64,000 nucleotides of DNA from Symbiodinium natans (taxonomy: Eukaryota; Sar; Dinophyceae; Suessiales; Symbiodiniaceae): NCBI GenBank assembly GCA_905221605.1, contig CAJNDS010002210.1, positions 517,075-581,074 of the forward strand. The letters run 5' to 3'. The position numbers were made by a program, and so were the translations under genes. This document shows, piece after piece, positions 1 through 64,000 of this stretch (position 1 is the stretch's first letter; every line of letters starts with the position of its first letter). The notes under the pieces are model-generated. The model did no database searches. It was not told where the DNA came from and worked only from the letters and a program-made list of their open reading frames with translations.

Positions 1-385
1 TTAGGGTTTCAGCGTCCACCCTGCCCGTCCTATGCCTCGGCCTCGGCACGGGCTCAAAACAAGGGTGTTCGGGGAGTCCGCAGCGTATGTTCATGCCTAA
101 ACCCTAAACCCTAAACCCGAAACCCCAAACCCTGTGCGCGTGTGAGAACCGAAACCCTAACCCTAAAAACCCGGAAAACCCTGAAAACCCTCCCAAGCAT
201 GTAGGGCCATCCCGAGGCCACCTAATTCCCTGTTCCGGGACCATGTGGCATAGCACCGGATTGCTGTTTGGGTTTGTGCATGAAGCTCCACTCTACGGAG
301 CCATGTCACTTACCATTCGCCCATATCCCGGAAACTTAAGCTGAGTTCCGTAAACAGCAACAGCCAACGGAATGAAGCCTACCCC
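1..385. other. Non-coding start of window
   Basis: No supported gene. Degenerate CCCTAAA units lie near 98-190, then about 190 bp of ordinary unique sequence. The window opens on a partial TTAGGG unit, but unique sequence follows at once, so this is not evidence of a chromosome end. Confidence 0.6.
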
Positions 386-485
386 TTGGGATGTTGCCCC
401 TAATATTAACAGTCCTTAACAGGGATTCTAGTAGGGGGTATTCTAATCCCTATTAAGGACTGTTAGTATAAGGGGGAACATCTAA
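386..485. mobile_element. MITE-like element, family F3 copy 1
   Basis: This is a 100-bp palindrome with terminal inverted repeats TTGGGATGTT(G)CCCC and GGGGGAACATCTAA. The inner arms read AACAGTCCTTAA and TTAAGGACTGTT around a short centre. Related copies lie at 3889-4064, 4665-4852 and 48187-48300, with a right-end fragment at 688-712. It has no coding capacity, so it fits a non-autonomous DNA transposon. Confidence 0.7.
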
Positions 486-690
486 CCCTAAACCCCAAAC
501 CCCAAACCCTACACCCTACACCCTACACCCTACACCCTAAACCCTAAACCTTAAACCCTAAACCTTAAACCCTAAACCCTAAACCCTAAACCCTAAACCC
601 TAAACCCCAAACCCTAAACCCTAAACCCTAAACCCTAAACCCTAAACCCTAAACCCTAAACCCTAAACCCTAAACCCTAAACCCTAAACC
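481..690. repeat. Interstitial telomeric array (CCCTAAA)n
   Basis: About 200 bp of tandem CCCTAAA with CCCCAAA, CCCTACA and CCTTAAA variants. It directly abuts the right end of the F3 element and runs into another F3 right-end fragment at 688-712. Confidence 0.95.
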
Positions 691-712
691 TATATTATAG
701 GGGAACATCCGA
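688..712. mobile_element. F3 right-end fragment
   Basis: The string ATTATAGGGGAACATCC matches the right terminus of the F3 elements. The rest of the element is replaced by telomeric repeat. Confidence 0.45.
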
Positions 713-829
713 ACCTACCTCATTGAGTCGAAGAATCGCTGAAGGTCACTTGAACACTGGCCTCACCCTCCGGACGATCCGCATCAAGAACGGAGCCAGG
801 AGCTCAACCTGGTCTGGAGTTCGCCTTGC

Positions 830-917
830 GGTTTAAGGTTAATGGTTTAAGGTTTAGGGTTTAGGGTTTAGGGTTTAGGGTTTAGGGTTTAGTGTTTAGT
901 GTTTAGTGTTTAGTGTT
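830..917. repeat. Interstitial telomeric array (TTTAGGG)n
   Basis: Tandem TTTAGGG ending in TTTAGTG variants. It is in the opposite orientation to the array at 481-690, with about 120 bp of unique DNA between. Confidence 0.9.
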
Positions 918-1229
918 TCCCCCCCCACATAAACAGCTTCTTTTGGCAACAATCCCAGATACTGGTGTTTGAAGAGGTTCAGGACAGGGTCGTTGACGAA
1001 GTCATCCGACTCGCATGATGTCGCCTGAACAACCTCGCTCACAGGCAAGCTACCACAGGAGCCCTGAAGCAAAAAGGGTGTAGTGTTTCGTTTAAGACAT
1101 CAGGCTGGTTTTGGGGATTGAGGTCACTGGGGGCGTCTTCAGGGCATGCAGATAGAGCAGACATCCCGCATGTGGCCTGGTGATAGCACATGACATGAGA
1201 CAACACCCAGCCCCCAAACCCTAAACTCT
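918..1229. other. Non-coding, no feature seen
   Basis: Mixed-composition unique sequence. I see no coding frame, RNA gene or repeat here. Confidence 0.4.
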
Positions 1230-1677
1230 GCTTGGAGGTTCATGGTACTTATTAATCATTTATGCCTGTACTTGTGCCTGTACTTATAACCATGTTCGGG
1301 CACTTAAGGGCTTATAAGTGGGTTATACAAGAGGGTAGGGGAAGTCGTATCTTCTTGTGTAAAGTCGTACGCGTGCGCACTGGGGATTCGCGAAGTCCAA
1401 GATTGGTCAGAACCCACCTGCACCCCCAAGCAGAAATCTCATTCACGCTGACAAAATGTTTTCCCCTTCCAGGCGTGCGGTGACAAGTGCGTACTTTGCA
1501 TGTGTGTCGAGAACATGCGCGTGCGGCGCGTGCACATTGGGGGAACGGCTTCTGATGTGACTTCGCTCGTAGCCACATGTCACTGGGGAGATGTGACTTC
1601 ACACGCAAAGATGTGAGTTAACCTAGCCCCTTGGAAGTACAGTTCCATTTTGGTTAATAAGTACCATGAACCTCTAA
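1230..1677. mobile_element. MITE-like element, family F1 copy A (long)
   Basis: The left end CTTGGAGGTTCATGGTACTT and right end AAGTACCATGAACCTCTAAG form the F1 terminal inverted repeats. At 448 bp it is about three times the size of the other copies (7235-7359, 40498-40653, 58985-59128), so it probably carries an inner insertion. Shared inner sequence includes the GGGCACTTAAGGGCTTATAA region. Open frames inside it (1262-1483, 1312-1608) are not credible genes. Confidence 0.7.
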
Positions 1678-1985
1678 GTGAACCCTGAACCCCAATCCTG
1701 AACGTGCTCCATCGCCGACGTGACTAACGGACTAACTCTATCCAAGCCGACTGCCTCTTTCCTTCCGAAATGCGCGCATGCTCGAGTTCTTGACGGTTTC
1801 AGATTCTGCCTCTTTGTGTCCTTCCTGGCCACTTGCCCTTTGACTTGTTGACCTACTCTTCACCTTTCGTGCCCATTCTGCGCACCCTCTCTCTGTTCTT
1901 TGCATGATTCTGTTAACTTCGCTTGTTTGTCAGCACACATTGGGACACACACACACACACACACACACAGGCGTTGCAAAATCCC
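1678..1985. other. Non-coding; (AC)n microsatellite at about 1947-1970
   Basis: Unique sequence with a 24-bp AC dinucleotide run. Nothing else is supported. Confidence 0.5.
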
Positions 1986-2468
1986 CCAAACTTACCCCCT
2001 AAACCTAAACACTCAACCCTAAACCCTCAACCCTCAATCCTTAACCCTAAACCCTGAACCCTAACCCTTAACCCTTAACCCTTAACCCGAAACTCTAAAC
2101 CCTAAACCCTAAACCCTAAACCCTAAACCCTAAACCCTAAACCCTAAACCCTAAACCCTAAACCTCAGACTTGCCCTTAACCTCGAGGTCGCCGAAGTCC
2201 GAGCCGGTGCGACCCTGTGACTCGGCTGAGTTTGTGAGTAGGGTTTAGGGTTTAGGGTTTAGGGTTTAGGGTTTAGGGTTTAGGGTTTAGGGTTTAGGGT
2301 TTAGGGTTTAGGGTTTAGGGTTTAGGTTTTAGGGTTTAGGGTTTAGGGTTTAGGGTTTAGGGTTTAGGGTTTAGGGTTTAGCGTTTATTAGGGTTTAGGG
2401 TTTAGGGTTTAGGGTTTAGGGTTTAGGATTTAGGGTTGACGGTTGAGAGTTTAGGGTTTAGGGTTTGG
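1986..2468. repeat. Facing telomeric arrays: (CCCTAAA)n then (TTTAGGG)n
   Basis: CCCTAAA-type repeats fill 1986-2165. After about 70 bp of unique DNA, TTTAGGG-type repeats fill 2239-2468. The pair forms a large inverted repeat of telomeric sequence, an arrangement seen many times in this window. Confidence 0.9.
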
Positions 2469-2589
2469 CAATACAAGGGTTTAGTCTTTTCCTGGTTTGG
2501 CGTTGAGTCTTTCCTAGGCCTGGGTCCCTTCTTGTGACCTTGGTAGATTAAGGCTGTAGATTTCAGGGTTAAGGGCTTTGATCATCGGT

Positions 2590-2860
2590 TTCCCTTCTAC
2601 CCCCCCTCTATACTACCCCCCTCTAAGTTCCCCCCTTAAATCACCTTAATCAGGCTTAACTATGGGTCGACCGTGGGAGGGGGGGGGGGGTATAGAGGGG
2701 GGTAGTAGCCCTAAACCCTGAACCCTGAACCCTAAACCCTAAACCCTAAACCCTAAACCCTAAACCCTAAACCCTAAACCCTAAACCCTAAACCCTAAAC
2801 CCTGGGGCGGGGGGGGGGGGGGGGGGGGGGGGGTAGTATTTAGGGGGGGTAGTAGGGGAA
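2590..2860. repeat. Poly-C/poly-G inverted repeat with inner telomeric array
   Basis: C-rich CTACCCCCCCTCTATACTAC near 2598 faces G-rich TATAGAGGGGGGTAGTAG near 2690. A CCCTAAA/CCCTGAA array (2708-2803) is followed by a G run of about 20 and another GGGGGGGTAGTAG. It resembles an inverted-repeat element interrupted by a telomeric tract. Confidence 0.5.
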
Positions 2861-3556
2861 TCCATGATTGGAGGCAAGGGGAGGCCTGGACCGACCTCTC
2901 CTCAAGGAGGTTTAGGGTTTAGTTGAGGGTTGAGGGTGGAGGGGTTAGGGTTTGGGGTTTGGGGTTTAGGGTTTAGGGTTTAGGGTTTAGGACTTTTTGC
3001 ATGTCAGCCTCGGTCAAGAAGATTGAGGTCTGGAGACTGGCCAGACCTTCAGCCCAGTAGCAAAAAGGGTTTAGGGTTTAGGGTTTAGGGCCGCCCGTAC
3101 TTAAGTCTTGATCCCCGGCGCAGCCCGAGGCTTTTTGACTCGGTGCCGGAGTCCGAGGAGAAGGTCACAAGTCGCAGACCCCCCCCCCCCCCCCCCCCCA
3201 CCCAACCACCACGTGCACTCCTAGGGTTAAAGGGGTCTAGGGTTTAGGGTTTAGGGTTATGGTATAGGGTTCGTGTCCGGAGTTTTGGGCGAAAGTTTGG
3301 GCTGGTTTTGGGCGACAGATTTCGCGGGTCTTGGGCTTTGAATTTGGGCGACAGTTGGTTTAGGGTTAAGGGTTCAGGGTTTAGGGTTTAGGGTTTAGGG
3401 TTTTTGGGGCTGGTGGGGGTGGGGGCGGGAGGGCGACCATCGAGGTTTAAGCGACTTGAATATTTTTGAGGGGTTTACGACAATTGGGGGCCCCGAATCT
3501 AGACCCTCAAACGGACCCCAACAAGGTACCCCTATTTTCGTAAACCCCATTTCTTC
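2861..3556. other. Non-coding mosaic
   Basis: Short TTTAGGG tracts lie at about 2907-2993, 3066-3090, 3235-3264 and 3356-3404, with a poly-C run at 3180-3199. The sequence between them is unique and shows no convincing frame. Confidence 0.6.
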
Positions 3557-3636
3557 GTCATAGTGGTGTAATGGTACTTAAACTCCATAAGGAATAGAAC
3601 TCAAATATTTGCTACTATCCCAACCATCATCTAGAT
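3557..3636. mobile_element. Short dispersed element, family F5 copy 1
   Basis: The segment from GTCATAGTGG to CTAGA, with inner GGTACTTAAAC, ATAAGG and CTATCCCAAC, reappears diverged at 58620-58718. It is about 80 bp and non-coding. Confidence 0.5.
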
Positions 3637-3817
3637 TTGGTCTCTCAGGGGCCCACTGTGAACTGTCGCAGACTGTGTACTTACTTTGTCTGAGGGTTGA
3701 GGGTTTAGGGTGCCCTCAGCCCATGATTCTGGGGTTTCGGGTTTGGGGTTTACGGTTTGGGGTTTAGGGTTCAGGGTCGTGCTGGGTGGGTGGTCTGCGG
3801 TGTTGTCGATGCAACCC

Positions 3818-3889
3818 TTCAACCCTTCAACCCTTCGACCCTTCGACCCTTCGACCCTTCGACCCTTCGACCCTTCGACCCTTCAACCT
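3818..3889. repeat. CCCTTCGA/CCCTTCAA minisatellite
   Basis: About nine tandem 8-bp units of CCCTTCAA grading to CCCTTCGA. It is a variant of the telomere-like motif and ends exactly where the F3 copy begins. Confidence 0.85.
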
Positions 3890-4064
3890 TGGGATGTTCC
3901 CCCCTGTTCCCCCTTCTACTAACAGTCCATAATCGAGATTTGAATAGCGCTCCTAAACCCTCAACCCTAAACCCTAAACCCTAAACCCTGAACCCTGAAC
4001 CTTAAAGCCTAAACCTATAAACCCAAAACCCTAAACACTGTTAGTATAAGGGGGAACATCCCAA
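3889..4064. mobile_element. F3 copy 2, split by telomeric repeat
   Basis: The left end TTGGGATGTTCCCCCC and ACTAACAGTCC, and the right end ACTGTTAGTATAAGGGGGAA followed by CATCCCAA, match F3. Between the arms lie about 80 bp of CCCTAAA-type repeats (about 3951-4035), which are absent from copy 1. Telomeric sequence therefore interrupted the element. Confidence 0.65.
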
Positions 4065-4133
4065 CTTCAACCTTTGAACCCTTCAACCTGAGCACCCTGC
4101 TGTAGCCAAGTCGACCTCTCCACCCGGCCACCA

Positions 4134-4215
4134 AGGGTTTAGGGTTTAGGGTTTAGGGTTTAGGGTTTAGGGTTTAGGGTTTAGGGTTTAGGGTTTAGGG
4201 TTTAGGGTTTAGGGA
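4134..4215. repeat. Interstitial telomeric array (TTTAGGG)n
   Basis: About 11 perfect TTTAGGG units. Confidence 0.95.
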
Positions 4216-5461
4216 AGTACCCATCAGAGTTGCCTGAAGCCCTTCGCTTTAAGGGTGTGGCCCATGATTTGCTACGCTTCCTGGAACCCTAAACCCCATG
4301 TCTTTGGGATCCCTCAACCTAAACCCTAAACCCTGATAGCTTTGGGGATTCCTAAGCTAAACCTCTCAACCCTCAACTTGGAAAACCCTCGGCCCAGAGC
4401 ATGAGCCCCTTAAAACTCTAAACACAAACCCCTAGGTGGAACAGCACTGCAGCAACACTCACCCAGCAAATTGCGTAAAACTGCAGCAAGAAGAATCAAC
4501 AGCTGTCGGAAGCTTAAACCCTAAGCCCTAACCGCCCGAACCCTAAACCCTGCACCCTAAGCCCTAAACCCTAAACCCTAAGCCCTAAACCCTTGCGGAG
4601 GAGACGGAGCTGAAAGCGTCGGCTTGCCTTGGGGCGGAGCCTGGGCTGAATATCCGGGTTGATGTTGGGATGTTCCCCCTTGATACTATATAACAGTATA
4701 AGGGTTTGGGGCAGGGTTTAGGGTTTTGGGTTTTGGGTTATGGGTTTTGGATTTAAAAGGGGTTTAAGGTTTAGGGTTTAGGGTTTAGGATTATAGTACC
4801 ACCTATGATAATCCCTGTCAAGGACTGTTAGTATAATGGGTGAACAACCCAAGGTTTACGCAGAGGCCTTGGTCGGGCTTTTGGGTTTTGGGCTAATTAG
4901 GGTTTTTGAGTTTTGGGATTTTGTTTTTTGGGTTGTAGGGTTTGGTAGTTTTGGGGTTCTTGGGTTTGCAGGTTTGTGATTTTAGGGTTCAAGGTTTAGG
5001 CCCTGAACCCTGAGCCCAAAACCAAAATAATTATCATTCCCGAACAAACAGGCTTGATGGGGTGAGGGTTTCGGAGTCTTTGGATCTGTTTGGGAAGACG
5101 TTACGGTGCTGTGGGTCAGGGTTTGGGGGTGGATTTAGGGGTTTAGGGTTTAGGGTGTAGGGTTTAGGGATGAAAACATCGTGGGTTACCAATGACTTGC
5201 TGGGGGCTCTAGGATTTTTCGTTGCGGGCTCGCGACCCTCCCTGAAGCCTAAGCCCTATTGTTTGGGCACTGATTAGCTGCGGTTTCGCGCGAAGAGTGT
5301 GGGTGGTGTGTTTGGGGGGTTGGTGCGGGGATCGATTCTTACGCAAGGGATTCAGGGTTAAGGATTTCGAGCGGAGATTTCGGCATGTACTCAAAGGTTT
5401 TAGTATGACGCGGGAAGGAAAAGCTGTGGACTTGGGATTAGGTTTGGGCTTGAGCATGTCC
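4216..5461. other. Non-coding mosaic
   Basis: Degenerate CCCTAAA at 4510-4592, the F3 copy at 4665-4852, G/T-rich degenerate repeats near 4870-5000 and TTTAGGG units near 5133-5167. No credible gene; the minus-strand frame at 5209-5457 has no recognisable features. Confidence 0.5.
4665..4852. mobile_element. F3 copy 3, split by telomeric repeat
   Basis: It starts TTGGGATGTTCCCCCTTGAT and ends with an AAGGACTGTTAGTATAATGG type arm and AACAACCCAA. TTTAGGG-like and TTTTGGG-like repeats sit in the middle. The ATTATAGTACC and AATCCCTGTCAAGG inner arm is shared with copy 4. Confidence 0.65.
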
Positions 5462-5568
5462 TTGTGGACGAAATGAACCCTAAAAGGGTTTATGGTTCAT
5501 ATACCTTAAGAGGAATTATAGTAGTACAAGGTATACGACCCAAATTTTAGGGTTCATTTGGTCCCCAA
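5462..5568. mobile_element. MITE-like element, family F2 copy 1
   Basis: Terminal inverted repeats TTGTGGACGAAATGAACCC and GGGTTCATTTGGTCCCCAA enclose GTTTATGGTTCATATACCTT and ATTATAGTAGTACAAGG. Related copies are at 42458-42550 and about 55225-55345. The same architecture forms an intron of the ATPase gene at 61629-61768. Confidence 0.7.
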
Positions 5569-5787
5569 TGGTAGCAGGTTTAAGTCTAGGGCAGCTGAAA
5601 CAAGGCCCGGCCCCGAAGCGCCCGTCGTAAGCTGAGGTCCGGGACCCGTGGACCATGCCTCAAGAAGGCTTCCGGTGGCAGGGGCTGTGAGCTTGAGGGT
5701 TACACAGCCCTAAACCCTAAGCCCCAAGTCCTAAGCCCTGAGCCCTGAGCCCCAAACGCGAACAAAGAGCACTTCCAGCCGGAATCC

Positions 5788-6114
5788 ATGGTCTTGACGA
5801 GCCGGGAGTCTGCGTTCAAGTGTCATTGCGGCCTCCTTCACTTACGCATAGAATTGAAACCTGAACCGGTTGTCGATGTCCGGTACTATAGATATTCGAA
5901 GCCGGTGCTCTCGGGGTACCTCAGGGCCCATTCTCAGCTCGCCCAAAAAGCATTCTTGGTCCAAAGGCCTAGGCAGTTTTTGGAAATCGTCGCTACAGGT
6001 TACTTGCTTCTAAGGGACCAAGTTGTAAGAGCAGCTGAAAATCACTGCACCCCCCGAATGCGCAGCCAGGCATCAGCCGTAATCCAAGCCATCGCGCAGC
6101 GCCGGCGTGCTTAA
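5788..6114 (+). CDS. Doubtful hypothetical ORF, 108 aa
   Basis: An ATG-started frame runs until it meets a telomeric array, which supplies the stop. The product is basic with no low-complexity stretches, unlike the telomere-derived frames nearby, and includes the segments CHCGLLHLRIELKPEP and AHSQLAQKAFLVQRPRQ. I recognise no family, signal peptide or membrane segment. It may be an exon fragment or chance. No neighbouring gene supports it. Confidence 0.2.
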   Translation: MVLTSRESAFKCHCGLLHLRIELKPEPVVDVRYYRYSKPVLSGYLRAHSQLAQKAFLVQRPRQFLEIVATGYLLLRDQVVRAAENHCTPRMRSQASAVIQAIAQRRRA

Positions 6115-6228
6115 CCGTAAACCCTAAACCCTAAACCCTAAACCCTAAACCCTAAACCCTAAACCCTAAACCCCTAAACCCCTAAACCCCTAAACCCCTA
6201 AACCCCTAAACCCCTAAACCCCTAAGCC
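6114..6228. repeat. Telomeric array, CCCTAAA then CCCCTAAA
   Basis: Perfect CCCTAAA heptamers switch to CCCCTAAA octamers after about 6170. The homogeneous block of octamers suggests local spread of a variant unit. Confidence 0.9.
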
Positions 6229-6566
6229 CTGCAGGCTTCTCTGGCGTAGGGTTAAGCGAGGGCCAAGTCGGGTCCTCAGGCGACCCCCGCAACGCCCATG
6301 TGTGGCTCAGGGGTGTTGTTGGGAAGTTCGTGCGCCGGAAGCCATGAAGAAACCCTAAACCCGAAACCCCAAACCCTAAACCCGAAACCCTAAACCCTAA
6401 ACCCAGGTGCTTGAGCTTCTGCCCTAGTGGCAGCCAAGCATTGCTTCAGACGGGCATTGCTGCGCCATTCCGTGTCTGGATCCCTGAACGCAAGCGCAGA
6501 TGAGTCATGCCCCCACGCAAAACTTGCGATTGTTCCATGTACTTTCGGGTTTTAAGGAACATGGCC

Positions 6567-6712
6567 TAAACCCTATCAACCCTATCAACCCTATCAACCC
6601 TATCAACCCTATCAACCCTATCAACCCTATAAACCCTATAAACCCTATAAACCCTATAAACCCTATAAACCCTATAAACCCTATAAACCCTAATCACCCT
6701 AAACCCTAAGCC
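6567..6712. repeat. CCCTATCAA / CCCTATAAA minisatellite
   Basis: Six 9-bp units of CCCTATCAA are followed by seven of CCCTATAAA and then CCCTAAA. Frames through it encode only INP or VYR repeats and are not genes. Confidence 0.9.
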
Positions 6713-7412
6713 CCAGCCTGCCGCTGGCGACTTATGGAAAGAATCCCCGAAGCATGTCCAGGCATTGTCTCCCGCACATTCCTGCGAACTTGCCATCATT
6801 TGGCTCTGAGGTCCCGCCCCAGGAATCAAATAGGTTCTGGGCGGTTCATGTCTTGAAGGCATGGTCAATGTAAAGACTCTACTAGCCCAGGGTCTCCCAT
6901 GCCTGCTACTATGGGGGCGTCACTGACAGTCGGGTTATGGTCAGGCATCTGCCATGAACACAGCTGTCAGTACACCAAGGGGCTGAAGAAGCGATGAGCC
7001 CTCTAGCAAGCTCCTTACACATGCCAAAAACCCCACACGCAAGAGGAGGTTTGCCGTAACGCCGTACCTTCATGGCGGACACGGCCTAAGTCCTACAAGT
7101 GGCTTCTACACAACACCCACTTGTCAGAAGGAGCATATTCATATCATGGCGAATCGCGATGGCTTCCAGCCATGCATCATGGACACAGGGGCCCCTGCGC
7201 CGATGCCCCATTGGGAGACATGGCCGCACTTCTCTACTTGGAGGTTCATGATGCTTGACCAATCGTAACCGTACTTAGAACTGTACGAATAACCATATTA
7301 GGGCACATAAGGGGTTTATAAGTGGGTTATAGGTCAGGTTATAGATGAACTTCCAAGTAACAGAGCCAGGCTTCGCCCCTTCACCCGTTCTTGACCACCG
7401 TAAGACGGGGTC
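6713..7412. other. Non-coding; holds F1 copy B
   Basis: Unique sequence on both sides of the F1 element at 7235-7359. No gene supported. Confidence 0.5.
7235..7359. mobile_element. MITE-like element, family F1 copy B
   Basis: Left end TACTTGGAGGTTCATG and right end GATGAACTTCCAAGTA form inverted repeats. The interior has GGGCACATAAGGGGTTTATA, matching the centre of the other F1 copies. Confidence 0.75.
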
Positions 7413-7511
7413 TAGGTAAACCCTATAAACCCTATAAACCCTGTAAACCCTGTAAACCCTATAAACCCTATTAAACCCTATAAACCCTATGAACCCTATA
7501 AACCCTAAACC
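7413..7511. repeat. CCCTATAAA minisatellite
   Basis: About ten units of CCCTATAAA or CCCTGTAAA, ending in CCCTAAA. Confidence 0.85.
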
Positions 7512-8733
7512 CTTACTCTTGGAATTATGTGCAGTTCTTCGAAACTGGGAGGTGCCCCTTCAAAACCATGCCCCGTCAAGCCTCATCCAACCTCCCCCCC
7601 CCAGACCGTGCCCTGTGGGGGCAAGTGTGAGGATTCCCAGCGAAGAGCACGTTCATGTTTTTTTGACATGCGTGATCGTAAACCCTAAACCCTAAACCCC
7701 AAACCCTGAACCCTAAACCCTAAACGGCTCCAGGAGCGTTGGCTTAGGGGGTCTTCTGATGTCCCTCACGAGTTCCGCCTGTCGAGGAGAGGAATCTGGT
7801 GATCTTGGCACTGGTGGTGCATGTACTGGATGTGGGCTCGGACTTGTGTGTGCCGTGGCCGGAAGTGCCCTACGACCCTGCCGGTTAGGGTTTAGGGTGT
7901 AGGGTGTAGGGTTTAGGGTTTAGGGTTTAGGGTTCAGGGTTCAGGGTTCAGGGTTTAGGGTCTCCTCCAGCCCAGTTGCGAAAGGGTTTAGGGTTTACAG
8001 TTTAACGAGAAGCCCGAAACCTCACCCGGCTTTGGTAGTTCAGGATGCGTTTGTCGATGCTATAGATTGCACGACCCAGATGGACAACGCTGATGTGCTC
8101 AAAACCCTAAACCCTAACCCAGAACCCAAAGCCCAAAAACCCCTGGACACCCTTGGCTCCCTCACTCAAGCCAGAAAGCTGATAATTAAACCCTACCTGA
8201 AGGCTCCAATGTAGTTCCTTTTTGGGGGCGGTTATAGGGAATTCTAGAACACCACCCCAAGAAGGAACTACATAGGAGCCTCTAGGTAAATTCCCTAAAG
8301 CCCCCGCATCCGTGGAGCACTGACTTCAGAATTTGTCTACAATGCTGAACCCTCGTCGCAACCCGTAAGCCCTGCTGTTCCTCTGATTAGGCCAAAAATA
8401 GGCCAACATATGTTCAAACAAGCCTTGTCGTTGCACTTGCCTTTGGCGATCGGGGTTTAGGGTTTGGGTTTTAGGGTGTAGGGTTTAGGGGCGGTCGGTT
8501 GAATCACTGCTTCTACGCACGACTTTTTCAGAAAGTACAGGGCGACTTTCCCTTCCGTTTCCAGATTCCCCACAATCATAGTATAGCTTAGTAGTTGAGT
8601 AGGCAACCTTGAACCTTGTGGGGTATATGTAATCGTACCACAAATCAAAGGTTTGACCTTTTTCGGCCAACAGCAACTAGGAAAGTATGGGGGAAGTATG
8701 CTGTAGTAGGGATGTGTTCATGGAGGGAAGGTG
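7512..8733. other. Non-coding mosaic
   Basis: Short telomeric tracts at 7676-7723 and 7886-7960, the palindrome at 8195-8287, and otherwise unique sequence. Frames of 60-68 aa here are not credible genes. Confidence 0.5.
8195..8287. mobile_element. Palindromic MITE-like element
   Basis: Left arm from ACCTGAAGGCTCC through GTAGTTCCTTTTTGGGG and right arm from CCCCAAGAAGGAACTAC through GGAGCCTCTAGGT pair over about 33 bp each, around a 27-bp centre. No second copy was seen in the window. Confidence 0.6.
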
Positions 8734-8817
8734 ACCACCCTAAACCCTAAACCCTAAACCCTAAACCCTAAACCCTAAACCCTAAACCCTAAACCCTAAA
8801 CCCTAAACCCTAAACCG
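8734..8817. repeat. Interstitial telomeric array (CCCTAAA)n
   Basis: Eleven or more perfect CCCTAAA units. Confidence 0.95.
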
Positions 8818-10265
8818 GTGAGAACTCAAAGCTTCGGATGTCAGACGCAACGCCCAAGGTGGCCATGCTGTTCCTGGCACACGGGCAATGGGCTTTTCTC
8901 TTGGGAGCTGGAGGCCTGCAGACGCAGGATTCAGGTTTAGGGTTTAGGGTTAAGGGTTTAGGGTTTAGGGTTCAGGGTTCAGGGTTCAGGGTTCAGGGTG
9001 GGTTGGGGGGGGGGGTTTGGGGTTTCGGGGGCTTTGGGTTTTGGGGTTTGCGGGGTTTGGGGTTTTTGAGGCTTTGGGGTTTTGGGGCTTTGCTTTAACT
9101 AAACCCTAGGCAGGGTGCCGGTGCATGGGGCGGGGCGGGGGGGAAGTTATGAGATGCAGCTATGTGCAATTGGTTGAGGCCTCTGAAGTCCACTTCGCGC
9201 CGCGCTCTCTTCAGGCGTTATCATCTGGGCGTGGCTTGTTTCAAGCCTCTACATCTCCTTCGGTGCGGGTGCCCAGCTCGCGCTGTCCGGGCTTTGCGGA
9301 GTTTTGGGGGCTGAAAATTGAGGAAGTGTAGGGTTTAGGGTACAGGGTTCTGGGAGTCCAGTCAGTAGCATTGGAAGCCTATGCTTGGACAGTTTCTGGC
9401 AACACCTACAGGAGTCCGGGTGCAAAGAGGTATAGGGTTTATATAGGGCTTAAGGTTTGTGGCTTTTGTGGGTTGAGATTTTGCACTTGTGTGCCCGAAC
9501 CCGCTGACACCAGTTGCGGTCTCTTTGTTGATGAGGGGTGTCCTACCATGTAGATTTTCGAGTTTGGGGACCCGTGCGGCTTCCGTAGGCAGAGCACAAA
9601 TATGCTAGTTGCTGTCAAACAGCCGAGAGGGCCGTGGCTTGCAGCCCAAGACTTTGCATATACCAGTTGCCCATCATTCGGGCCCTGAGAACGACATGGA
9701 ACAGTCCCTGGCCCGAAATTCAACTTTCGGTGAAAAACTCTGAAGCCAAGTTTTTGGAGATTTAATGCAGAGCCCTCCTTTCGTCTAGGGGCCCCAACCT
9801 CAGCGCCCCAATCGAGTGGGGCACAGACCTCTAGCCCACAAGTGCCTCCGAACTACATTCAGGCCTGTACCGAGCAGCAACCCCAAACCCCAAACCCCAA
9901 ACCCTAAACCCTAAACCCCAAACCCTAACCCTAAACCCCAAACCCTAAACCCTAAACCCTAAACCCTAACAGGAGGGGGAGCACCAGCAGGGGACATCGA
10001 CCACGACTCAGGCTCCGCTCTTGGGGTGGTTGTGAGGTATAAACAAAGGCGTGGGTGTTTGGAGTTTTGGCTTTAGGCGCTTGGGGTTTGTAGGACCCGG
10101 GCGTTTAGGGCTGTTTAGAATTTCGGGTTCAGTGGCAAATCGCACTGCAGTCCCTCCTCCAAAAAAAAAGTGACGTTGCGCACTCGAATGGATCCACCTC
10201 ACACGGAGGTCGTCGTCTTCGGTAGGGAGGCGTCGTGCCAGTTGAGAGGACCTGCTGGGCTTCTG
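8818..10265. other. Non-coding mosaic
   Basis: TTTAGGG tract at 8936-8998, G/T-rich degenerate repeats to 9100, CCCTAAA/CCCCAAA at 9882-9969, and unique DNA between. Frames at 8838-9098 and 9125-9331 are partly repeat-encoded and show no family features. Confidence 0.5.
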
Positions 10266-10577
10266 AACCCCGAACCCTAACCCCTAAACCCTAAACCCTA
10301 AACCCTAAACCCTAAACCCTAAACCCTAAACCCTAAACCCTAAACCCTAAACCCTAAACCCTAAGCCCTGCAAGAGCTGACAGGCATGGCGGAGCGGCTG
10401 CCGAGTCGCTTGTTTGCAAGCAAGCTTAGATGTTTAGATGCGGGGTTTCGGGGTTCAGGGTTCAGGGTTCAGGGTTCAGGGTTTAGGGTTTAGGGTTTAG
10501 GGTGTAGGGTGTAGGGTTTAGGGGGTCAGGGTTTAGAGTTTAGGGTTTAGGGTTTAGGGTTTAGATTTAGGGTTGGA
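10266..10577. repeat. Facing telomeric arrays
   Basis: CCCTAAA units at 10266-10370 and TTTAGGG/TTCAGGG units at 10441-10577, separated by about 70 bp of unique DNA, in inverted orientation. Confidence 0.9.
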
Positions 10578-11952
10578 ACCAAGTTTGTAGTTTCCTAGGA
10601 GCCCATCGGGAATGAAAATGGCACAGTTATTTTGCTCGTGCTTTGAAGGGGAGTTTAGCTTATCGCGCAGAGGGCTTAGGGAGTTGGGGTGGCCCATTTG
10701 CTGCTGGTACCATGATTCAAAGAGATGCAAAAGAACTAGTTTGGGTTTAGAACCGTGTGCTTGTTATGGTGCCCAGTCACGAGGGGCCATAAATTTAGAT
10801 CAACCTTGCAATGGAGGGCCAGGGTTTACGAGGCTTAGGCCATTTGCTCCCTGAACCCTTTGACCTTAAAACCTCCAAGGGAAGCACTACCCCCTAAACC
10901 TCAAAGCCTCAAAACCTCAAAGCCTCCAAACCTCAAAACCTTCAAACCCTAAACCTTAAACCCTGTAAACCCCAAACCCTTGCAACCCTAAGCCTTAAAC
11001 CCTATAAACCCTAGACCCTTAAAACCCTAAACCCTTAAAGCAAACAAAACCTTAAACCCTACCGGCCCAGGCTTCTTCCTGAACTTTGTCCAGGTTCAGA
11101 TCTTCGCGGAAGCATACGGTCCCGAAGCTGCACCTCAGGGGTTGGGATAAATAGGGTTAGGGTTTGGGCCGGTTTTAGGGTCTAGGGTTCAGGGCACAAG
11201 GTGTAAAATGTAGGGTTTAGGGTTTAGGGTTTAGATTGGGGGTTTAAGCAAGTGGTCTTTGAGACCAAGTATTTAAGTGTTTGGGCATTGCCTGCATCCC
11301 ACAGAAAGCTAGACAGGATCCTTCACAGGATCCTTTTCGTACTGTGGTTAATAGGGTTTAGGGTTTGGGGTTTAGGGTCCTGCATACACATGCTACTCGT
11401 TCCAAAACCCTGTCTCCCCAAGTTGAGGTACAGGGTTTTCTCCCAAGCATGGTTTTCCCCTGTGCCCCAGTGACTTGGGGATGTTTGTGTACATCGCCTT
11501 CCCCTCGTTGATTGGGTATTGCTTCTATGTCTCAACCGAAGCCGGCCAGATAGCACGAGTTCCCATGATTTTACAGGGTTCTTAAGGGAGGGGGGTTCCA
11601 GGGGGGTTGTGTAACCCAAATTTCCCCAATACTCCCCCTTAAGAACCCCATAATGAGTGTTGAACAGTCTGGAGGCTGCATTGTGCACAACGGCGACACA
11701 GATTATTTCCACACGCTGAGATTGATGGAGGCGGGCCGGCTCCGTCAATCGCGGTGAGTTTCATGTATCGCTACTGTACCTTAAACGACAAAACGACAGA
11801 GGGTGTTCAGAGCTTTGCGAATGCAACAGCGGCAGGCCATTTTGGAGTCAGCACCGAACTCCCTGGTACAGCTGTACGCCTTGGCCACGTGGCGGCAACC
11901 CCCTAACCCCTGACGCCATGCAGGCGTTGCGATTTCGACTATGTTTCGAGCC
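10578..11952. other. Non-coding mosaic
   Basis: Degenerate telomeric motifs at 10880-11060 and 11150-11240, a palindrome at 11575-11649, and otherwise unique sequence. The 141-aa minus-strand frame at 11323-11748 crosses the palindrome and a telomeric tract and is rejected. Confidence 0.5.
11575..11649. repeat. Inverted repeat, possible short MITE
   Basis: AGGGTTCTTAAGGGAGGGGG pairs with ACTCCCCCTTAAGAACCCC around a centre of about 35 bp. Confidence 0.55.
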
Positions 11953-12017
11953 ATCTAAACCCTAAACCCTAAACCCTAAACCCTAAACCCTAAACCCTAA
12001 ACCCTAAACCCTAAACC
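11953..12017. repeat. Interstitial telomeric array (CCCTAAA)n
   Basis: About nine perfect units. Confidence 0.95.
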
Positions 12018-12586
12018 ATCGGCATCTCGAACTCCTAAACGCCTTTGCAAGCCCTGAGCTCCAATCAGCCGCTGGCCGCTATACGCAGTGCTCTGTGACC
12101 TCTACACCCCAGTTAGGGACCCAAAAAGGACATAAGCAGAAGCATTTTTTCCGGGATATCCCTACCTTATTGGGCTTCATTATAAGGGGCTTTGTATGGG
12201 ATAACCCTGTCCTAATTCTTGCTTATGGGGCCCAACAGGCTTTTCTAAGGGCTGGCCCAATGTGTGAGGACAAGCCCCAAGCTATCAAAGCCGAATCCCG
12301 AAAATCTTCCGACCTGGGATGCCACCATTATATCATTCTATTTGTTGAAATATTTTTGTATGGTCATTAGGCAAATCTTTACAACAGCACGATCCGGCTC
12401 CCCCTGATCACCACGTCCCAAATCTTGTTTTTAGAGCCCAACAGGTACTTATTTCCCGTCTTTGTGTTGTTTCTCTAATTCTTAAGGGGGGTGGATTTAG
12501 GTTCCTTCCCTTCTACTTCTCGGGCGCCTAGGTTGCTGGGTCTTGGGGTTTGGGTCATTGTACCCTAAACCCGACACCCTAAAAAC
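12018..12586. other. Non-coding, possible degenerate inverted-repeat element
   Basis: Unique sequence. 12150-12240 holds CCTTATTGGGCTTCATTATA and CTTATGGGGCCCAACAGG, which resemble MITE interiors elsewhere in the window. The 91-aa frame at 12095-12370 overlaps this and is not a supported gene. Confidence 0.35.
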
Positions 12587-12962
12587 CATCCTAAACCCTA
12601 AACCCTAAACCCTAAACCCTAAACCCTAAACCCTAAACCCTAAACCCTAAACCCTAAACCCTAAACCCTAAACCCTCAGGTCATCTGGGCCATCCCGGGA
12701 GGGCTAGAGACGGAGGGTGCGACGGCCCTGCTCCAGGCATGTGTTCAGGGTCTCTGGGTTTTGCTGAAGAGCTTTACATGCAGGGTTTAGGGTTTAGGGT
12801 TTAGGGTTTAGGGTTTAGGGTTTATGGGTTTAGGGGTTTATGGGTTTAGGGGTTTAGGGGTTTAGGGGTTTAGGGGTTTGGGGGTTCAGGGGTTTAGGGG
12901 TTTAGGGGTTTAGGGGTTTAGGGTGTAGGAAGTCTAGGGAGTGTTTAGGGTGTAGGGTTTAG
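12587..12962. repeat. Facing telomeric arrays with octamer block
   Basis: CCCTAAA at 12587-12677, about 100 bp unique, then TTTAGGG at 12782-12825 passing into GGGGTTTA octamers to about 12920. Confidence 0.9.
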
Positions 12963-14947
12963 GGGTGTCCATGCTAAGCCTCGGGTTGAAAGGAAATTTG
13001 GATTTTTTTGACGATCAGAAAGCGCATGCGGGATTTGAAAGGTTGGATTGGGCCAGCAGTCCTCAAGATATCTCAAGATCGGTTTTCTTTTTGAGGTGTG
13101 TGTGTGTGTGCGTGCTGAGCCCTAAACCCTAAACGGGTTGCACTAGCGCGGAGCCTGCTGTTGCAGAGAGCGCTTGCAGAAACACTCCTGTGAGCCCCCT
13201 CCCCCCCTAAACCCTAAGCCCTAAACCCTAAACCCGAAACCCTAAACCCTAAACCGGAGCCTTGCCAGCCTGTGCTAGTGTGAGAGCCGAAACCCTAAAC
13301 CCTAAGACCCTAAACCTTAAACCCGAAACCCGAAACCCTAAACCCTAAAACCCCAAACCCTAAACCCTAAACCCGAAACCCTAACCCTAAACCATCCTTT
13401 GAGTCTCTGACCAGGCCTCCGTCTTTTCGTCCTTCGTCTCAGTCGGCCTTGGCCTTGCCATGTGGGAGCAGAAGGCCGATTGAAACAGGCTTTAGGTTTT
13501 TTTTAAGAAATGGGTTTAGGGTTTAGGGTTTGGGGTTTAGGGTTTAGGGTTCAGGGTTTAGGGTGGTGCATTGGATGAAGGTCTTTTGTGGAGTTCTTTG
13601 GGGCAGGGGTTCGGATGTTGGACTGATGCCTGGAAAGGCAGGCTGAAGTTCACGAGGGTTTTTCGGGGGTGTCGGAGATGCCCGGGTTCATGGGCCGTGG
13701 CGCTTGTAACCCTAATCCCTAAACCCTAAACCAACCCTAAACCCTAAAAACCTTAAACCCTAAAAGTCCTAAACCCAGGCCCTTAGCCCAAGGCTCTAAG
13801 CCCCAAACCCAAGCCTCTGCAAGCCCTACCTGCGAAGCTTTAAGTCAGAATGCCTTGAACTGCAAAACCCTCAAACCAGGGAGCTTAAACATGAAGCCCT
13901 CTCGAGCCCAAGGGCTCATACGTCAGGAGCATATGACAGGCAGAGAGAGAAAGAGAGCGAGAACAAGACTAACAAACAGCAACAAGAAGAGTAGGAGGCT
14001 TGCTGCAAGAACCCCCGGATCCCTGGTCCTCCGAAGCACGAGATGCCCCCCAACGACCCCTGGAGGTCCAGTTCCGCACGTCTGCAGGATACGTTGCCAC
14101 AGTAGCGGATCCTGAGCGGCAATTCTTAGGTTCAGCAACCATGAGCTCTCGAAATCCCCGGCAGCCCTTCATCCCTAGACCCTTGGCCCTTAAGCCGCAA
14201 GAAACCCTTAAGGCCTAAGGATGCAATCTTTCGAACCCTAAACCCAACCCTAGATCCTAAACCCTAAGCCCCCCGAAACCCTAAACCCCCCTAAACCCTA
14301 AACCCTGTAGGGTTGCGGGTTCGTGGCGGATCTGAATCAACATCGCGCCCAAGGGAGCTTCACCTGAGCTCAGGGAATGGTTGCAACAAAAACAGGGGTA
14401 GGTTTGAACATATATATATATATATAAATATATATTTAGCATATATATATTTATTTATTTATTTTTATTTTTTTTATTGCCCCTTTATTCCCCTTTATAA
14501 TCCTGATAAAGACACAAATATTTAATTATTATTGCCTCAGAAACCCCTATATAGTCCTCAAAAACGCTGCACATCTTCAGAGTTTATGGGGCCCCCCAAA
14601 CCTACCCCAGCGAAGAGTACGTAGGGCTTGCAGGGCTTATCGGGTTTGGCTGAATTTCGGTTTTGACTTAATTAGACTAGTGACTAGAGCACGGCTTCTT
14701 GGGCTTAGGGTTAGGGCTTAGGGCTTTGAACGCCCAGCTGCAAAGGTCATGCGGTCCTTCGAGATTGCCGCGCGTTCTGCCACGCTCGCGGTGCTCCTTG
14801 TCTTTGAACTGTTCAAGCGCCAGAGTGGAGCCTGGAATATCCCTCTCTGTCTCTGTCGATTCTGTCGATGTTGTTTTTAAACCTCTCTCTTTCTCCCTCT
14901 CTGCTTTGGGTGGTGGATTGGTGTGTATGCATGGAGGGACATATCCG
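12963..14947. other. Non-coding mosaic
   Basis: Degenerate CCCTAAA/CCCGAAA tracts at 13209-13256 and 13288-13392, a TTTAGGG tract at 13508-13565, a (GT)n run near 13096, and AT microsatellite (TATATA and TTTA) at 14410-14475. The overlapping 67-86-aa frames at 13855-14218 are mutually exclusive and carry no family signal. Confidence 0.5.
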
Positions 14948-15029
14948 CCCTAAACCCCAAACCCTAAACCCTAAACTTTAAACCCTTAACCCTAAACCCT
15001 AAACCCTAAACCCTAAACCCTAAACCCTA
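14948..15029. repeat. Interstitial telomeric array (CCCTAAA)n
   Basis: Mixed CCCCAAA, CCCTAAA and CCTTAA units ending in perfect CCCTAAA. Confidence 0.9.
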
Positions 15030-16572
15030 TACGCCTGCTTAGACCTGCAGCTGCCTGTGCATACGCACCGACGTCGGTGCGTGCACATACAACTTATGGC
15101 GGAGAATGCAAGATTCAAAACAGGGTTAAATGCCAGAAGCCCAGCTGTCTAGAACTTGGGGCTGCAAGCTCTTGTCAGCATGTGCTTTCCAGGTTTAGGG
15201 TTTAGGGTTTAGGGCTTAGGGCTTAGGGCTTAGGGTTAGATATTGCGACCATTCGCGGGGGGTGTGAGGGTTGAGGCCTTAAGGTTTCTAGGGCCTATGG
15301 GGATGGGTAACTACGAATAGGACAGTATCTCTGAGCGAGGCCCGCGCGTCTACAACACCAAAGTGGGCAATTTCACCTGTTGCTTCTTGCGGAGCTATGC
15401 CTCACCATCCTACATTCCCAGACCCCTAGATTTCAAAGCCCAAATCCGATTCTAAACCCGAAACCCGGCATCCGGAAACCCTAAACCCTAAACGGCCCTA
15501 AACCTTAAAGCCTGAACCCTAAACCCTAAACCCTAAACCCTGAACCCTGAACCCTGAACCCTGTTTCTTCAGAAGGTTCTCCGGCCTGACCCACCCACAC
15601 GGATTCTTTTGGTCCCTGGCTGCGGACTATGGCATCATGCACCCTGGCATTGGGTTTTAGGGTTTAGGGTTTTGAGTTTAGGGTTTAGGGTGTCGTTTAG
15701 GGCTGCTCCTCATGAGTGGTTGAGAGCTGTTGCTAGTAGGGCTTTGTCTTCTTAGTCCTGTTCCTGTGCACGGTGCTGTCGTGCGTAGCGCGGGTTCAAA
15801 AAAGGGCTTAGGGTTTACGGTTTGCATCAGGGTTCAGGGTTTAGGGTCTAGGGGTACTGACCGGAGTTTGGGCTGATAAGACGTTGAGGGCTGAAGTCTG
15901 TGGGATCAAAAGGTCAGCCCCAAGCTAAGCAGTACGGGAACAGGTGTACAATCAGAGACCAGACACAGTCAGCCACACCATCTCACCGAAAGCAGAGCGC
16001 AACAAATGTCCAGAAGCCGTTCTGCAAGCCTCATACACTGCACATGCGCCAGAGGTGCCAGTATCCTATCCCAGTGTGTCTGAGCGGGGAAATTCGTAAG
16101 GTCCTTGTAGAACACCTTAACGAGTATATAGGGGGAGGTAGATGGGGTACCCACCTAACTCCCGAATCCACGAACAAGTAGCTCAGTGCAAAAAGTCATC
16201 TCGGAGTAGAGCCCAGGCTCTTCCTCATCGTCCGGCATCAGTCCGTTCAATTCACGTACGGTGCGCGTGGGGTGAGCGTGAAGACAGGTCTAGTTCGGGC
16301 TTAGGGCATCTGATGCTTAGGAGAGTGTGGGCTTAAAGGGGCAAGACTACAGAGGTGAATTAGCAGTTTTTTCTAGTGTTTGTGGGTGCCGCAGTTCATA
16401 TTCGGGAGGCAGATCAGTTCAGAGGGGTTTGTGGCGCCAGTCCGATGACTCCTCTCCCAAACAGTCAGCGTTTTTTGTGAGCAGTGCAAGCCAGTGTAAG
16501 CAGCTCCTCAAAGAACCAGCTAGACGAGGAAAGGCGGAGCGCCTCCGCTGGCAGGCTCAAAGGCCCCTACAT
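15030..16572. other. Non-coding mosaic
   Basis: Short telomeric tracts at 15190-15240, 15475-15560 and 15655-15690. The unique block 15890-16560 has overlapping frames of 61-93 aa without recognisable features, so I leave it unannotated. Confidence 0.45.
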
Positions 16573-16687
16573 TATAACCCCTAAACCCCTAAACCCCTAA
16601 ACCCCTAAACCCCTAAACCCCTAAACCCCTAAACCCCTAAACCCCTAAACCCCTAAACCCCTAAACCCCTAAACCCTAAACCCTAAA
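16573..16687. repeat. CCCCTAAA octamer array
   Basis: Twelve or more tandem CCCCTAAA units ending in CCCTAAA heptamers. Confidence 0.95.
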
Positions 16688-17472
16688 CTGCCAGGTGCTT
16701 CCGGCCATTAAGCCCTAAACCCCCTAAACCGCGATGAGTCAGTGCCCTGGCAGTGTATGGAGGCCTCTTCGTGGCCTTGCCCCTGGTTCTGGTGAGCTTG
16801 GAGCCTTTAGTCTGGAGGCCCGCAGTGTGTCCAGCAGTCAGGGTTTAGGGTTCAGGGTTTAGGGTTCAGGGTTTAGGGTTTCGGGTTTAGGGTTTAGGGT
16901 TTAGGGTTTAGGGTTTGAGGTTTTGGTTGAGTATCTTAGAATCTTGCTCCTATAGTGCTACACTGTGCGACCTAGAATTTGTGGCTTTCAGGGTGTAGGG
17001 TTTAGGGTTCAGGACCGTGAACATCTAGGGTTTAGGGCTGATAGTGTAAAGGGTTTACGGTGAGAAGTCCTGCTGACAAACCTGTTGCCAAAAAGGTTTA
17101 CAGGCAATAAGCGCCGCCCACTTTTGAGAAGAGCCGTGCCATATATTCAATAGAGCTAGGTGGAGATATCGTGGTTGCGCATTGCGGGTAGGTCCCAGAA
17201 CCCTCATTGAGTCCTACTGCCATGGCATGGCATTCAAGCTCAGACAACCCGACACGCAGGCGAGAGGACCACGCAGTCCCCAAAGACTCCTATTACCTCG
17301 TCCGGGTCGCTGAGTTTGCTGCTTGGGCGCTGTTATAGCTTGGGGCAAAGGTTTTTATTGCACAGGATGGAGCGCTTAAACCGATTCGGCTGCATCCGCC
17401 GTGTGTGTGCTTCTTAAAAGCGGTCAGGAATCTCACAGGGTAATCACACAAACCTTAAACCCTAAACCCTAA
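16688..17472. other. Non-coding mosaic up to the retrotransposon
   Basis: TTTAGGG/TTCAGGG tract at 16839-16922, then unique sequence, ending in a short CCCTAAA stretch at 17455-17472 that is the insertion target of the copia element. Confidence 0.6.
17468..17472. repeat. Target-site duplication, left copy
   Basis: The 5 bp CCTAA immediately before the left LTR is repeated immediately after the right LTR at 26553-26557. Five-bp duplications are usual for Ty1/copia integrases. The target was telomere-like repeat. Confidence 0.85.
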
Positions 17473-17707
17473 TGTTGATACATGGTGTCAGTGTCATCAT
17501 CGGGGGCAACAGGCCTTGTGAAATCATGGGCTGCCATGGCGGGTTCACTCGCTCCTCTGTTTCTCGCACACAGAAAGAAGATGCGACATGAGTTCCACTG
17601 GCATCTGTGCATACAGTGGAGCAAGCTGTGTTATGCTTCTCATGTTTGATGAGCCGTTCGAGGCTGCAAAAGAGTGAGGAGATATCCCCTATACTTCCAT
17701 TTCAACA
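17473..17707 (-). repeat. 3' LTR of the copia element (235 bp)
   Basis: It begins TGTTGATACATGG and ends CATTTCAACA, so the termini are TGTTGA/TCAACA inverted repeats. By eye it is identical to 26318-26552, implying recent insertion. Confidence 0.95.
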
Positions 17708-17717
17708 CTCCTCCTTG
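17708..17717 (-). promoter_or_regulatory. Polypurine tract
   Basis: On the minus strand CAAGGAGGAG lies directly against the 3' LTR, the expected position for the plus-strand primer of reverse transcription. Confidence 0.7.
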
Positions 17718-17755
17718 AAGTGACCGTCAGGTCTCTTCACTTCTATACAGAAACT

Positions 17756-20700
17756 TCAAATCGTTCTTGTTGCATACAGCTGCCTACCTCCATTCCGACA
17801 GCAAGCACAAAATGTGCGAATTTGAATCTGCGAGGCGTTCCGAAGGCCCCAACAGTCTCTTGTGATATGCACGTGGTCACCCCCATTCGTCACATAGAAC
17901 GGTCCCGGGTGCCACGTTGGAACTTCTCGCTCCACTTCTCGAATCTCGATCCTCGCAGGCTCAGCAGACATCAGCCTTGTCATTCCCATACTGCATTGGA
18001 CCTGGGCATCCACCATTATCGGCCTGGTAGCTGGCGTTCGCAACCGATCATTCAACTGCTCCACCAACTCATCTTCCACCATGTTTCGAAGCCTTTCCAG
18101 GCGCCGGCTTCTTCTTGGATCCCAGCGGCGGTCGAACCATCTCATGGTCTTACCATATGCCCATCTGAGAACTTCCCACGCAACCAGCATAGTGATGCAA
18201 GCCATCATCATGAGGATGTAGAACTCGATTGACCCATCCAACTGGAGGGAAGCTTGAGGGTTCTCGGCCTTGGATCCACACACCCAACCACACATCAAGA
18301 GGATCCTCAAGATCTTCGCCTTAAGCTCCGTTGCCAACAGCCCTTGCAGCCCCCAGAGTCGGCATAACTCTTCATGGCGATCTTTGGGCAGTGGTTTGGT
18401 TAAAAGGTCAGCCTTCTGGAACTGGCCTCTACAGTGGCAGACCTTCAAAAAGCCAGACTTTGCCTGTTCCCTCAGGTACGATGCACGGACCTTCAGGTGG
18501 CGGGTTCTCCAAGAACCCGCCCCGTCAGAGCTGAGCCCCACCGCCGCCATATTGTCGATCTGCAGCTCCAGCACATTGACCTGGATGTCGAGCTGGCGGA
18601 TTACAGCCATCACCGCTCTGGCAAGTACGATACTGTCTATGGACGCAACGAGTTCGCACTCTGCGGTCGACAGAGTTACGAAACTCTGCCGACCGCTTCG
18701 CCAGGCCACCGGGCAATTGTAAAGGCAAACCAGAGTTCCGGTGTGCGACCGTCGCCCAGTCGGGGCGAACGACGAGTCGCTGAAGGCTTGCAGCGTCACG
18801 CCACCAGGCACCAGCAGCAAACCACGAGCCTTCGTCCTCTGCAGGAAGCCCAATATTCTGGATCCTATCTGGATCACCTTCTCCGGGTTCTTCAGCACAT
18901 GGCTCGCCATGATCGACAAGTGGAATGCGAGGTCAGGCCTCGAACGTTGGCTAATCCAGAGCAACTCTCCAGTTATCTTTTGTGCTTCGCGGATGGCACC
19001 TGGGTTCTTGGAAGATTCTGCAGGGTTCTCCTCCTCCTCATCCATTGCCATCCATTCTCGTGGGCAAGGCACCAATCCCATCTGGGTCTTTGGCACTTCA
19101 TACGCCCTCAACAGTTCAGCAATGTACGCCTCCTGGTTGATGAAGTAGCATCCAGTCTCCGTTCTCTGAATCTCACAACCCAGAAACCTGACCACTCGTC
19201 CTTCATCACATAGTTCCAACTCCGAAACCTCCCATTCTGCCTTGAATCTCTCGCCCAAGGTTTCCACCAATCTACGGTCTCCACAGATCAAAATATCGTC
19301 CACGTAGATCAAGATGGCACCGATCACCCGGTTCTCACCCGCATAGTGCACTGACCAAAGGTTCGGCTCGATGTCGCCCTGTTTGAGGACCACCTTCCGT
19401 CCATCCATGTTGACTACGAAGTCCTTCATCACCGAATCCCGGTACTGCGCCCAAAGCCGTGGACTTTGCCTCAGTCCATACAGGGCCCGTGTCAACTTCC
19501 AACGCTCTTGCTTGTTCACCACCCCCAGCAACACGAGGACATGTGGCGGTGTGACGACCACAACCTTCTCCCCCTCCTCTGTAGGCATTGGCGTAAGGAG
19601 GAACGCCCCAGTGACGTCGATGGCACCAATATACCATTTCCGTCTCCCAGATTCAACCAGGACACATCTGAGCGTCTCTCCCGCGGCACCCGAGGCAAAA
19701 CAGTCTAGCAGCTGCTCATCTATCATGTTGCCACATGCCACAATCCTGGCCTTGCGTCGGTAGAGGGCCTGTGAGCCCTTCTTGGGTGGTTTGATCGTGT
19801 AGACGATCTTGGCCGGGACCACCAGCATATCGTCCATCTTGAACCGTTTCAGAAGTTCTCCCATTGTCGTCCTGTCGAACCCCTTCTTGACGACACCAAA
19901 CTCCTCAAGGATGGGGTCCTTCCAAAAATCCAAATGAGCCTTTGCTTCTGCGGGATCCACGTTGTAGACCACATCTACTGGGGTTCGCATCGACTCCAGT
20001 AGCTCTTCCATTCCCTTGGTAAACTCCGGCTCTGCCTTCATGACACGAGGGTTTTCTACTCCCTTCTCGTGCAAATAGCCTTGAAGCTTCTCCAAGTCCT
20101 CCATGGCCAACTTCTCGTCCACAGCCTCCAACGTTAAGTTCCGACACTTCCGTTGTGCCATCGACAAGTCCTCCGCGCTTGGCCCTTCCAACATTTGAAC
20201 TTTACGAACACCCGTCGGTTCGTCCACATGGATCTCCCATTTTCCAACAAACTCCGCATCCATCGGCTCGGTGTTGTCTTCTGGCTCCTCATCGTCCCGG
20301 TCCGTGTACTCCTCATCAGATACTTCATTGTACTGATCCGGATCCGGATCATCCGGAATTCGCTCCTCCTCATTGTCCGAATCATCATCCTCATCATCCG
20401 GATCTTCGTCGTCGTTCTCCTCCTCCTCCTCAATCGGATCTTCGGTCTCAATGGGAAACCCCAACTCCACAAGCTTGTTCAGCTCGCCTTCCGTCAGCTT
20501 CTCGAAACCAGATGGGGTATAACCAACTAGCAACCAATCATTCGCCGAGTTAGGTAGGAAGCCGTGGAATTTCTTCGGGTTGAAACCAGTGGCTCGATGT
20601 CCAATATCGTAGAAACGTCCAACACCCTGGCTTCCATCTGGCAGGACCTGTGGCATGTCACCCCGTACAGCCTCGCCCCTTGCAGGATTTGAGTCATCAT

Positions 20701-23700
20701 CTCCAGACACCCATAGCCCGCGTTGCGATCTATCCGAGATCTCCACCACATAGTTCCAGGATCCACGCTTATTGTGGACATCAGTGTGTGGGGGAATGGC
20801 ATTGCCCGTGAACACTCCCAGCGTCGCCCAAGTGACTGAGCCTTCTGGTAGGTGACTGGTAGCCCTTTTGAGGTATTCGTTGAGGTACATCACGACTGCT
20901 TCTTTGTTTCGGGTCTGGACCGTAATACCTCTATTCCCACCCTGGCAGTAAGCCCCAAAGGCCTGAAAGCATCCTTCTCCCCTTCGCGTTCTCACCTTTG
21001 CCGCCACCACTAATTTCTCCAACAGCTCCAAGCATCCTTCTTTCGAGAAGTCCTCCATGTTCAAAAGATGTTGGGCAAGGGCCTTAACTTCAGCCAGTGT
21101 TTCTCGGCTTCTACCCTGCGCACGCATCACCCGGACTGACGGGGTAGACGGCCCAACTGGTGATGTAGAAGGTGAGGATTTTGCTCGTAGCCGTCGGCGC
21201 CGCCCATCACGAGGAGCAGCTCCAGTGGGTGCGTCTCTTGCATAAGGTCTCGCATCCGCTGGCCTTGTCTTTGACCGAAGTCTCAACGCTGGTTCAACAA
21301 TCAGAGGAGAGACAACATCCTTCAACGGAGGTGGTTCCACTGGTGTTCTCACATGGACGGTTTGCACATATCCACCCCCATCTTTTAGAATGCAGTGGCC
21401 TCCACGGACATCTATCGAAGGTCCCAAATACTTCCCACGTGTCCACTTTGGTCCCAGATCTTCGACCGCTCCCGTCTTATAGCGCTTGGTTTTGATGTAG
21501 CAGGGGGAGCCAAAGGGTGCCAACATAGGACTCGGCAGGCCCATCCTGTCACATCTTTGCATTGAAGCCGCCGCGTGAAGCGCCAAAGGCCAGGCTGCCT
21601 TATGCACTGCCCCAGAGTCCAGCAAGATCCGAATACGCTTCTTCAGGTACTTCACGCCTGCTTCAGCAACACCATTGGAGGCTGGGTTATCGCCTTCGGT
21701 GGTCGTAGGCAACATCCCCTTTTTCAGAATCCAATTTCTAACCATCTTGCTCCGAAGTTCACCCGCCCTATCACCATGGACTCTATGCATAGGGAAACCA
21801 AGGGCCTTCACGTCCACATAGATCCTCTGCAATGCTGGCAGGACACTGGCGGCCTTCTTGTTCCTCATCGGCACCGCGAAGTACGCTGTTTCCAGGGCAA
21901 CGGGCGTCGTGAAACCTTCCATCATCTTCTTCCAGGCCTTCTTCTCCTCCTCCTCTGATGGCATACCCTCTTCCGGCATCTCATCCTTTCCTGGTTCCAC
22001 ACCTGCACCAAACGGGTCTGCATCCCCCGGTTGCTCCTCCCCTTCCGAGAACTCCTCATCCTCAGCACTGGGCAAAGGAAAACCAGCTTCAGGACTTACT
22101 CCCTCCAAGCGTGGGAATCTGTATGCCCCGATCAGGAAGTACCTCAGGCCTTTCGAATCCGGAGTGACGCCCGGGTATTTCAGTGGTCCAGCAACGTCAA
22201 TGCTCAGTGTATAGGCCATTGGATGAAGGGTTGACCTATGCTGCCTTCCCGTGGCTGCATTTCTCACGCAAACAGCACAGTTGCGCTCAAACGGCTGGTG
22301 GTGGTTGAGGACATGAGTCCTCCATGCCGCCTCACTGGCCAGCTTGGCCAGCCTTGCTCTCGTAGGGCCTTGAAGACCACACCACCTGATCACGTAGTTG
22401 GCAATGTCAGATGTAGCCATCGAGCCTCCCTCAATGCCCACCTCCTCAGCAAACTTCCTGTAAGCCCCATCGGCAGCCCAGGTGGCCCCAATCTTCATGG
22501 ATGCCGGTCTCTCTAAGACCAAAGCCGTCTCGATGCGACCCCCGCTGATCTTTCTGCGGAATCTCGCCAGTGTTGCCAACAAGTTCAGGTAATGCACCTT
22601 GGCCCTAAATGGTTCATCATCACGATGTTGCACTTCGTTGAGGGTTACATCCTGCAGCACCATAGCCGAGATCTTACCCTCCAACGCAGCCCCAAGTAGC
22701 ACCTTCCAAAGCTCCTCCCCTGGAATCTGACCCCTCAACCTGTCAAGATCCCAAACGACAGCATCATGCATGCCATCCAGGGCCCAAATTGGATCTCGTC
22801 CACGCTCTAGTCGATTCCAACGAACCACCCAGGTTGAGGACCGGCAAAGGCGCTTTCGACGCCTACGATTAACCGGCAAAGTCTTGAGGCGTTCCCACGG
22901 GTCCATGTTGCCGAAGTCGTGAAGTCGGACCATCTCCTCCTCATCTAAAGACTTCAGGAACACCGCCTTATTGACCACCTCCTTCACATGCTTAACCTCC
23001 TGGGTCTCCACATATCGTTGCAACGCCGTCCACCAGCTCACAGACACATCATGCAAGTGACGGGCAGAGGCCTCGGTCGTGTCCCTTAGCTGATTCTCCA
23101 GTTCCTCAATCAGCTTGAGACCCTTCTCTTCCTCAATCTCCGGGCACCCATTTCTCAGATGTAGCTTCTCTTTCTTTCCGTCAGGGCAAACCAACCAGCA
23201 TCCCTCCGGCGTCCACGAAAGTGCATAACCCAGCGTGCTGATGACCTTGCCTAGGGGAACAATCGTCTGCAAACCTGGTGTTTCCGAATCGACCAGCAGG
23301 GTGCCTGCCTCAGATTGCTGCATCGTTGCCTTGCCTTCTCCAGCTAAGGTCACGTCCACGTTCCTCGTGGTCGATCTTTCCCACTCCGAAGCGCCGCGAA
23401 GAGCATGCGTGGCTCCGGAATCAAGCAAGGCCTTCCGGACTTCCATGTCATCCTTCACCCCATCCAGTCGAAGAACTTGCAATCGGCGTATCTCATCCAG
23501 GGCCTTCGCCATCAAGCTTTTCATCTCGGTCGCTTCCTGGGCCTCAAAGGTGATGGCTTTCATAGGTCTCTGTCCGCCTGCTGGCTTCACAGACCCATCT
23601 GAGCCCATGGCTGAAGTTGCCGTAGGAGAAGTCGGCGTTAGATCATGCCCAGCATCACCCCCAGCTTCCCTCTCCTTTCGCTTCGCTCCAGGTACCATAC

Positions 23701-25456
23701 AATCTTTGGCTCGGTGGGTCGTGGCTCCACATGCCAGACACTTCGACTTCTTCTCCTCCTTCGTGAGGCCGGCCATCGAATGCTTGTAGCGACACTTATT
23801 CCCTCGACTGCAGCCTTTGTCCTTCAGAAAGAACCTGCATACATCTGTGGTAGTAGATGACGACGGTGTCTTTGGCGTTTGATCGGAACCACCATGAGCA
23901 CTTGGGGCCGCCACCAATCCCTTGACCACAGGCAGCGTCGTAGTGGATGAAGAAGGCTCTCTCGCTGTGGTCCTAGCATGGGTCTCCAGCTCAGCCAAAA
24001 GGTGCTGGTGATACTGCAGCACCGTTGACGGTTGAGGGTTATTGTCGACTTGCAGTGACGCTCTCACTAGGGACACCCTAAAGGCCAGCTCACTGTCTGA
24101 TCGTATCACCCGCTGCGTCAAGTTGTCGAGGCCCTTCATCAGGATGGATGCGTCGGGTTCCACGATGCCCAACGTTCTTGCTCTCTTCAACCACAACAAC
24201 CATCTACGAAGCCCTTGAGCCGCCTGAGAGGAAGTCGTACTTTCTCCTGGCGATTCCAAGTTCTTGAGGATCAAGGATTTTTCCTGCTTGTTGCCCGGCT
24301 GGTACACCGTGAGAATCCTACATACCACACCCATTGCCGTCATGTCGCCATGAGTGATGATGTCCCGCCTCAAGGAATCTGGAATCGCCGAAAGCAGCAT
24401 GGCCACCGCCCTCCTTTCTACTCTCGACCACTCCGGCTTCTGCAGCTGTCCTTCCGCTACTGGTTTCAACTGCAATCTCTGCAATGGGCTTGCCGACGCA
24501 TACTCCTGGTACCACACCGAAGACTGGCGCAATGTCTCACCCCACCACAGTCCCGAAGTGTCAGAGATGTCCTCAAGGATTGGACCGATATGGGTCATCC
24601 AATGCACCATATCGATGGCTGCCGTCTCTGGATCATACTCCGGAAGTTTTGGAAGCTCCTGCGCCCCCGGCTTAACGGCTTCAGGCTGACCAGTCTTCGT
24701 AGGGCTTTGGGTCTTCTTCAACAACTCCTCAATCCCTCGTGCCATGGAGAGTAGCACCCGATCTGTAGTGGTCATAGTCGGTGCCGCACCCTCACCTCCA
24801 GCATGTTCAGGACCTGTCGTATTGCGTGGGGGAGATTGTGTTCTTCCCAAACCCAGGAGATCACGAAGAGAACGTCCAAGCTGCGACTCATTAGCCAGAC
24901 CAGTGTTTGCCCTGTGTTGATCACTATCATTATGAGGACCAGGTAGTGCGTGTGATTGCTCCGGTAGTCCACGAGATTGAACTTGCCCTAGGCGTACTGA
25001 CTGGCTACCCACACCCCCTTGACCCAACGATCCCATAACCGCTTGCCCAGGTAGTGCGTGTGATTGCTCAGGTAGCCCATGAGATTGAACTTGCCCTAGG
25101 CGTACTGATTGGCTACCCACACCCCCTTGACCCAACGATCCCATAACCGCTTGTCCAGGTAGTGCGCGTGATTGCTCTGGTAGTCCATGAGATTGAACTT
25201 CCAGTCTCGAATTGTCCCGGGCCTCTTGACCCAAGATTCCAAGCGGATTTCCTTCGATCCGTATCGAATCCCCCATCATTGCGCCCGAACCAGTGGCCAC
25301 CAAACGTCCACCCGCTCCAGCATGCACATGACTTGTCGGGTTAAGTCCAACTGGACCATGACCTGGGATGGGTAAAGCCGTCCATCCCGCATCTCGGCCT
25401 TCATTTCTCTCAATACCCGCATGCCCATCAAGACCTCCATCATCTTGCCCAGTCAT
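17756..25456 (-). CDS. Copia Gag-Pol polyprotein with oxygenase-like insert (ORF2)
   Basis: 2566 aa, uninterrupted. Seen in order: three 36-aa repeats near 80-175; Gag capsid-like helical region about 265-490; CCCH finger C540-C549-C555-H559; CCHC knuckle C573-C576-H581-C586; aspartic protease D679-S-G-A-T; integrase zinc site H1048/H1052, C1060, C1063 and catalytic D1087, D1229, E1265 (D-x35-E, with a long acidic insert between the two Asp); an HxD...H segment at 1495-1660 (H1557, D1559, H1631) like Fe(II)/2-oxoglutarate oxygenases; an acidic linker about 1670-1740; reverse transcriptase about 1860-2110 with Y2051-V-D-D; RNase H D2227, E2266, D2301, D2350. The tail has a predicted membrane helix at 2410-2432 and a His/Cys-rich end (C2550, C2552, C2553). 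The start ATG overlaps the ORF1 stop as ATGA, suggesting reinitiation or -1 slippage on a nearby T6 run. Catalytic residues are all present; the oxygenase assignment is inference. Confidence 0.93.
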   Translation of the reverse strand: MTGQDDGGLDGHAGIERNEGRDAGWTALPIPGHGPVGLNPTSHVHAGAGGRLVATGSGAMMGDSIRIEGNPLGILGQEARDNSRLEVQSHGLPEQSRALPGQAVMGSLGQGGVGSQSVRLGQVQSHGLPEQSHALPGQAVMGSLGQGGVGSQSVRLGQVQSRGLPEQSHALPGPHNDSDQHRANTGLANESQLGRSLRDLLGLGRTQSPPRNTTGPEHAGGEGAAPTMTTTDRVLLSMARGIEELLKKTQSPTKTGQPEAVKPGAQELPKLPEYDPETAAIDMVHWMTHIGPILEDISDTSGLWWGETLRQSSVWYQEYASASPLQRLQLKPVAEGQLQKPEWSRVERRAVAMLLSAIPDSLRRDIITHGDMTAMGVVCRILTVYQPGNKQEKSLILKNLESPGESTTSSQAAQGLRRWLLWLKRARTLGIVEPDASILMKGLDNLTQRVIRSDSELAFRVSLVRASLQVDNNPQPSTVLQYHQHLLAELETHARTTAREPSSSTTTLPVVKGLVAAPSAHGGSDQTPKTPSSSTTTDVCRFFLKDKGCSRGNKCRYKHSMAGLTKEEKKSKCLACGATTHRAKDCMVPGAKRKEREAGGDAGHDLTPTSPTATSAMGSDGSVKPAGGQRPMKAITFEAQEATEMKSLMAKALDEIRRLQVLRLDGVKDDMEVRKALLDSGATHALRGASEWERSTTRNVDVTLAGEGKATMQQSEAGTLLVDSETPGLQTIVPLGKVISTLGYALSWTPEGCWLVCPDGKKEKLHLRNGCPEIEEEKGLKLIEELENQLRDTTEASARHLHDVSVSWWTALQRYVETQEVKHVKEVVNKAVFLKSLDEEEMVRLHDFGNMDPWERLKTLPVNRRRRKRLCRSSTWVVRWNRLERGRDPIWALDGMHDAVVWDLDRLRGQIPGEELWKVLLGAALEGKISAMVLQDVTLNEVQHRDDEPFRAKVHYLNLLATLARFRRKISGGRIETALVLERPASMKIGATWAADGAYRKFAEEVGIEGGSMATSDIANYVIRWCGLQGPTRARLAKLASEAAWRTHVLNHHQPFERNCAVCVRNAATGRQHRSTLHPMAYTLSIDVAGPLKYPGVTPDSKGLRYFLIGAYRFPRLEGVSPEAGFPLPSAEDEEFSEGEEQPGDADPFGAGVEPGKDEMPEEGMPSEEEEKKAWKKMMEGFTTPVALETAYFAVPMRNKKAASVLPALQRIYVDVKALGFPMHRVHGDRAGELRSKMVRNWILKKGMLPTTTEGDNPASNGVAEAGVKYLKKRIRILLDSGAVHKAAWPLALHAAASMQRCDRMGLPSPMLAPFGSPCYIKTKRYKTGAVEDLGPKWTRGKYLGPSIDVRGGHCILKDGGGYVQTVHVRTPVEPPPLKDVVSPLIVEPALRLRSKTRPADARPYARDAPTGAAPRDGRRRRLRAKSSPSTSPVGPSTPSVRVMRAQGRSRETLAEVKALAQHLLNMEDFSKEGCLELLEKLVVAAKVRTRRGEGCFQAFGAYCQGGNRGITVQTRNKEAVVMYLNEYLKRATSHLPEGSVTWATLGVFTGNAIPPHTDVHNKRGSWNYVVEISDRSQRGLWVSGDDDSNPARGEAVRGDMPQVLPDGSQGVGRFYDIGHRATGFNPKKFHGFLPNSANDWLLVGYTPSGFEKLTEGELNKLVELGFPIETEDPIEEEEENDDEDPDDEDDDSDNEEERIPDDPDPDQYNEVSDEEYTDRDDEEPEDNTEPMDAEFVGKWEIHVDEPTGVRKVQMLEGPSAEDLSMAQRKCRNLTLEAVDEKLAMEDLEKLQGYLHEKGVENPRVMKAEPEFTKGMEELLESMRTPVDVVYNVDPAEAKAHLDFWKDPILEEFGVVKKGFDRTTMGELLKRFKMDDMLVVPAKIVYTIKPPKKGSQALYRRKARIVACGNMIDEQLLDCFASGAAGETLRCVLVESGRRKWYIGAIDVTGAFLLTPMPTEEGEKVVVVTPPHVLVLLGVVNKQERWKLTRALYGLRQSPRLWAQYRDSVMKDFVVNMDGRKVVLKQGDIEPNLWSVHYAGENRVIGAILIYVDDILICGDRRLVETLGERFKAEWEVSELELCDEGRVVRFLGCEIQRTETGCYFINQEAYIAELLRAYEVPKTQMGLVPCPREWMAMDEEEENPAESSKNPGAIREAQKITGELLWISQRSRPDLAFHLSIMASHVLKNPEKVIQIGSRILGFLQRTKARGLLLVPGGVTLQAFSDSSFAPTGRRSHTGTLVCLYNCPVAWRSGRQSFVTLSTAECELVASIDSIVLARAVMAVIRQLDIQVNVLELQIDNMAAVGLSSDGAGSWRTRHLKVRASYLREQAKSGFLKVCHCRGQFQKADLLTKPLPKDRHEELCRLWGLQGLLATELKAKILRILLMCGWVCGSKAENPQASLQLDGSIEFYILMMMACITMLVAWEVLRWAYGKTMRWFDRRWDPRRSRRLERLRNMVEDELVEQLNDRLRTPATRPIMVDAQVQCSMGMTRLMSAEPARIEIREVEREVPTWHPGPFYVTNGGDHVHITRDCWGLRNASQIQIRTFCACCRNGGRQLYATRTI
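24941..25210 (-). repeat. 108-bp tandem repeat inside ORF2
   Basis: AGGTAGTGCG recurs at 24941, 25049 and 25157, exactly 108 bp apart. The unit encodes 36 aa (for example HGLPEQSHALPGQAVMGSLG and on), repeated two full times plus a partial. The frame is kept. The segment is Gly/Gln/Ser-rich and probably disordered. Confidence 0.9.
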
Positions 25457-26469
25457 GGAAAAAACTGGTACCCCATCTGGAATGCCTCCAATTCTCCACC
25501 CGTCTTACGAAGTCGCTCCCTCTCCAACTGCTGTCTCATGCTCTGAGCCTGCGCCAAAGCACTCTCAGCTCTCAACCTTTCCTCCTGCAGTTGTCCCAGC
25601 ACCCCACTCAGTTGGCGTCGGACTTCAGCTTGGACATCTTCCCGATGCACGGAATCCGAGGTGCCTTCAGAGGTTGTATAGGGCTGTGGGTTGGCACCTG
25701 GAGGAGGTCCTTGTAGAAGAGAGGAAACATTCTGCAGATGCTGACTGGTGTTCGGGGGCATTAAGGACGTACCCATTGACGATGCCGTCCAGGTAGCTCC
25801 CTCATGGGGTCTGCTCGCCGTCGGGCTCCAGCTTGCTCTCACCTCCTGGTGAACCAATGCCTGAGCACTTCCAGCTGTTCCTGACACAGCTGTCGACGCC
25901 CTATGAAAAAACTCTCCCAAACGCATCATCCATTGCAGTGGTGACGCTTGCTCGCCCTGTCGGACACGCCCCGTTGGTCGTATCGCATCGCTCGCGCCCG
26001 AGTCCGGTGGTGGATCCAGTAAAAGCGACGACCCTGGGAGCGGTGACGGAGCCAGGTCTCCGCTTGCCTTGACAGGTCCCGTTGGCAAAACCAATGGCGA
26101 AGAGGCGTCATTGTCCTCCCTTCCACGGTCAGCAGCTGACGGTGCTAGTCTCATTGGTCTAGCATCAGCGTGATGCCTCAGATCAGCACTTGCCGGTCCA
26201 ATACCATTCATAACGGGCCTCTCAACCTGTCCTGCATCTTGCCGAGTCCCAACAACCGCATCCAAATCAGCAGAGTGATTCAAAGGCGAGCCAGCAGCAA
26301 CTTGGGCTGTCATAACCTGTTGATACATGGTGTCAGTGTCATCATCGGGGGCAACAGGCCTTGTGAAATCATGGGCTGCCATGGCGGGTTCACTCGCTCC
26401 TCTGTTTCTCGCACACAGAAAGAAGATGCGACATGAGTTCCACTGGCATCTGTGCATACAGTGGAGCAA
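25453..26469 (-). CDS. Copia ORF1, 338-aa coiled-coil protein
   Basis: A frame upstream of Gag-Pol that opens inside the 5' LTR. Possible starts are M1 (26469) and the MAAHDF methionine, both in the LTR, or MYQQVM near the LTR/internal junction. The frame crosses from LTR to internal region without a stop. The last 70 residues (EDVQAEVRRQLSGVLGQLQE and on) have heptad-like spacing typical of a coiled coil; the rest is Pro/Ser/Ala-rich and probably disordered. No zinc finger or protease is visible; those lie in ORF2. It could be an extra structural or RNA-binding Gag-like protein. Its TGA is embedded in the ORF2 ATG (ATGA). I do not recognise a family. Confidence 0.75.
   Translation of the reverse strand: MLHCMHRCQWNSCRIFFLCARNRGASEPAMAAHDFTRPVAPDDDTDTMYQQVMTAQVAAGSPLNHSADLDAVVGTRQDAGQVERPVMNGIGPASADLRHHADARPMRLAPSAADRGREDNDASSPLVLPTGPVKASGDLAPSPLPGSSLLLDPPPDSGASDAIRPTGRVRQGEQASPLQWMMRLGEFFHRASTAVSGTAGSAQALVHQEVRASWSPTASRPHEGATWTASSMGTSLMPPNTSQHLQNVSSLLQGPPPGANPQPYTTSEGTSDSVHREDVQAEVRRQLSGVLGQLQEERLRAESALAQAQSMRQQLERERLRKTGGELEAFQMGYQFFP
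26301..26317 (-). promoter_or_regulatory. Putative primer-binding site
   Basis: Directly after the 5' LTR the minus strand reads GGTTATGACAGCCC. GGTTATG is complementary to the CAUAACC of the initiator-tRNA anticodon loop. Copia of Drosophila is known to prime from a tRNA-iMet half molecule at a similar sequence; assigning the same primer here is inference. Confidence 0.55.
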
Positions 26470-26552
26470 GCTGTGTTATGCTTCTCATGTTTGATGAGCC
26501 GTTCGAGGCTGCAAAAGAGTGAGGAGATATCCCCTATACTTCCATTTCAACA
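26318..26552 (-). repeat. 5' LTR of the copia element (235 bp)
   Basis: Same sequence and termini as 17473-17707. It contains the beginning of ORF1, so transcripts starting inside it must retain the ORF1 start or use a later methionine. Confidence 0.95.
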
Positions 26553-26557
26553 CCTAA
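26553..26557. repeat. Target-site duplication, right copy
   Basis: CCTAA, identical to 17468-17472. Confidence 0.85.
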
Positions 26558-27029
26558 AGCCTAAACGCAAATTCGCAGCAAGGCTTCCCCAGTTGGGGGC
26601 GGCCGTTTGCTTTCCTGCGGTGTCGGCCCAATTTCTTCTACCTGACCACTCGCACCCGAAGCTCAACCAAACGGATCGCAACCTCTGTGCCCAAACGGCT
26701 GCCAACTCCAAACTTCAGCCCTCAAGAACTCCCAGGCCTCATATAAAAGCACGAACCGAACCACGGGGAAAGGGTGGGGAAACAGTCGGCAAAGGCTGTT
26801 GCATATACACCCCTTGCAGCCCTAAGCCGTAACCCTGGAAGGAACAGTTCCTGCAAACCCTTACTTCGGTGCCCTAAGTTCCGAAGCCACCACACTCCTC
26901 GCCCACCCACCCACGCAGAAACTCCGGTCTGAAGCCATGAGCCCCCGAGCCCGCACAACCCTAACCCTAACCCAAAACTTGTACACCAGAAGCCAGGTGT
27001 AGTGGCTCTTTTGTGGGGCAGTTAGGGCC
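26558..27029. other. Non-coding flank
   Basis: Unique sequence with a few degenerate telomeric words (26955-26975). It would adjoin 17472 before the retrotransposon inserted. No gene supported. Confidence 0.5.
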
Positions 27030-27169
27030 TATATATATGTATATATATATATGTATATGTATATGTATATGTATATATATATATATGTATATATATATGC
27101 TACCCCCCCCCCCCCAAAGATCTAGGTGTTTTCACGATTTAGCGATATCAAGTTGAAGACCTGCATGGG

Positions 27170-28800
27170 CCCGGAAGGGGCCTAAACGCTTCACCTTTAA
27201 ACCCTATAGGCTCTAGGGTTAAGGTTTGAGGGTTTAGGCTTAAAAAGTAAGCCCATAGAGTTCAGACCCCAAAGAAACGCTTAACCTTTAAACCCTATAG
27301 GCTATGGGGTTAAGGTTTAAAGCTTTAAGATTCAAGATTTAGCCATCTAAACCCAAGCCCACCTTAAGGGTTTAAGGTTTTAAACCCTCATGGCTTAAGA
27401 AATACCTAAGCCGTTAGACCCTATAGGGCTGAAAGGTAAAGAGAGCGTAATGTCTGGGCATTTATGCTTTCAACGCCTATAGGGTTAAACCCTTTTAACG
27501 TTTTAGAGCCCTACAGGGCTTCAGGGTTCTGACCCTAAAGGGCTTAGGCTTAAACCTTAAACCCTTAAGGTTGAAGCTCTATGGGCTTATGTTTTAATGC
27601 CAAAACCTTAAACCCTAAGCCCTTCAACCTTAACCCTATGGCCTATAGGGTTTAAAGGTTAAGCGCTTCGGGCCCTTAAGGTTTAAACTCTATGGGCTTG
27701 CTGTTGAACTTTTCAACCCTAAACCTTTAAACCTGAACCGTGCCTAAACACTTAACCTTTAAGCCCTATAGGGTATAGGGTTACGGTTTAAAGGATTAGG
27801 GTTTAAAAGTTCAATAGTAAGCCCATATAGTTTAAGCCCTTAAGGGGCCTAAACGCTTCACCTTTAAACCCTATAGGCTCTAGGGTTAAGGTTTGAGGGT
27901 TTAGGTTTTAAAAGTAAGCCCATAGAGTTCAGACCCCAAGGAAACGCTTAACCTTTAAACCCTATAGGCTATGGGGTTAAGGTTTAAAGCTTTAAGATTC
28001 AAGATTTAGCCATCTAAACCCAAGCCCACCTTAAGGGTTTAAGGTTTTAAACCCTCATGGCTTAAGAAATACCCTAAGCCGTTAGCTCCTATAGGGCTGA
28101 AAGGTAAAAGAGGGCGTAATGTCTGGGCATTTATACTTTCAACGCCTATGGGTTAAACCCTTGTAACGTTTTAGAGCCCTACAGGGCTTCATGGTTCTGA
28201 CCCTAAAGGGCTTAGGGTTCTCGTTTAAATGCTTAAACCTTAAACCCTTATGGTTTAAGCTCTATGGGCTTGTGTTTTAATGCCAAAATCTTAAACCCTA
28301 AGCCTTTCAACCTTAACCCTGAAGGTTAAGTGTTTAGGCACGGTTCAGGTTTAAAGGTTTAGGGTTGAAAAGTTCAACAGCAAGCCCATAGAGTTTAAAC
28401 CTGAAGGGCCCGAAGCGCTTAACCTTTAAACCCTAGAGGCCATAGGGTTAAGGTTGAAGGGCTTAGGGTTTAAGATTTTGGCATTAAAACATAAGCCCAT
28501 AGAGCTTCAACCTTAAGGGTTTAAGGTTTAAGCCTAAGCCCTTTAGGGTCAGAACCCTGAAGCCCTGTAGGGCTCTAAAACGTTAGAAGGGTTTAACCCT
28601 ATAGGCGTTGAAAGTATAAATGCCCAGACATTACGCTCTCTTTTACCTTTCAGCCCTATAGGGTCTAACGGCTTAGGGTATTTCTTAAGCCATGAGGGTT
28701 TAAAACCTTAAACCCTTAGGGTGGGCTTGGGTTTAGATGGCTAAATCTTGAATCTTAAAGCTTTAAACCTTAACCCCATAGCCTATAGGGTTTAAAGGGC
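27170..28800. repeat. Three related ~480-bp units, two direct and one inverted
   Basis: 27170-27770 is repeated directly at about 27840-28320 and as reverse complement at about 28320-28800. Marker words are AATGTCTGGGCATTTAT (27450, 28120) and its inverse ATAAATGCCCAGACATT (28617). Units consist of words such as CCTATAGGGTTTAAAGGTTAA with many internal inversions. Non-coding. Confidence 0.8.
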
Positions 28801-29330
28801 TGAGACTTTATAAAACGTGAGCCCGATTGAAAACGATTGAAACGATTGAAATTCAATCGGGGGCCCGATTGAAAAACGATTGAAACGATTGAAATTCAAT
28901 CGGGGGCCGGATTGAAGATTGAAGATTGAAGATTCCCAGAAAAAAGCTTTCCGGGAATCTTCAATCTTCAATCTTCAATCCGGTCTCCGATTGAATTTCA
29001 ATCGTTTCAATCGTTTTTCAATCGGGCCCCCGATTGAATTTCAATCGTTACTTCTGAGACTTTATAAAACGTGAGCCCGATTGAAAACGATTGAAACGAT
29101 TGAAATTCAATCGGGGGCCCGATTGAAAAACGATTGAAACGATTGAAATTCAATCGGGGGCCGGATTGAAGATTGAAGATTGAAGATTCCCAGAAAAAAG
29201 CTTTCCGGGAATCTTCAATCTTCAATCTTCAATCCGGTCTCCGATTGAATTTCAATCGTTTCAATCGTTTTTCAATCGGGCCCCCGATTGAATTTCAATC
29301 GTTTCAATCGTTTTCAATCGGGCTCACAAT
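28801..29330. repeat. Two tandem copies of a GATTGAA palindrome
   Basis: TGAGACTTTATAAAACGTGA occurs at 28801 and 29055, giving a 254-bp direct duplication. Each copy is a palindrome with arms of up to about 125 bp built from GATTGAAACGATTGAA words, centred near 28945 and 29199 on GATTCCCAGAAAA / TTTCCGGGAATC. The first copy is shortened on its right side. Confidence 0.9.
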
Positions 29331-29510
29331 TTGAAAATACGACCACGCACATATGAAGACTCGCACATATCAAGATTTACATGTCCATATGGAGATTTAC
29401 ATGTTTAGCTAGCCCCCCCCCCCCCCAACCCTAAAACCCTAAAACAGATCCCAAAACCACGAAAATACCTAGATCTTTGGGGGGGGGGGGGGGTACCATA
29501 TATATATACA

Positions 29511-29699
29511 TATGTAAGCAAGGTGGTCATGTGGACGATCATCCTCCACAAGCAGGCGTCCACGGATGCCGAGGCCGCTGATGCCCCAAGACCCTAAGGC
29601 CCGAAGCCCCAATCGCTTTGGGCTTTAGGCTTGAGGGTTTAGGCTTTTGGGTTTCATGGTTTAGGCTTCAGGATTGAGGGTTGAGGGTTTGAAGTGCTG
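29511..29699. other. Non-coding
   Basis: Unique sequence plus degenerate TTTAGGG-like words (29625-29690). Confidence 0.4.
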
Positions 29700-29990
29700 T
29701 TTTTCTTGGAGAACGAGTTAAAACTATCAAGGAGCAAAAATTGAAAGATCCTTGCTCATCATTCTATCTTACTGCAGGTGTTCCACAAGTCTCTGTAGCT
29801 TCTCCTTCAATACAATTACTATTCTATGATTCATTATCAAAGGGCACGAGAACTCCGTTGTATTTTATGCGGACGACTTTGCGTTTTTTCTAACACAAGG
29901 AGATATGGCTCTTTCTTGGAGTGTCTCATGATATGGACATAGCCTAGCCGCGGAGAAAACTACGGTCGTGACGTAGAACAGCGGTGAGCA
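29700..29990 (+). pseudogene. LINE-type reverse transcriptase fragment
   Basis: One frame reads YLTAGVPQVSVASP near 29768-29810, matching the GVPQGS-LSP motif of non-LTR retrotransposon reverse transcriptases. Another frame reads VVFYADDFAFFLTQ near 29858-29900, with the catalytic YADD box, and after a stop GHSLAAEKTTVVT matches the following L-x-x-x-K-T motif. The two boxes are out of frame (offset 2) and a TGA interrupts, so it is a decayed piece without endonuclease or 5' part. The spacing between motifs fits the family. Confidence 0.65.
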
Positions 29991-30372
29991 TTTGGTGTAT
30001 TATCTGTGCTGTTCACGGTGCTCTTAAACTTACTGGTATAGGGTGCTCGCCCAAGAACACAGAGCTAGTGAACTGGCAACTTTGCAGAAATTTAAAGTCG
30101 ATTTCATAGTAACAATTCTGTGCAGCTGGATCTGAAGGGATCCATTAGGGCGTCCTGAACTGATAGCGGTCTAGCTCCTGCTTGCGGTGTCTCCTGGCGG
30201 GACTCACTCGCGATGATCGGCGCGGGTGAGCAGTCAAAGTTATGCCTCCCTACACCTAAGCTTCCACCTTCAGTCGGATTTGTCGGTAGACCCTCAAAAC
30301 CCACAGCCAGCAGGCTTTAGGGCTTAGGGTTTAGGATGTAAAGTGTTCAGAGAGGCCTGGATGCAAAAGGGC
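29991..30372. other. Non-coding
   Basis: Probably includes decayed LINE tail at its start. Unique otherwise, with a short TTTAGGG word near 30316. No gene seen. Confidence 0.4.
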
Positions 30373-30628
30373 TGGTATATCTTCATGTCTTACATCTCTT
30401 AACTTTTGGACAACAATTCTAAATCTGAGATCTTATTATCTGACATTAAAGACTATCCCATTATTTCCTTGGGCTTTCTTGATTACAGCTTTCATGCTTT
30501 TATTAACATTACCAATCTTATCTGGTACACTTCTTTTAATATTGGGTGATCTTCATTCTAATACACTTTTCTTTGATCCTATATTTGGAGGAGATCCTAT
30601 ATTCTATCAACATTTATTTTGGTTTTTT
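30373..30628 (+). pseudogene. cox1: Mitochondrial cox1 fragment in the nucleus (NUMT)
   Basis: An open stretch of about 85 codons reads as the middle of cytochrome c oxidase subunit I, from AGISSCLTSLNFWTTILN through LTLKTIPLFPWAFLITAF to GGDPIFYQHLFWFF. It stops just before the GHPEVY helix that should follow, and after 30628 the frame enters unrelated sequence. No stop or frameshift breaks the fragment. The bases are AT-richer than the surroundings, as expected for mitochondrial DNA. It lacks both ends of the protein, so it cannot be functional. The wording of the protein suggests a dinoflagellate cox1. Confidence 0.9.
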
Positions 30629-30963
30629 ACATCCAGCAATTTTTTGCCGACTGTCGTTTTGTTTCTTAGGTCCTTGGGGCTTTAAGTGTATGGTTTTCCA
30701 GCCGAATACTTAAGCCTTTGCAGCTTTTACCAGGGGGTGCGAACGTCAGCAGAGTCCCAGTCCTGAATGTTTGCCGGCTGGCTGTGCGGGCTAAGGAATC
30801 GGCTGTGCTTGGTTGCGAGATCTTGGCCCTGTTGAGCATGCCGCTTGCTTGCAGAGCCCTGTCGGGTTTGTACAGAGCTCAAGCCCTAAGCTCACATCTA
30901 AAGCCTGATGCCGACATTTTTTCTGCCTGGTTCTGGGAAGCTATCCGAGCGATTCGAGGGGCT
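30629..30963. other. Non-coding
   Basis: Unique DNA between the cox1 fragment and a telomeric array. The 88-aa frame at 30718-30984 ends in telomeric repeat and has no family features. Confidence 0.4.
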
Positions 30964-31062
30964 ACCCTAAACCCTAAACCCTAAACCCTAAACCCTAAAC
31001 CCTAAACCCTAAACCCTAAACCCTAAACCCTAAACCCTAAACCCTAAACCCTAAACCCTAAA
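30964..31062. repeat. Interstitial telomeric array (CCCTAAA)n
   Basis: Fourteen perfect CCCTAAA units, among the cleanest arrays in the window. Confidence 0.97.
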
Positions 31063-32244
31063 GGACGCCTGCCCCCCAGCTAATGGCCTTTCGGTATTGA
31101 GTTTCGAAGTAGTTGCGTACAAGTGTACATGCTCACACGCATGCACTTCTTGGGCAACATCACCTGCGCAGTGGGTGGCTTGGGGCGGGAGGTGGCCTTG
31201 GCCAGACCCTTCAGCCCCCACAAACCCCCTCCGCCCAAAAAATAGGGATTTAGGGTTTCCTAAACCCTAAACCCTAAAACCGAAGCCCGAAGCCCTAAGC
31301 CCTAAACCCTAAACCCTAAACCCCTACACCCTGAACCCTAAACCCGAAGCCCTAAGCCCTAAGCCCTAAGCCCTAAGCCCTAAACCCTAAACCCTAAACC
31401 CTGACGCTAAACCCTAAACCCTAAAGCCTAAGCCCTAAACCCTAAACCCTAAACCCTGACGCTAAACCCTAAATGCTAAAGCCTAAACCCCCCTTACCCA
31501 GCCTAGAAATCCCCGACCCTGAGCCGCTTCTGAGGCTCGGGCTCTTCGTGACCTTGCCTTTCGTGTGGCGAACGGCGCGACAGCATCTTGATCTCGCTTT
31601 GGAACGCGCGTCAGGGCTCAGGGTTTAGGGTTTGGGGTTCAGGGTTTCGGGTTCCGATTGGACTTTTGTCGGAAGGGGGGTTTGGAGTAGAATTTCTGGA
31701 TTCTCGCAAACCGGCAATTCCACGAATGCCACGAACCAGACCCAAAAACACGCCGGAAGCCCTGGCACAGTTTTTTGGTTTAGGGTTTCGGGTTATAGTT
31801 TAGGGTTTAGGGTCCTGCTTTTTTTTGGGTACTGGGATGAGGACACGATGCCATGGCCCATGCACTGCGATCCCACAAATCAAAAGCCCTTGTGTCGGTA
31901 AAGCCCAAAATCCCTCGACTGTCGCCTCCCGAACCCACCCCCTCCCCCAAAAGCTCAACTTTGGGTTCAGGGGTTCAGGGGTTCAAGGGTTGAGGTTTAG
32001 AGTTTAGGCTTTAGTTTGGGTTTAGGGTTGGGGGCTAGGGGCTTGGGTTTCGGGTGGCTTCGGGGACATTGTCGTTGGGGCATGTGGCTTGGGGTTGAGG
32101 GCTTGTGGTGTTTAACTTAAGTTCCAACCCCCCACCCGTCGTCCCGCACCCAGGTACGAGCTCTGCCGTGATGTGGCAGATTGGGCCGAGGAGGACGATG
32201 GGGCAAAAGAAGCTATGCGCCTCAGCTGCAGCACTCGGGGGCTT
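31063..32244. other. Non-coding mosaic
   Basis: Degenerate CCCTAAA/CCCTAAG array at 31250-31490, TTTAGGG words at 31618-31650, 31778-31812 and 31970-32060, unique DNA between. Frames here run into the repeats. Confidence 0.5.
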
Positions 32245-32330
32245 CCGAAATTAGGGGTACCTTATTGGGGTCCTTACTGTAAGGGGATCCTACTTTTGGG
32301 GGTCTTTCTTGGGGGTCCGGTAATTTCGTA
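32245..32330. mobile_element. MITE-like element, family F4 copy 1
   Basis: CCGAAATTAGGGGTACC, CTTATTGGGGTCC and the right end GGTCCGGTAATTTCG form an imperfect palindrome. The left half closely matches the intron at 62036-62133 (CCGAAATTGGGGGTACC, CTTATTGGGGTC). Confidence 0.6.
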
Positions 32331-32896
32331 CACCAACATATACCTGACGAGAGAGCTGGAGAACAGGATGTTAGGGTCATGGGCATAAACTTCAGAATAT
32401 GGCTGGGCAGCTTGCATCCCCCAACCCTAAACCCTCAACCCCAAACCCTAAGCCCCAAACCCTAAGCCAAAAAAAACAGCTAAAGCCCAACCCTCAACCC
32501 TAAACCGTTTAGGTGACAGGTGAAGGATGTAGGCTTACCTAGCCTTGAGGCTGCTCTGGCCGACCGGCATCTGGGGGCTGAGGGTTTTTAAGCTTGCTGT
32601 AGGGGCCTCGGGCTTGAAGGTTTAGGGTTTTGGGGGTTATTATAGAGACCCTATATGATAAAGATGAGATTTTTGGTGGGCTCCTTTGACAAGGGGGGCC
32701 ATGGGCCCTCACTTCAACCTACACTTCCCACACCCCCCCAAGGGTCTCTTAGAGAAGCTGCAAGATTAGAGCGGAGTTGGCCAAAAAAGGAACGATGACG
32801 CCTACTATTCCGGTTCGGACGACAGCTTGGAGGATGCCTGTGATGCAATTTACTGTTGGTTGGTAGGGAATGAGGAAATGAGGTCTGCAAGATCAT
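32331..32896. other. Non-coding
   Basis: Scattered CCCTAAA/CCCCAAA words at 32420-32510 and unique sequence. No gene supported. Confidence 0.45.
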
Positions 32897-33018
32897 TCCT
32901 TAAAGGGTATATATATAAATATAAATATAAATATATATATATATATGCATATATATATATATATAGGGGGATCTATGGGGTAATTACCCTAGACCATCCC
33001 TTAAAGGGTATATATGTA

Positions 33019-33060
<42 letters not shown>

Positions 33061-33145
33061 GGGGGATCTCTGGGGTACCCTAGATACTCCCTTAAAGGGT
33101 ATATATATATATATATATATACTTATTTATTTATTTAGGGGGATC
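32897..33145. repeat. AT-microsatellite units with shared flanks
   Basis: CCTTAAAGGGTATATATA recurs near 32899, 32998 and 33093, each followed by a long TA run and then GGGGGATCT. The block is a tandem set of three units of about 95-100 bp with expanding TA tracts. Confidence 0.75.
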
Positions 33146-36100
33146 TAGAGGGTCCCCTATATAATGTTTAGAAGGGTGCCCTTAATTGCTGAGCACATCA
33201 ACTTCCAATCTCCCCAAAGCTTCAGCACCCCGAAGCCGTAAACCCTAAACTTAGGGTTTAGGGTTGAGGGTTGAGGGTTTAGGGCTTAGGGTTTAGGGTT
33301 AGGGCTTAGGGCTTAGGGTTTAGGGTTTCGGTGGAAGGGTGTAGGGTTTGGGAGGAAGCAAGTTGGGCCACCATCATGTTTTGAGAGCGTCCTATGTTGG
33401 AGAGGGTGGGAGGGAGGGGTGGGGGGGTGGGGGGGTGGGGTGGGATGAGCGGACGAAGAGTGTGGCGTAAGCCGTTCTCCCTGATGCAATGTCATCTAAA
33501 CCCTAAACCTAAACCCCTAAACACTTAAGGGCGGAGAAGGGCTCCTGGTGGCTTCGGAGGAAGGTTCCTGTTCCAACATGGGCTCAGGGAATTCAAGTCG
33601 AGAAAACCTGAACCCTTATGCGCCTCGAACCCTTCAGAAGCCCCGAGTGGAACGTCAAGCATCCGGACCCTTGATCCCTCTAAGAGCTTAAGCTTTGAAA
33701 CCCACCCTCAGAATTTTTCAACCCTTGACCCTGAACCTTAAACCCAAGCCCTGAACCCCAAACCCCAAACCCCAAACCCCAAACCCCAAACCCCAAACCC
33801 CAAACCCCAAACCCTAAACCCTAAACCCTAAATCACTGGCCCCTCATCCAAAAAAAACCGGCCCAGGACCGAGGTAGGCGTGATGAGGAGCTGCCACCTG
33901 AGTGAGCTGTGGCGAGCTCCCCCTTCACCGACGCGTTGCTTAAGAACCCCTAACCCTAAACCCTAAACCCTAAACCCTAAACCCCAAACCCTGAATATTC
34001 TTCCATATCAGGGTAATATAGGGATTCTTGTCTTTTGTATGTTGGGCTTGTTTAGGCAAATAGTAGTCACCTTCCCTTACACCTAACCTTTACACACCCC
34101 GGGGAAATCACAACAAGAAGGGGCCATAGAAATCAAAGGGCCCCCCGCAAAAAGGCTTCGGGCAGACTTAGGACTTTTAAGCTAGGTGAGTTGATCAAAC
34201 AGGCAGTCGGGACGTTTCTGAGGTTTCACAAAATAAAGCCTCTCTCCCACAAACAAGAGCAAACAAAGCATGGATCACGGAACACATATTATAGAGACAT
34301 ATAACGTATATCTAACAGAAGTTAATTTTGCGAAGCTTGGCCTCTTGCCGGGCTTTCTGGGCTGTTTTTCAAGGGAGTCACACTTGAACCCCTCAGCATT
34401 GGTACCCCTCAAGGGGTTCCCTTCATCTACTCTTGTGCCTTTGCATCCACTTGGAGAATCTAAAATGGGTCCCCAAACCCCCTAAACCCTAAACTCTAAA
34501 CCCTAAATCCTAAACCCTAAACCCTAAACCCTAAACCCTAAGCCCTAAACCCTAAACCCTAAACCCTGCAAACCTAGGGGTCCAAGATAGAGTCCCACGA
34601 GTTCATGTTTTCATGCTTTCAAGCCCCCAAAGCGCTCAGGCACACCAAGATCCCATAGTCAGCGCTGGGTGAGGAGGTCACCAGGTCTTTAGAAACTGTC
34701 ATCCTTTAGGGTTTAGGGTTTAGGGTTCTGGGTTCTAGGGTTTAGGGTTTAGGGGCTAGTCTTCGGCGGTTTCGGGAGGGGTCGCTGCGGATACCGAGGA
34801 GGTCACGTGGCAGTTGCTCTAATTCGAAGATCTCACCAAACCAGAAATTAGCTCTGGAGCCACTGGTGCACGGCATAGTCAGAGCATTCCGTCCCAGGCC
34901 TGAAAATGTACGTTCGAAGCTCTACCCTCTTTGCGTTTTGTTTCTCCTCACCTTTCGTGAAGGCTCATAGTGTCACAGGGTTTCGGGTCTAGGATGTAAC
35001 CTGCCCCGCCCCGCAGCCTGTATAGCCCATGTCCTTGACTCAAGGCCATCATGAGAGGTGGAACCTACAGACTCACGACTTGAAAGCTTGAGGATGTTCC
35101 ATGAGGCCATACCCTAAACCCCAAACCCTCAACCCCAAACCTAAACCCCAAACCCTCAACCCTAAACCCTAAGACGCTTGAGATCGGAAAGCTGTGCTGC
35201 GCACCATGAATTCGCCAAAGTGCCTCTGGAACTCGAGCACGGACGTTCGGCAGGTCGGGGACTGCATAGGAGAGTGCCTAAACCCTAAAATGTTCGGGTT
35301 TAGGGTTTAGGGTTTAGGGTTCAGGGTTCAGGGTTTAGGGTTTAGGGTTTAGGGCCAATAATTTCTTCGGCCATGGCCATGCCTACAAGATCTGCTGAAA
35401 CCGCCCCCTTTTGTGGAGCTAACCTTCAGCTGCGGTCATAGACATCAGGAAACAACAAGCAAGCTTCCGAGCCTCTCGTGCCCCCAAAAGACCATCAAAC
35501 CCAAGACACATCTTATCCTGGCGCAATCCTACTTGTGTCAAAGCCTTGTTTTGACTATGGGCACTTAGCTTGCAACCCCAGATCCGAAGATTCCGCACCC
35601 CTTCAGCCTTGAATTGTTGGGGGGAGGGAGTTTGCGTTGCTCTTGGAGTGGCCCGTTGATGCCAGTGAACGTCCGAACGCAGGCAAAACACAGGCAGGCT
35701 GCGTGGTCAATGTTGAGGATTCCCGTAGGACGTCGCTGCAATACGTGTCGGGTTGTTTTTGGGGTTTAGTTACCTGTGGAGGGAAATCTTCAAGCATGCC
35801 TCGCAGCTTAGTATTCATCGGCATGATGAGTGCACTTCCGTTCGCAAAAAAGGCGTGCGCACTCTATGGCAGGTAGCGAGTATACTAGGAACCCTAATAT
35901 GATTTCAGGTATGTTAACCCTAAGGCCTAAACCCTAAACCCTAAACCCTAAACCCTAAACCCTAATCCCTAAACCCTCCTTAATTCAGAGTTTTGGAGTC
36001 TCTTGGGGTGGGAAGGCAGGATATTTGGGAGTGCGGATTCGTGAAAGGATCCTTTGCATGTAGCTGCAGTCTGGCAGCTGCAAGGTGCGGGCGGTTTAGG

Positions 36101-36600
36101 GTTTAGGGTTTCGGGTTTAGGGTTTAGGGTTTAGGGTTTAGGGTTCAGGGTTTAGGGTTTAGGGTAGTAGTTAGTAGGGTTTAGGGTTTAGGGCGCATGG
36201 TTGGTGGACACGCCAAGAAGCACGGGAACGCAAGCTGCAAAGCTGAACCGCCCTTACCATTGCCAGGCTCTGGGCCAAGAGAATCGGAGGGTGATCCTGA
36301 TCGACTTTGAGGCTTGGGCTGGGATGTTAGGGACAGGCTTCCTGGGCTGATCCTAGCAAGAAGGGCTGCAGGGCTTTAGGGTATCGGGGTTTAGGGTATG
36401 GATGAGATGATTGTTCTGCCTTCATTTTTCGCAACGAAGTCAGTCAGCGCCGGAGCAGGACAGCTTCGTCCACACACTCGCCAACTACCTGCGGCAAACG
36501 GGGGCCAAGGCATGGAGCGCCGGGTGTTGTGAGAGTTGAGGCTGCTGAGAAGAAGGAATGCGCTGTGTCATGCCATTTTGTGTGCACGTAGAAATATAAA
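33146..36600. other. Non-coding mosaic
   Basis: Telomeric or variant tracts at 33240-33330, 33738-33830 (CCCCAAA), 33950-33995, 34480-34568, 34705-34755, 35285-35355, 35925-35975 and 36090-36195. The unique blocks 34000-34460 and 35380-35890 hold frames of 71-90 aa on both strands, none with family features. Confidence 0.45.
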
Positions 36601-39480
36601 CCCTGGACCCTGAACCCTAAACCGTGCCTAAACCCTAAGCCCGATCATTGTACTATTTGTGGATCTTTGGAGACAGAAATGTGGACAAGGAGTGACATCG
36701 TCACGACGGGGCTTCCAGATTCCGTCTCACTTATTGAAGGGTTCAGGGTTCAGGGCCGTTTAGGGGCTTAGGGCTTTAGGGTTTCAGGGTTTTTGGGGTT
36801 TTCGGGTTTTGGTGTATTTTAGGGTTTAGGATGCATCGGTCTCGAGCTGGGCAAGAAGGTCCGCAGTCGAGTTCCTTATGAAAAAAGGATGGCTTGGTCT
36901 CTAAACCAGTTTCTGGCAGTGCTCGACAGGGCAGTTCTGAACATGGTGCCCCTGTCAAAAGCCTAAACCCTAAACCCTAAACCCTAAACCCTAAACCCTA
37001 AACTTCAAGACCAAGGGTTGCCGGTACACGACAATCCCTGAAGGCCCTAAACCCTAAACCGCCCGAAACTCCCGGTCCTCACAGCATGGTTTAGGGTTCT
37101 GGGGTTTAGGGTTTCCTTCTCAGTCCGTGCTTAAGAGGGTTTAGGGTTTAGGGGGGTTCATGGGTGCTTGTAGGGCAACTGTGCCTATAACCCAAGTTTG
37201 TTTAAACAAAGCCCTCAACCCTCAACCCCACGCAAGGTGGCGACAGTGCCGGTCCCAGTGGGCTCAGTTCAACTCGGGGGACGGCTGAGATCAAAAGGGT
37301 GCTTTGCGGTCTTTTGTTGGCTGCCGAGCAAGTTGAAGATGTAGGTTATTCTTCTCTAGCTAACCCTAAACCCCAAACCCTAAACCGTAAACCTGGAACC
37401 CTATGCCCTACGCCCCTTTGCTATGGTAACCCTGTATACCCGTGGCTCGGATTGTAGCAGGGACCCATAATTTGGACAAGTCGAGCCTTATTCAAGAAGG
37501 TTTGAGGATTCAAGCTTTAGGGCTTAGGGTGCTGTCCGGACCACCCCCCCTCCCCATAACCCTAAACCCGATTGGAAAGTTGTCGTGTTTAGGCTGCATA
37601 GTGTCTTCTAGCGGATTGAAGGGAGGCTCCGTGTAAGGGTTCATAAGGGTTAAGGGTTTAGGAAAACTATGGCCGACTTGTCTCAAAATATCATTCGCCA
37701 GGCCACAAGCCTCCAAAGCCCTCCTTCTACCCCCCTTCTAGATGCTTACCTTACGCAGCTCAGCCCAACACCCCTCAACTGGACCCGAAACCCTAAACCT
37801 TACACCCGACACCCTAAACTCTAAACCCGAAACCCTACACCCTCCTCCGGCTCTCAAAAGAATGCAGGACTGCACCCCCGAACTAGAGCATGATTAAGGG
37901 TTTGGGGGAACCGGAGGTCAGCCCGGACCATGAGAGCCCAGCAGTTTAGGGTTTAGGGTTTAGTGTTGCGAAGGTGCGCCACACGCAAGCCGAGCGTGCA
38001 CTAGCCGTCGGGGGTCCCGGGCCCTTTAGCGTTTGGGGTTTAGGGTTGAGGGACTGAAGGGTTGGGGTTTGGAGTTGAGGAACTATAGGGTTTAGGGAAT
38101 CCTTTCAAGTACTTCAGAGGGTGCGCTTTAGGGCTTCAGGGCTTGAGGGGTTTCAGGGTTTCAGACCACTGGCAAGGGCCCAGGGGTCCAGGTCTCGAAT
38201 TCAGATCCGGGACGGGCTCCCTAACCCTAAACCCTAAACCCTAAACCCTAAACCCTAAACCCTAAACCCTAAACCCCCTAATAGTGAAGGGAGCCCGAGC
38301 CTGACTTCGGCTTTAGGGTTTGGCGTTTAGGGTTGCATGTTTCGTTCAGCTTTGCTCTCATGAGCATCTTGAAAGAGAGGTTTTCTCCTGCATTTAGCAA
38401 GGACGGGCTTTGAAAGAGTTTAGGGCCATGAAACCCCAGCCGACAACTTTCCAGATAAGCAGAGGAGGACCGAACTTAAAGCGCATGGAGCAGTTTATTC
38501 AGGGTTTAACGTTTTCGGGTTCATGGTTTAGGGTTTAGGGTTTTAGGCTTTTAGGCGTTTAAGGCTTTTAGGGTTTTGAGGCTTTTAGGGTTTTAGGGTT
38601 CAGGGACTTAGAGGAGCTCCAGGGTTGCAAGCCGGTTGAAAAAGGAAGGGAAAAGGAGCTCCGAAGCGCGTCCTCTGCGGCCACCCCCGAAGAAAAGCCC
38701 TGAATGAACCCGAAGCCCTGCGAGGTCATTCAGCTAGGGGGGAGACCCTGAACCCCAAACCCTAGACCCTGAACCCGAAACCCGAAACCCTAAACCCTAA
38801 ACCCTAAACCCTAAACCCTAAACCCCATCCTTGGGATACCTAGGACGGCCCGAAGCCGGACTTGGTCGTGCTCTCCCCAGGGCGCGGGCCCACGGTTTTG
38901 CAGCTCTCATCTTAAGGGTTTGGGGGGTTGGGTTAGGGTTTAGAGTTCAGGGTTGATGTTCAGGGTTTGGGGTTTAGGGTTTGGGGTTTAGGGTTTCGGG
39001 TTTACTAATGCAGGTGTCGGGGTTTATAGGGTGGAAATTCGTGTTCGGGGTTGTAGGGTTTGGGGTTTTCGGATTCTTGTTTATAGGCTAGTATATGCAC
39101 TACTACATCGGACAGGCTCCTTACAATCAGCAGGGCGTATCTTGTTGATGGTGTAGCAGTGCAGCCATCGCCTTAGCGCACCTTCTGGCGAGTCGAGTGC
39201 AAATCCATGTGTGCAGGGTGTATGGCGGTGTGTAGGGTTCCCTAAACCCTAAACCCTAAACCCTAAGCCCTAAACCCTAAACCCTAAACTGCCTGTTCCC
39301 TGCGGAGTGATCCCAGAAAAGGTCGCTAGGCGGGTGGCCAAAAAAAACCCTAAACTGCAGCCCGTAGTCCAGTGCCAGTAGCTTAGTGCCCCTTTGCCGA
39401 AGTAGTCTTGGTAGCTCTAAACCCTAAACTCTAAACCCTAAACCCGAAACCCTAAACCCGAAACCCTAAACCCTACACCC
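36601..39480. other. Non-coding mosaic
   Basis: Telomeric tracts at 36962-37002, 38221-38275, 38775-38826, 38930-39002, 39240-39290 and 39418-39480, with unique DNA between. No supported gene. Confidence 0.45.
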
Positions 39481-39499
39481 TAAGTTTGGCCTATCAACC

Positions 39500-39745
39500 A
39501 GAAGCGCTGGCCTGGCGCCCCCTATATAAGGCGGCACCCTTCTCATCCTAAAATCTAAGGTTGGAACCTTGGGGCCGCGGTATGGTCCCTTACCCTTCCA
39601 GGGATGTAAGGGGATGCCAAGTATGGGCCCCTTCCTGTGTATACTGTATATAAGGGTTATATAACAGGGGATCCAAGTTAAGAGCCCATACTTCGGATCC
39701 CCGATAAAAGGGACCCTAATTTGGAGAACTATCCCCTTTTCCTTG
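39500..39745. mobile_element. Dispersed short element, family F6 copy 1
   Basis: The stretch CAAGTTAAGAGCCCATAC, TTCGGATCC and AAAAGGGACCCTAATTTG at 39669-39725 matches the interior of the ATPase intron 61851-61966 (CAAGTTAAGGGCCCATAC). Palindromic words GGTCCCTTA/AAGGGACC occur inside. Its ends are uncertain. The minus-strand frame 39466-39822 spans it and is rejected. Confidence 0.4.
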
Positions 39746-39959
39746 CTGCATGGCCTTGGTTCTTGCCCAGGCGCTCCAGGCATGCGTAGCTGGACCTTCC
39801 ACAGCACCCTACACCCTATCAACCCGTAAACCCCTAAACCCTAAAACCCTAAGCCCCTGAGGCCTGGCCGGCCGACCGACTTCGGCGTCTCCAAGCACAT
39901 CGATCGGCTCACACAGCACCAGCCTCGGGTTTGGGAAGACGCACGGTTGAAGCACCGTG

Positions 39960-40043
39960 GGTTTGAGGTTTAGGGTTTAGGGTTTAGGGTTTAGGGTTTA
40001 GGGTTTAGGGTTTAGGGTTTAGGGTTTAGGGTTTAGGGTTTAG
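39960..40043. repeat. Interstitial telomeric array (TTTAGGG)n
   Basis: About twelve perfect units. Confidence 0.95.
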
Positions 40044-40431
40044 GTACGTCAGTACGTTCTGTTCGTATGTCGGTGCAACCAACACGGTTGCAGTCCTGTC
40101 CGGTTCGATTTGGGGACCCCAATGCCGGAAGGATGGCAGGCGATGACGGGTAGGACACAACATGATGCAACTGCCAAGTGTTCCTATGGTGTCGCATTTT
40201 GATCTCATTCCAGAACCCTAAACCCTAAACCCGAAGCCCTAAAACCCTAAACCGCAGGGTGGGCCACGAAGTTGCTTGCTCTCCTTTGGTCTTCAAGACT
40301 GTAACTGTGCGCGACACTGCATGCAAACAGGGGTTAGGGTTTAGGGTTTAGGGTCTAGGGTCTATAGGGTCTAGGGTTTAGGGTGCGTCAGAACGTTCTG
40401 TCCGTATGTTGGTGCAACCAACACGGTTGCG
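40044..40431. repeat. Direct ~46-bp repeat following two telomeric tracts
   Basis: The string GTGCAACCAACACGGTTGC, preceded by a CGTCAG(T/A)ACGTTCTG box, occurs at about 40045-40091 and 40385-40430. Each copy directly follows a TTTAGGG tract, so telomeric tract plus unique segment were duplicated together. Confidence 0.8.
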
Positions 40432-40497
40432 CTTAGCGGAGGGATGAAGGAGTCGAAGTAACTTAACGTGTCGCTTGGCTGAAGTAGGGGCGTGGTC

Positions 40498-40653
40498 TAC
40501 TTGGAGGTTCATGGTACTTATTAACCAGTTCCAACTGTACTTAGAACCCACTTATCAGCCCCTTAAGTGCCCAAGTATGGTTATAGTCGTACAGTTATAA
40601 GTACAGTCATAGTTGGTGAATAAGTACAATTAAGTACCATGAATCTCCAAGTA
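40498..40653. mobile_element. MITE-like element, family F1 copy C
   Basis: Terminal inverted repeats TACTTGGAGGTTCATGGTAC and GTACCATGAATCTCCAAGTA, 156 bp overall. The inner TTATCAGCCCCTTAAGTGCC is shared with copy D. Confidence 0.85.
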
Positions 40654-41992
40654 AGCCCTAGAATCCGCGAGGCGGGAAGCCTGCAAATGCCCCGCCCCCC
40701 CCCTCCCCCCCCCGCAAACTGAGTTGTTGTTCAGGCACGTGTAAGTTCAGCTAGAAATACACTTCGGCATGCATCCAGATGTAACGTATAGTTGCCGCCC
40801 TGCTACAACTTATAGTTTCAGCCCTAAACCCTAAAGCCTTCCCTAAACCCTAAACCCCAAACCCTAAACCCTAAACCCCTTCAAATTCCGAGGCTTGGCT
40901 GCCGGATCTTCGGCGTCTGTTTGGGGTGCGGCCCGGGTTCCGGGGCAGTAAGCTTTGGGCCGTCCCGGATCTTAACCCTAAACCCTAAACCCCTTAATTA
41001 AGGAGTATACCCGAGTTCCTAAATAAGGATCCTTAGTATAAATGCGGGTATGTTCCTTAACTAAGCGTTTTGTAAGCTTTTGGGCCTTGGGGGCCTAAAC
41101 TCTGAAGATGCCTAGCGCTCAGGGGGTTTGGGCTTCATGTTGTTGGGGGTTTGAGGGTTTTGAGGGTTTTGAAGGTTTTGAGGGTTTTGAGGGCTTTGAG
41201 GGTTTTGAGGGTTTTGAGGGCTTTCAGGGCTTTCAGGGCTTTAAGGGCTTCAGGGCTTTTAGAGTTTTGGGCTTTAGGCTGTAGAGGCGGTTCAGGGCTC
41301 CTGTGTTGTGTCTGAGCTTCGGGCTTGACGAAGCTGCTTCGGAGTGAGCTCTTGCGTTGCATTTTTCCAGGACTTGAGGGTTTAGGGTTTAGGGTTTAGG
41401 GTTTAGGGTTTAGGGTTCTAAAGGCTTCTGCTTGAGCTGGCTCAGGCTTTTGGGTGCAAAGATCTTGCTCGGCAAGAAAAGCTCTGTACAGCGGCGATCC
41501 TAAGTCCTAAGTCCTCCACACCTGAATTCATGAAGACGTTTTACTTTTTGTGGCTAAACAACTCAAAAGCTATATACGCATACGTCTTAAGTAGCTAGTG
41601 GATCTGCCAATCTTCAGCACCCACACTTTGCGATGTCGGTGTTGGGCTGTTCTTTTCAGCGCTCGGCATTTCACAGCCGCAATCGCCACAGCTCTTGAGA
41701 CACTCTTGCCCCACAGTGCCCTACAGCACAGCATCCTCATACCAGCCATGGGTTTGTGACAGTTCACTTTAGTTGGCCCCTCCTCCGCCAATCGCGGGGC
41801 GATCTTGGCAAGCTTGTCATCGCGATCTGGAGCTCTTCAGGGCTTAGGGTTTAGGGTTTAGGGTTTAGGGTTTAGGGTTTTCTTTCAAATGTCCGTCCAT
41901 CCACAAGGTGGCAGCGGCCCAGGGAGCTAGGGACTCGCCCTCCCCCCAAAAAAAAATCTTCAAGATCCATGAGCCTGAAGCAGAAACCCTTG
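40654..41992. other. Non-coding mosaic
   Basis: Poly-C at 40690-40712, short CCCTAAA tracts at 40822-40880 and 40975-40995, a GGGTTTTGA-type minisatellite at 41140-41260, and TTTAGGG at 41376-41417 and 41840-41880. The minus-strand 73-aa frame at 41570-41791 has no family features. Confidence 0.5.
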
Positions 41993-42375
41993 AAACCCTT
42001 TAAACCCTTTAAACCCTTATAAACCCTTTATATAAACCCTTATAAACCCTTATAAACCCTTTAAACCTTTTAAAACCCTTTAAAACCCTTTTAAACCCCT
42101 TATAAACCCTTTAAACCCTTGAAACCCTTTAACCCTTATAAACCCTTTAAACCCTTTAAACCCTTATAAACCCTTAAAACCCTTTGAACCCTTATAAACC
42201 CTTTAAACCCTTGAAACCCTTTAACCCTTATAAACCCTTTAAACCCTTATAAAACCCTTAAAACCCTTTGAACCCTTTAGACCCTTTAGACCCTTAAACC
42301 CTTTAGACCCTTTAAACCCTTTAGACCCTTTAAACCCTTGAAACCCTTCAAACCCTTTAAACCCTTAAAACCCTA
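41993..42375. repeat. CCCTTTAAA / CCCTTATAAA variant array
   Basis: About 380 bp of 9-10-bp units AAACCCTTT, AAACCCTTAT and GAACCCTTT. It is the longest variant telomere-like array here, with higher-order alternation of the two unit types. Confidence 0.9.
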
Positions 42376-42457
42376 CAGCGTTCCTTCTTGCAGGCTGCAA
42401 AGTATCGTGGAGCACTTCGGTGGCAAGCCGGGCACCTAGAACATGAATGGCAGAGGG

Positions 42458-42550
42458 CATCAAAAGGGTTTAGGGTTCATCTACCTTGGTAGGGATTATT
42501 CTAGTAGCATAGGGCACATGACCCCAACGTTAGGGTTCATTGAAAGGCCA
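42458..42550. mobile_element. F2 copy 2
   Basis: AAAAGGGTTTAGGGTTCATC, CTACCTTGGTAGGGATTATT, CTAGTAGCATAGGGCACATG and TTAGGGTTCATTG match the F2 interior, including the TAGTAGCATAGGG word found in the ATPase intron. Confidence 0.65.
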
Positions 42551-45272
42551 AAAAAAAGGAACATGTCCTTCCCCAAAGCCTGAACCCCCCAACCTTGCAC
42601 CCCTAGCCCCCCAAGAACTAGATGCTCCAACTGCCTACCCCGAAATTCTAGCCCCGCCAGCCCTGAACCCAAACAGACTGAAACCCTGCACCCCAGTCCC
42701 TTTTCCTCAGCCTGGGCAGCCTAAGCTTGGAATGATCCTGCCTTCCCGCTCAAGTCCCACCCCAAAGCCCCTAAACCCTAAACCCTAAACCCTAAACCCT
42801 AAGCCCTAAACCCTAACCCCCAAACCCCAAACCTCAAACCCCAAAGCCCAAACTCCAAACCCCAAGCCCCAAACCCCAAAAACGAGAAGTGAAAAAAAAA
42901 CCCAAAAACACTAAACGCGGCCGAGGCTTGGGCAGCTCCCGCTACCCATGCACGGCAAGCCCTCGGAGGCCCTGGGCGGTTCCAGGAATTCTAGAGCTTG
43001 AGGTTTAGAGGGTCTCGCGGCCTCCGTGCCATCGACTCTCTACTGCTCTGCCTGATGTCTCAATGAAGGTGTTTTGAGTTTTGAAGTCGAGATTTTGGAG
43101 CTGTAGGTCCCAAACCCTGCAGCCAAACCCTGAAAAACTGTCAATGAGAGCTTAATTAGGCGATGACTGGCATCAGTGTCTGGCCCGCACAGCAAGAGCA
43201 GCAAGAGAGTGTGTCAGCAATAGGTGTTCATGGCAGCAAGACTTTCCCAAGGCCCGACACACCGAACCTCAATCTCAACCTGCAACACCATTTGCCACCA
43301 CCCCCCTCCTCCGCAGGTGACAATCCGCGCGCTGGCACACGCAGCAGCCTCGACATGCTTCAGTCTCAACCCTAAACCCTAAACCCCTAACCCCTAAACC
43401 CTAAAGCCTAAACCCTAAACCCCAAACCCCAAACCCCAAACCCAAAACGAACCCAAAACACCCCAAACCCCCGACTTTGAGGTGTCGGTGTTCCGATCTG
43501 CCCAACAAGTCTCAGACATGGAGTGGAAGCCAACCCAAGATGCCCCAGGCCAGAGGGCTCTGGGCTAGGAACTCTCAAAGGACGTCCCAAACAACCCCTA
43601 AGTCCTAGGCTACGAGCATGTCCTAAAGCCAGACTATGCACAAAGCCCAACCCTAACTTCTTGACCTTGGGCTTCAAGCGCGTAGGCTGTTACAGGAGCC
43701 TCATACTCCCCTCCCCCTGAACAGCACCCCCTCTCACATACAGATGTCTTGAACTTCCCCCCTATCGTAGTCGTCTAGAGTATGTCAGCGTGCCTTGTCC
43801 CAGACAACCTTGCCCTGTTTTATGGCTGATGGTCATGGCAGGTCCCTAAACCGTGAACCGTGAACCCAAAAACCTAAACCCTATGTTACAGAATTTGAGG
43901 GTGGGGGGTGGGGGGGGGGGGGCACCTCGATGGACGAGGGAGGCAGGTGGGAGGGGCCGGAGGATACGAGGGGCGAGGCGAGGGCCGTTTGCCCAGCTCC
44001 AGGGCCGAAACCTGGAGGAGCTGAGGGTTTAGGGTTTAGGGTTTAGGGTTTAGGGTTTGGGGTTTGGGGTTTAGGGTTTAGGGTTTAGGCTTCAGGGTTT
44101 GCTTCTGCTTGATCTCACATGAATAGCTTGAGGGACCCGTGCTTCTCTTGAATACCTTGAGATGGTTGCCCCAATTCTCAGATGTGCGATTTGCTGACCA
44201 TTCCCGGCCGACTCCCCAAGCCAGGACGCAAAAGGGTTTAGGGTTTAGGCTAGCTAGGATAGTTAGAGGATTCAGGGTTGCAGGGTTTAGGTTGCAAGGT
44301 TTTTTGGGTGGCACTAGGTGGCTTAAATCCCTTTCCGTAAACCCTAAACCCTACAGTAAACCCTAAACCCTAAACCCTAAACCCTAAACCCTAAACCCTA
44401 AACCCTAAACCCTAAACCCTAAACCCTAAACCCTAAACCCCCCTCCCTTGAGGATGGTAGCGCCTGGCCCGCGGAGAAGGCAGGGCCCATCTTCGGAGGC
44501 GCGGCCCCGGAGTTTGAAGGGGCTTAGGGTTTAGGATTTAGAGTCCAGGTCTAGGGTTTATAGGGTTTAGGGTTTAGGGTTTAGGGTTTAGGGTTTAGGG
44601 TTTAGGGTTTAGAGTTGTGAGTGAACACGTCTAGGTGTAAAAAGGGCTTAGGGTCTACGATCATCATCTTCGAAGTCTCGTGGTTGTCATGTTTGAGAGC
44701 GTCCCAGTCGAGTATGTAGCGCGTGTGCGGCGTGTCAGCCAGCAGAGCTGATCAGGTTGTGCAAGCAGCTGCTTTTTCTTGAGGGCACAGTAGAGGAAAG
44801 TCTGCGGAGCGGAGGTCTTTTTGGGTCAACTTACGGGTTTGGGACCGGTGAATTCAGCATATGGGGCAAAGCCCGCCCTACCTGAGAGTTCATGGGTAGT
44901 TGGAATATAAGCACTGCTGTAAGTACTGGCTTTAAGACCTTAAGAGCCCGACTGAAATCTGTCCCTCATGAGCCCTAAAGCCCAAACCCTACCCTACACC
45001 CAAACCTACTTATAATTAGCAACCATGCATCTTTGAATAAGTGCCCTTGGTTTCAAGGCCTTCCGTCCAGCTTCGTGGTCGCGAGGTGCGCTTGGGCTGG
45101 GTGTTCGTGTGCGATTGGATCCTAATCCAAAAATCCTCAGCTGTAAGGAGTACATATATGCATACATAAATATACACATATATTTTCCATATATATATAT
45201 ACATGTATAGATACGTTCTGCATAAACACGTACTCTACACATGTGCACACAGAGGTAGGTTGACCACGTGTT

Positions 45273-45310
<38 letters not shown>

Positions 45311-45339
45311 TCTCTCGCTCTCTCTCTCGGCAAGAAATC
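42551..45339. other. Non-coding mosaic
   Basis: Telomeric or CCCCAAA tracts at 42765-42880, 43370-43445, 44022-44088, 44338-44440 and 44560-44612; G-rich run at 43900-43922; (TC)n at 45275-45330. Frames at 42540-42788 and 43408-43720 are Pro-rich products of repeats. No gene supported. Confidence 0.5.
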
Positions 45340-47056
45340 ATACATACATATATATATATATATATGCTACCCCCCCCCCCCCAGCGACCTACCCTTTTTA
45401 GGCCTTTTTAACAAAAAATAACAAAGAAGGCCCAAAAGTCGCGTAGTTAATCACCGGGTAATGAAGGACAGTTACTGGGACACCCACCTCACAGACCCCG
45501 ATAAGCTAGCATTGGAAGAATCTACATTTTGAATCTGAAGCGGACAATGCTGTCTTTAGATGTTTAGATCAGTGTTTTTCTATGCAAATTGTGCGTTTCA
45601 AGGGCAATTAATGTTTTATTGAGCAACTAATTAATTTATACAATTGTGTTTGTACGAGGCAAAGTATTAATCAAATAGTGAAACATTTTTTCTTGGTTCT
45701 ATGCAAAATTAGCTACTAGAGTAATTATTAAGCAAAGAGCCCAATTTGACTCAAGTGAATACTATTTAAAGGAGCATACTCAACCAAGATACGAAATAAA
45801 CACCATTGTCAACAGCCCAATTTGACTCAAGTGAATACTATTTAAAGGACCATGCTCAACCAAATACGAAATAAACACTTGCGGAAATGGAAACGGTTCT
45901 ACCTACATAACAATGAGACAAAGATTGCTGAAGTATTCACTAAAGACCACTTATATACTATGTCTGAAAAGCACAATTTGCATGAGCAAGCTTAGAGATG
46001 CACAATAATGGAAATAGAAGCGGTTCTACTTACATAACGATGAAACAAAGATGTCTGAAGTATTCAATAAAGACCACATATATACTATGCTTGAAAAACG
46101 CAACTTGCACAATCAGGCTTAAAAAATGCACAAGAATCCTAGAAAAGTACTTAGTGAAGGCCATACACATGCAAATTCACAAATACAAAAAAACATCCAA
46201 AAGCGCAAGCTTTTCAGGAGAATCTCTGGTAAAGTTTGGATTATAGTGTTTTGGGGTATTCCTGGACGAGTAGGAGTCACTTTTTAAGCAAACAATTCTA
46301 AGCAATAAATGCTTTTTCTCAAGACAAGTATTGCAAATGCTGCTTCTAGATAATTAATCGCATTTACCAGGCAAATATTATCCATGCGAATTGAGCTACC
46401 AGAGCACCAAGTAATGCTGAATAAGGCCTACTACACTTGAGTACAACCAAAAGATGCACTAAACACTAGCGGCTCTACTTACATCATAACGAAACAAATA
46501 GTTCTGAAGCACTAGAAAGACCACTTGTATACTATTTCTGAAAAGCACAATTAGCATAAGCACACTTAAAAATGCGTAGTTGTTGCCTCGTGACCGTGAA
46601 GGCGAACCAAAAAGCCAAAATACCAAAACCAAAAAACCAAAAATACCAAAACCAAAAAAACCAAAAAAACCAAAACCAAAAAAACCAAAAATACCAAAAA
46701 AACCAATTTTCCGGGACTCTTGGAGAAGCCTCATAGGGATTTCCTGAGAGTCCCAGAAAATTGGTTTTTTTGGTGTTTTTGGTTTTTTTGGTTTTGGTTT
46801 TTTTGGTTTTTTTGGTTTTGGTTTTTTTGGTTTTTTTGGTTTTGGTTTTTTGGTTTTTTTGGTTTTGATATTTTTGGTTTTTCTACTGTCCCGTGTATGC
46901 GATTTTAGTTGTATTTTAGTCTACGCCCTAGGAAATACGCTATATTGCACACCGAGTTTGCTTGCAGTGCAGCTGGGTGACTTGAGACAAGGCGAAAAAG
47001 GGTAGGTCACTGGGGGGGGGGGTACCATATATATATATATATATATATACATACAT
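45340..47056. mobile_element. Poly-C-ended inverted-repeat element 2
   Basis: The left end is a TATATA run, GCTA, C13, AGCGACCTACCCTTTTT. The right end is its inverse: AAAAAGGGTAGGTCACT (46996-47011), G11, TACC, TATATA. The AT-rich interior has a 76-bp direct repeat (45739 and 45815), a unit of about 125 bp (45884, 46009, decayed near 46469) and a palindrome of GGTTTTTTT words at 46596-46885. The palindrome apex pairs TTTTCCGGGACTC with GAGTCCCAGAAAA, the same mismatched pair found in element 1. No coding frame. Ends and apex link it to 27030-29510. Confidence 0.65.
46596..46885. repeat. CCAAAAA / GGTTTTT palindrome
   Basis: About 120 bp of AACCAAAAA words on the left face about 120 bp of GGTTTTTTT words on the right, centred near 46725-46735. 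Frames through it encode only FGFF or FWFW repeats. Confidence 0.9.
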
Positions 47057-47535
47057 GTATATGCGCGTGATTCGGGTTTTGTTGACTGGTGCCCATTTGG
47101 GATTGAGAAGGCTGCATCGGGAATCGTGCTCCAAAGCCTGTGGTCCATGAACAAGGGGGGGCCAACTGCCCTTGACGGGTCACGTTTTTGCAAGGCAAGG
47201 CCATGGGTTTTACGTCGAAGGCGACGTTGGGGTTGAAGATCTAGCCCTTGATGTGGGGGATCAGGTGTACTCTAATTCTGTGGTGAAGGTGTCTTTTATG
47301 CACAGTCGCAGAGGCATAACTTTTCAACAGCTGCAGCTCCATCCCACAACCCTAAACCCTAAACCCTAAACCCCACCTAAACCCTAATTCCTAAACCCTA
47401 AACCCTAAACCCCCGTTTGATTCAGGTATCACTCGCTCTATGGCCTGCGCCCGCTGCCCGAGTGCCTGCTGGAGTGTGCACCTCAGTACTGGATGTTTCG
47501 CGGAAAGCTGGCTTTGCTTCTAGTGGCTTAAGAAG

Positions 47536-47566
<31 letters not shown>

Positions 47567-48186
47567 AAAACAAACAGACAAAAACTCTTCCTTTTAAGGG
47601 CAATGAAAGCATGTGTTTTTGGTTCTGAAGGCAAATAGTAGTTTTGGGGGCACATGGTGCGCGAAAATGCACCTGCCCTGCGACGGGGTGCTTCCTGACG
47701 ATGAAGGATCCTAGTTCCTCACACACTTAAGCTCTGGAAGCCAGAAAAATTAAAGACCCTAACGCCTGAACCAAGCCTGCATCCTAAAAGCCCTAAACCC
47801 TCAACCCTAAACCCCTTCAACCCCTAAACCCGAAACCTTAAGCCCCCCGCCCCCTAAGCCTTAGCCCTGAATCCGAAACCCGAAACCCTAAACCCTAACC
47901 CTAAACCCTAAACCCTAAACCCTAAACCCTAAACCCTAAACCCTAAACCCTAAACCCTAAACCTGGGGAGTTGCACCCAAGGACCGCTTGCATCACGCCT
48001 GGCGCGTCCTCCGGAGATGGCATCGATGGCGACAAGCCAGGGCCCCCGTAACTTCCTAGGCTTCCGGTGAGGGTTTGGGGTTTGGGGTTTGGGGGTTTGG
48101 GGTTTAGGGTTTAGGGTTTAGGGTTTAGGGGTTTAGAGTTTAGGGTTTAGGGTTTAGGGTGTAGGGTGTAGGTTGTAGCTTATAGG
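47057..48186. other. Non-coding mosaic
   Basis: CCCTAAA tracts at 47343-47412 and 47882-47964, TTTAGGG tract at 48065-48175, and a poly-C then poly-A run at 47535-47562. No gene supported. Confidence 0.5.
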
Positions 48187-48300
48187 TTGGGATGTTCCCC
48201 CTTATACTAGCAGTCCTGAGTAGGGATTATAGTACCCCCCCCCCCCCCCTATTTTAGCCCCTGTGTATGAAGGACTGTGAGTATAAGGGCGAGGGGGGAA
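48187..48300. mobile_element. F3 copy 4
   Basis: TTGGGATGTTCCCCCTTATA, CTAGCAGTCC and ATTATAGTACC lead in; GAAGGACTGTGAGTATAAGG leads out. A run of about 15 C in the middle separates the arms. No telomeric insert here, unlike copies 2 and 3. Confidence 0.7.
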
Positions 48301-48453
48301 ATGTAGAACTCGGAAGACGCCGATCTCGGAGAACGGGATCAACCGAAAGACGGGCGAAAAACATCGCCCAAAGCCAAAGAAAGAAAGACCGCAAATGTCC
48401 TTAGCTGCTCTGCACCGTGGCCTGAGCAGGTCGAGGCAACAAATGCGGACATC

Positions 48454-48786
48454 ATGAAACACTACACCACCTACCGCCTACGGCGAGTGGTGAAAACGCA
48501 AAAAGGGCCACCCCTCCAACCCCCCGCCTCCGAACACAAGGTCCCAAGAGGAGAGGAAAGGAGCAAACGCGAGGAAAAGCCAGCAGGCACCTCGAGACAG
48601 CCCGGGGTGTGGGGTTCAAGGTTTGATCGGCTGATGTGGTGCAGAGACGAAGAGTCGCTGTTGCTTGAGTACATCTCAGGTGAGGAGTTCCGATATGTTC
48701 AGCCATCCGTTGCAGCAAAAAAAATTCGCGTAACCAGGTCTTGGCTCAAGCTCCTAGGCCCTAACACTTGGGATCTGAGGCGCTAA
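48454..48786 (+). CDS. Doubtful hypothetical ORF, 110 aa
   Basis: An ATG-started frame between an F3 element and the ankyrin gene. The second half (WCRDEESLLLEYISGEEFRY, then a basic VAAKKIRVTRSWLKLL) looks protein-like, and the stop is just before a telomeric tract. Overlapping minus-strand frames of similar length compete with it. It could be an exon of an upstream gene or chance. No family recognised. Confidence 0.2.
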   Translation: MKHYTTYRLRRVVKTQKGPPLQPPASEHKVPRGEERSKREEKPAGTSRQPGVWGSRFDRLMWCRDEESLLLEYISGEEFRYVQPSVAAKKIRVTRSWLKLLGPNTWDLRR

Positions 48787-48900
48787 AATCCCCCAAAACC
48801 CTAAACCCCAAACCCTAAACCCTCTGTATGAAACAGTTGGCTCAAGATTTCTATCAGCCGCAGTAGGGATGGAGTGACATTTTGCTTCAAGATTTCCGCA

Positions 48901-49913
48901 ATGTTGCGGATTCAGATGATGATGACTGGGGAAGAGGTGGCTTGCCTCGAGCCGGACGAGTTGCTGAGCATCTCCGGCGACACTGCTACGGGCCACGTGC
49001 GCGCCTTAAAGCTCCGTCTCCAAAGGCTCTGTGGGCATCCCCGGTTTCGGCAGCGGCTCCTGCAAGAAGACGGGCAGTTTTTGCCCGAAGAGGCGGTCCT
49101 GGAAGCACCTTACGCCTGGGAATTCTGGACTTTGCCGAGACCTCTGGCGATGATATTGACAGGCTGCTCCATGCAGTAGCAGCAGACGATGCAACACAAG
49201 TAGAAACGATCTTGCAGCGACCCCAAGATCCAAGCCTAACGGCGCAACGCAACATGACAGCCGCCTTGCATGTTGCAGCGACGTATGGCAGGCAAGTCGC
49301 CACAAGGCTGCTGCTCGAAGCTGGTGCGGGAAAGGACCAAACTGAAGACCGTGGAGCCACGCCGCTTGTCATCGCAGCTCAGAACGGTCACTTGGAAGTG
49401 GCACGTTTGTTGCTGGAGTTTGGTGCGGACAAGGATCTAGCCAAAGCACACGGAGCCACGGCACTTTTCATCACCGCTCAGAATGGCCACTTGGAAGTGG
49501 TACGTTTGTTGCTGGAGTTTGGCGCGGACAAGGACCGGGCCGACGCAAATGGGGCCACACCACTTTCCATCGCAGCTCGGAACGGCCACTTGGAAGTGAC
49601 ACGCTTGTTGCTGGAGTTTGGTGCGGACAAGGACCTGGCTGACGCGAGTGGAGCCACACCACTTTTCATGGCAGCTGAGAACGCCCGCTTGGAAGTGGCA
49701 CGCTTGTTACTGGAGTTTGGTGCGGACAAGGAACTGCCAGTTTCAGATGGAGCCACGCCACTTTTCATCGCAGCTCGGAACGGCCACTTGGAAGTTGCAC
49801 GTTTGTTGCTGGAGTTCAGTGCAGACAAGGACCTAACGACTTCTGATGGGGCCACGCCACTGTTCATCGCAGCTCAGAACGGCGACATGGAAGTGGCTCG
49901 CTTGTTGCGATGA
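48901..49913 (+). pseudogene. Ankyrin-repeat protein gene with apparent frameshift
   Basis: From ATG 48901 one frame gives MLRIQMMMTGEEVACLEPDE, continuing about 70 aa (ALKLRLQRLCGHPRFRQRLL). This resembles the short ubiquitin-like leader that precedes ankyrin repeats in many dinoflagellate proteins. Near 49111-49120 the coding sense moves to another frame (ILDFAETSGDDIDRLLHAVA), which stays open to 49913. It encodes about seven 33-aa ankyrin repeats (ATPLFIAAQNGHLEVARLLL type), near-identical at the DNA level (99-bp period). The last is cut short by TGA after RLLR, so the repeat lacks its second half. One missing base at the junction would explain the split; a sequencing error or a tiny intron are alternatives. 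Ankyrin repeats bind proteins; the partner is unknown. It stands alone between telomeric tracts. Confidence 0.8.
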
Positions 49914-52673
49914 GAAATTTTAGACAAATGTCGTGCAGTAGCCGACACGGGGTTTAGGGTTCAGGGTTTAGGGTTAAGAGCCCTGAACTACGCATTGCCC
50001 GCAGGCCCTAGCAACTCTTACTCTTGTGTTTTCGGGGCGCGCAGACACTCGGGCCTTTTGGACATGTTGCGCCGGTAGAGTCGAAATGGCCACCAAACAT
50101 TATGCACATGGGTTCATCTGAGTATTCACGTCTGGTTATGCAAGCATTTTCGCGTCTTCTTAGGGAGTTGAGGGGATGATTTGAGTATGGGTTTAGGGTT
50201 TGAGGTTTAGGTTGTGTTTAGGGTTTGCGCAGCGATGCCCTTTCGTTTATGTCATTGTTGTTATCATTCAAGTTCTTGGTTTTCTAGTTTAAAGCCATGA
50301 ATCCTGAACCTTGTCGGGTACCCTAGATATACGCATGACCCTCAAAATGGGGGGGGGGGACCGCAAACACATGCACTGCTGTTTCTATAAACCCGAAGCC
50401 CAGAACCGTTTCAGCCATAAACCCATCCCACAAAACCCATCTACACCCCAAACCCTAACGGCACGTCCGTCCTATAAACGCACGACGGCCGCAAGGACTT
50501 CGAAATCTCTTTGAGAACCCTCGGCCCCGTGCCCTAGTGTAACAAGTTCATGGACGAGAATCTGTTAAACTAGAGTAAACCACAAAGGGTGTTTATCATC
50601 GTGTCCGACAATATATACTTATATATATATACAAGGTGAAGATATGTATACTACAATGGAAAATGTTGAATATCAAGAGGTTGTCAGAGGGGGGAAAGTT
50701 CATACCCTAATCCCAAACCCGGCCCTACACCCAAAACCCTTAGCCTACACCCTAAGCCCGAAACCCTAAACCCGAACCAAGAAAGGCCGAAGAACTAACC
50801 CTTAGCCCCAAACTTCCCGTACTCCCTCACTTCTAAACCCCATATCCTTTGCAGCTGGAACCCTAAACCCTAAACCCTAAACCCTAAACCGTGTAAAGCC
50901 CGCCTGAGCCCGAAGTCAACTCTTCCGAACATCCGAGGCCCATCGTCATGGCAGCAGGGGCCCTGGCTGTGGAATGCGGGAAGTTTGGGACTTCGGATTT
51001 AGGGTTTAGGGTTTAGGGTAGCTTAGGGTAGTTTAGGGTAGTTTAGGGTAGTTTAGGGTTCAGGGTTAGGGTTCGGGGTGTAGGGGATTTAGGGTTTTAG
51101 AGGTCAGGGCTTGAAGATTTACGGACCTGGGCTGAAACGGGGGTTTAGGCCCCGTTCGGGAGAATGGCCTTGTTCCGCACTAGCCGCACAGGAAGAAGCA
51201 AACGTGAATTACGCACGCAGAGTGCTCTTGCGAGAGGATTTTGTCGGCTCGCCTTTCAGAACATCCTTTCTGCTCTTCGCCACCCTTGCCGACTCGAGCT
51301 TGGTTGGGTTGCGGGGTCTCAACAATCACACCTCCTCCTTTTCGTCCTGAGGAGGATTTCTAGCCTTCAGAGTTTACAGCTTCCGGGATTTGAAGCACTG
51401 GGGCTATGTAGGGGCTATGCCAAGCCCTAAACCCTAAACCTAGACCATCTCACAACAAGCTGGGACATGCTGCAACAGTTGGGAGGTTCGGGCTTGCTGT
51501 CGAGGAGTTCGGAGAATGAGGGGGGCAGCTTTCTGAAACCTCTGAAGCAGTCCCAAGTCTCAACGCGGATCCTATTTTCGGCCAGTTAGGGTTTAGGGTT
51601 TAGGGTTTTAGGGTTTTAGGGTTTTAGGGTATCCAAGACATTCTCACATAGGAAGGGCCCCGAATTCTCCTCAGCCCTGCGTTGCAGATTCAGCACAAGA
51701 CGCTCCCGATCGCCGCGGTCCAATTCCACCCAGAGTGATCTCCTCAGACTTCTTGCCAGGGCAGCGAGGCTCTCTAGAGGGCCCAGAAGTATGAACTAAG
51801 CATCCGACTAAGTACTACTTAAGGAATGTATGCCTTACTTAGGGAAGATTCTAAGATCCATTAAGGATCCGACTGAGTCCTACTTATGGACTATGCTTTT
51901 ACTTAAGGAATATATTCTTGGAAGATCTGGGGGCACAGATCGGCGTGCTCTCGGCCGATGTGCTCCAACCCTGGAGCTGCCAGGTCCAAAATGTGCCAAA
52001 ACCTGGGCTTCTAAAACCCACAGCCCGAAACCCTAACCCCAAGCCGCCCTAGAAGTACCCTGGGCTTTTGAAGCCCTAAACCCCTAAACCCTTTTTTTTG
52101 AACCCAGAACAAAGTAAACCCTAAACCCTGAACCCTAAACCCTAAGCTCACGGCTTCTGAAGCACCGGAAGTCTTGGCTTCAAGGTCGATTTTGACAAGC
52201 CCTGAGCTGGGCGTGGGGGCGCCCAGTGTGGCTGTGCTAGGGTTTAGGTTTAGGGCTTAGCGTTTGGGGTGTGGGGTTTGGGGTTTAAGTCTGTAGGCCG
52301 TGTTAGCCGCAAAGTAGAAGGAGCAGCTAAGTAATGCTGAATACTTAAGGGCAGGTCGGTATATGGGGTCGAGGGTGCAAGGATGCAACTGTGCAGGCGT
52401 GATAGGGCTGTGTAGAGTAGGTGCAGACGATGGAAGGCTCTGTTCGTCTAGTCCCAAGGCCTTGGTAGCCCTGTGGTACCCTTTTCAACTTGTTTTTTGG
52501 TGGTTCAAGGTTCCCTTAGAAAGTAACCAACCCCAAAAAGGGTGCTCTTGTTATGATGCGGTTGCTGGGCTGCCAAGAGAGCTGTAGTCACTGCAGTCTA
52601 GTTCCAGGGCCCCGAAGACAGCATGAAAGGTGAAAAGTGTGTTTGGGGTTCGAGAAGTGAGGTCTCGGGCTTG
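49914..52673. other. Non-coding mosaic
   Basis: Short telomeric tracts at 49950-49975, 50862-50890, 51000-51062 and 51590-51630, a TA run at 50608-50630, and a repeat-like block 51800-51920 with TACTTAAGGAATGTATG and TACTTAAGGAATATATT. Overlapping frames at 51111-51430 are unsupported. Confidence 0.45.
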
Positions 52674-52813
52674 AGGTTTCTTAAGGCACTTAAGTCTTGA
52701 AGCTGTCCCGTAGCTCTGAAAGCCCCTCCACCCCCCCCGGGTTTAGGGATTAGGGTTTACGGATTAAGGTTTCTTAAGGCACTTAAGTCTTGAACCCGTG
52801 CCGTAGCTTTGAA
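52674..52813. repeat. 47-bp direct duplication flanking telomeric words
   Basis: AGGTTTCTTAAGGCACTTAA, extended to TCTTGAA and CCGTAGCT(C/T)TGAA, occurs at 52674-52720 and 52767-52813. Between the copies lie a poly-C run and GGTTTAGGGATTAGGGTTTA. The layout looks like telomeric DNA inserted with a duplication of flanking sequence. Confidence 0.75.
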
Positions 52814-53820
52814 CGAAGACACCCGCGGGGGTGGGGGGATGGAGGCTCACTTACTAAACCTAAACCCTTAAACCCTAAACCCCAAACCCTAAACCCTCCT
52901 TCCAATCCTGCGCGGGGGCATCCTCCGAAAGCCCCCAGGTGCAGATGTTGGTCCATGCCCGGCGCTGAGCTGTGAACCCTGTACCCTCAGCCCTAAACCC
53001 TAAGCCCTAAACCCAAAACCCTAAACCCTAAACCCTAGTTTCAACCCTTTCCCGAAGCATGTGAGTCTGCAGTTTTGCAGCTCGACGTTTTAGACGCCTA
53101 CCCTACGGGAAGCCTGAAGGAGTCACCAGCATCCTCGAATGCCTGAGCCCTAAACCCTCAACCCGATCTCGATGCACTGGGGTTTGGGGCGAGGTTCATC
53201 AGGGCTTAGGGTTTAGGGTTTAGGGTTTAGGGTTTAGGGAATGGAGTGATTGTGTGCAGATGTTTTCGGGCCTCAGCTGAAGAGCAGCGGGGGAGGCAAT
53301 GCTGGCAGTCATCAAGTCCGGTTTCAAAAAAGGGTTTAGGGTTTGGGGTTTAGGGTTTAGGGTTTCGGTTTAGGGTTCAGGGTTTAGGGCTTGGGGTTTA
53401 GGGTTGGCCGGGTTTGGGCTGTAAGTTATAAACCCTTGCCCCTTATTATGACCAAGTGCCTCCCTCGCGTCTGCTAGTACCTGCCCCTAGGATGGCTCGG
53501 CAGTCAGCATTTTTAGGGTTTAGGGGTTTAGGGGTTTACTGTAGGGGTTAGGGGTTTAGAGGTTTAGGGGTTTAGGGGTTTATAGGGGTTTAGAGGGGTT
53601 TAGGGGGGTTTAGGGGGGCTTTAGGGGGGTTTAGGGGGGTTTAGGGGGGTTTAGGGGGGTTTAGGGGGGTTTAGGGGGGTTTAGGGGGTTTGGGCGTTTG
53701 GGGGTTTGGGGCTTTGGGGCTTTGGGGCTTTGGGGCTTTGGGGCTTTGGGGGTTTAGGGGTTTCAGGGGTTAGTAAGTAATGAAGGCACACCAAATTCCT
53801 GTGCCAAGTCTTCTTCCGGA
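52814..53820. other. Non-coding mosaic with GGGGTTTAG variant array
   Basis: CCCTAAA words at 52857-52900 and 52990-53040, TTTAGGG at 53205-53240 and 53330-53405. A long GGGGTTTA to GGGGGGTTTA to GGGGCTTT array at 53515-53765 shows stepwise change of the unit along its length. Confidence 0.7.
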
Positions 53821-54159
53821 ATGGAAGGCGGGTACATGGAGTCGCTGGAACCATGCTTTTACTCACGACGTGTCCTGTTCGGCACCTCTGTTGTAGTCCA
53901 AACGCCTGACTGTATTAACTTCAAGTGGTTGCAACCGGAGCACGGCTGGATGCAACATAGTGTTTCAGGGACATGGGAGACGGCTATCCAGGATCATTGC
54001 CGTTGGCATGCAATGTCACAGACGCGCCCTTTGTTCACGATCCAACTGCTGTTTTCTGAGACTTCACATCCTGAAACCAAGTTGAGTGTGCAGCAAGCGG
54101 TGCATGCGCGAGATGTCAATCGCACTGAGTGTCGTGAGTTGGTTCTCGTGGGTTATTAA
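53821..54159 (+). CDS. Hypothetical protein fragment, 112 aa
   Basis: A complete ATG-to-stop frame with balanced amino-acid use and no repeat-derived bias: FGTSVVVQTPDCINFKWLQP, HGWMQHSVSGTWETAIQDHC, TRPLFTIQLLFSETSHPETK. It has five Cys and is rich in Trp and His. No signal peptide or membrane helix is seen. It follows a GGGGTTTAG array and is followed by unique DNA. I recognise no family; it may be one exon of a larger gene. Confidence 0.35.
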   Translation: MEGGYMESLEPCFYSRRVLFGTSVVVQTPDCINFKWLQPEHGWMQHSVSGTWETAIQDHCRWHAMSQTRPLFTIQLLFSETSHPETKLSVQQAVHARDVNRTECRELVLVGY

Positions 54160-55224
54160 CACTATTTATGGTCTGTAGTTGGACTGCGCTGCTTAACATG
54201 GGCGGTGGGGCGTTGCTCAGAGAGCATTGCCTATCGGGCTGTAGACGGCAGCTGACGGATTCCCGAGTCTGCGAGAGAGAGAGAGAGAGAGAGAGTGGTT
54301 TGGGGCTTTAGGGGTTTAGGGGTTTGGGAAACCCTGCCTCCTGGCGCTTGCATTCGTCCTGCGCTGAGGCGTTTTCGCTGTGAGCGGGCGCAGAGCAACC
54401 TCTCGAGACCTGGATCCCACACCCCCCAAGGTGAACGCATCAAGCCTGGAAAGGTCCCAATCTCAGAACCTAAGCCCAAAACCCTCAACCCGAAACACTA
54501 AACCCTATACCCCAAACCCTAAACACATGTTCAGGATTTGGGGGTTTAGTGAGTGAGGGTCGAAGGGCTCTAGGGATCAGGGCCTTTCGGGTCTAGGAAT
54601 ACTCGGGGCTTAAGGATCTCTAGCCTATACGCTAAGCCCTAACCCTTAGTCTGCCAGGGTGTCTAAAGACAACCCAAATCCCGAAACCCTAACCCCGAAA
54701 TCCTAAACCCTAAACCCTAAACCAAAAAACCTGTACCAAAATCCCACACTACCAAGGGCTTGGCTGGTGTCCCTGAGAATGACCTGTTTAGGGCTCAGGG
54801 TGTAGGGTTTAGGGCTTAGGGTTGTCGACCTTTTTTCGGACCTTCACTGTCCCTGTCCTAAATCCCTAAATCCCTAAATCCCTAAACCCTAAACCCTAAA
54901 CCCTAAACCTATAATTTCATCCTAAACCCGAAGAGTTTGCGAGGTGCAAAGGGAGGCTTGCTCGCGGGGGCACGAAGTGCCAACCACGATGCGGTAGAGA
55001 AGCAGCTCCTAGACCCATAGAAGATCCCTCTGCCTTGGGGAGCCTCCTGTCGTAAACATCGTAAACATCCCCTAAACCCTAAGCCCTAAGCCCTAAGCCC
55101 TAAACCCTAAACCCCTGATTTTTCATTTCAATCTTGCCACTTTTGCCACCAGGCAACTGTAGAGATTCCAGGCGTGCTGAGCGGGACTCTCTCACACCCC
55201 CTCCAAACCCGTCACTACCTTGGT
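54160..55224. other. Non-coding mosaic
   Basis: (GA)n at 54270-54296, CCCTAAA words at 54480-54525, 54690-54722 and 54855-54910, and 55070-55110. Nothing else supported. Confidence 0.45.
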
Positions 55225-55345
55225 TACTCAATGAGCCCTAAAAGGGTTTAGGGTTTGGGTAGGGTTTAGGGTTTATGGTCCATATACACCGATAGGGCTT
55301 ATAATTTCATAGGGTACATGACCCCAGTTCGAGGATTCACCAGCA
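55225..55345. mobile_element. F2 copy 3, with telomeric words inserted
   Basis: AATGAGCCCTAAAAGGG, GTTTATGGTCCATATACACC, GGCTTATAATTTCATAGGG and TACATGACCCCA match the F2 interior. Two extra TTTAGGG-like words sit near the left arm. Confidence 0.55.
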
Positions 55346-57240
55346 CATATACGGATGAGGTCTTCCATGCATCTGGAAGGTCGAGGCCGTAACAGCACAC
55401 CGATTCGGGGAATCATACTTGTCACCATAGCCGTCGTAGGCCCTCAGTCCCTTTTTTTGAGGGCTTAGGTTCCCCTACAAGCCCCTTATAGACAAAAAGG
55501 CTACCTTTTTTTCCTAGGTTAATCTTGGGTTTTGGTTACCAATTGCATGTGCAGCCTTTTTAGCCTAGTAGAAAGCCTTGGCCCCAGTTCAGGGATGGTC
55601 CTAAACTGTCAAAAGCTTAGGCTCCTAAATCCGAAAATGGTGGATTCTCTGAATGGGGGCCCTTTTGGGGTCCTTATTTTGTGGTCCTCATTATAATGCC
55701 GCCCCGATTGTTTCGGGCACCCAAACTGGGACCTTAATTTAGAGAACTCACCAAATGTCTTCGGGCTTAACTATCGCCTAGGAAATTCCAAACAAAAAAC
55801 GCCTCAGCAAAAGGCACTCCGTGAATCGCCATGGGTTGAGGGTTGAGGGTTTAGGTTTGAGGGTTTACAGGAAACCTTCAATGTCAGGTGTGAACGCTAA
55901 ATCCTCAAACCTCTCCCTAAAGCCTAAACCCGAAACCCTAAACCCTAAACCCTGGAGACACAGTCCCGGAACTCGCTTGGATCTGCCTGTACAGCTATCA
56001 GAACATTAGAAACAAAGTGCCTTGCGCCGGTGCGGGTTCAGGGTTCAGGGTTTAGGGTTTAGGGTTTAGGGTTTAGGGTTTATGGTTTAGGGTTTGGGGT
56101 CTTCGGCTAAATTTTTGGGTGTAAGGGATCTTGGGTTTGGGGTTTGGGTTTTAGGGCTTTGGGGCTTGAGGTCCAACCCTAAGCTGAAGCCCTAAACGCG
56201 TGGAAGCCCTCGACCTTCTTCCGCATTTGGGGGGGCCCCACTCTTATCCCCTCTATATAACCAGTATACTTGCCTTATGTAGTCCCTTATATACCTAAGC
56301 AACCCTTAAAATAGCCCCCTAAATCCTAAACCCTAAACCCTAAACCCTAAACCCTAAACCCTAAACCCCCAAAGAGCACCTAAGGTCCCTTTTTCAGGGT
56401 CCCCTCCTTTAGTCCTTGAACAATTGTGCCTCCCAGCTTCTCAGCTTTTTTCTGAGGCAACCGAAGCGAGGTCACCCCTTTGGCAATCTAGAAGCTGAAG
56501 TCTTCGGTTTAGGGTTTAGGGTTTAGGGTTTAGGGTTTAGGGTTTAGGGTTTAGGGTTTAGGGTTTAGGGTTTGGGTGTTGGGTTTTGGGTTTTGGGTCT
56601 AGGGGTTTGTATGACTGTGGCTGACAGATTGCACGAGGGGGGTTCGTGCCCGCCCCTTGTTTTGGTCTGGGAGTTTAGGGTTTAGGGTGTATGGTTTCGG
56701 GTTTAGGGTTTAGGGTTTAGGGTCTAGGCTTGCATGGAGTAGCTTTTGCACAGTGAGGCTCAAGCGCAGTTTCACACAGACAAGCGCCCCAGAGCCAAGG
56801 CTGCACGATGCTCAAGCCCAAGCCCCATAGACATGAAGCTTAAACCCTGTACCCTATTCCCTACACAGCCTGAAGCCTAAACCCTAAACATCCCTCAACC
56901 CTAAACTCCACACTCTAAACCCCAAACCTAAACAGGTGGAAGTTCGATAGGTGTGTGGCTTCCTCCTGAGCCCCTGACTGTCGGCAAAGGGACATGAAGA
57001 AATGGAAACATTTGCGACTCGTTACCGACGCAAATCTGGCAAATGGAACGCTGGAATCAGCTCTTGCCCGAAACCCTTTTTTGACAAAAAACCCGGTTTT
57101 CCCAAAGCACAATACAAACCCCTTACAAGCATCCCTTTGTCGCTAAACCCTAAACCCTAAACCTTAAATTTAAGAGCCTCCGGATCAAGCCGCCGACCCC
57201 GCAGGAGAACAAGTTTAAGGTTTGGGGTTTGGTGATTTTG
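55346..57240. other. Non-coding mosaic
   Basis: 55640-55790 holds palindromic words (GGACCTTAATTTAGAGAACT) resembling F4/F6 elements. Telomeric tracts lie at 56036-56100, 56330-56366 and 56505-56572. No gene supported. Confidence 0.45.
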
Positions 57241-57480
57241 TTTGCGGTTCCTGTTGGGGGGGGCGGGGGGGGGCGGGTGGGGGGGGTGGGGTGGGTGTGG
57301 GGGGTGGGGGGGGGGGGTGGGGTGGGGGGGGGGGCGGTAGGGGGGGGTAGATTGGGGGGGGTGTGCGAAAACGCCTATGGTCCATGAGTTTACGCGGTGT
57401 GGGTGGCCTTCCTCCACGGAAAAGCTGGCGGGGTACCCCCCCCCCCCTACCCCCCCGCGTTTTGGGGGGGGGGGTAAGGA
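57241..57480. repeat. G-rich low-complexity block and hairpin
   Basis: 57250-57362 is almost entirely G with single T or C. 57433-57475 is a C run facing a G run (CCCCCCGCGTTTTGGGGGG). The long Pro-rich minus-strand frames here (57157-57514) are products of this block and not genes. Confidence 0.85.
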
Positions 57481-58619
57481 GGGAAAGAGGGAGGTTTTCA
57501 CCTCCTTTTCCCATCCAACACGCCGCCAGGGTCGGCGGACCTAAACCCTGAACCCTGAACCCTTAAACCCTAAACCCTAAACCCTATAACGGCCAAGCAG
57601 ACCCCAAAACGCTCGCTGTGCCGTGCCACCATGTCCTCCTGGCACAGCGCCGTGGCTCGGGACCTGGCAGCTTTCATCAAGGTGCCCTGGGCTTGACCGT
57701 ACACGTATTTAACTCTAGGTAACCCCTAGGGACATTTTACATATCCCTTATTGGGTTTAAGAGGATCATATTCAGGAATATTTTTCAGAGGGTTTTAAGG
57801 GCCATCCTAGAACTGGTTTTTGTGCTATTCCGTATATTCACTTCACAGATGTGCATTGTAGATGAGATAGGGATAAACAGCGGGCTACGGCTTTATGTAA
57901 TTTAACAAGCGTACTGCAGGGTCTTAGTGCTGTGCTTCTTAAACTAGAAGAAAGTGCTACTCTTGAAGTGCGCACCAGGCCCGCACGGTACATTCCCTTT
58001 CCTAGGGGCCCATTCTGTCTTGCCGGCCCTGTAGAGGTAGCGCAGGTGTCAGCAAGAACAACAAGATTTTTTAGTTCTGAGGGTTTACCGTCAACCTAAG
58101 CCCTAAAAACCCTAAAGTATCCAAATGAGAGATGAAGCCAAAACCCCAAACCCTAAAGTATCCAAGCAGAGATGAAGTCATCTTTGGTCCATGTTCCGTG
58201 ATCGACCCCCCCCCCCCCCCCCCCCCCGGATTCTTAGTAGGGATCGAGGGAATGAGGGCCCTATATAGACCCTTTAAGGGATTCTGAAGCGCCCTCATTC
58301 CCTGATTCCTTATTTGGAACCAGCCAGTCCCAGGAGCAAGGTGGGACCGTCGGATCCGAGAGGCTGCAACCTTTCTATTCTCGGCATCCTGCGCACAGGC
58401 ATGGGGAGACCAAAACGCTGAGGTCTCTGCGGTTTAGGGTTTAGGGTTTGGGGTTTAGAGTTTAGGGTTTAGTTTTTAGGGCATTGCTCTCAGCTAGCTT
58501 GTCCGAGCCTGGGTTTAAAAGGGTGCAACTCGCCCCGGAAATGTCTTCTTAAGTCTTCAGCGGTGGCATGGGTTTCGGCTGCATCCTTGGCCACTAGAGG
58601 CTGCTGTCCCCACAGCTTT
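57481..58619. other. Non-coding
   Basis: Telomeric words at 57540-57588 and 58437-58480, poly-C of about 22 at 58206-58227, inverted repeat AGGGAATGAGGGC / GCCCTCATTCCCT at 58247-58303. 57690-58070 is unique and featureless. Confidence 0.5.
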
Positions 58620-58718
58620 GTCATAGTGGGATAAAATTGTTTTCATGTTTGAAGGGTACTTAAACACAATAAGGCATAGAAATTATAATTGTTAATACTA
58701 TCCCAACTAAGAGCTAGA
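58620..58718. mobile_element. F5 copy 2
   Basis: GTCATAGTGGGATAA, GGGTACTTAAACACAATAAG and ACTATCCCAACTAAGAGCTA parallel 3557-3636. Confidence 0.5.
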
Positions 58719-58766
58719 CAAACCGCAGGTCTGCCATCACAAACCTAGTGGAGTTCTGCAGAGCTT

Positions 58767-58863
58767 TTCCCGATCTTCTCCGCATTTCGAAGGAGGGGGT
58801 TTAGGGTTGTTTAGGGTTTAGGGTCTAGGTTTATTCCCGATCTTCTCTGCATTTCGAAGGAGG
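58767..58863. repeat. Telomeric insert between 30-bp direct repeats
   Basis: TTCCCGATCTTCTC(C/T)GCATT, continuing to TCGAAGGAGG, occurs at 58767-58796 and 58834-58863 with one mismatch. Between them is only GGGTTTAGGGTTGTTTAGGG and similar telomeric words. The simplest reading is insertion of telomeric sequence with duplication of 30 bp of target. Confidence 0.85.
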
Positions 58864-58984
58864 AGGGCTCTCGTCACTGGAAGTTGCAGGCGGCACCTGG
58901 CACGGGTGCCTTGGAAAAGTTTCATTTAAATGGCCCCCAAGTTTGTTCTTACCCCTGCTCAAGACCACCTGGCTTGGCAATCTG

Positions 58985-59128
58985 TACTTGGAGGTTCATG
59001 GTACTTATCACCCCATGATAACTGCACTTATAGCCCACTTTCAAGCCCTTTAAGTGCCCCAAGATGGTTCTAATCGGGTTATGAGAACAGTTATCATTGG
59101 GTTTTTTTGTACCATGAACCTCCAGGTA
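58985..59128. mobile_element. F1 copy D, candidate intron (introner)
   Basis: Terminal inverted repeats TACTTGGAGGTTCATGGTAC and GTACCATGAACCTCCAGGTA. The GT at 58984-58985 and the CAG ending at 59125 give a GT-AG intron of 142 bp within the element. With that splice, the open frame 58815-58983 joins the frame of the downstream gene without a stop (codon split T|GT). In the other F1 copies the right end reads CCAAG; here CCAGG creates the AG acceptor. Frame agreement could be chance. Confidence 0.6.
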
Positions 59129-60873
59129 GAGGTACTGGGAACTTGGACAGCATCACTGTGGCGGCCAAGCTAGCTGTCTTCATCTCTACAGCAGAGAGAC
59201 CACTTCTCGGCAGTGACCTGCCGGGCTTCTACCATTTGAATCCAGAGTACAGAGAATTCATATCCAGCAGCGGCGGGTTGCGACTCTTCTGTGACGACCA
59301 CCCTGGTCTGGTTTGTTACCATTGGCAGTACAATGAGATCCGGCTTCCTCAGCATTGCTGCTACTTCCTGCGCAACAAGTGCAGGTACAAGCGCAGTCAT
59401 GGCGAATTCTTGCATGATGCTTCAGTGTCGAGTGGTGCTGTTTGCTGTTCATATGGTCCTGCCTGCAAATCTGGCCACTGGCAAGAGGTAGAAAAGCTCG
59501 CGGCTGCAGAAGCATCGTCTCAGGATGCAGAGTCTATTGATTCGGAGACTGAGTGTGAGCATGAAGCAGACGCGTTGGAGCTGTCCGCGAGCCAGATTCG
59601 TTGGGCACACGACTCCATTGAAGTTCGCTTCAGGAACGGCAGGTTACTGGTGGATACGTTGAAGGAGCTTCTTTCTGGAGACCTGGAAGCGTGTGCCCTT
59701 CCAAAACTCTCAGTATGGCAGGAGGGAAATGTGTGGTTCGCTGTCACTGGCAACAGGCGGCTGTGGGTGCTCAGAGAACTCGCCAGAATGACCAACAGAG
59801 ATGTACGAGTTGCTGTGCGCCGATTAAGTTCAGGTGCTGCTAATTCGGCGTGGTTCCGTCGTATGTTCACAACAAGGACTCACGGAGAATCTGTGTGCTT
59901 TGTGGCGTTGAAGCATCATTTTCCAAGCATGGGATTTGCCCTAGCATCACTGGAGCCCTCCACGGCACCAAGCGCACAGGATTTAGAAATTGGCCACCTC
60001 CTGCAAGGCTCCCCGAAGGACAGTCGGCTGAATGCGTTGGAGGCATGGTTCAGCTCCTTTTCTGCAACATCCCGCATTCGAGCAAGGCCTGACTTGTTCT
60101 CAGTCTCGGGTTCTGGCCTGGTGGCTTTTGCAAGCCCAGTGCAGGGCACGTTTGTCAGCGCTCCGGCTGGCGCGAAGCTTCCGGAAGCCGGACAGGGCTC
60201 AGGCGAGCCGGCGTCGGAAAACTTTGGCCCCAAGTCGACGAGTCGATCGCTGGTGTGGAAGGCCAAGGCGGCCCATCCTCCGAAGGAGGATGCCATGGAG
60301 GATGCGTTTCAGGATCCCCTAAGGGAGCCCTCGCCGGGCTCTGGCACCCGCAGTCCGCAAGATTGCCGGAGCCGTGATGTCAACGAGGAGCAGCACAAGT
60401 GTGAACAATCCCAAGGTTCCCAGGGCAAGCAGCCGGTTCTCCATAAGGGCGAGCACGTTTCGGTGAAGAAGCACAGCGGCATGGGCTGTGCCATTGTGTC
60501 GTTCGAGGATGCCGAGGTGAGGCAGCGCATCCTGGTCAAGGGACCTCGGGAGGTCGGAGGTGTCAAGATCGACGTCGCTGCCCACGTGGATACCGCGACC
60601 TTGCGTGAGGCACCCAATGACCTGTTTGTGGCATGGGGCCGGCAGGCAGAGCGATCAACCCCTCTCTCCGCACAGGATCTGGCGAGGCATTTTGACGCAA
60701 GGTGTGAGGAGGTATGCAAGGAGCAGCAAGCAGGCATGAGAGCGGCCGCGAAGGCAGCTGAGGAGCCTGTCGAGGAGGGCGAATCCAGCCATGGCTTGGT
60801 GGATCGAGCTGCAGCGGCCGGCGCCTCTTCACGATGCATGTCTGACAGTCGAAAAGAAGCCTTATCTCTGTGA
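59126..60873 (+). CDS. Zinc-finger / ParB-like domain protein
   Basis: About 582 aa in one open exon. No ATG exists near its beginning (first in-frame Met is about 220 aa in), so the start is probably in an upstream exon joined across the F1 element. Counting from TTG 59107: residues 25-80 (GSDLPGFYHLNPEYREFISS, GGLRLFCDDHPGL) may be a small winged-helix module. C85, C92, H98 and H103 and then C114, C120 and H124 look like two CCCH-type zinc sites with substitutions. Residues 165-245 (VRFRNGRLLVDTLKELLSGD, FAVTGNRRLWVLREL) resemble the ParB/sulfiredoxin-like fold with its NRR signature. Residues 330-440 are disordered. The region 455-540 (KKHSGMGCAIVSFEDAEVRQ, NDLFVAWGRQAE) is conserved-looking but unassigned. 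Zinc fingers suggest RNA or DNA binding; the function is otherwise unknown. It is followed 88 bp later by the ATPase gene on the same strand. Confidence 0.75.
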
Positions 60874-60961
60874 TTCGTTTCTTCCGGTGCTGGCAGGAAG
60901 TAGTCGGTAGCAGACATAGCTACATGTAGGGTTAGCAATCATCAACCTAGCACCTCCTCAC
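60874..60961. other. Short intergenic spacer
   Basis: 88 bp between two head-to-tail genes, with several AG dinucleotides (for example GTAGGGTTAG) that could serve as spliced-leader acceptor sites, the usual way dinoflagellate mRNAs get their 5' end. Confidence 0.4.
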
Positions 60962-62532
60962 ATGATCAAGTTCCCGTGGTTGTTCAGCTCCGAGGTGCAG
61001 CCGCCTTCAGCTCGTGCTGCTTCGCCTGGGCGGCAGCCGTGCTCTTGCAGCCTGGACAGCCTCATCTCCAGGCTTCCAACTCGGATCTTGCAAGAGCTGG
61101 CTCCTCCGGATCTTGCGGCGCTTTTGCATTCAACCTGTGCACAGAAGCTGGTACTGCAGGAGGGCCGTCGCATCCAGGTCGTCCCATCTACCGGCTCGGA
61201 CTTGCGGAAACTTCCACAGGCTCAAGTCACGCATCAAGACTTAGTAGAGATTGCTGCAGAGCTTGGGCTATCGGGGGGGACAGGAATGTGCACAGCCATG
61301 CAGCCTGTAAACGGTGGCATACATCGTGTCAGCATCGGCTACAGCGTGCAGATGCGCATTGAGTCTTGCTTAGCCCATATGCAAACTTTAAAGTTCTTTC
61401 TTGGGTGTCCTTATTTTGAAGTAAACATGGGGCTTTCTTTGCCTAGTAAACATGGAGCTTTGCCCCCTTTCTTTTTTTTGTTTTTAATTCCATGGCTGTT
61501 GGAGATGCCAGATGTAAGGACTCGATCTCCTTTCATATCGGGCGGCTGCTGCCAGGAGTCAGCAACCCAGTACGCGGGCTCCTTCAAGCAGGGAGCTGCA
61601 TCTTCCTTGGGCCCTGCCGCAGTGGTAAGACCCTTGGGGCCCAAATGAAGCCATAAAAGGGCTTATGATACGGCTTATGGTTCATGTACCTTAATCGGTT
61701 TTCGAGTAGCATAGGGCCCTAAGCCCTTAACCCAAAATCCCAAGTTGAGGGTTCCTACGGTCCCCGAGGACCACTGCCCTCCGTGACGCCGCCAGCTTTT
61801 TGTCGAAGACCTGCCAGGTTATCGTCGTGGACTTCTTTGAGGAACTAAGGGTAGTTATATACCCTATACAAGTTAAGGGCCCATACATCAGGACCCTTTA
61901 AAGAGAAGAGAGTAAGGGGCCATATCAAGGGCCCATGAACCTACCCTTGGAAAGGAACTCCACCAGGGAGGCTTGGGTCTAGCCCAGCATGTGGTCAGCG
62001 CGAGCGCGACAGATCCGGTGCAAGTGATTTCGCAGGTGGTGGTTTCCGAAATTGGGGGTACCTTATTGGGGTCTTAGTCTTTACAAGAACGGGAATCCCA
62101 ATTGAGGGATCCGCTATTCTCGCAAGTCCCCAGGTTATCCATCAGCACGGTCCGGACGTCTGCGTGGCAGAGTTCCGACAAGCTTCCGACGCATTGGCTG
62201 CTGGGCGCATTTGCCGAGGTGCGGGCCTGCAGTTGATATGCTCAGCGCCTTGGCCGCTGAATGCCTTGGCTGAGTCGTTCTTCATGAGCGGATTTGGTGC
62301 TTATGTGCCCCCTTGCATCTCCTTCCCCTTTGTGGCCGCTGTCATGCTACGCCCGGAGATGGATTTTTGGCAGGTCTATCGCAATGTGCAAGCCACAGTT
62401 TGCTCGATGTCCTGGAACAAGACTTGCGCTACACACATGGCCCCGCAGAAGGAGGTTCTTTTTCCCACCTACGTCCACCTGAAGCCATTGCAGTCCCCAA
62501 TGGACCTGGAGAAGGCCGAACAAAAGGACTGA
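60962..62532 (+). CDS. Ycf45/SpoIIIAA-like P-loop ATPase, five exons
   Basis: Proposed exons: 60962-61360, 61519-61628, 61769-61850, 61967-62035 and 62134-62532. They total 1059 nt, all phases fit, and the product is 352 aa. Residues 31-133 (LDSLISRLPTRILQELAP, VTHQDLVEIAAELG, GGIHRVS) follow the family N-domain, including the LHRIS-type motif. HIGRLLPGV matches the RVGR box. Walker A is G164-PCRSGK-T171, TALRDAASFLS follows as in the family, and Walker B is VIVVD ending at D191. VISQVIHQHGPDVCVAEF and GLQLICSAP match the MIEAVENHMPEVIVIDEI and GVQLVGTAHG positions. The usual Asp-Glu of that second strand is replaced by AE, and the helix after the P-loop is intact. Cyanobacterial and plastid relatives are AAA-like ATPases of poorly known role, so plastid action is only a guess. 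No R3H domain is seen. The ATG is the first in frame; an upstream exon cannot be excluded. Confidence 0.72.
61361..61518 (+). other. Intron 1 of the ATPase gene (GA-AG)
   Basis: 158 bp, starting GAGTCTTGC and ending TGTAAG. Exon 1 ends ...MRI in phase 0, and exon 2 starts GACTCGATC (DSI). The near-repeat GAGTC/GACTC at the two borders resembles a target duplication. GA donors are known in dinoflagellates. The interior is not matched elsewhere in the window. Confidence 0.6.
61629..61768 (+). mobile_element. Intron 2 = F2 element (introner), GA-AG
   Basis: 140 bp between GGTAA and GACCACTGCC. Removing it restores G-K-T-T-A-L-R across the Walker A. GACC occurs at both borders. The insert begins CCTTGGGGCCCAAATGAAGC and ends GGTCCCCGAG, matching the F2 terminal inverted repeats. 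It carries TATGGTTCATGTACCTTAAT and GAGTAGCATAGGG, as in the F2 copies at 5462, 42458 and 55225. Confidence 0.75.
61851..61966 (+). mobile_element. Intron 3, F6-like (GT-AG)
   Basis: 116 bp from GTAGTTATATACCC to CTCCACCAG, phase 0. It has imperfect inverted ends (GGAACTAAGGGTAG and CTACCCTTGGAAAGGAACTC reach into the exon edge). The inner CAAGTTAAGGGCCCATAC matches 39669-39690. Confidence 0.55.
62036..62133 (+). mobile_element. Intron 4, F4-like (GT-AG)
   Basis: 98 bp from GTGGTGGTTTCCGAAATTGG to GCAAGTCCCCAG, phase 0. Removal joins VISQ to VIHQHGPD. CCGAAATTGGGGGTACC and CTTATTGGGGTC match the F4 element at 32245-32330. Confidence 0.7.
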
Positions 62533-64000
62533 ACGGCGGGGCCTGGGAGGATGCCCTGATATGGGGCGATATGGAGTGCAAGCAAGCATATGCAGGTCCA
62601 CATTGTGGTCTTAAGCGTGCAGACCATCATTGAATCGAACGACGACCTCGATTCGCAATGATGCCGTGCCACGGCTTGAGCACAAAAGTCCGAGCCAGGA
62701 ATTGGGATGGCGCAAGGTTCCTTGTTGAAAGGTTGGAAACGTGCGATTGTTTCGACCTGCAACACGAATCTTGCTGACCAGGAATCAAGAACCAATCTTC
62801 TGCCTTATAGAGATAACATGAACGAAAGAAAAGAGCGAGATTGATTCTAAAGACGCTGAGAACGGACCTGTCCTGCGTACCCTTAATGTTCCTCTAATGA
62901 ATATTCTCCCGTGTTTTAACGAAAGACCAATTCATAATAGCAAAAAGAGTGAAACGAGCGGTCTTTTGCTGGCGTACATGTCGGTCACTAGCCTCTGCCT
63001 CTGACCAAACCAATTATTAGATGATAATGATGGGTCTTTTCTACCTAAATTCATTGGAAATTTCATTTGGATAAATTCCTCCTTGTTTAAAAATATGTTC
63101 AGGACATTCTAGGAATTTTAAGAGATTTAGAGCATAGATGACATGTTTTGAGAACATTTTTGATATTCATGATCTTTCATTTTTGAAAATTAGAAATCTG
63201 TCTGTTGCCACAGGCCCATCTTTGTAAGTGGCTCTTTTCTTTCTAAGGGTGGAAGCTTTGAATATTCCTTTCTCTTTAACTATTTTGATCCATAGTTGAA
63301 GATTCATTATGGTCTATAGATACTGATCTTCTAGAGATTTCTTTCTGGCCTTTCGAATAATTGGTGTTTGGGAAAACAAATCTCTTATCGTTACTATTTC
63401 TTATCAAGGGTTTTTACCGTCTCACCGTTGACATCGGAACAATACACCGTGATGGTCAGGAGTCATCACTTGGATCCCACAGGATTACACGGCAAGAGCC
63501 TTGATAGAATCCCATGTGAAAAAGGTCCAAACCCTAAGCCCTAAACCCTAAACCCTAAATCCTAAACCCTAAACCCTAAACCCTAAACCGTGTGGTAGGG
63601 GCGGCGCAAGTAGAACAAGCCAACTCTTCCTTCTGAGGGCGGCGCCAAACCTACCCCTGAACCAAAATTGAACAAGGGTCTTTAGCATTCATAAGAAGAG
63701 AATGATTCATTTATTCTACTTATTGTTTGATGGATGAACTTTTATTTTTAGGTATGTTCATGAACTTTTCGGACGTTTTACAATTTGAGAATGACAGTTC
63801 GCAATTTTTCATGAAATTCAGGAAAATTTCGTTTGGGGATCATTATGATGGCGCGTGGTTGGCGTGTGCAGATGATTGATAGGGATTCGTGTGGGGCTTG
63901 TGGTAGGATACAAAGAGGCTGCTGCGAGTCTTTGCCACCAGGTGTGCTGCAAAAGGCCAGTGTGGACATGGTAGTGGTGCTGGAACGCACCCTTTCAAAC
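62533..64000. other. AT-richer unassigned region
   Basis: 62820-63420 and 63640-63850 are clearly AT-richer than the rest of the window. They may be organelle-derived, intronic or decayed transposon DNA, but I could match no protein or rRNA motif on either strand. A CCCTAAA tract lies at 63535-63589. The 70-aa minus-strand frame at 63778-63990 is unsupported. Confidence 0.4.
63535..63589. repeat. Interstitial telomeric array (CCCTAAA)n
   Basis: Seven CCCTAAA units with CCCTAAG and CCTAAAT variants, inside otherwise AT-rich DNA. Confidence 0.9.

Follow-up and report, generated by a model that had tools for sequence, protein, structure and literature searches.

The window, i.e., the whole stretch of 64,000 nucleotides from Symbiodinium natans analysed here, harbors a Ty1/copia-type LTR retrotransposon with both ends present (17473..26552, coding on the minus strand), as indicated by identical terminal repeats, a flanking CCTAA duplication and a match to RVT_2. 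The 5' LTR (26318..26552) and the 3' LTR (17473..17707), both on the minus strand, measure 235 bp, start with TG, end with CA and are 100% identical to each other; the repeat, reported as 236 bp, includes one base shared with the target duplication, whose copies were located at 17468..17472 and 26553..26557. With identical LTRs and a 5-bp target duplication, this copia element of the Symbiodinium genome is young.

An upstream open frame of 338 codons (25453..26469, minus strand) covers the N-terminal part in a frame different from that of the main one, and relatives L004, L006, and L008 each revealed one uninterrupted open frame of 2906-2907 codons. The main Gag-Pol open frame (17756..25456, read on the minus strand from 25456 to 17756) comprises 2566 codons and encodes a CCCH zinc finger (residues 537-561), a protease motif DSGA (residue 679), an integrase with D1087, D1229, and E1265 in D-x35-E spacing, a reverse transcriptase (RT) with a Pfam match to RVT_2 (residues 1879-2126, YVDD at 2051), and an RNase H. 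The motifs of protease, integrase, and RNase H were read by eye, and the integrase was assigned by motif together with homology to relative L045. LTRs, target duplication, and an integrase upstream of RVT_2 thus classified the element as Ty1/copia.

A conserved domain between integrase and reverse transcriptase

Based on profile boundaries, conservation, and alignments, a putative TET/JBP-like Fe(II) oxygenase domain was delimited at residues 1461-1680 (20417..21076, minus strand). An earlier sequence-only reading had placed an oxygenase-like segment between integrase and RT, which was confirmed, with the integrase residues before and RVT_2 after the domain, and the residues it had named were recovered on the minus strand, namely H1557 (20786-20788) and D1559 (20780-20782) of the HxD metal motif (20780..20788), the GLWV strand starting at residue 1580, and the distal metal histidine H1631 (20564..20566). 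The same strand encodes N1562 at five residues after the first histidine (H+5; 20771..20773), D1640 at the column for the Arg of the 2OG C5-carboxylate site (20537..20539), and Y1646 at the base-stacking aromatic position six residues after that column (Arg+6; 20519..20521).

By itself, the HxD..H motif is at chance level, as H-x-D-(50..100)-H occurred three times in the ORF, while 500 shuffled versions averaged 2.25 occurrences. Conservation across relatives exceeds chance: both metal histidines, the aspartate, and the asparagine at H+5 were each present in 54 of 54 representatives (<70% identity, from 112 rows), so that a chance motif was set aside; a loss of H, D, and distal H in most intact relatives, named beforehand as counter-evidence, was not seen. 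For the choice of representatives, rows under 120 residues (conservation count) or 140 residues (tree and residue table) were dropped. P0037 and P0038, which consist of two pieces each and lack the HxD part, were excluded from the representative counts, the tree, and the full-column list, and ten shorter proteins stand outside the representative counts, among them P0048 (166 aa) with a tyrosine at the distal histidine.

The domain forms an island of conservation between poorly conserved flanking linkers. The dN/dS comparison across copies, as had been proposed, resulted in 0.05 for the domain, 0.05 for the RT, and 0.03 for the integrase side (window copy versus L006-L008). Thus, the domain of the window lineage evolves as slowly as the RT and is under purifying selection. 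Metal triad and both base-pocket positions were kept in 9/9 own-genome copies of this lineage whose domain is free of stops, while the sole copy with stops there is the one that lost the asparagine and the distal histidine.

Instead of a feature of one element, as which it had been described, the domain is a large family found across different kinds of retroelement, and 162 matches to it were counted in the Symbiodinium genome. The order integrase-domain-RT was found in 39 of 40 proteins (with profiles built from these same proteins) and was also confirmed for 28 of 31 loci; exceptions were P0036 (RT-integrase-domain), L021 (integrase match downstream instead), and L011/L026 (one and the same locus, no RT in view). 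In L045, Pfam rve, the domain, and RVT_2 follow in succession, both Pfam matches lying under the cut-off. Other layouts carry the domain as well, some of them non-copia with a methyltransferase-like stretch, whose alignment resulted in chance matches only against the PDB. The domain tree mostly tracks the element layout, all P rows and the loci up to L032 having been assigned to integrase-domain-RT before the layout check. No relatives were confirmed in viral_contigs and genome_contigs, and a tblastn search of phages yielded nothing useful.

Comparison with TET/JBP and other oxygenases

The usual 2OG-binding Arg, noted as not evident by the sequence-only reading, is indeed missing in the window copy, which has D1640 at the aligned column. 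Most relatives harbor a basic residue at this column (Arg in 42, Lys in 4 of 54 representatives), but the window lineage revealed Asp (7) or Glu (2) in its nine own-genome copies without domain stops; other branches likewise lost the Arg. According to passages of PMC7854593, the base-contacting residues at H+5 are N1387, D234, and D350 in TET2 (chain letters checked), NgTET1, and CMD1, respectively, and the corresponding Arg/Arg+6 pairs are R1896-Y1902, R289-F295, and R410-F416. The H+5 and Arg+6 spacings of the family are the same, with Phe or Tyr at Arg+6 in 51 and His in 3 of 54 representatives. His or Arg at Arg+8, contacting N3/O2 of the base in TET/JBP, occurred in 0/54 (Pro in 29), and no second Arg, for the 2OG C1-carboxylate or the base, was invariant across the whole family; one invariant Arg was seen within alignment A1 only.

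Pfam Tet_JBP matched 4 of 31 A2 members (E 0.001, 0.067, 0.078, and 0.1) and two of nine second-branch pieces (L066, E 0.04, and L060, E 0.064, close relatives), all below threshold, the best reaching 18.8 bits against a curated cut-off of 34.9. No match was obtained for the other 27 A2 members and seven second-branch pieces, for any of the 22 A1 members including the window copy, or for P0041, P0051, and three long second-branch frames. Searched against the whole own genome, Tet_JBP yielded nothing at E<=0.001; 14 control genomes were equally silent, so this does not prove absence. One of 31 A2 members matched 2OG-FeII_Oxy (E 0.015). Taken together, the suggested assignment to Fe(II)/2OG dioxygenases is supported by the conserved triad and the Arg of most relatives, and that to TET/JBP by base-pocket residues at the same spacing, but the profile matches are weak, few in the case of Tet_JBP, and under every cut-off.

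Segment searches also pointed to TET/JBP. A 34-mer around the TET2 HxD motif had its best match at the domain site in 31 of 42 long frames, compared to 1/42 each for the HxD segments of AlkB and YbiX, 3-4/42 for TauD, and 0-8 in 100 shuffles; the match depends on the six-mer HRDLHN (0/42 when masked, 26 on average when the flanks were shuffled). Membership in AlkB was rejected on this single on-site frame and on the absence of any AlkB-type family from the Pfam tables of 31 A2 and 22 A1 members, and membership in the prolyl hydroxylases was without support in Pfam tables and segment searches. YbiX and AlkB relatives were sought for a profile-profile comparison, but none were obtained.

Several further matches were treated as chance. 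Among PDB profile matches there was no oxygenase: 3v9f (whole-sequence E 0.00019 for A1, 0.0059 for A2) resulted from the summing of weak stretches, and 8om2 (0.022) as well as 5ngy and 5lfc (0.14) were likewise discarded; among stretches with known position none spans the whole metal triad, 3v9f and 8om2 including the HxD part only. Pfam TPIP1 matched 13 of 22 A1 members (best E 0.0007), more than Tet_JBP there, and 3 of 31 A2 members, but is considered irrelevant; in the three members inspected, its match is confined to residues 20-56, away from the active site. PHROG 6059 matched 3 of 31 A2 members (best 0.0055), and NCBIfam profiles yielded nothing useful.

Proposed function and alternative explanations

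Judging from sequence, we give an even chance to the explanation that Pol carries, between integrase and RT, an Fe(II)-dependent oxygenase domain of about 200 residues with active-site residues closest to TET/JBP, active in most families and, in the window lineage, altered in co-substrate binding or silent. Such a domain would be made and packaged together with integrase and RT, bind Fe(II) by two His and one Asp, grip a flipped pyrimidine base with the invariant Asn and the aromatic residue at Arg+6, and oxidise the C5-methyl group of the held base. The likely DNA substrate in the particle would be thymine of new cDNA, converted to 5hmU, because cDNA carries no 5mC; alternatively, 5mC of silenced copies might serve. 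5hmU is a natural base of dinoflagellate DNA. Most families would use their retained Arg (or Lys) for 2OG. Since this Arg is replaced by Asp or Glu in the window lineage while the domain is strongly constrained, the latter may use another co-substrate or perform a non-catalytic job with its metal and base-binding site; CMD1, a TET homologue, works without 2OG and uses vitamin C, as described in passages of PMC7854593.

A wider scenario is put forward tentatively and is rather less probable: an old TET/JBP-type family would form part of the polyproteins of dinoflagellate retrotransposons of various kinds, namely copia elements in which the domain follows or precedes integrase and non-copia elements that have a methyltransferase-like stretch as well. 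Its members would modify the cDNA of their own element prior to integration, the simplest route being a conversion of thymine to 5hmU that makes it resemble host DNA, and some lineages including that of the window would have swapped 2OG for another co-substrate.

That the domain of the window lineage has lost catalysis and persists as a module binding metal or nucleic acid, e.g., for integration targeting or template binding, while other families alone remain catalytic, appears unlikely but fares best among the alternatives. It agrees with Asp or Glu in place of the 2OG Arg under purifying selection and with the loss of this Arg in other branches, but a dead domain would hardly need its metal triad and the two base-pocket residues, which 9/9 copies retain, and CMD1 is functional without 2OG (PMC7854593). 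The idea of a non-catalytic relic, raised in the sequence-only reading, is weakened by the dN/dS of 0.05 within this Arg-less lineage.

Somewhat less likely still, the domain might strip m1A and m6A methyls off element RNA and let the RT, which it adjoins, copy it. According to PMC11549093, m1A makes up 3.05% of the adenines of mRNA in Amphidinium carterae, is more abundant than m6A in Symbiodinium sp., and blocks normal pairing. A base of this kind, in which dinoflagellate mRNA is very rich, should therefore stall the RT. Moreover, Gypsy elements of orchids encode a demethylase of the AlkB type that acts on m6A in vitro (PMC9289625). However, the residues favour TET/JBP over AlkB, as do the Pfam tables and the segment searches (1 versus 31 of 42 frames), and the words demethylase, ALKBH, transposon, and reverse transcript are absent from the text of PMC11549093.

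A protein hydroxylase or other Fe(II) oxygenase acting on Gag, integrase, or a host chromatin protein is improbable: the Fe/2OG superfamily is functionally broad, one member matched 2OG-FeII_Oxy, and the His-to-Arg spacing of 9-10 residues is shared with prolyl-hydroxylase types, but the segment of YbiX, a PKHD-type hydroxylase, was on site in one frame only and the base-pocket residues of TET/JBP are conserved. Least probable is another fold with H, D, and H serving, e.g., zinc binding, for which speak the lack of any profile match above cut-off and the excess of irrelevant TPIP1 matches in A1. Against it stand the triad, the Arg spacing, the strands GGxLW and FDP, and the matches to two distinct oxygenase families, which are sub-threshold but fall where expected.

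Known systems and significance

If the assignment holds, a TET/JBP-like enzyme would be known from retrotransposons for the first time, as far as the open-licence PMC subset is concerned, and it would lie inside the copying machinery of a mobile element from an alga living in symbiosis with corals. It would offer a handle on how mobile DNA copes with an unusual genome (5hmU, 5mC, m1A-rich mRNA) and open to testing the question of whether retroelements add base marks to their own copies or remove them, with the Arg-less lineages as natural variants for testing a change of co-substrate.

Compared to TET/JBP dioxygenases (TET2, NgTET1, CMD1, CcTET, JBP1/2; Pfam PF12851), the domain has in common the HxD..H triad, Asn/Asp at H+5, the aromatic residue at Arg+6, a 2OG-site Arg in the majority of members, and a few sub-threshold Tet_JBP matches. 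It differs in lying far under the Pfam cut-off and inside a Pol polyprotein, in lacking at Arg+8 both the His of TET2/NgTET1 and the Arg of CMD1, and in the loss of the 2OG Arg in some lineages including that of the window. Fungal TET/JBP genes also occur on several types of mobile element, there as genes on DNA transposons and Helitrons (Kojima 2025, PMC12730594), here in retrotransposons within the polyprotein; that survey found no retrotransposon with TET/JBP and offered a reason, a remark which a selected TET/JBP-like domain in Pol would overturn. The AlkB-type 2-ODD of Phalaenopsis Ty3/Gypsy elements is likewise an Fe/2OG oxygenase in an LTR retrotransposon, but according to passages of PMC9289625 it is a separate, AlkB-like, profile-recognised ORF with m6A demethylase activity in vitro, whereas the window domain lies inside copia Pol and is TET/JBP-like. 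Base-modifying domains are also known from Symbiodinium retroelements bearing DNMTs (de Mendoza 2018, PMC5890265); those are methyltransferases, Copia elements are described there as without any DNMT domain, and the words oxygenase, 2OG, and AlkB are absent from the text. With Ty1/copia elements in general, the window element shares LTRs, target duplication, and the order protease-integrase-RT-RNase H, and it differs from them in the additional domain separating integrase from RT.

The host element in the window

The residue numbering of the sequence-only reading proved correct: the TET/JBP-like domain (residues 1461-1680) lies on the minus strand within a main open frame of 2566 codons (25456 down to 17756). 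Both ends of the copia element are present as mutually identical terminal repeats (minus strand, 17473-17707 and 26318-26552), which, together with CCTAA on either flank, are the mark of a recent insertion. Within the same minus-strand frame, Pfam revealed a CCCH zinc finger (ORF residues 537-561) and RVT_2 (1879-2126), while a protease motif DSGA (residue 679), integrase-like D1087, D1229 and E1265, and YVDD (residue 2051) were identified by eye. An upstream frame (26469-25453) encoding the N-terminal part is out of register with the main frame, the shift lying at a run of six T (25456), unlike in L004, L006 and L008, related loci of the same genome with single open frames of 2906-2907 codons.

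Further features were seen in the element and elsewhere in the window. The N-terminal part of Gag contains a tandem duplication of a 108-bp unit (24939-25154, 95% identical). Inspection of the coding strand by eye revealed a purine-rich tract, AAGGAGGAG, preceding the 3' LTR (17708-17760) and a primer-site-like GGTTATGACAGCC following the 5' LTR (26300-26317). Telomere-like CCCTAAA runs occupy 16560-16930 and 17450-17472, one of them being the insertion site. On the plus strand, a 343-codon ORF (48882-49913) encodes strong ankyrin repeats (Ank_2, E 1.2e-67), and ORFs of 588 and 228 codons (59107-60873 and 60962-61648) gave no Pfam matches at E 0.1.

Conservation and distribution of the domain

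The bare HxD..H motif is no more than chance, since H-x-D-(50..100)-H was found 3 times in the window ORF compared with a mean of 2.25 in shuffles; its conservation, however, exceeds chance. Protein searches resulted in 39 relatives (P0003-P0041), every one with an organism name belonging to Symbiodinium. A protein recorded under Symbiodinium natans is 98% identical over the part used as query, so that the genome probably belongs to this species. The genome itself (759 Mb) revealed at least 162 domain matches, with 150 of 1270 candidates scored. An alignment of 31 sequences (A2, 245 columns) had a mean column identity of 37% and eight invariant columns, three of them the metal triad and a fourth an Asn five residues after the first metal His (H+5). 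Both His, the Asp and this Asn were each present in 54 of 54 representatives below 70% identity, and the only exceptions among all 112 rows were two rows of one single locus containing stops, though such counts are biased upward because relatives found by profile are selected for likeness. Comparison of the polyprotein with ten domain-bearing proteins showed the domain as an island conserved at about the level of integrase and reverse transcriptase (RT), flanked by poorly conserved linkers. The observation of an oxygenase-like segment in this polyprotein was sound, and its extent is larger than the sequence-only reading had stated.

Comparison of the window copy with L006-L008 (88% identity in the domain) gave dN/dS values of 0.05 for the domain, 0.05 for the RT region and 0.03 upstream, which are rough because dS was 1.2-1.4. 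Domain values were 0.07 against L009 and 0.10 against L010, and the near-identical L003 and L004 gave 0.25 and 0.60 from very few changes. Nine copies of the window lineage in this genome, including the window copy, carry no stop in the domain, and all retain H, D, N, H and Y; at the column expected to hold the Arg for the 2-oxoglutarate (2OG) C5-carboxylate, seven have Asp and two Glu. Low dN/dS in this Arg-less lineage indicates that loss of the Arg did not stop constraint. Other lineages also have no Arg at the 2OG site, namely L021, L022-L025, L028-L032, L037, L049, P0012, P0023, P0027 and P0034, replaced by Gln, His, Asn, Asp, Glu, Ala or Met, which suggests that it was lost several times.

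The order integrase-domain-RT noted in the sequence-only reading holds for 39 of 40 proteins and 28 of 31 loci (L002-L032), and also for L039, L045 and L048. L033-L037 and L040 instead showed an integrase-like match (16-38 bits) downstream of the domain, as did L021 and, weakly, L046; these downstream matches suggest, but do not prove, a second copia-like layout. Open frames among these elements reach 7861 codons (L036). L043 revealed a weak integrase-like match upstream, and L038, L041, L042, L044, L047 and L049-L051 none within the 5 kb read. The domain was absent within 2.2 kb upstream of RVT_2 at 10 of 10 places sampled from 150 listed, making a general occurrence among copia elements improbable; since the integrase profile itself detected only one of these ten places, divergent domain forms may have escaped detection.

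A search of the genome with the distant relative P0051 resulted in at least 122 matches, with 122 of 1306 candidates scored. All 24 loci of this second branch that were examined (8 cut automatically, 16 fetched) had HxDxxN and the distal His, with an Arg 9-12 residues beyond it by eye, and the Arg column held R in 14 of 14 representatives. In L060 a stretch bearing FxGxA, PPC and ENP motifs is followed by an RVT_1 match (E 1.7e-5, below cut-off), and in L053 a similar stretch precedes the domain (Pfam DNA_methylase, E 0.29); by eye, both resemble C5-methyltransferases. In the non-copia elements L052, L053-L059 and L060, the HxDxxN...H...R domain adjoins such a methyltransferase-like stretch and an RT-like part, possibly forming a writer-plus-oxidiser pair on a single retroelement. 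In the domain tree, support was 99/98 for the second branch, 93/89 for a 12-row group from the set with the suggested second layout and 88/87 for the main integrase-domain-RT group (24 rows), with three rows of the same layout and L049 separate. The tree largely parallels layout, as expected under long co-travel of domain and elements.

Possible substrates

The position between integrase and RT suggests that the domain would be synthesised together with both, and its packaging in their company is probable. New cDNA contains thymine and lacks 5mC, so that a TET/JBP-type enzyme acting there would yield 5hmU. According to its title, a 2024 PNAS paper reportedly ties 5hmU to transposable-element silencing, and marking of cDNA could therefore be camouflage or self-restraint. 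5hmU is a natural base in dinoflagellate DNA (PMC6680887). A serious rival is an RNA eraser, since dinoflagellate mRNA is rich in m1A (PMC11549093). Alternatively, the target might be 5mC on silenced copies, whose oxidation was proposed for fungal transposons (PMC12730594). For a TET/JBP-type enzyme in the window lineage, where the residue for standard 2OG binding is absent, another co-substrate might be used, with the TET homologue CMD1 as precedent.

Comparison with known oxygenases

Pfam resulted in no oxygenase match in the window copy or any of 22 members of alignment A1; TPIP1, an irrelevant family, matched more of these members than Tet_JBP did, outside the active site in the three inspected. 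Tet_JBP matched four of the 31 A2 members (L038, E 0.001; L042, 0.067; L046, 0.078; L044, 0.1) and two of nine second-branch pieces, both close relatives (L066, E 0.04; L060, E 0.064), but not P0041, P0051 or three long second-branch frames. These matches span model positions 64-77 to 119 or 161-162, of 164, the expected metal-site part. One A2 member matched 2OG-FeII_Oxy (E 0.015), and no oxygenase-family match reached a Pfam cut-off.

Aligned over whole long frames, a TET2 34-mer around HxD fell best on the domain site in 70 of 93 frames, near copies included (0-8 in 20 shuffles), and in 31 of 42 after their removal (0-8 in 100 shuffles), compared with 1 for AlkB, 1 for YbiX and 3-4 for TauD HxD segments in the same 42 frames. 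Since this signal is carried by a six-residue motif (masked, 0; flanks shuffled, about 26), we named the domain TET/JBP-like rather than assigning membership. The case for the suggested TET/JBP relationship lies in the active-site residues and in selection rather than in significant profile scores or structure.

Titles and abstract openings of open-licence PMC literature on dinoflagellate or Symbiodinium copia, retrotransposon oxygenases, 5hmU enzymes and TET/JBP transposons do not report the domain, nor does De Mendoza 2018 (PMC5890265) mention an oxygenase. A 2025 fungal survey (PMC12730594), whose text does not contain the word dinoflagellate, found TET/JBP genes in DNA transposons and Helitrons and in no retrotransposon. 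The nearest retrotransposon case is AlkB of orchid Gypsy elements (PMC9289625).

In TET2, NgTET1 and CMD1, the base N4 is contacted by N1387, D234 and D350, with the ring stacked on Y1902, F295 and F416, each lying six residues after the Arg that aligns with the 2OG site (R1896, R289 and R410; PMC7854593). TET2 chains in the PDB carry HRDLHN, and H345 and D350 of CMD1 place the N4 contact at H+5. The residue at Arg+8 (His1904, His297 and Arg418, respectively) is kept in 0 of 54 domain representatives, whereas the domain resembles these enzymes in having Asn at H+5 in 54 of 54 and Phe or Tyr at Arg+6 in 51 of 54.
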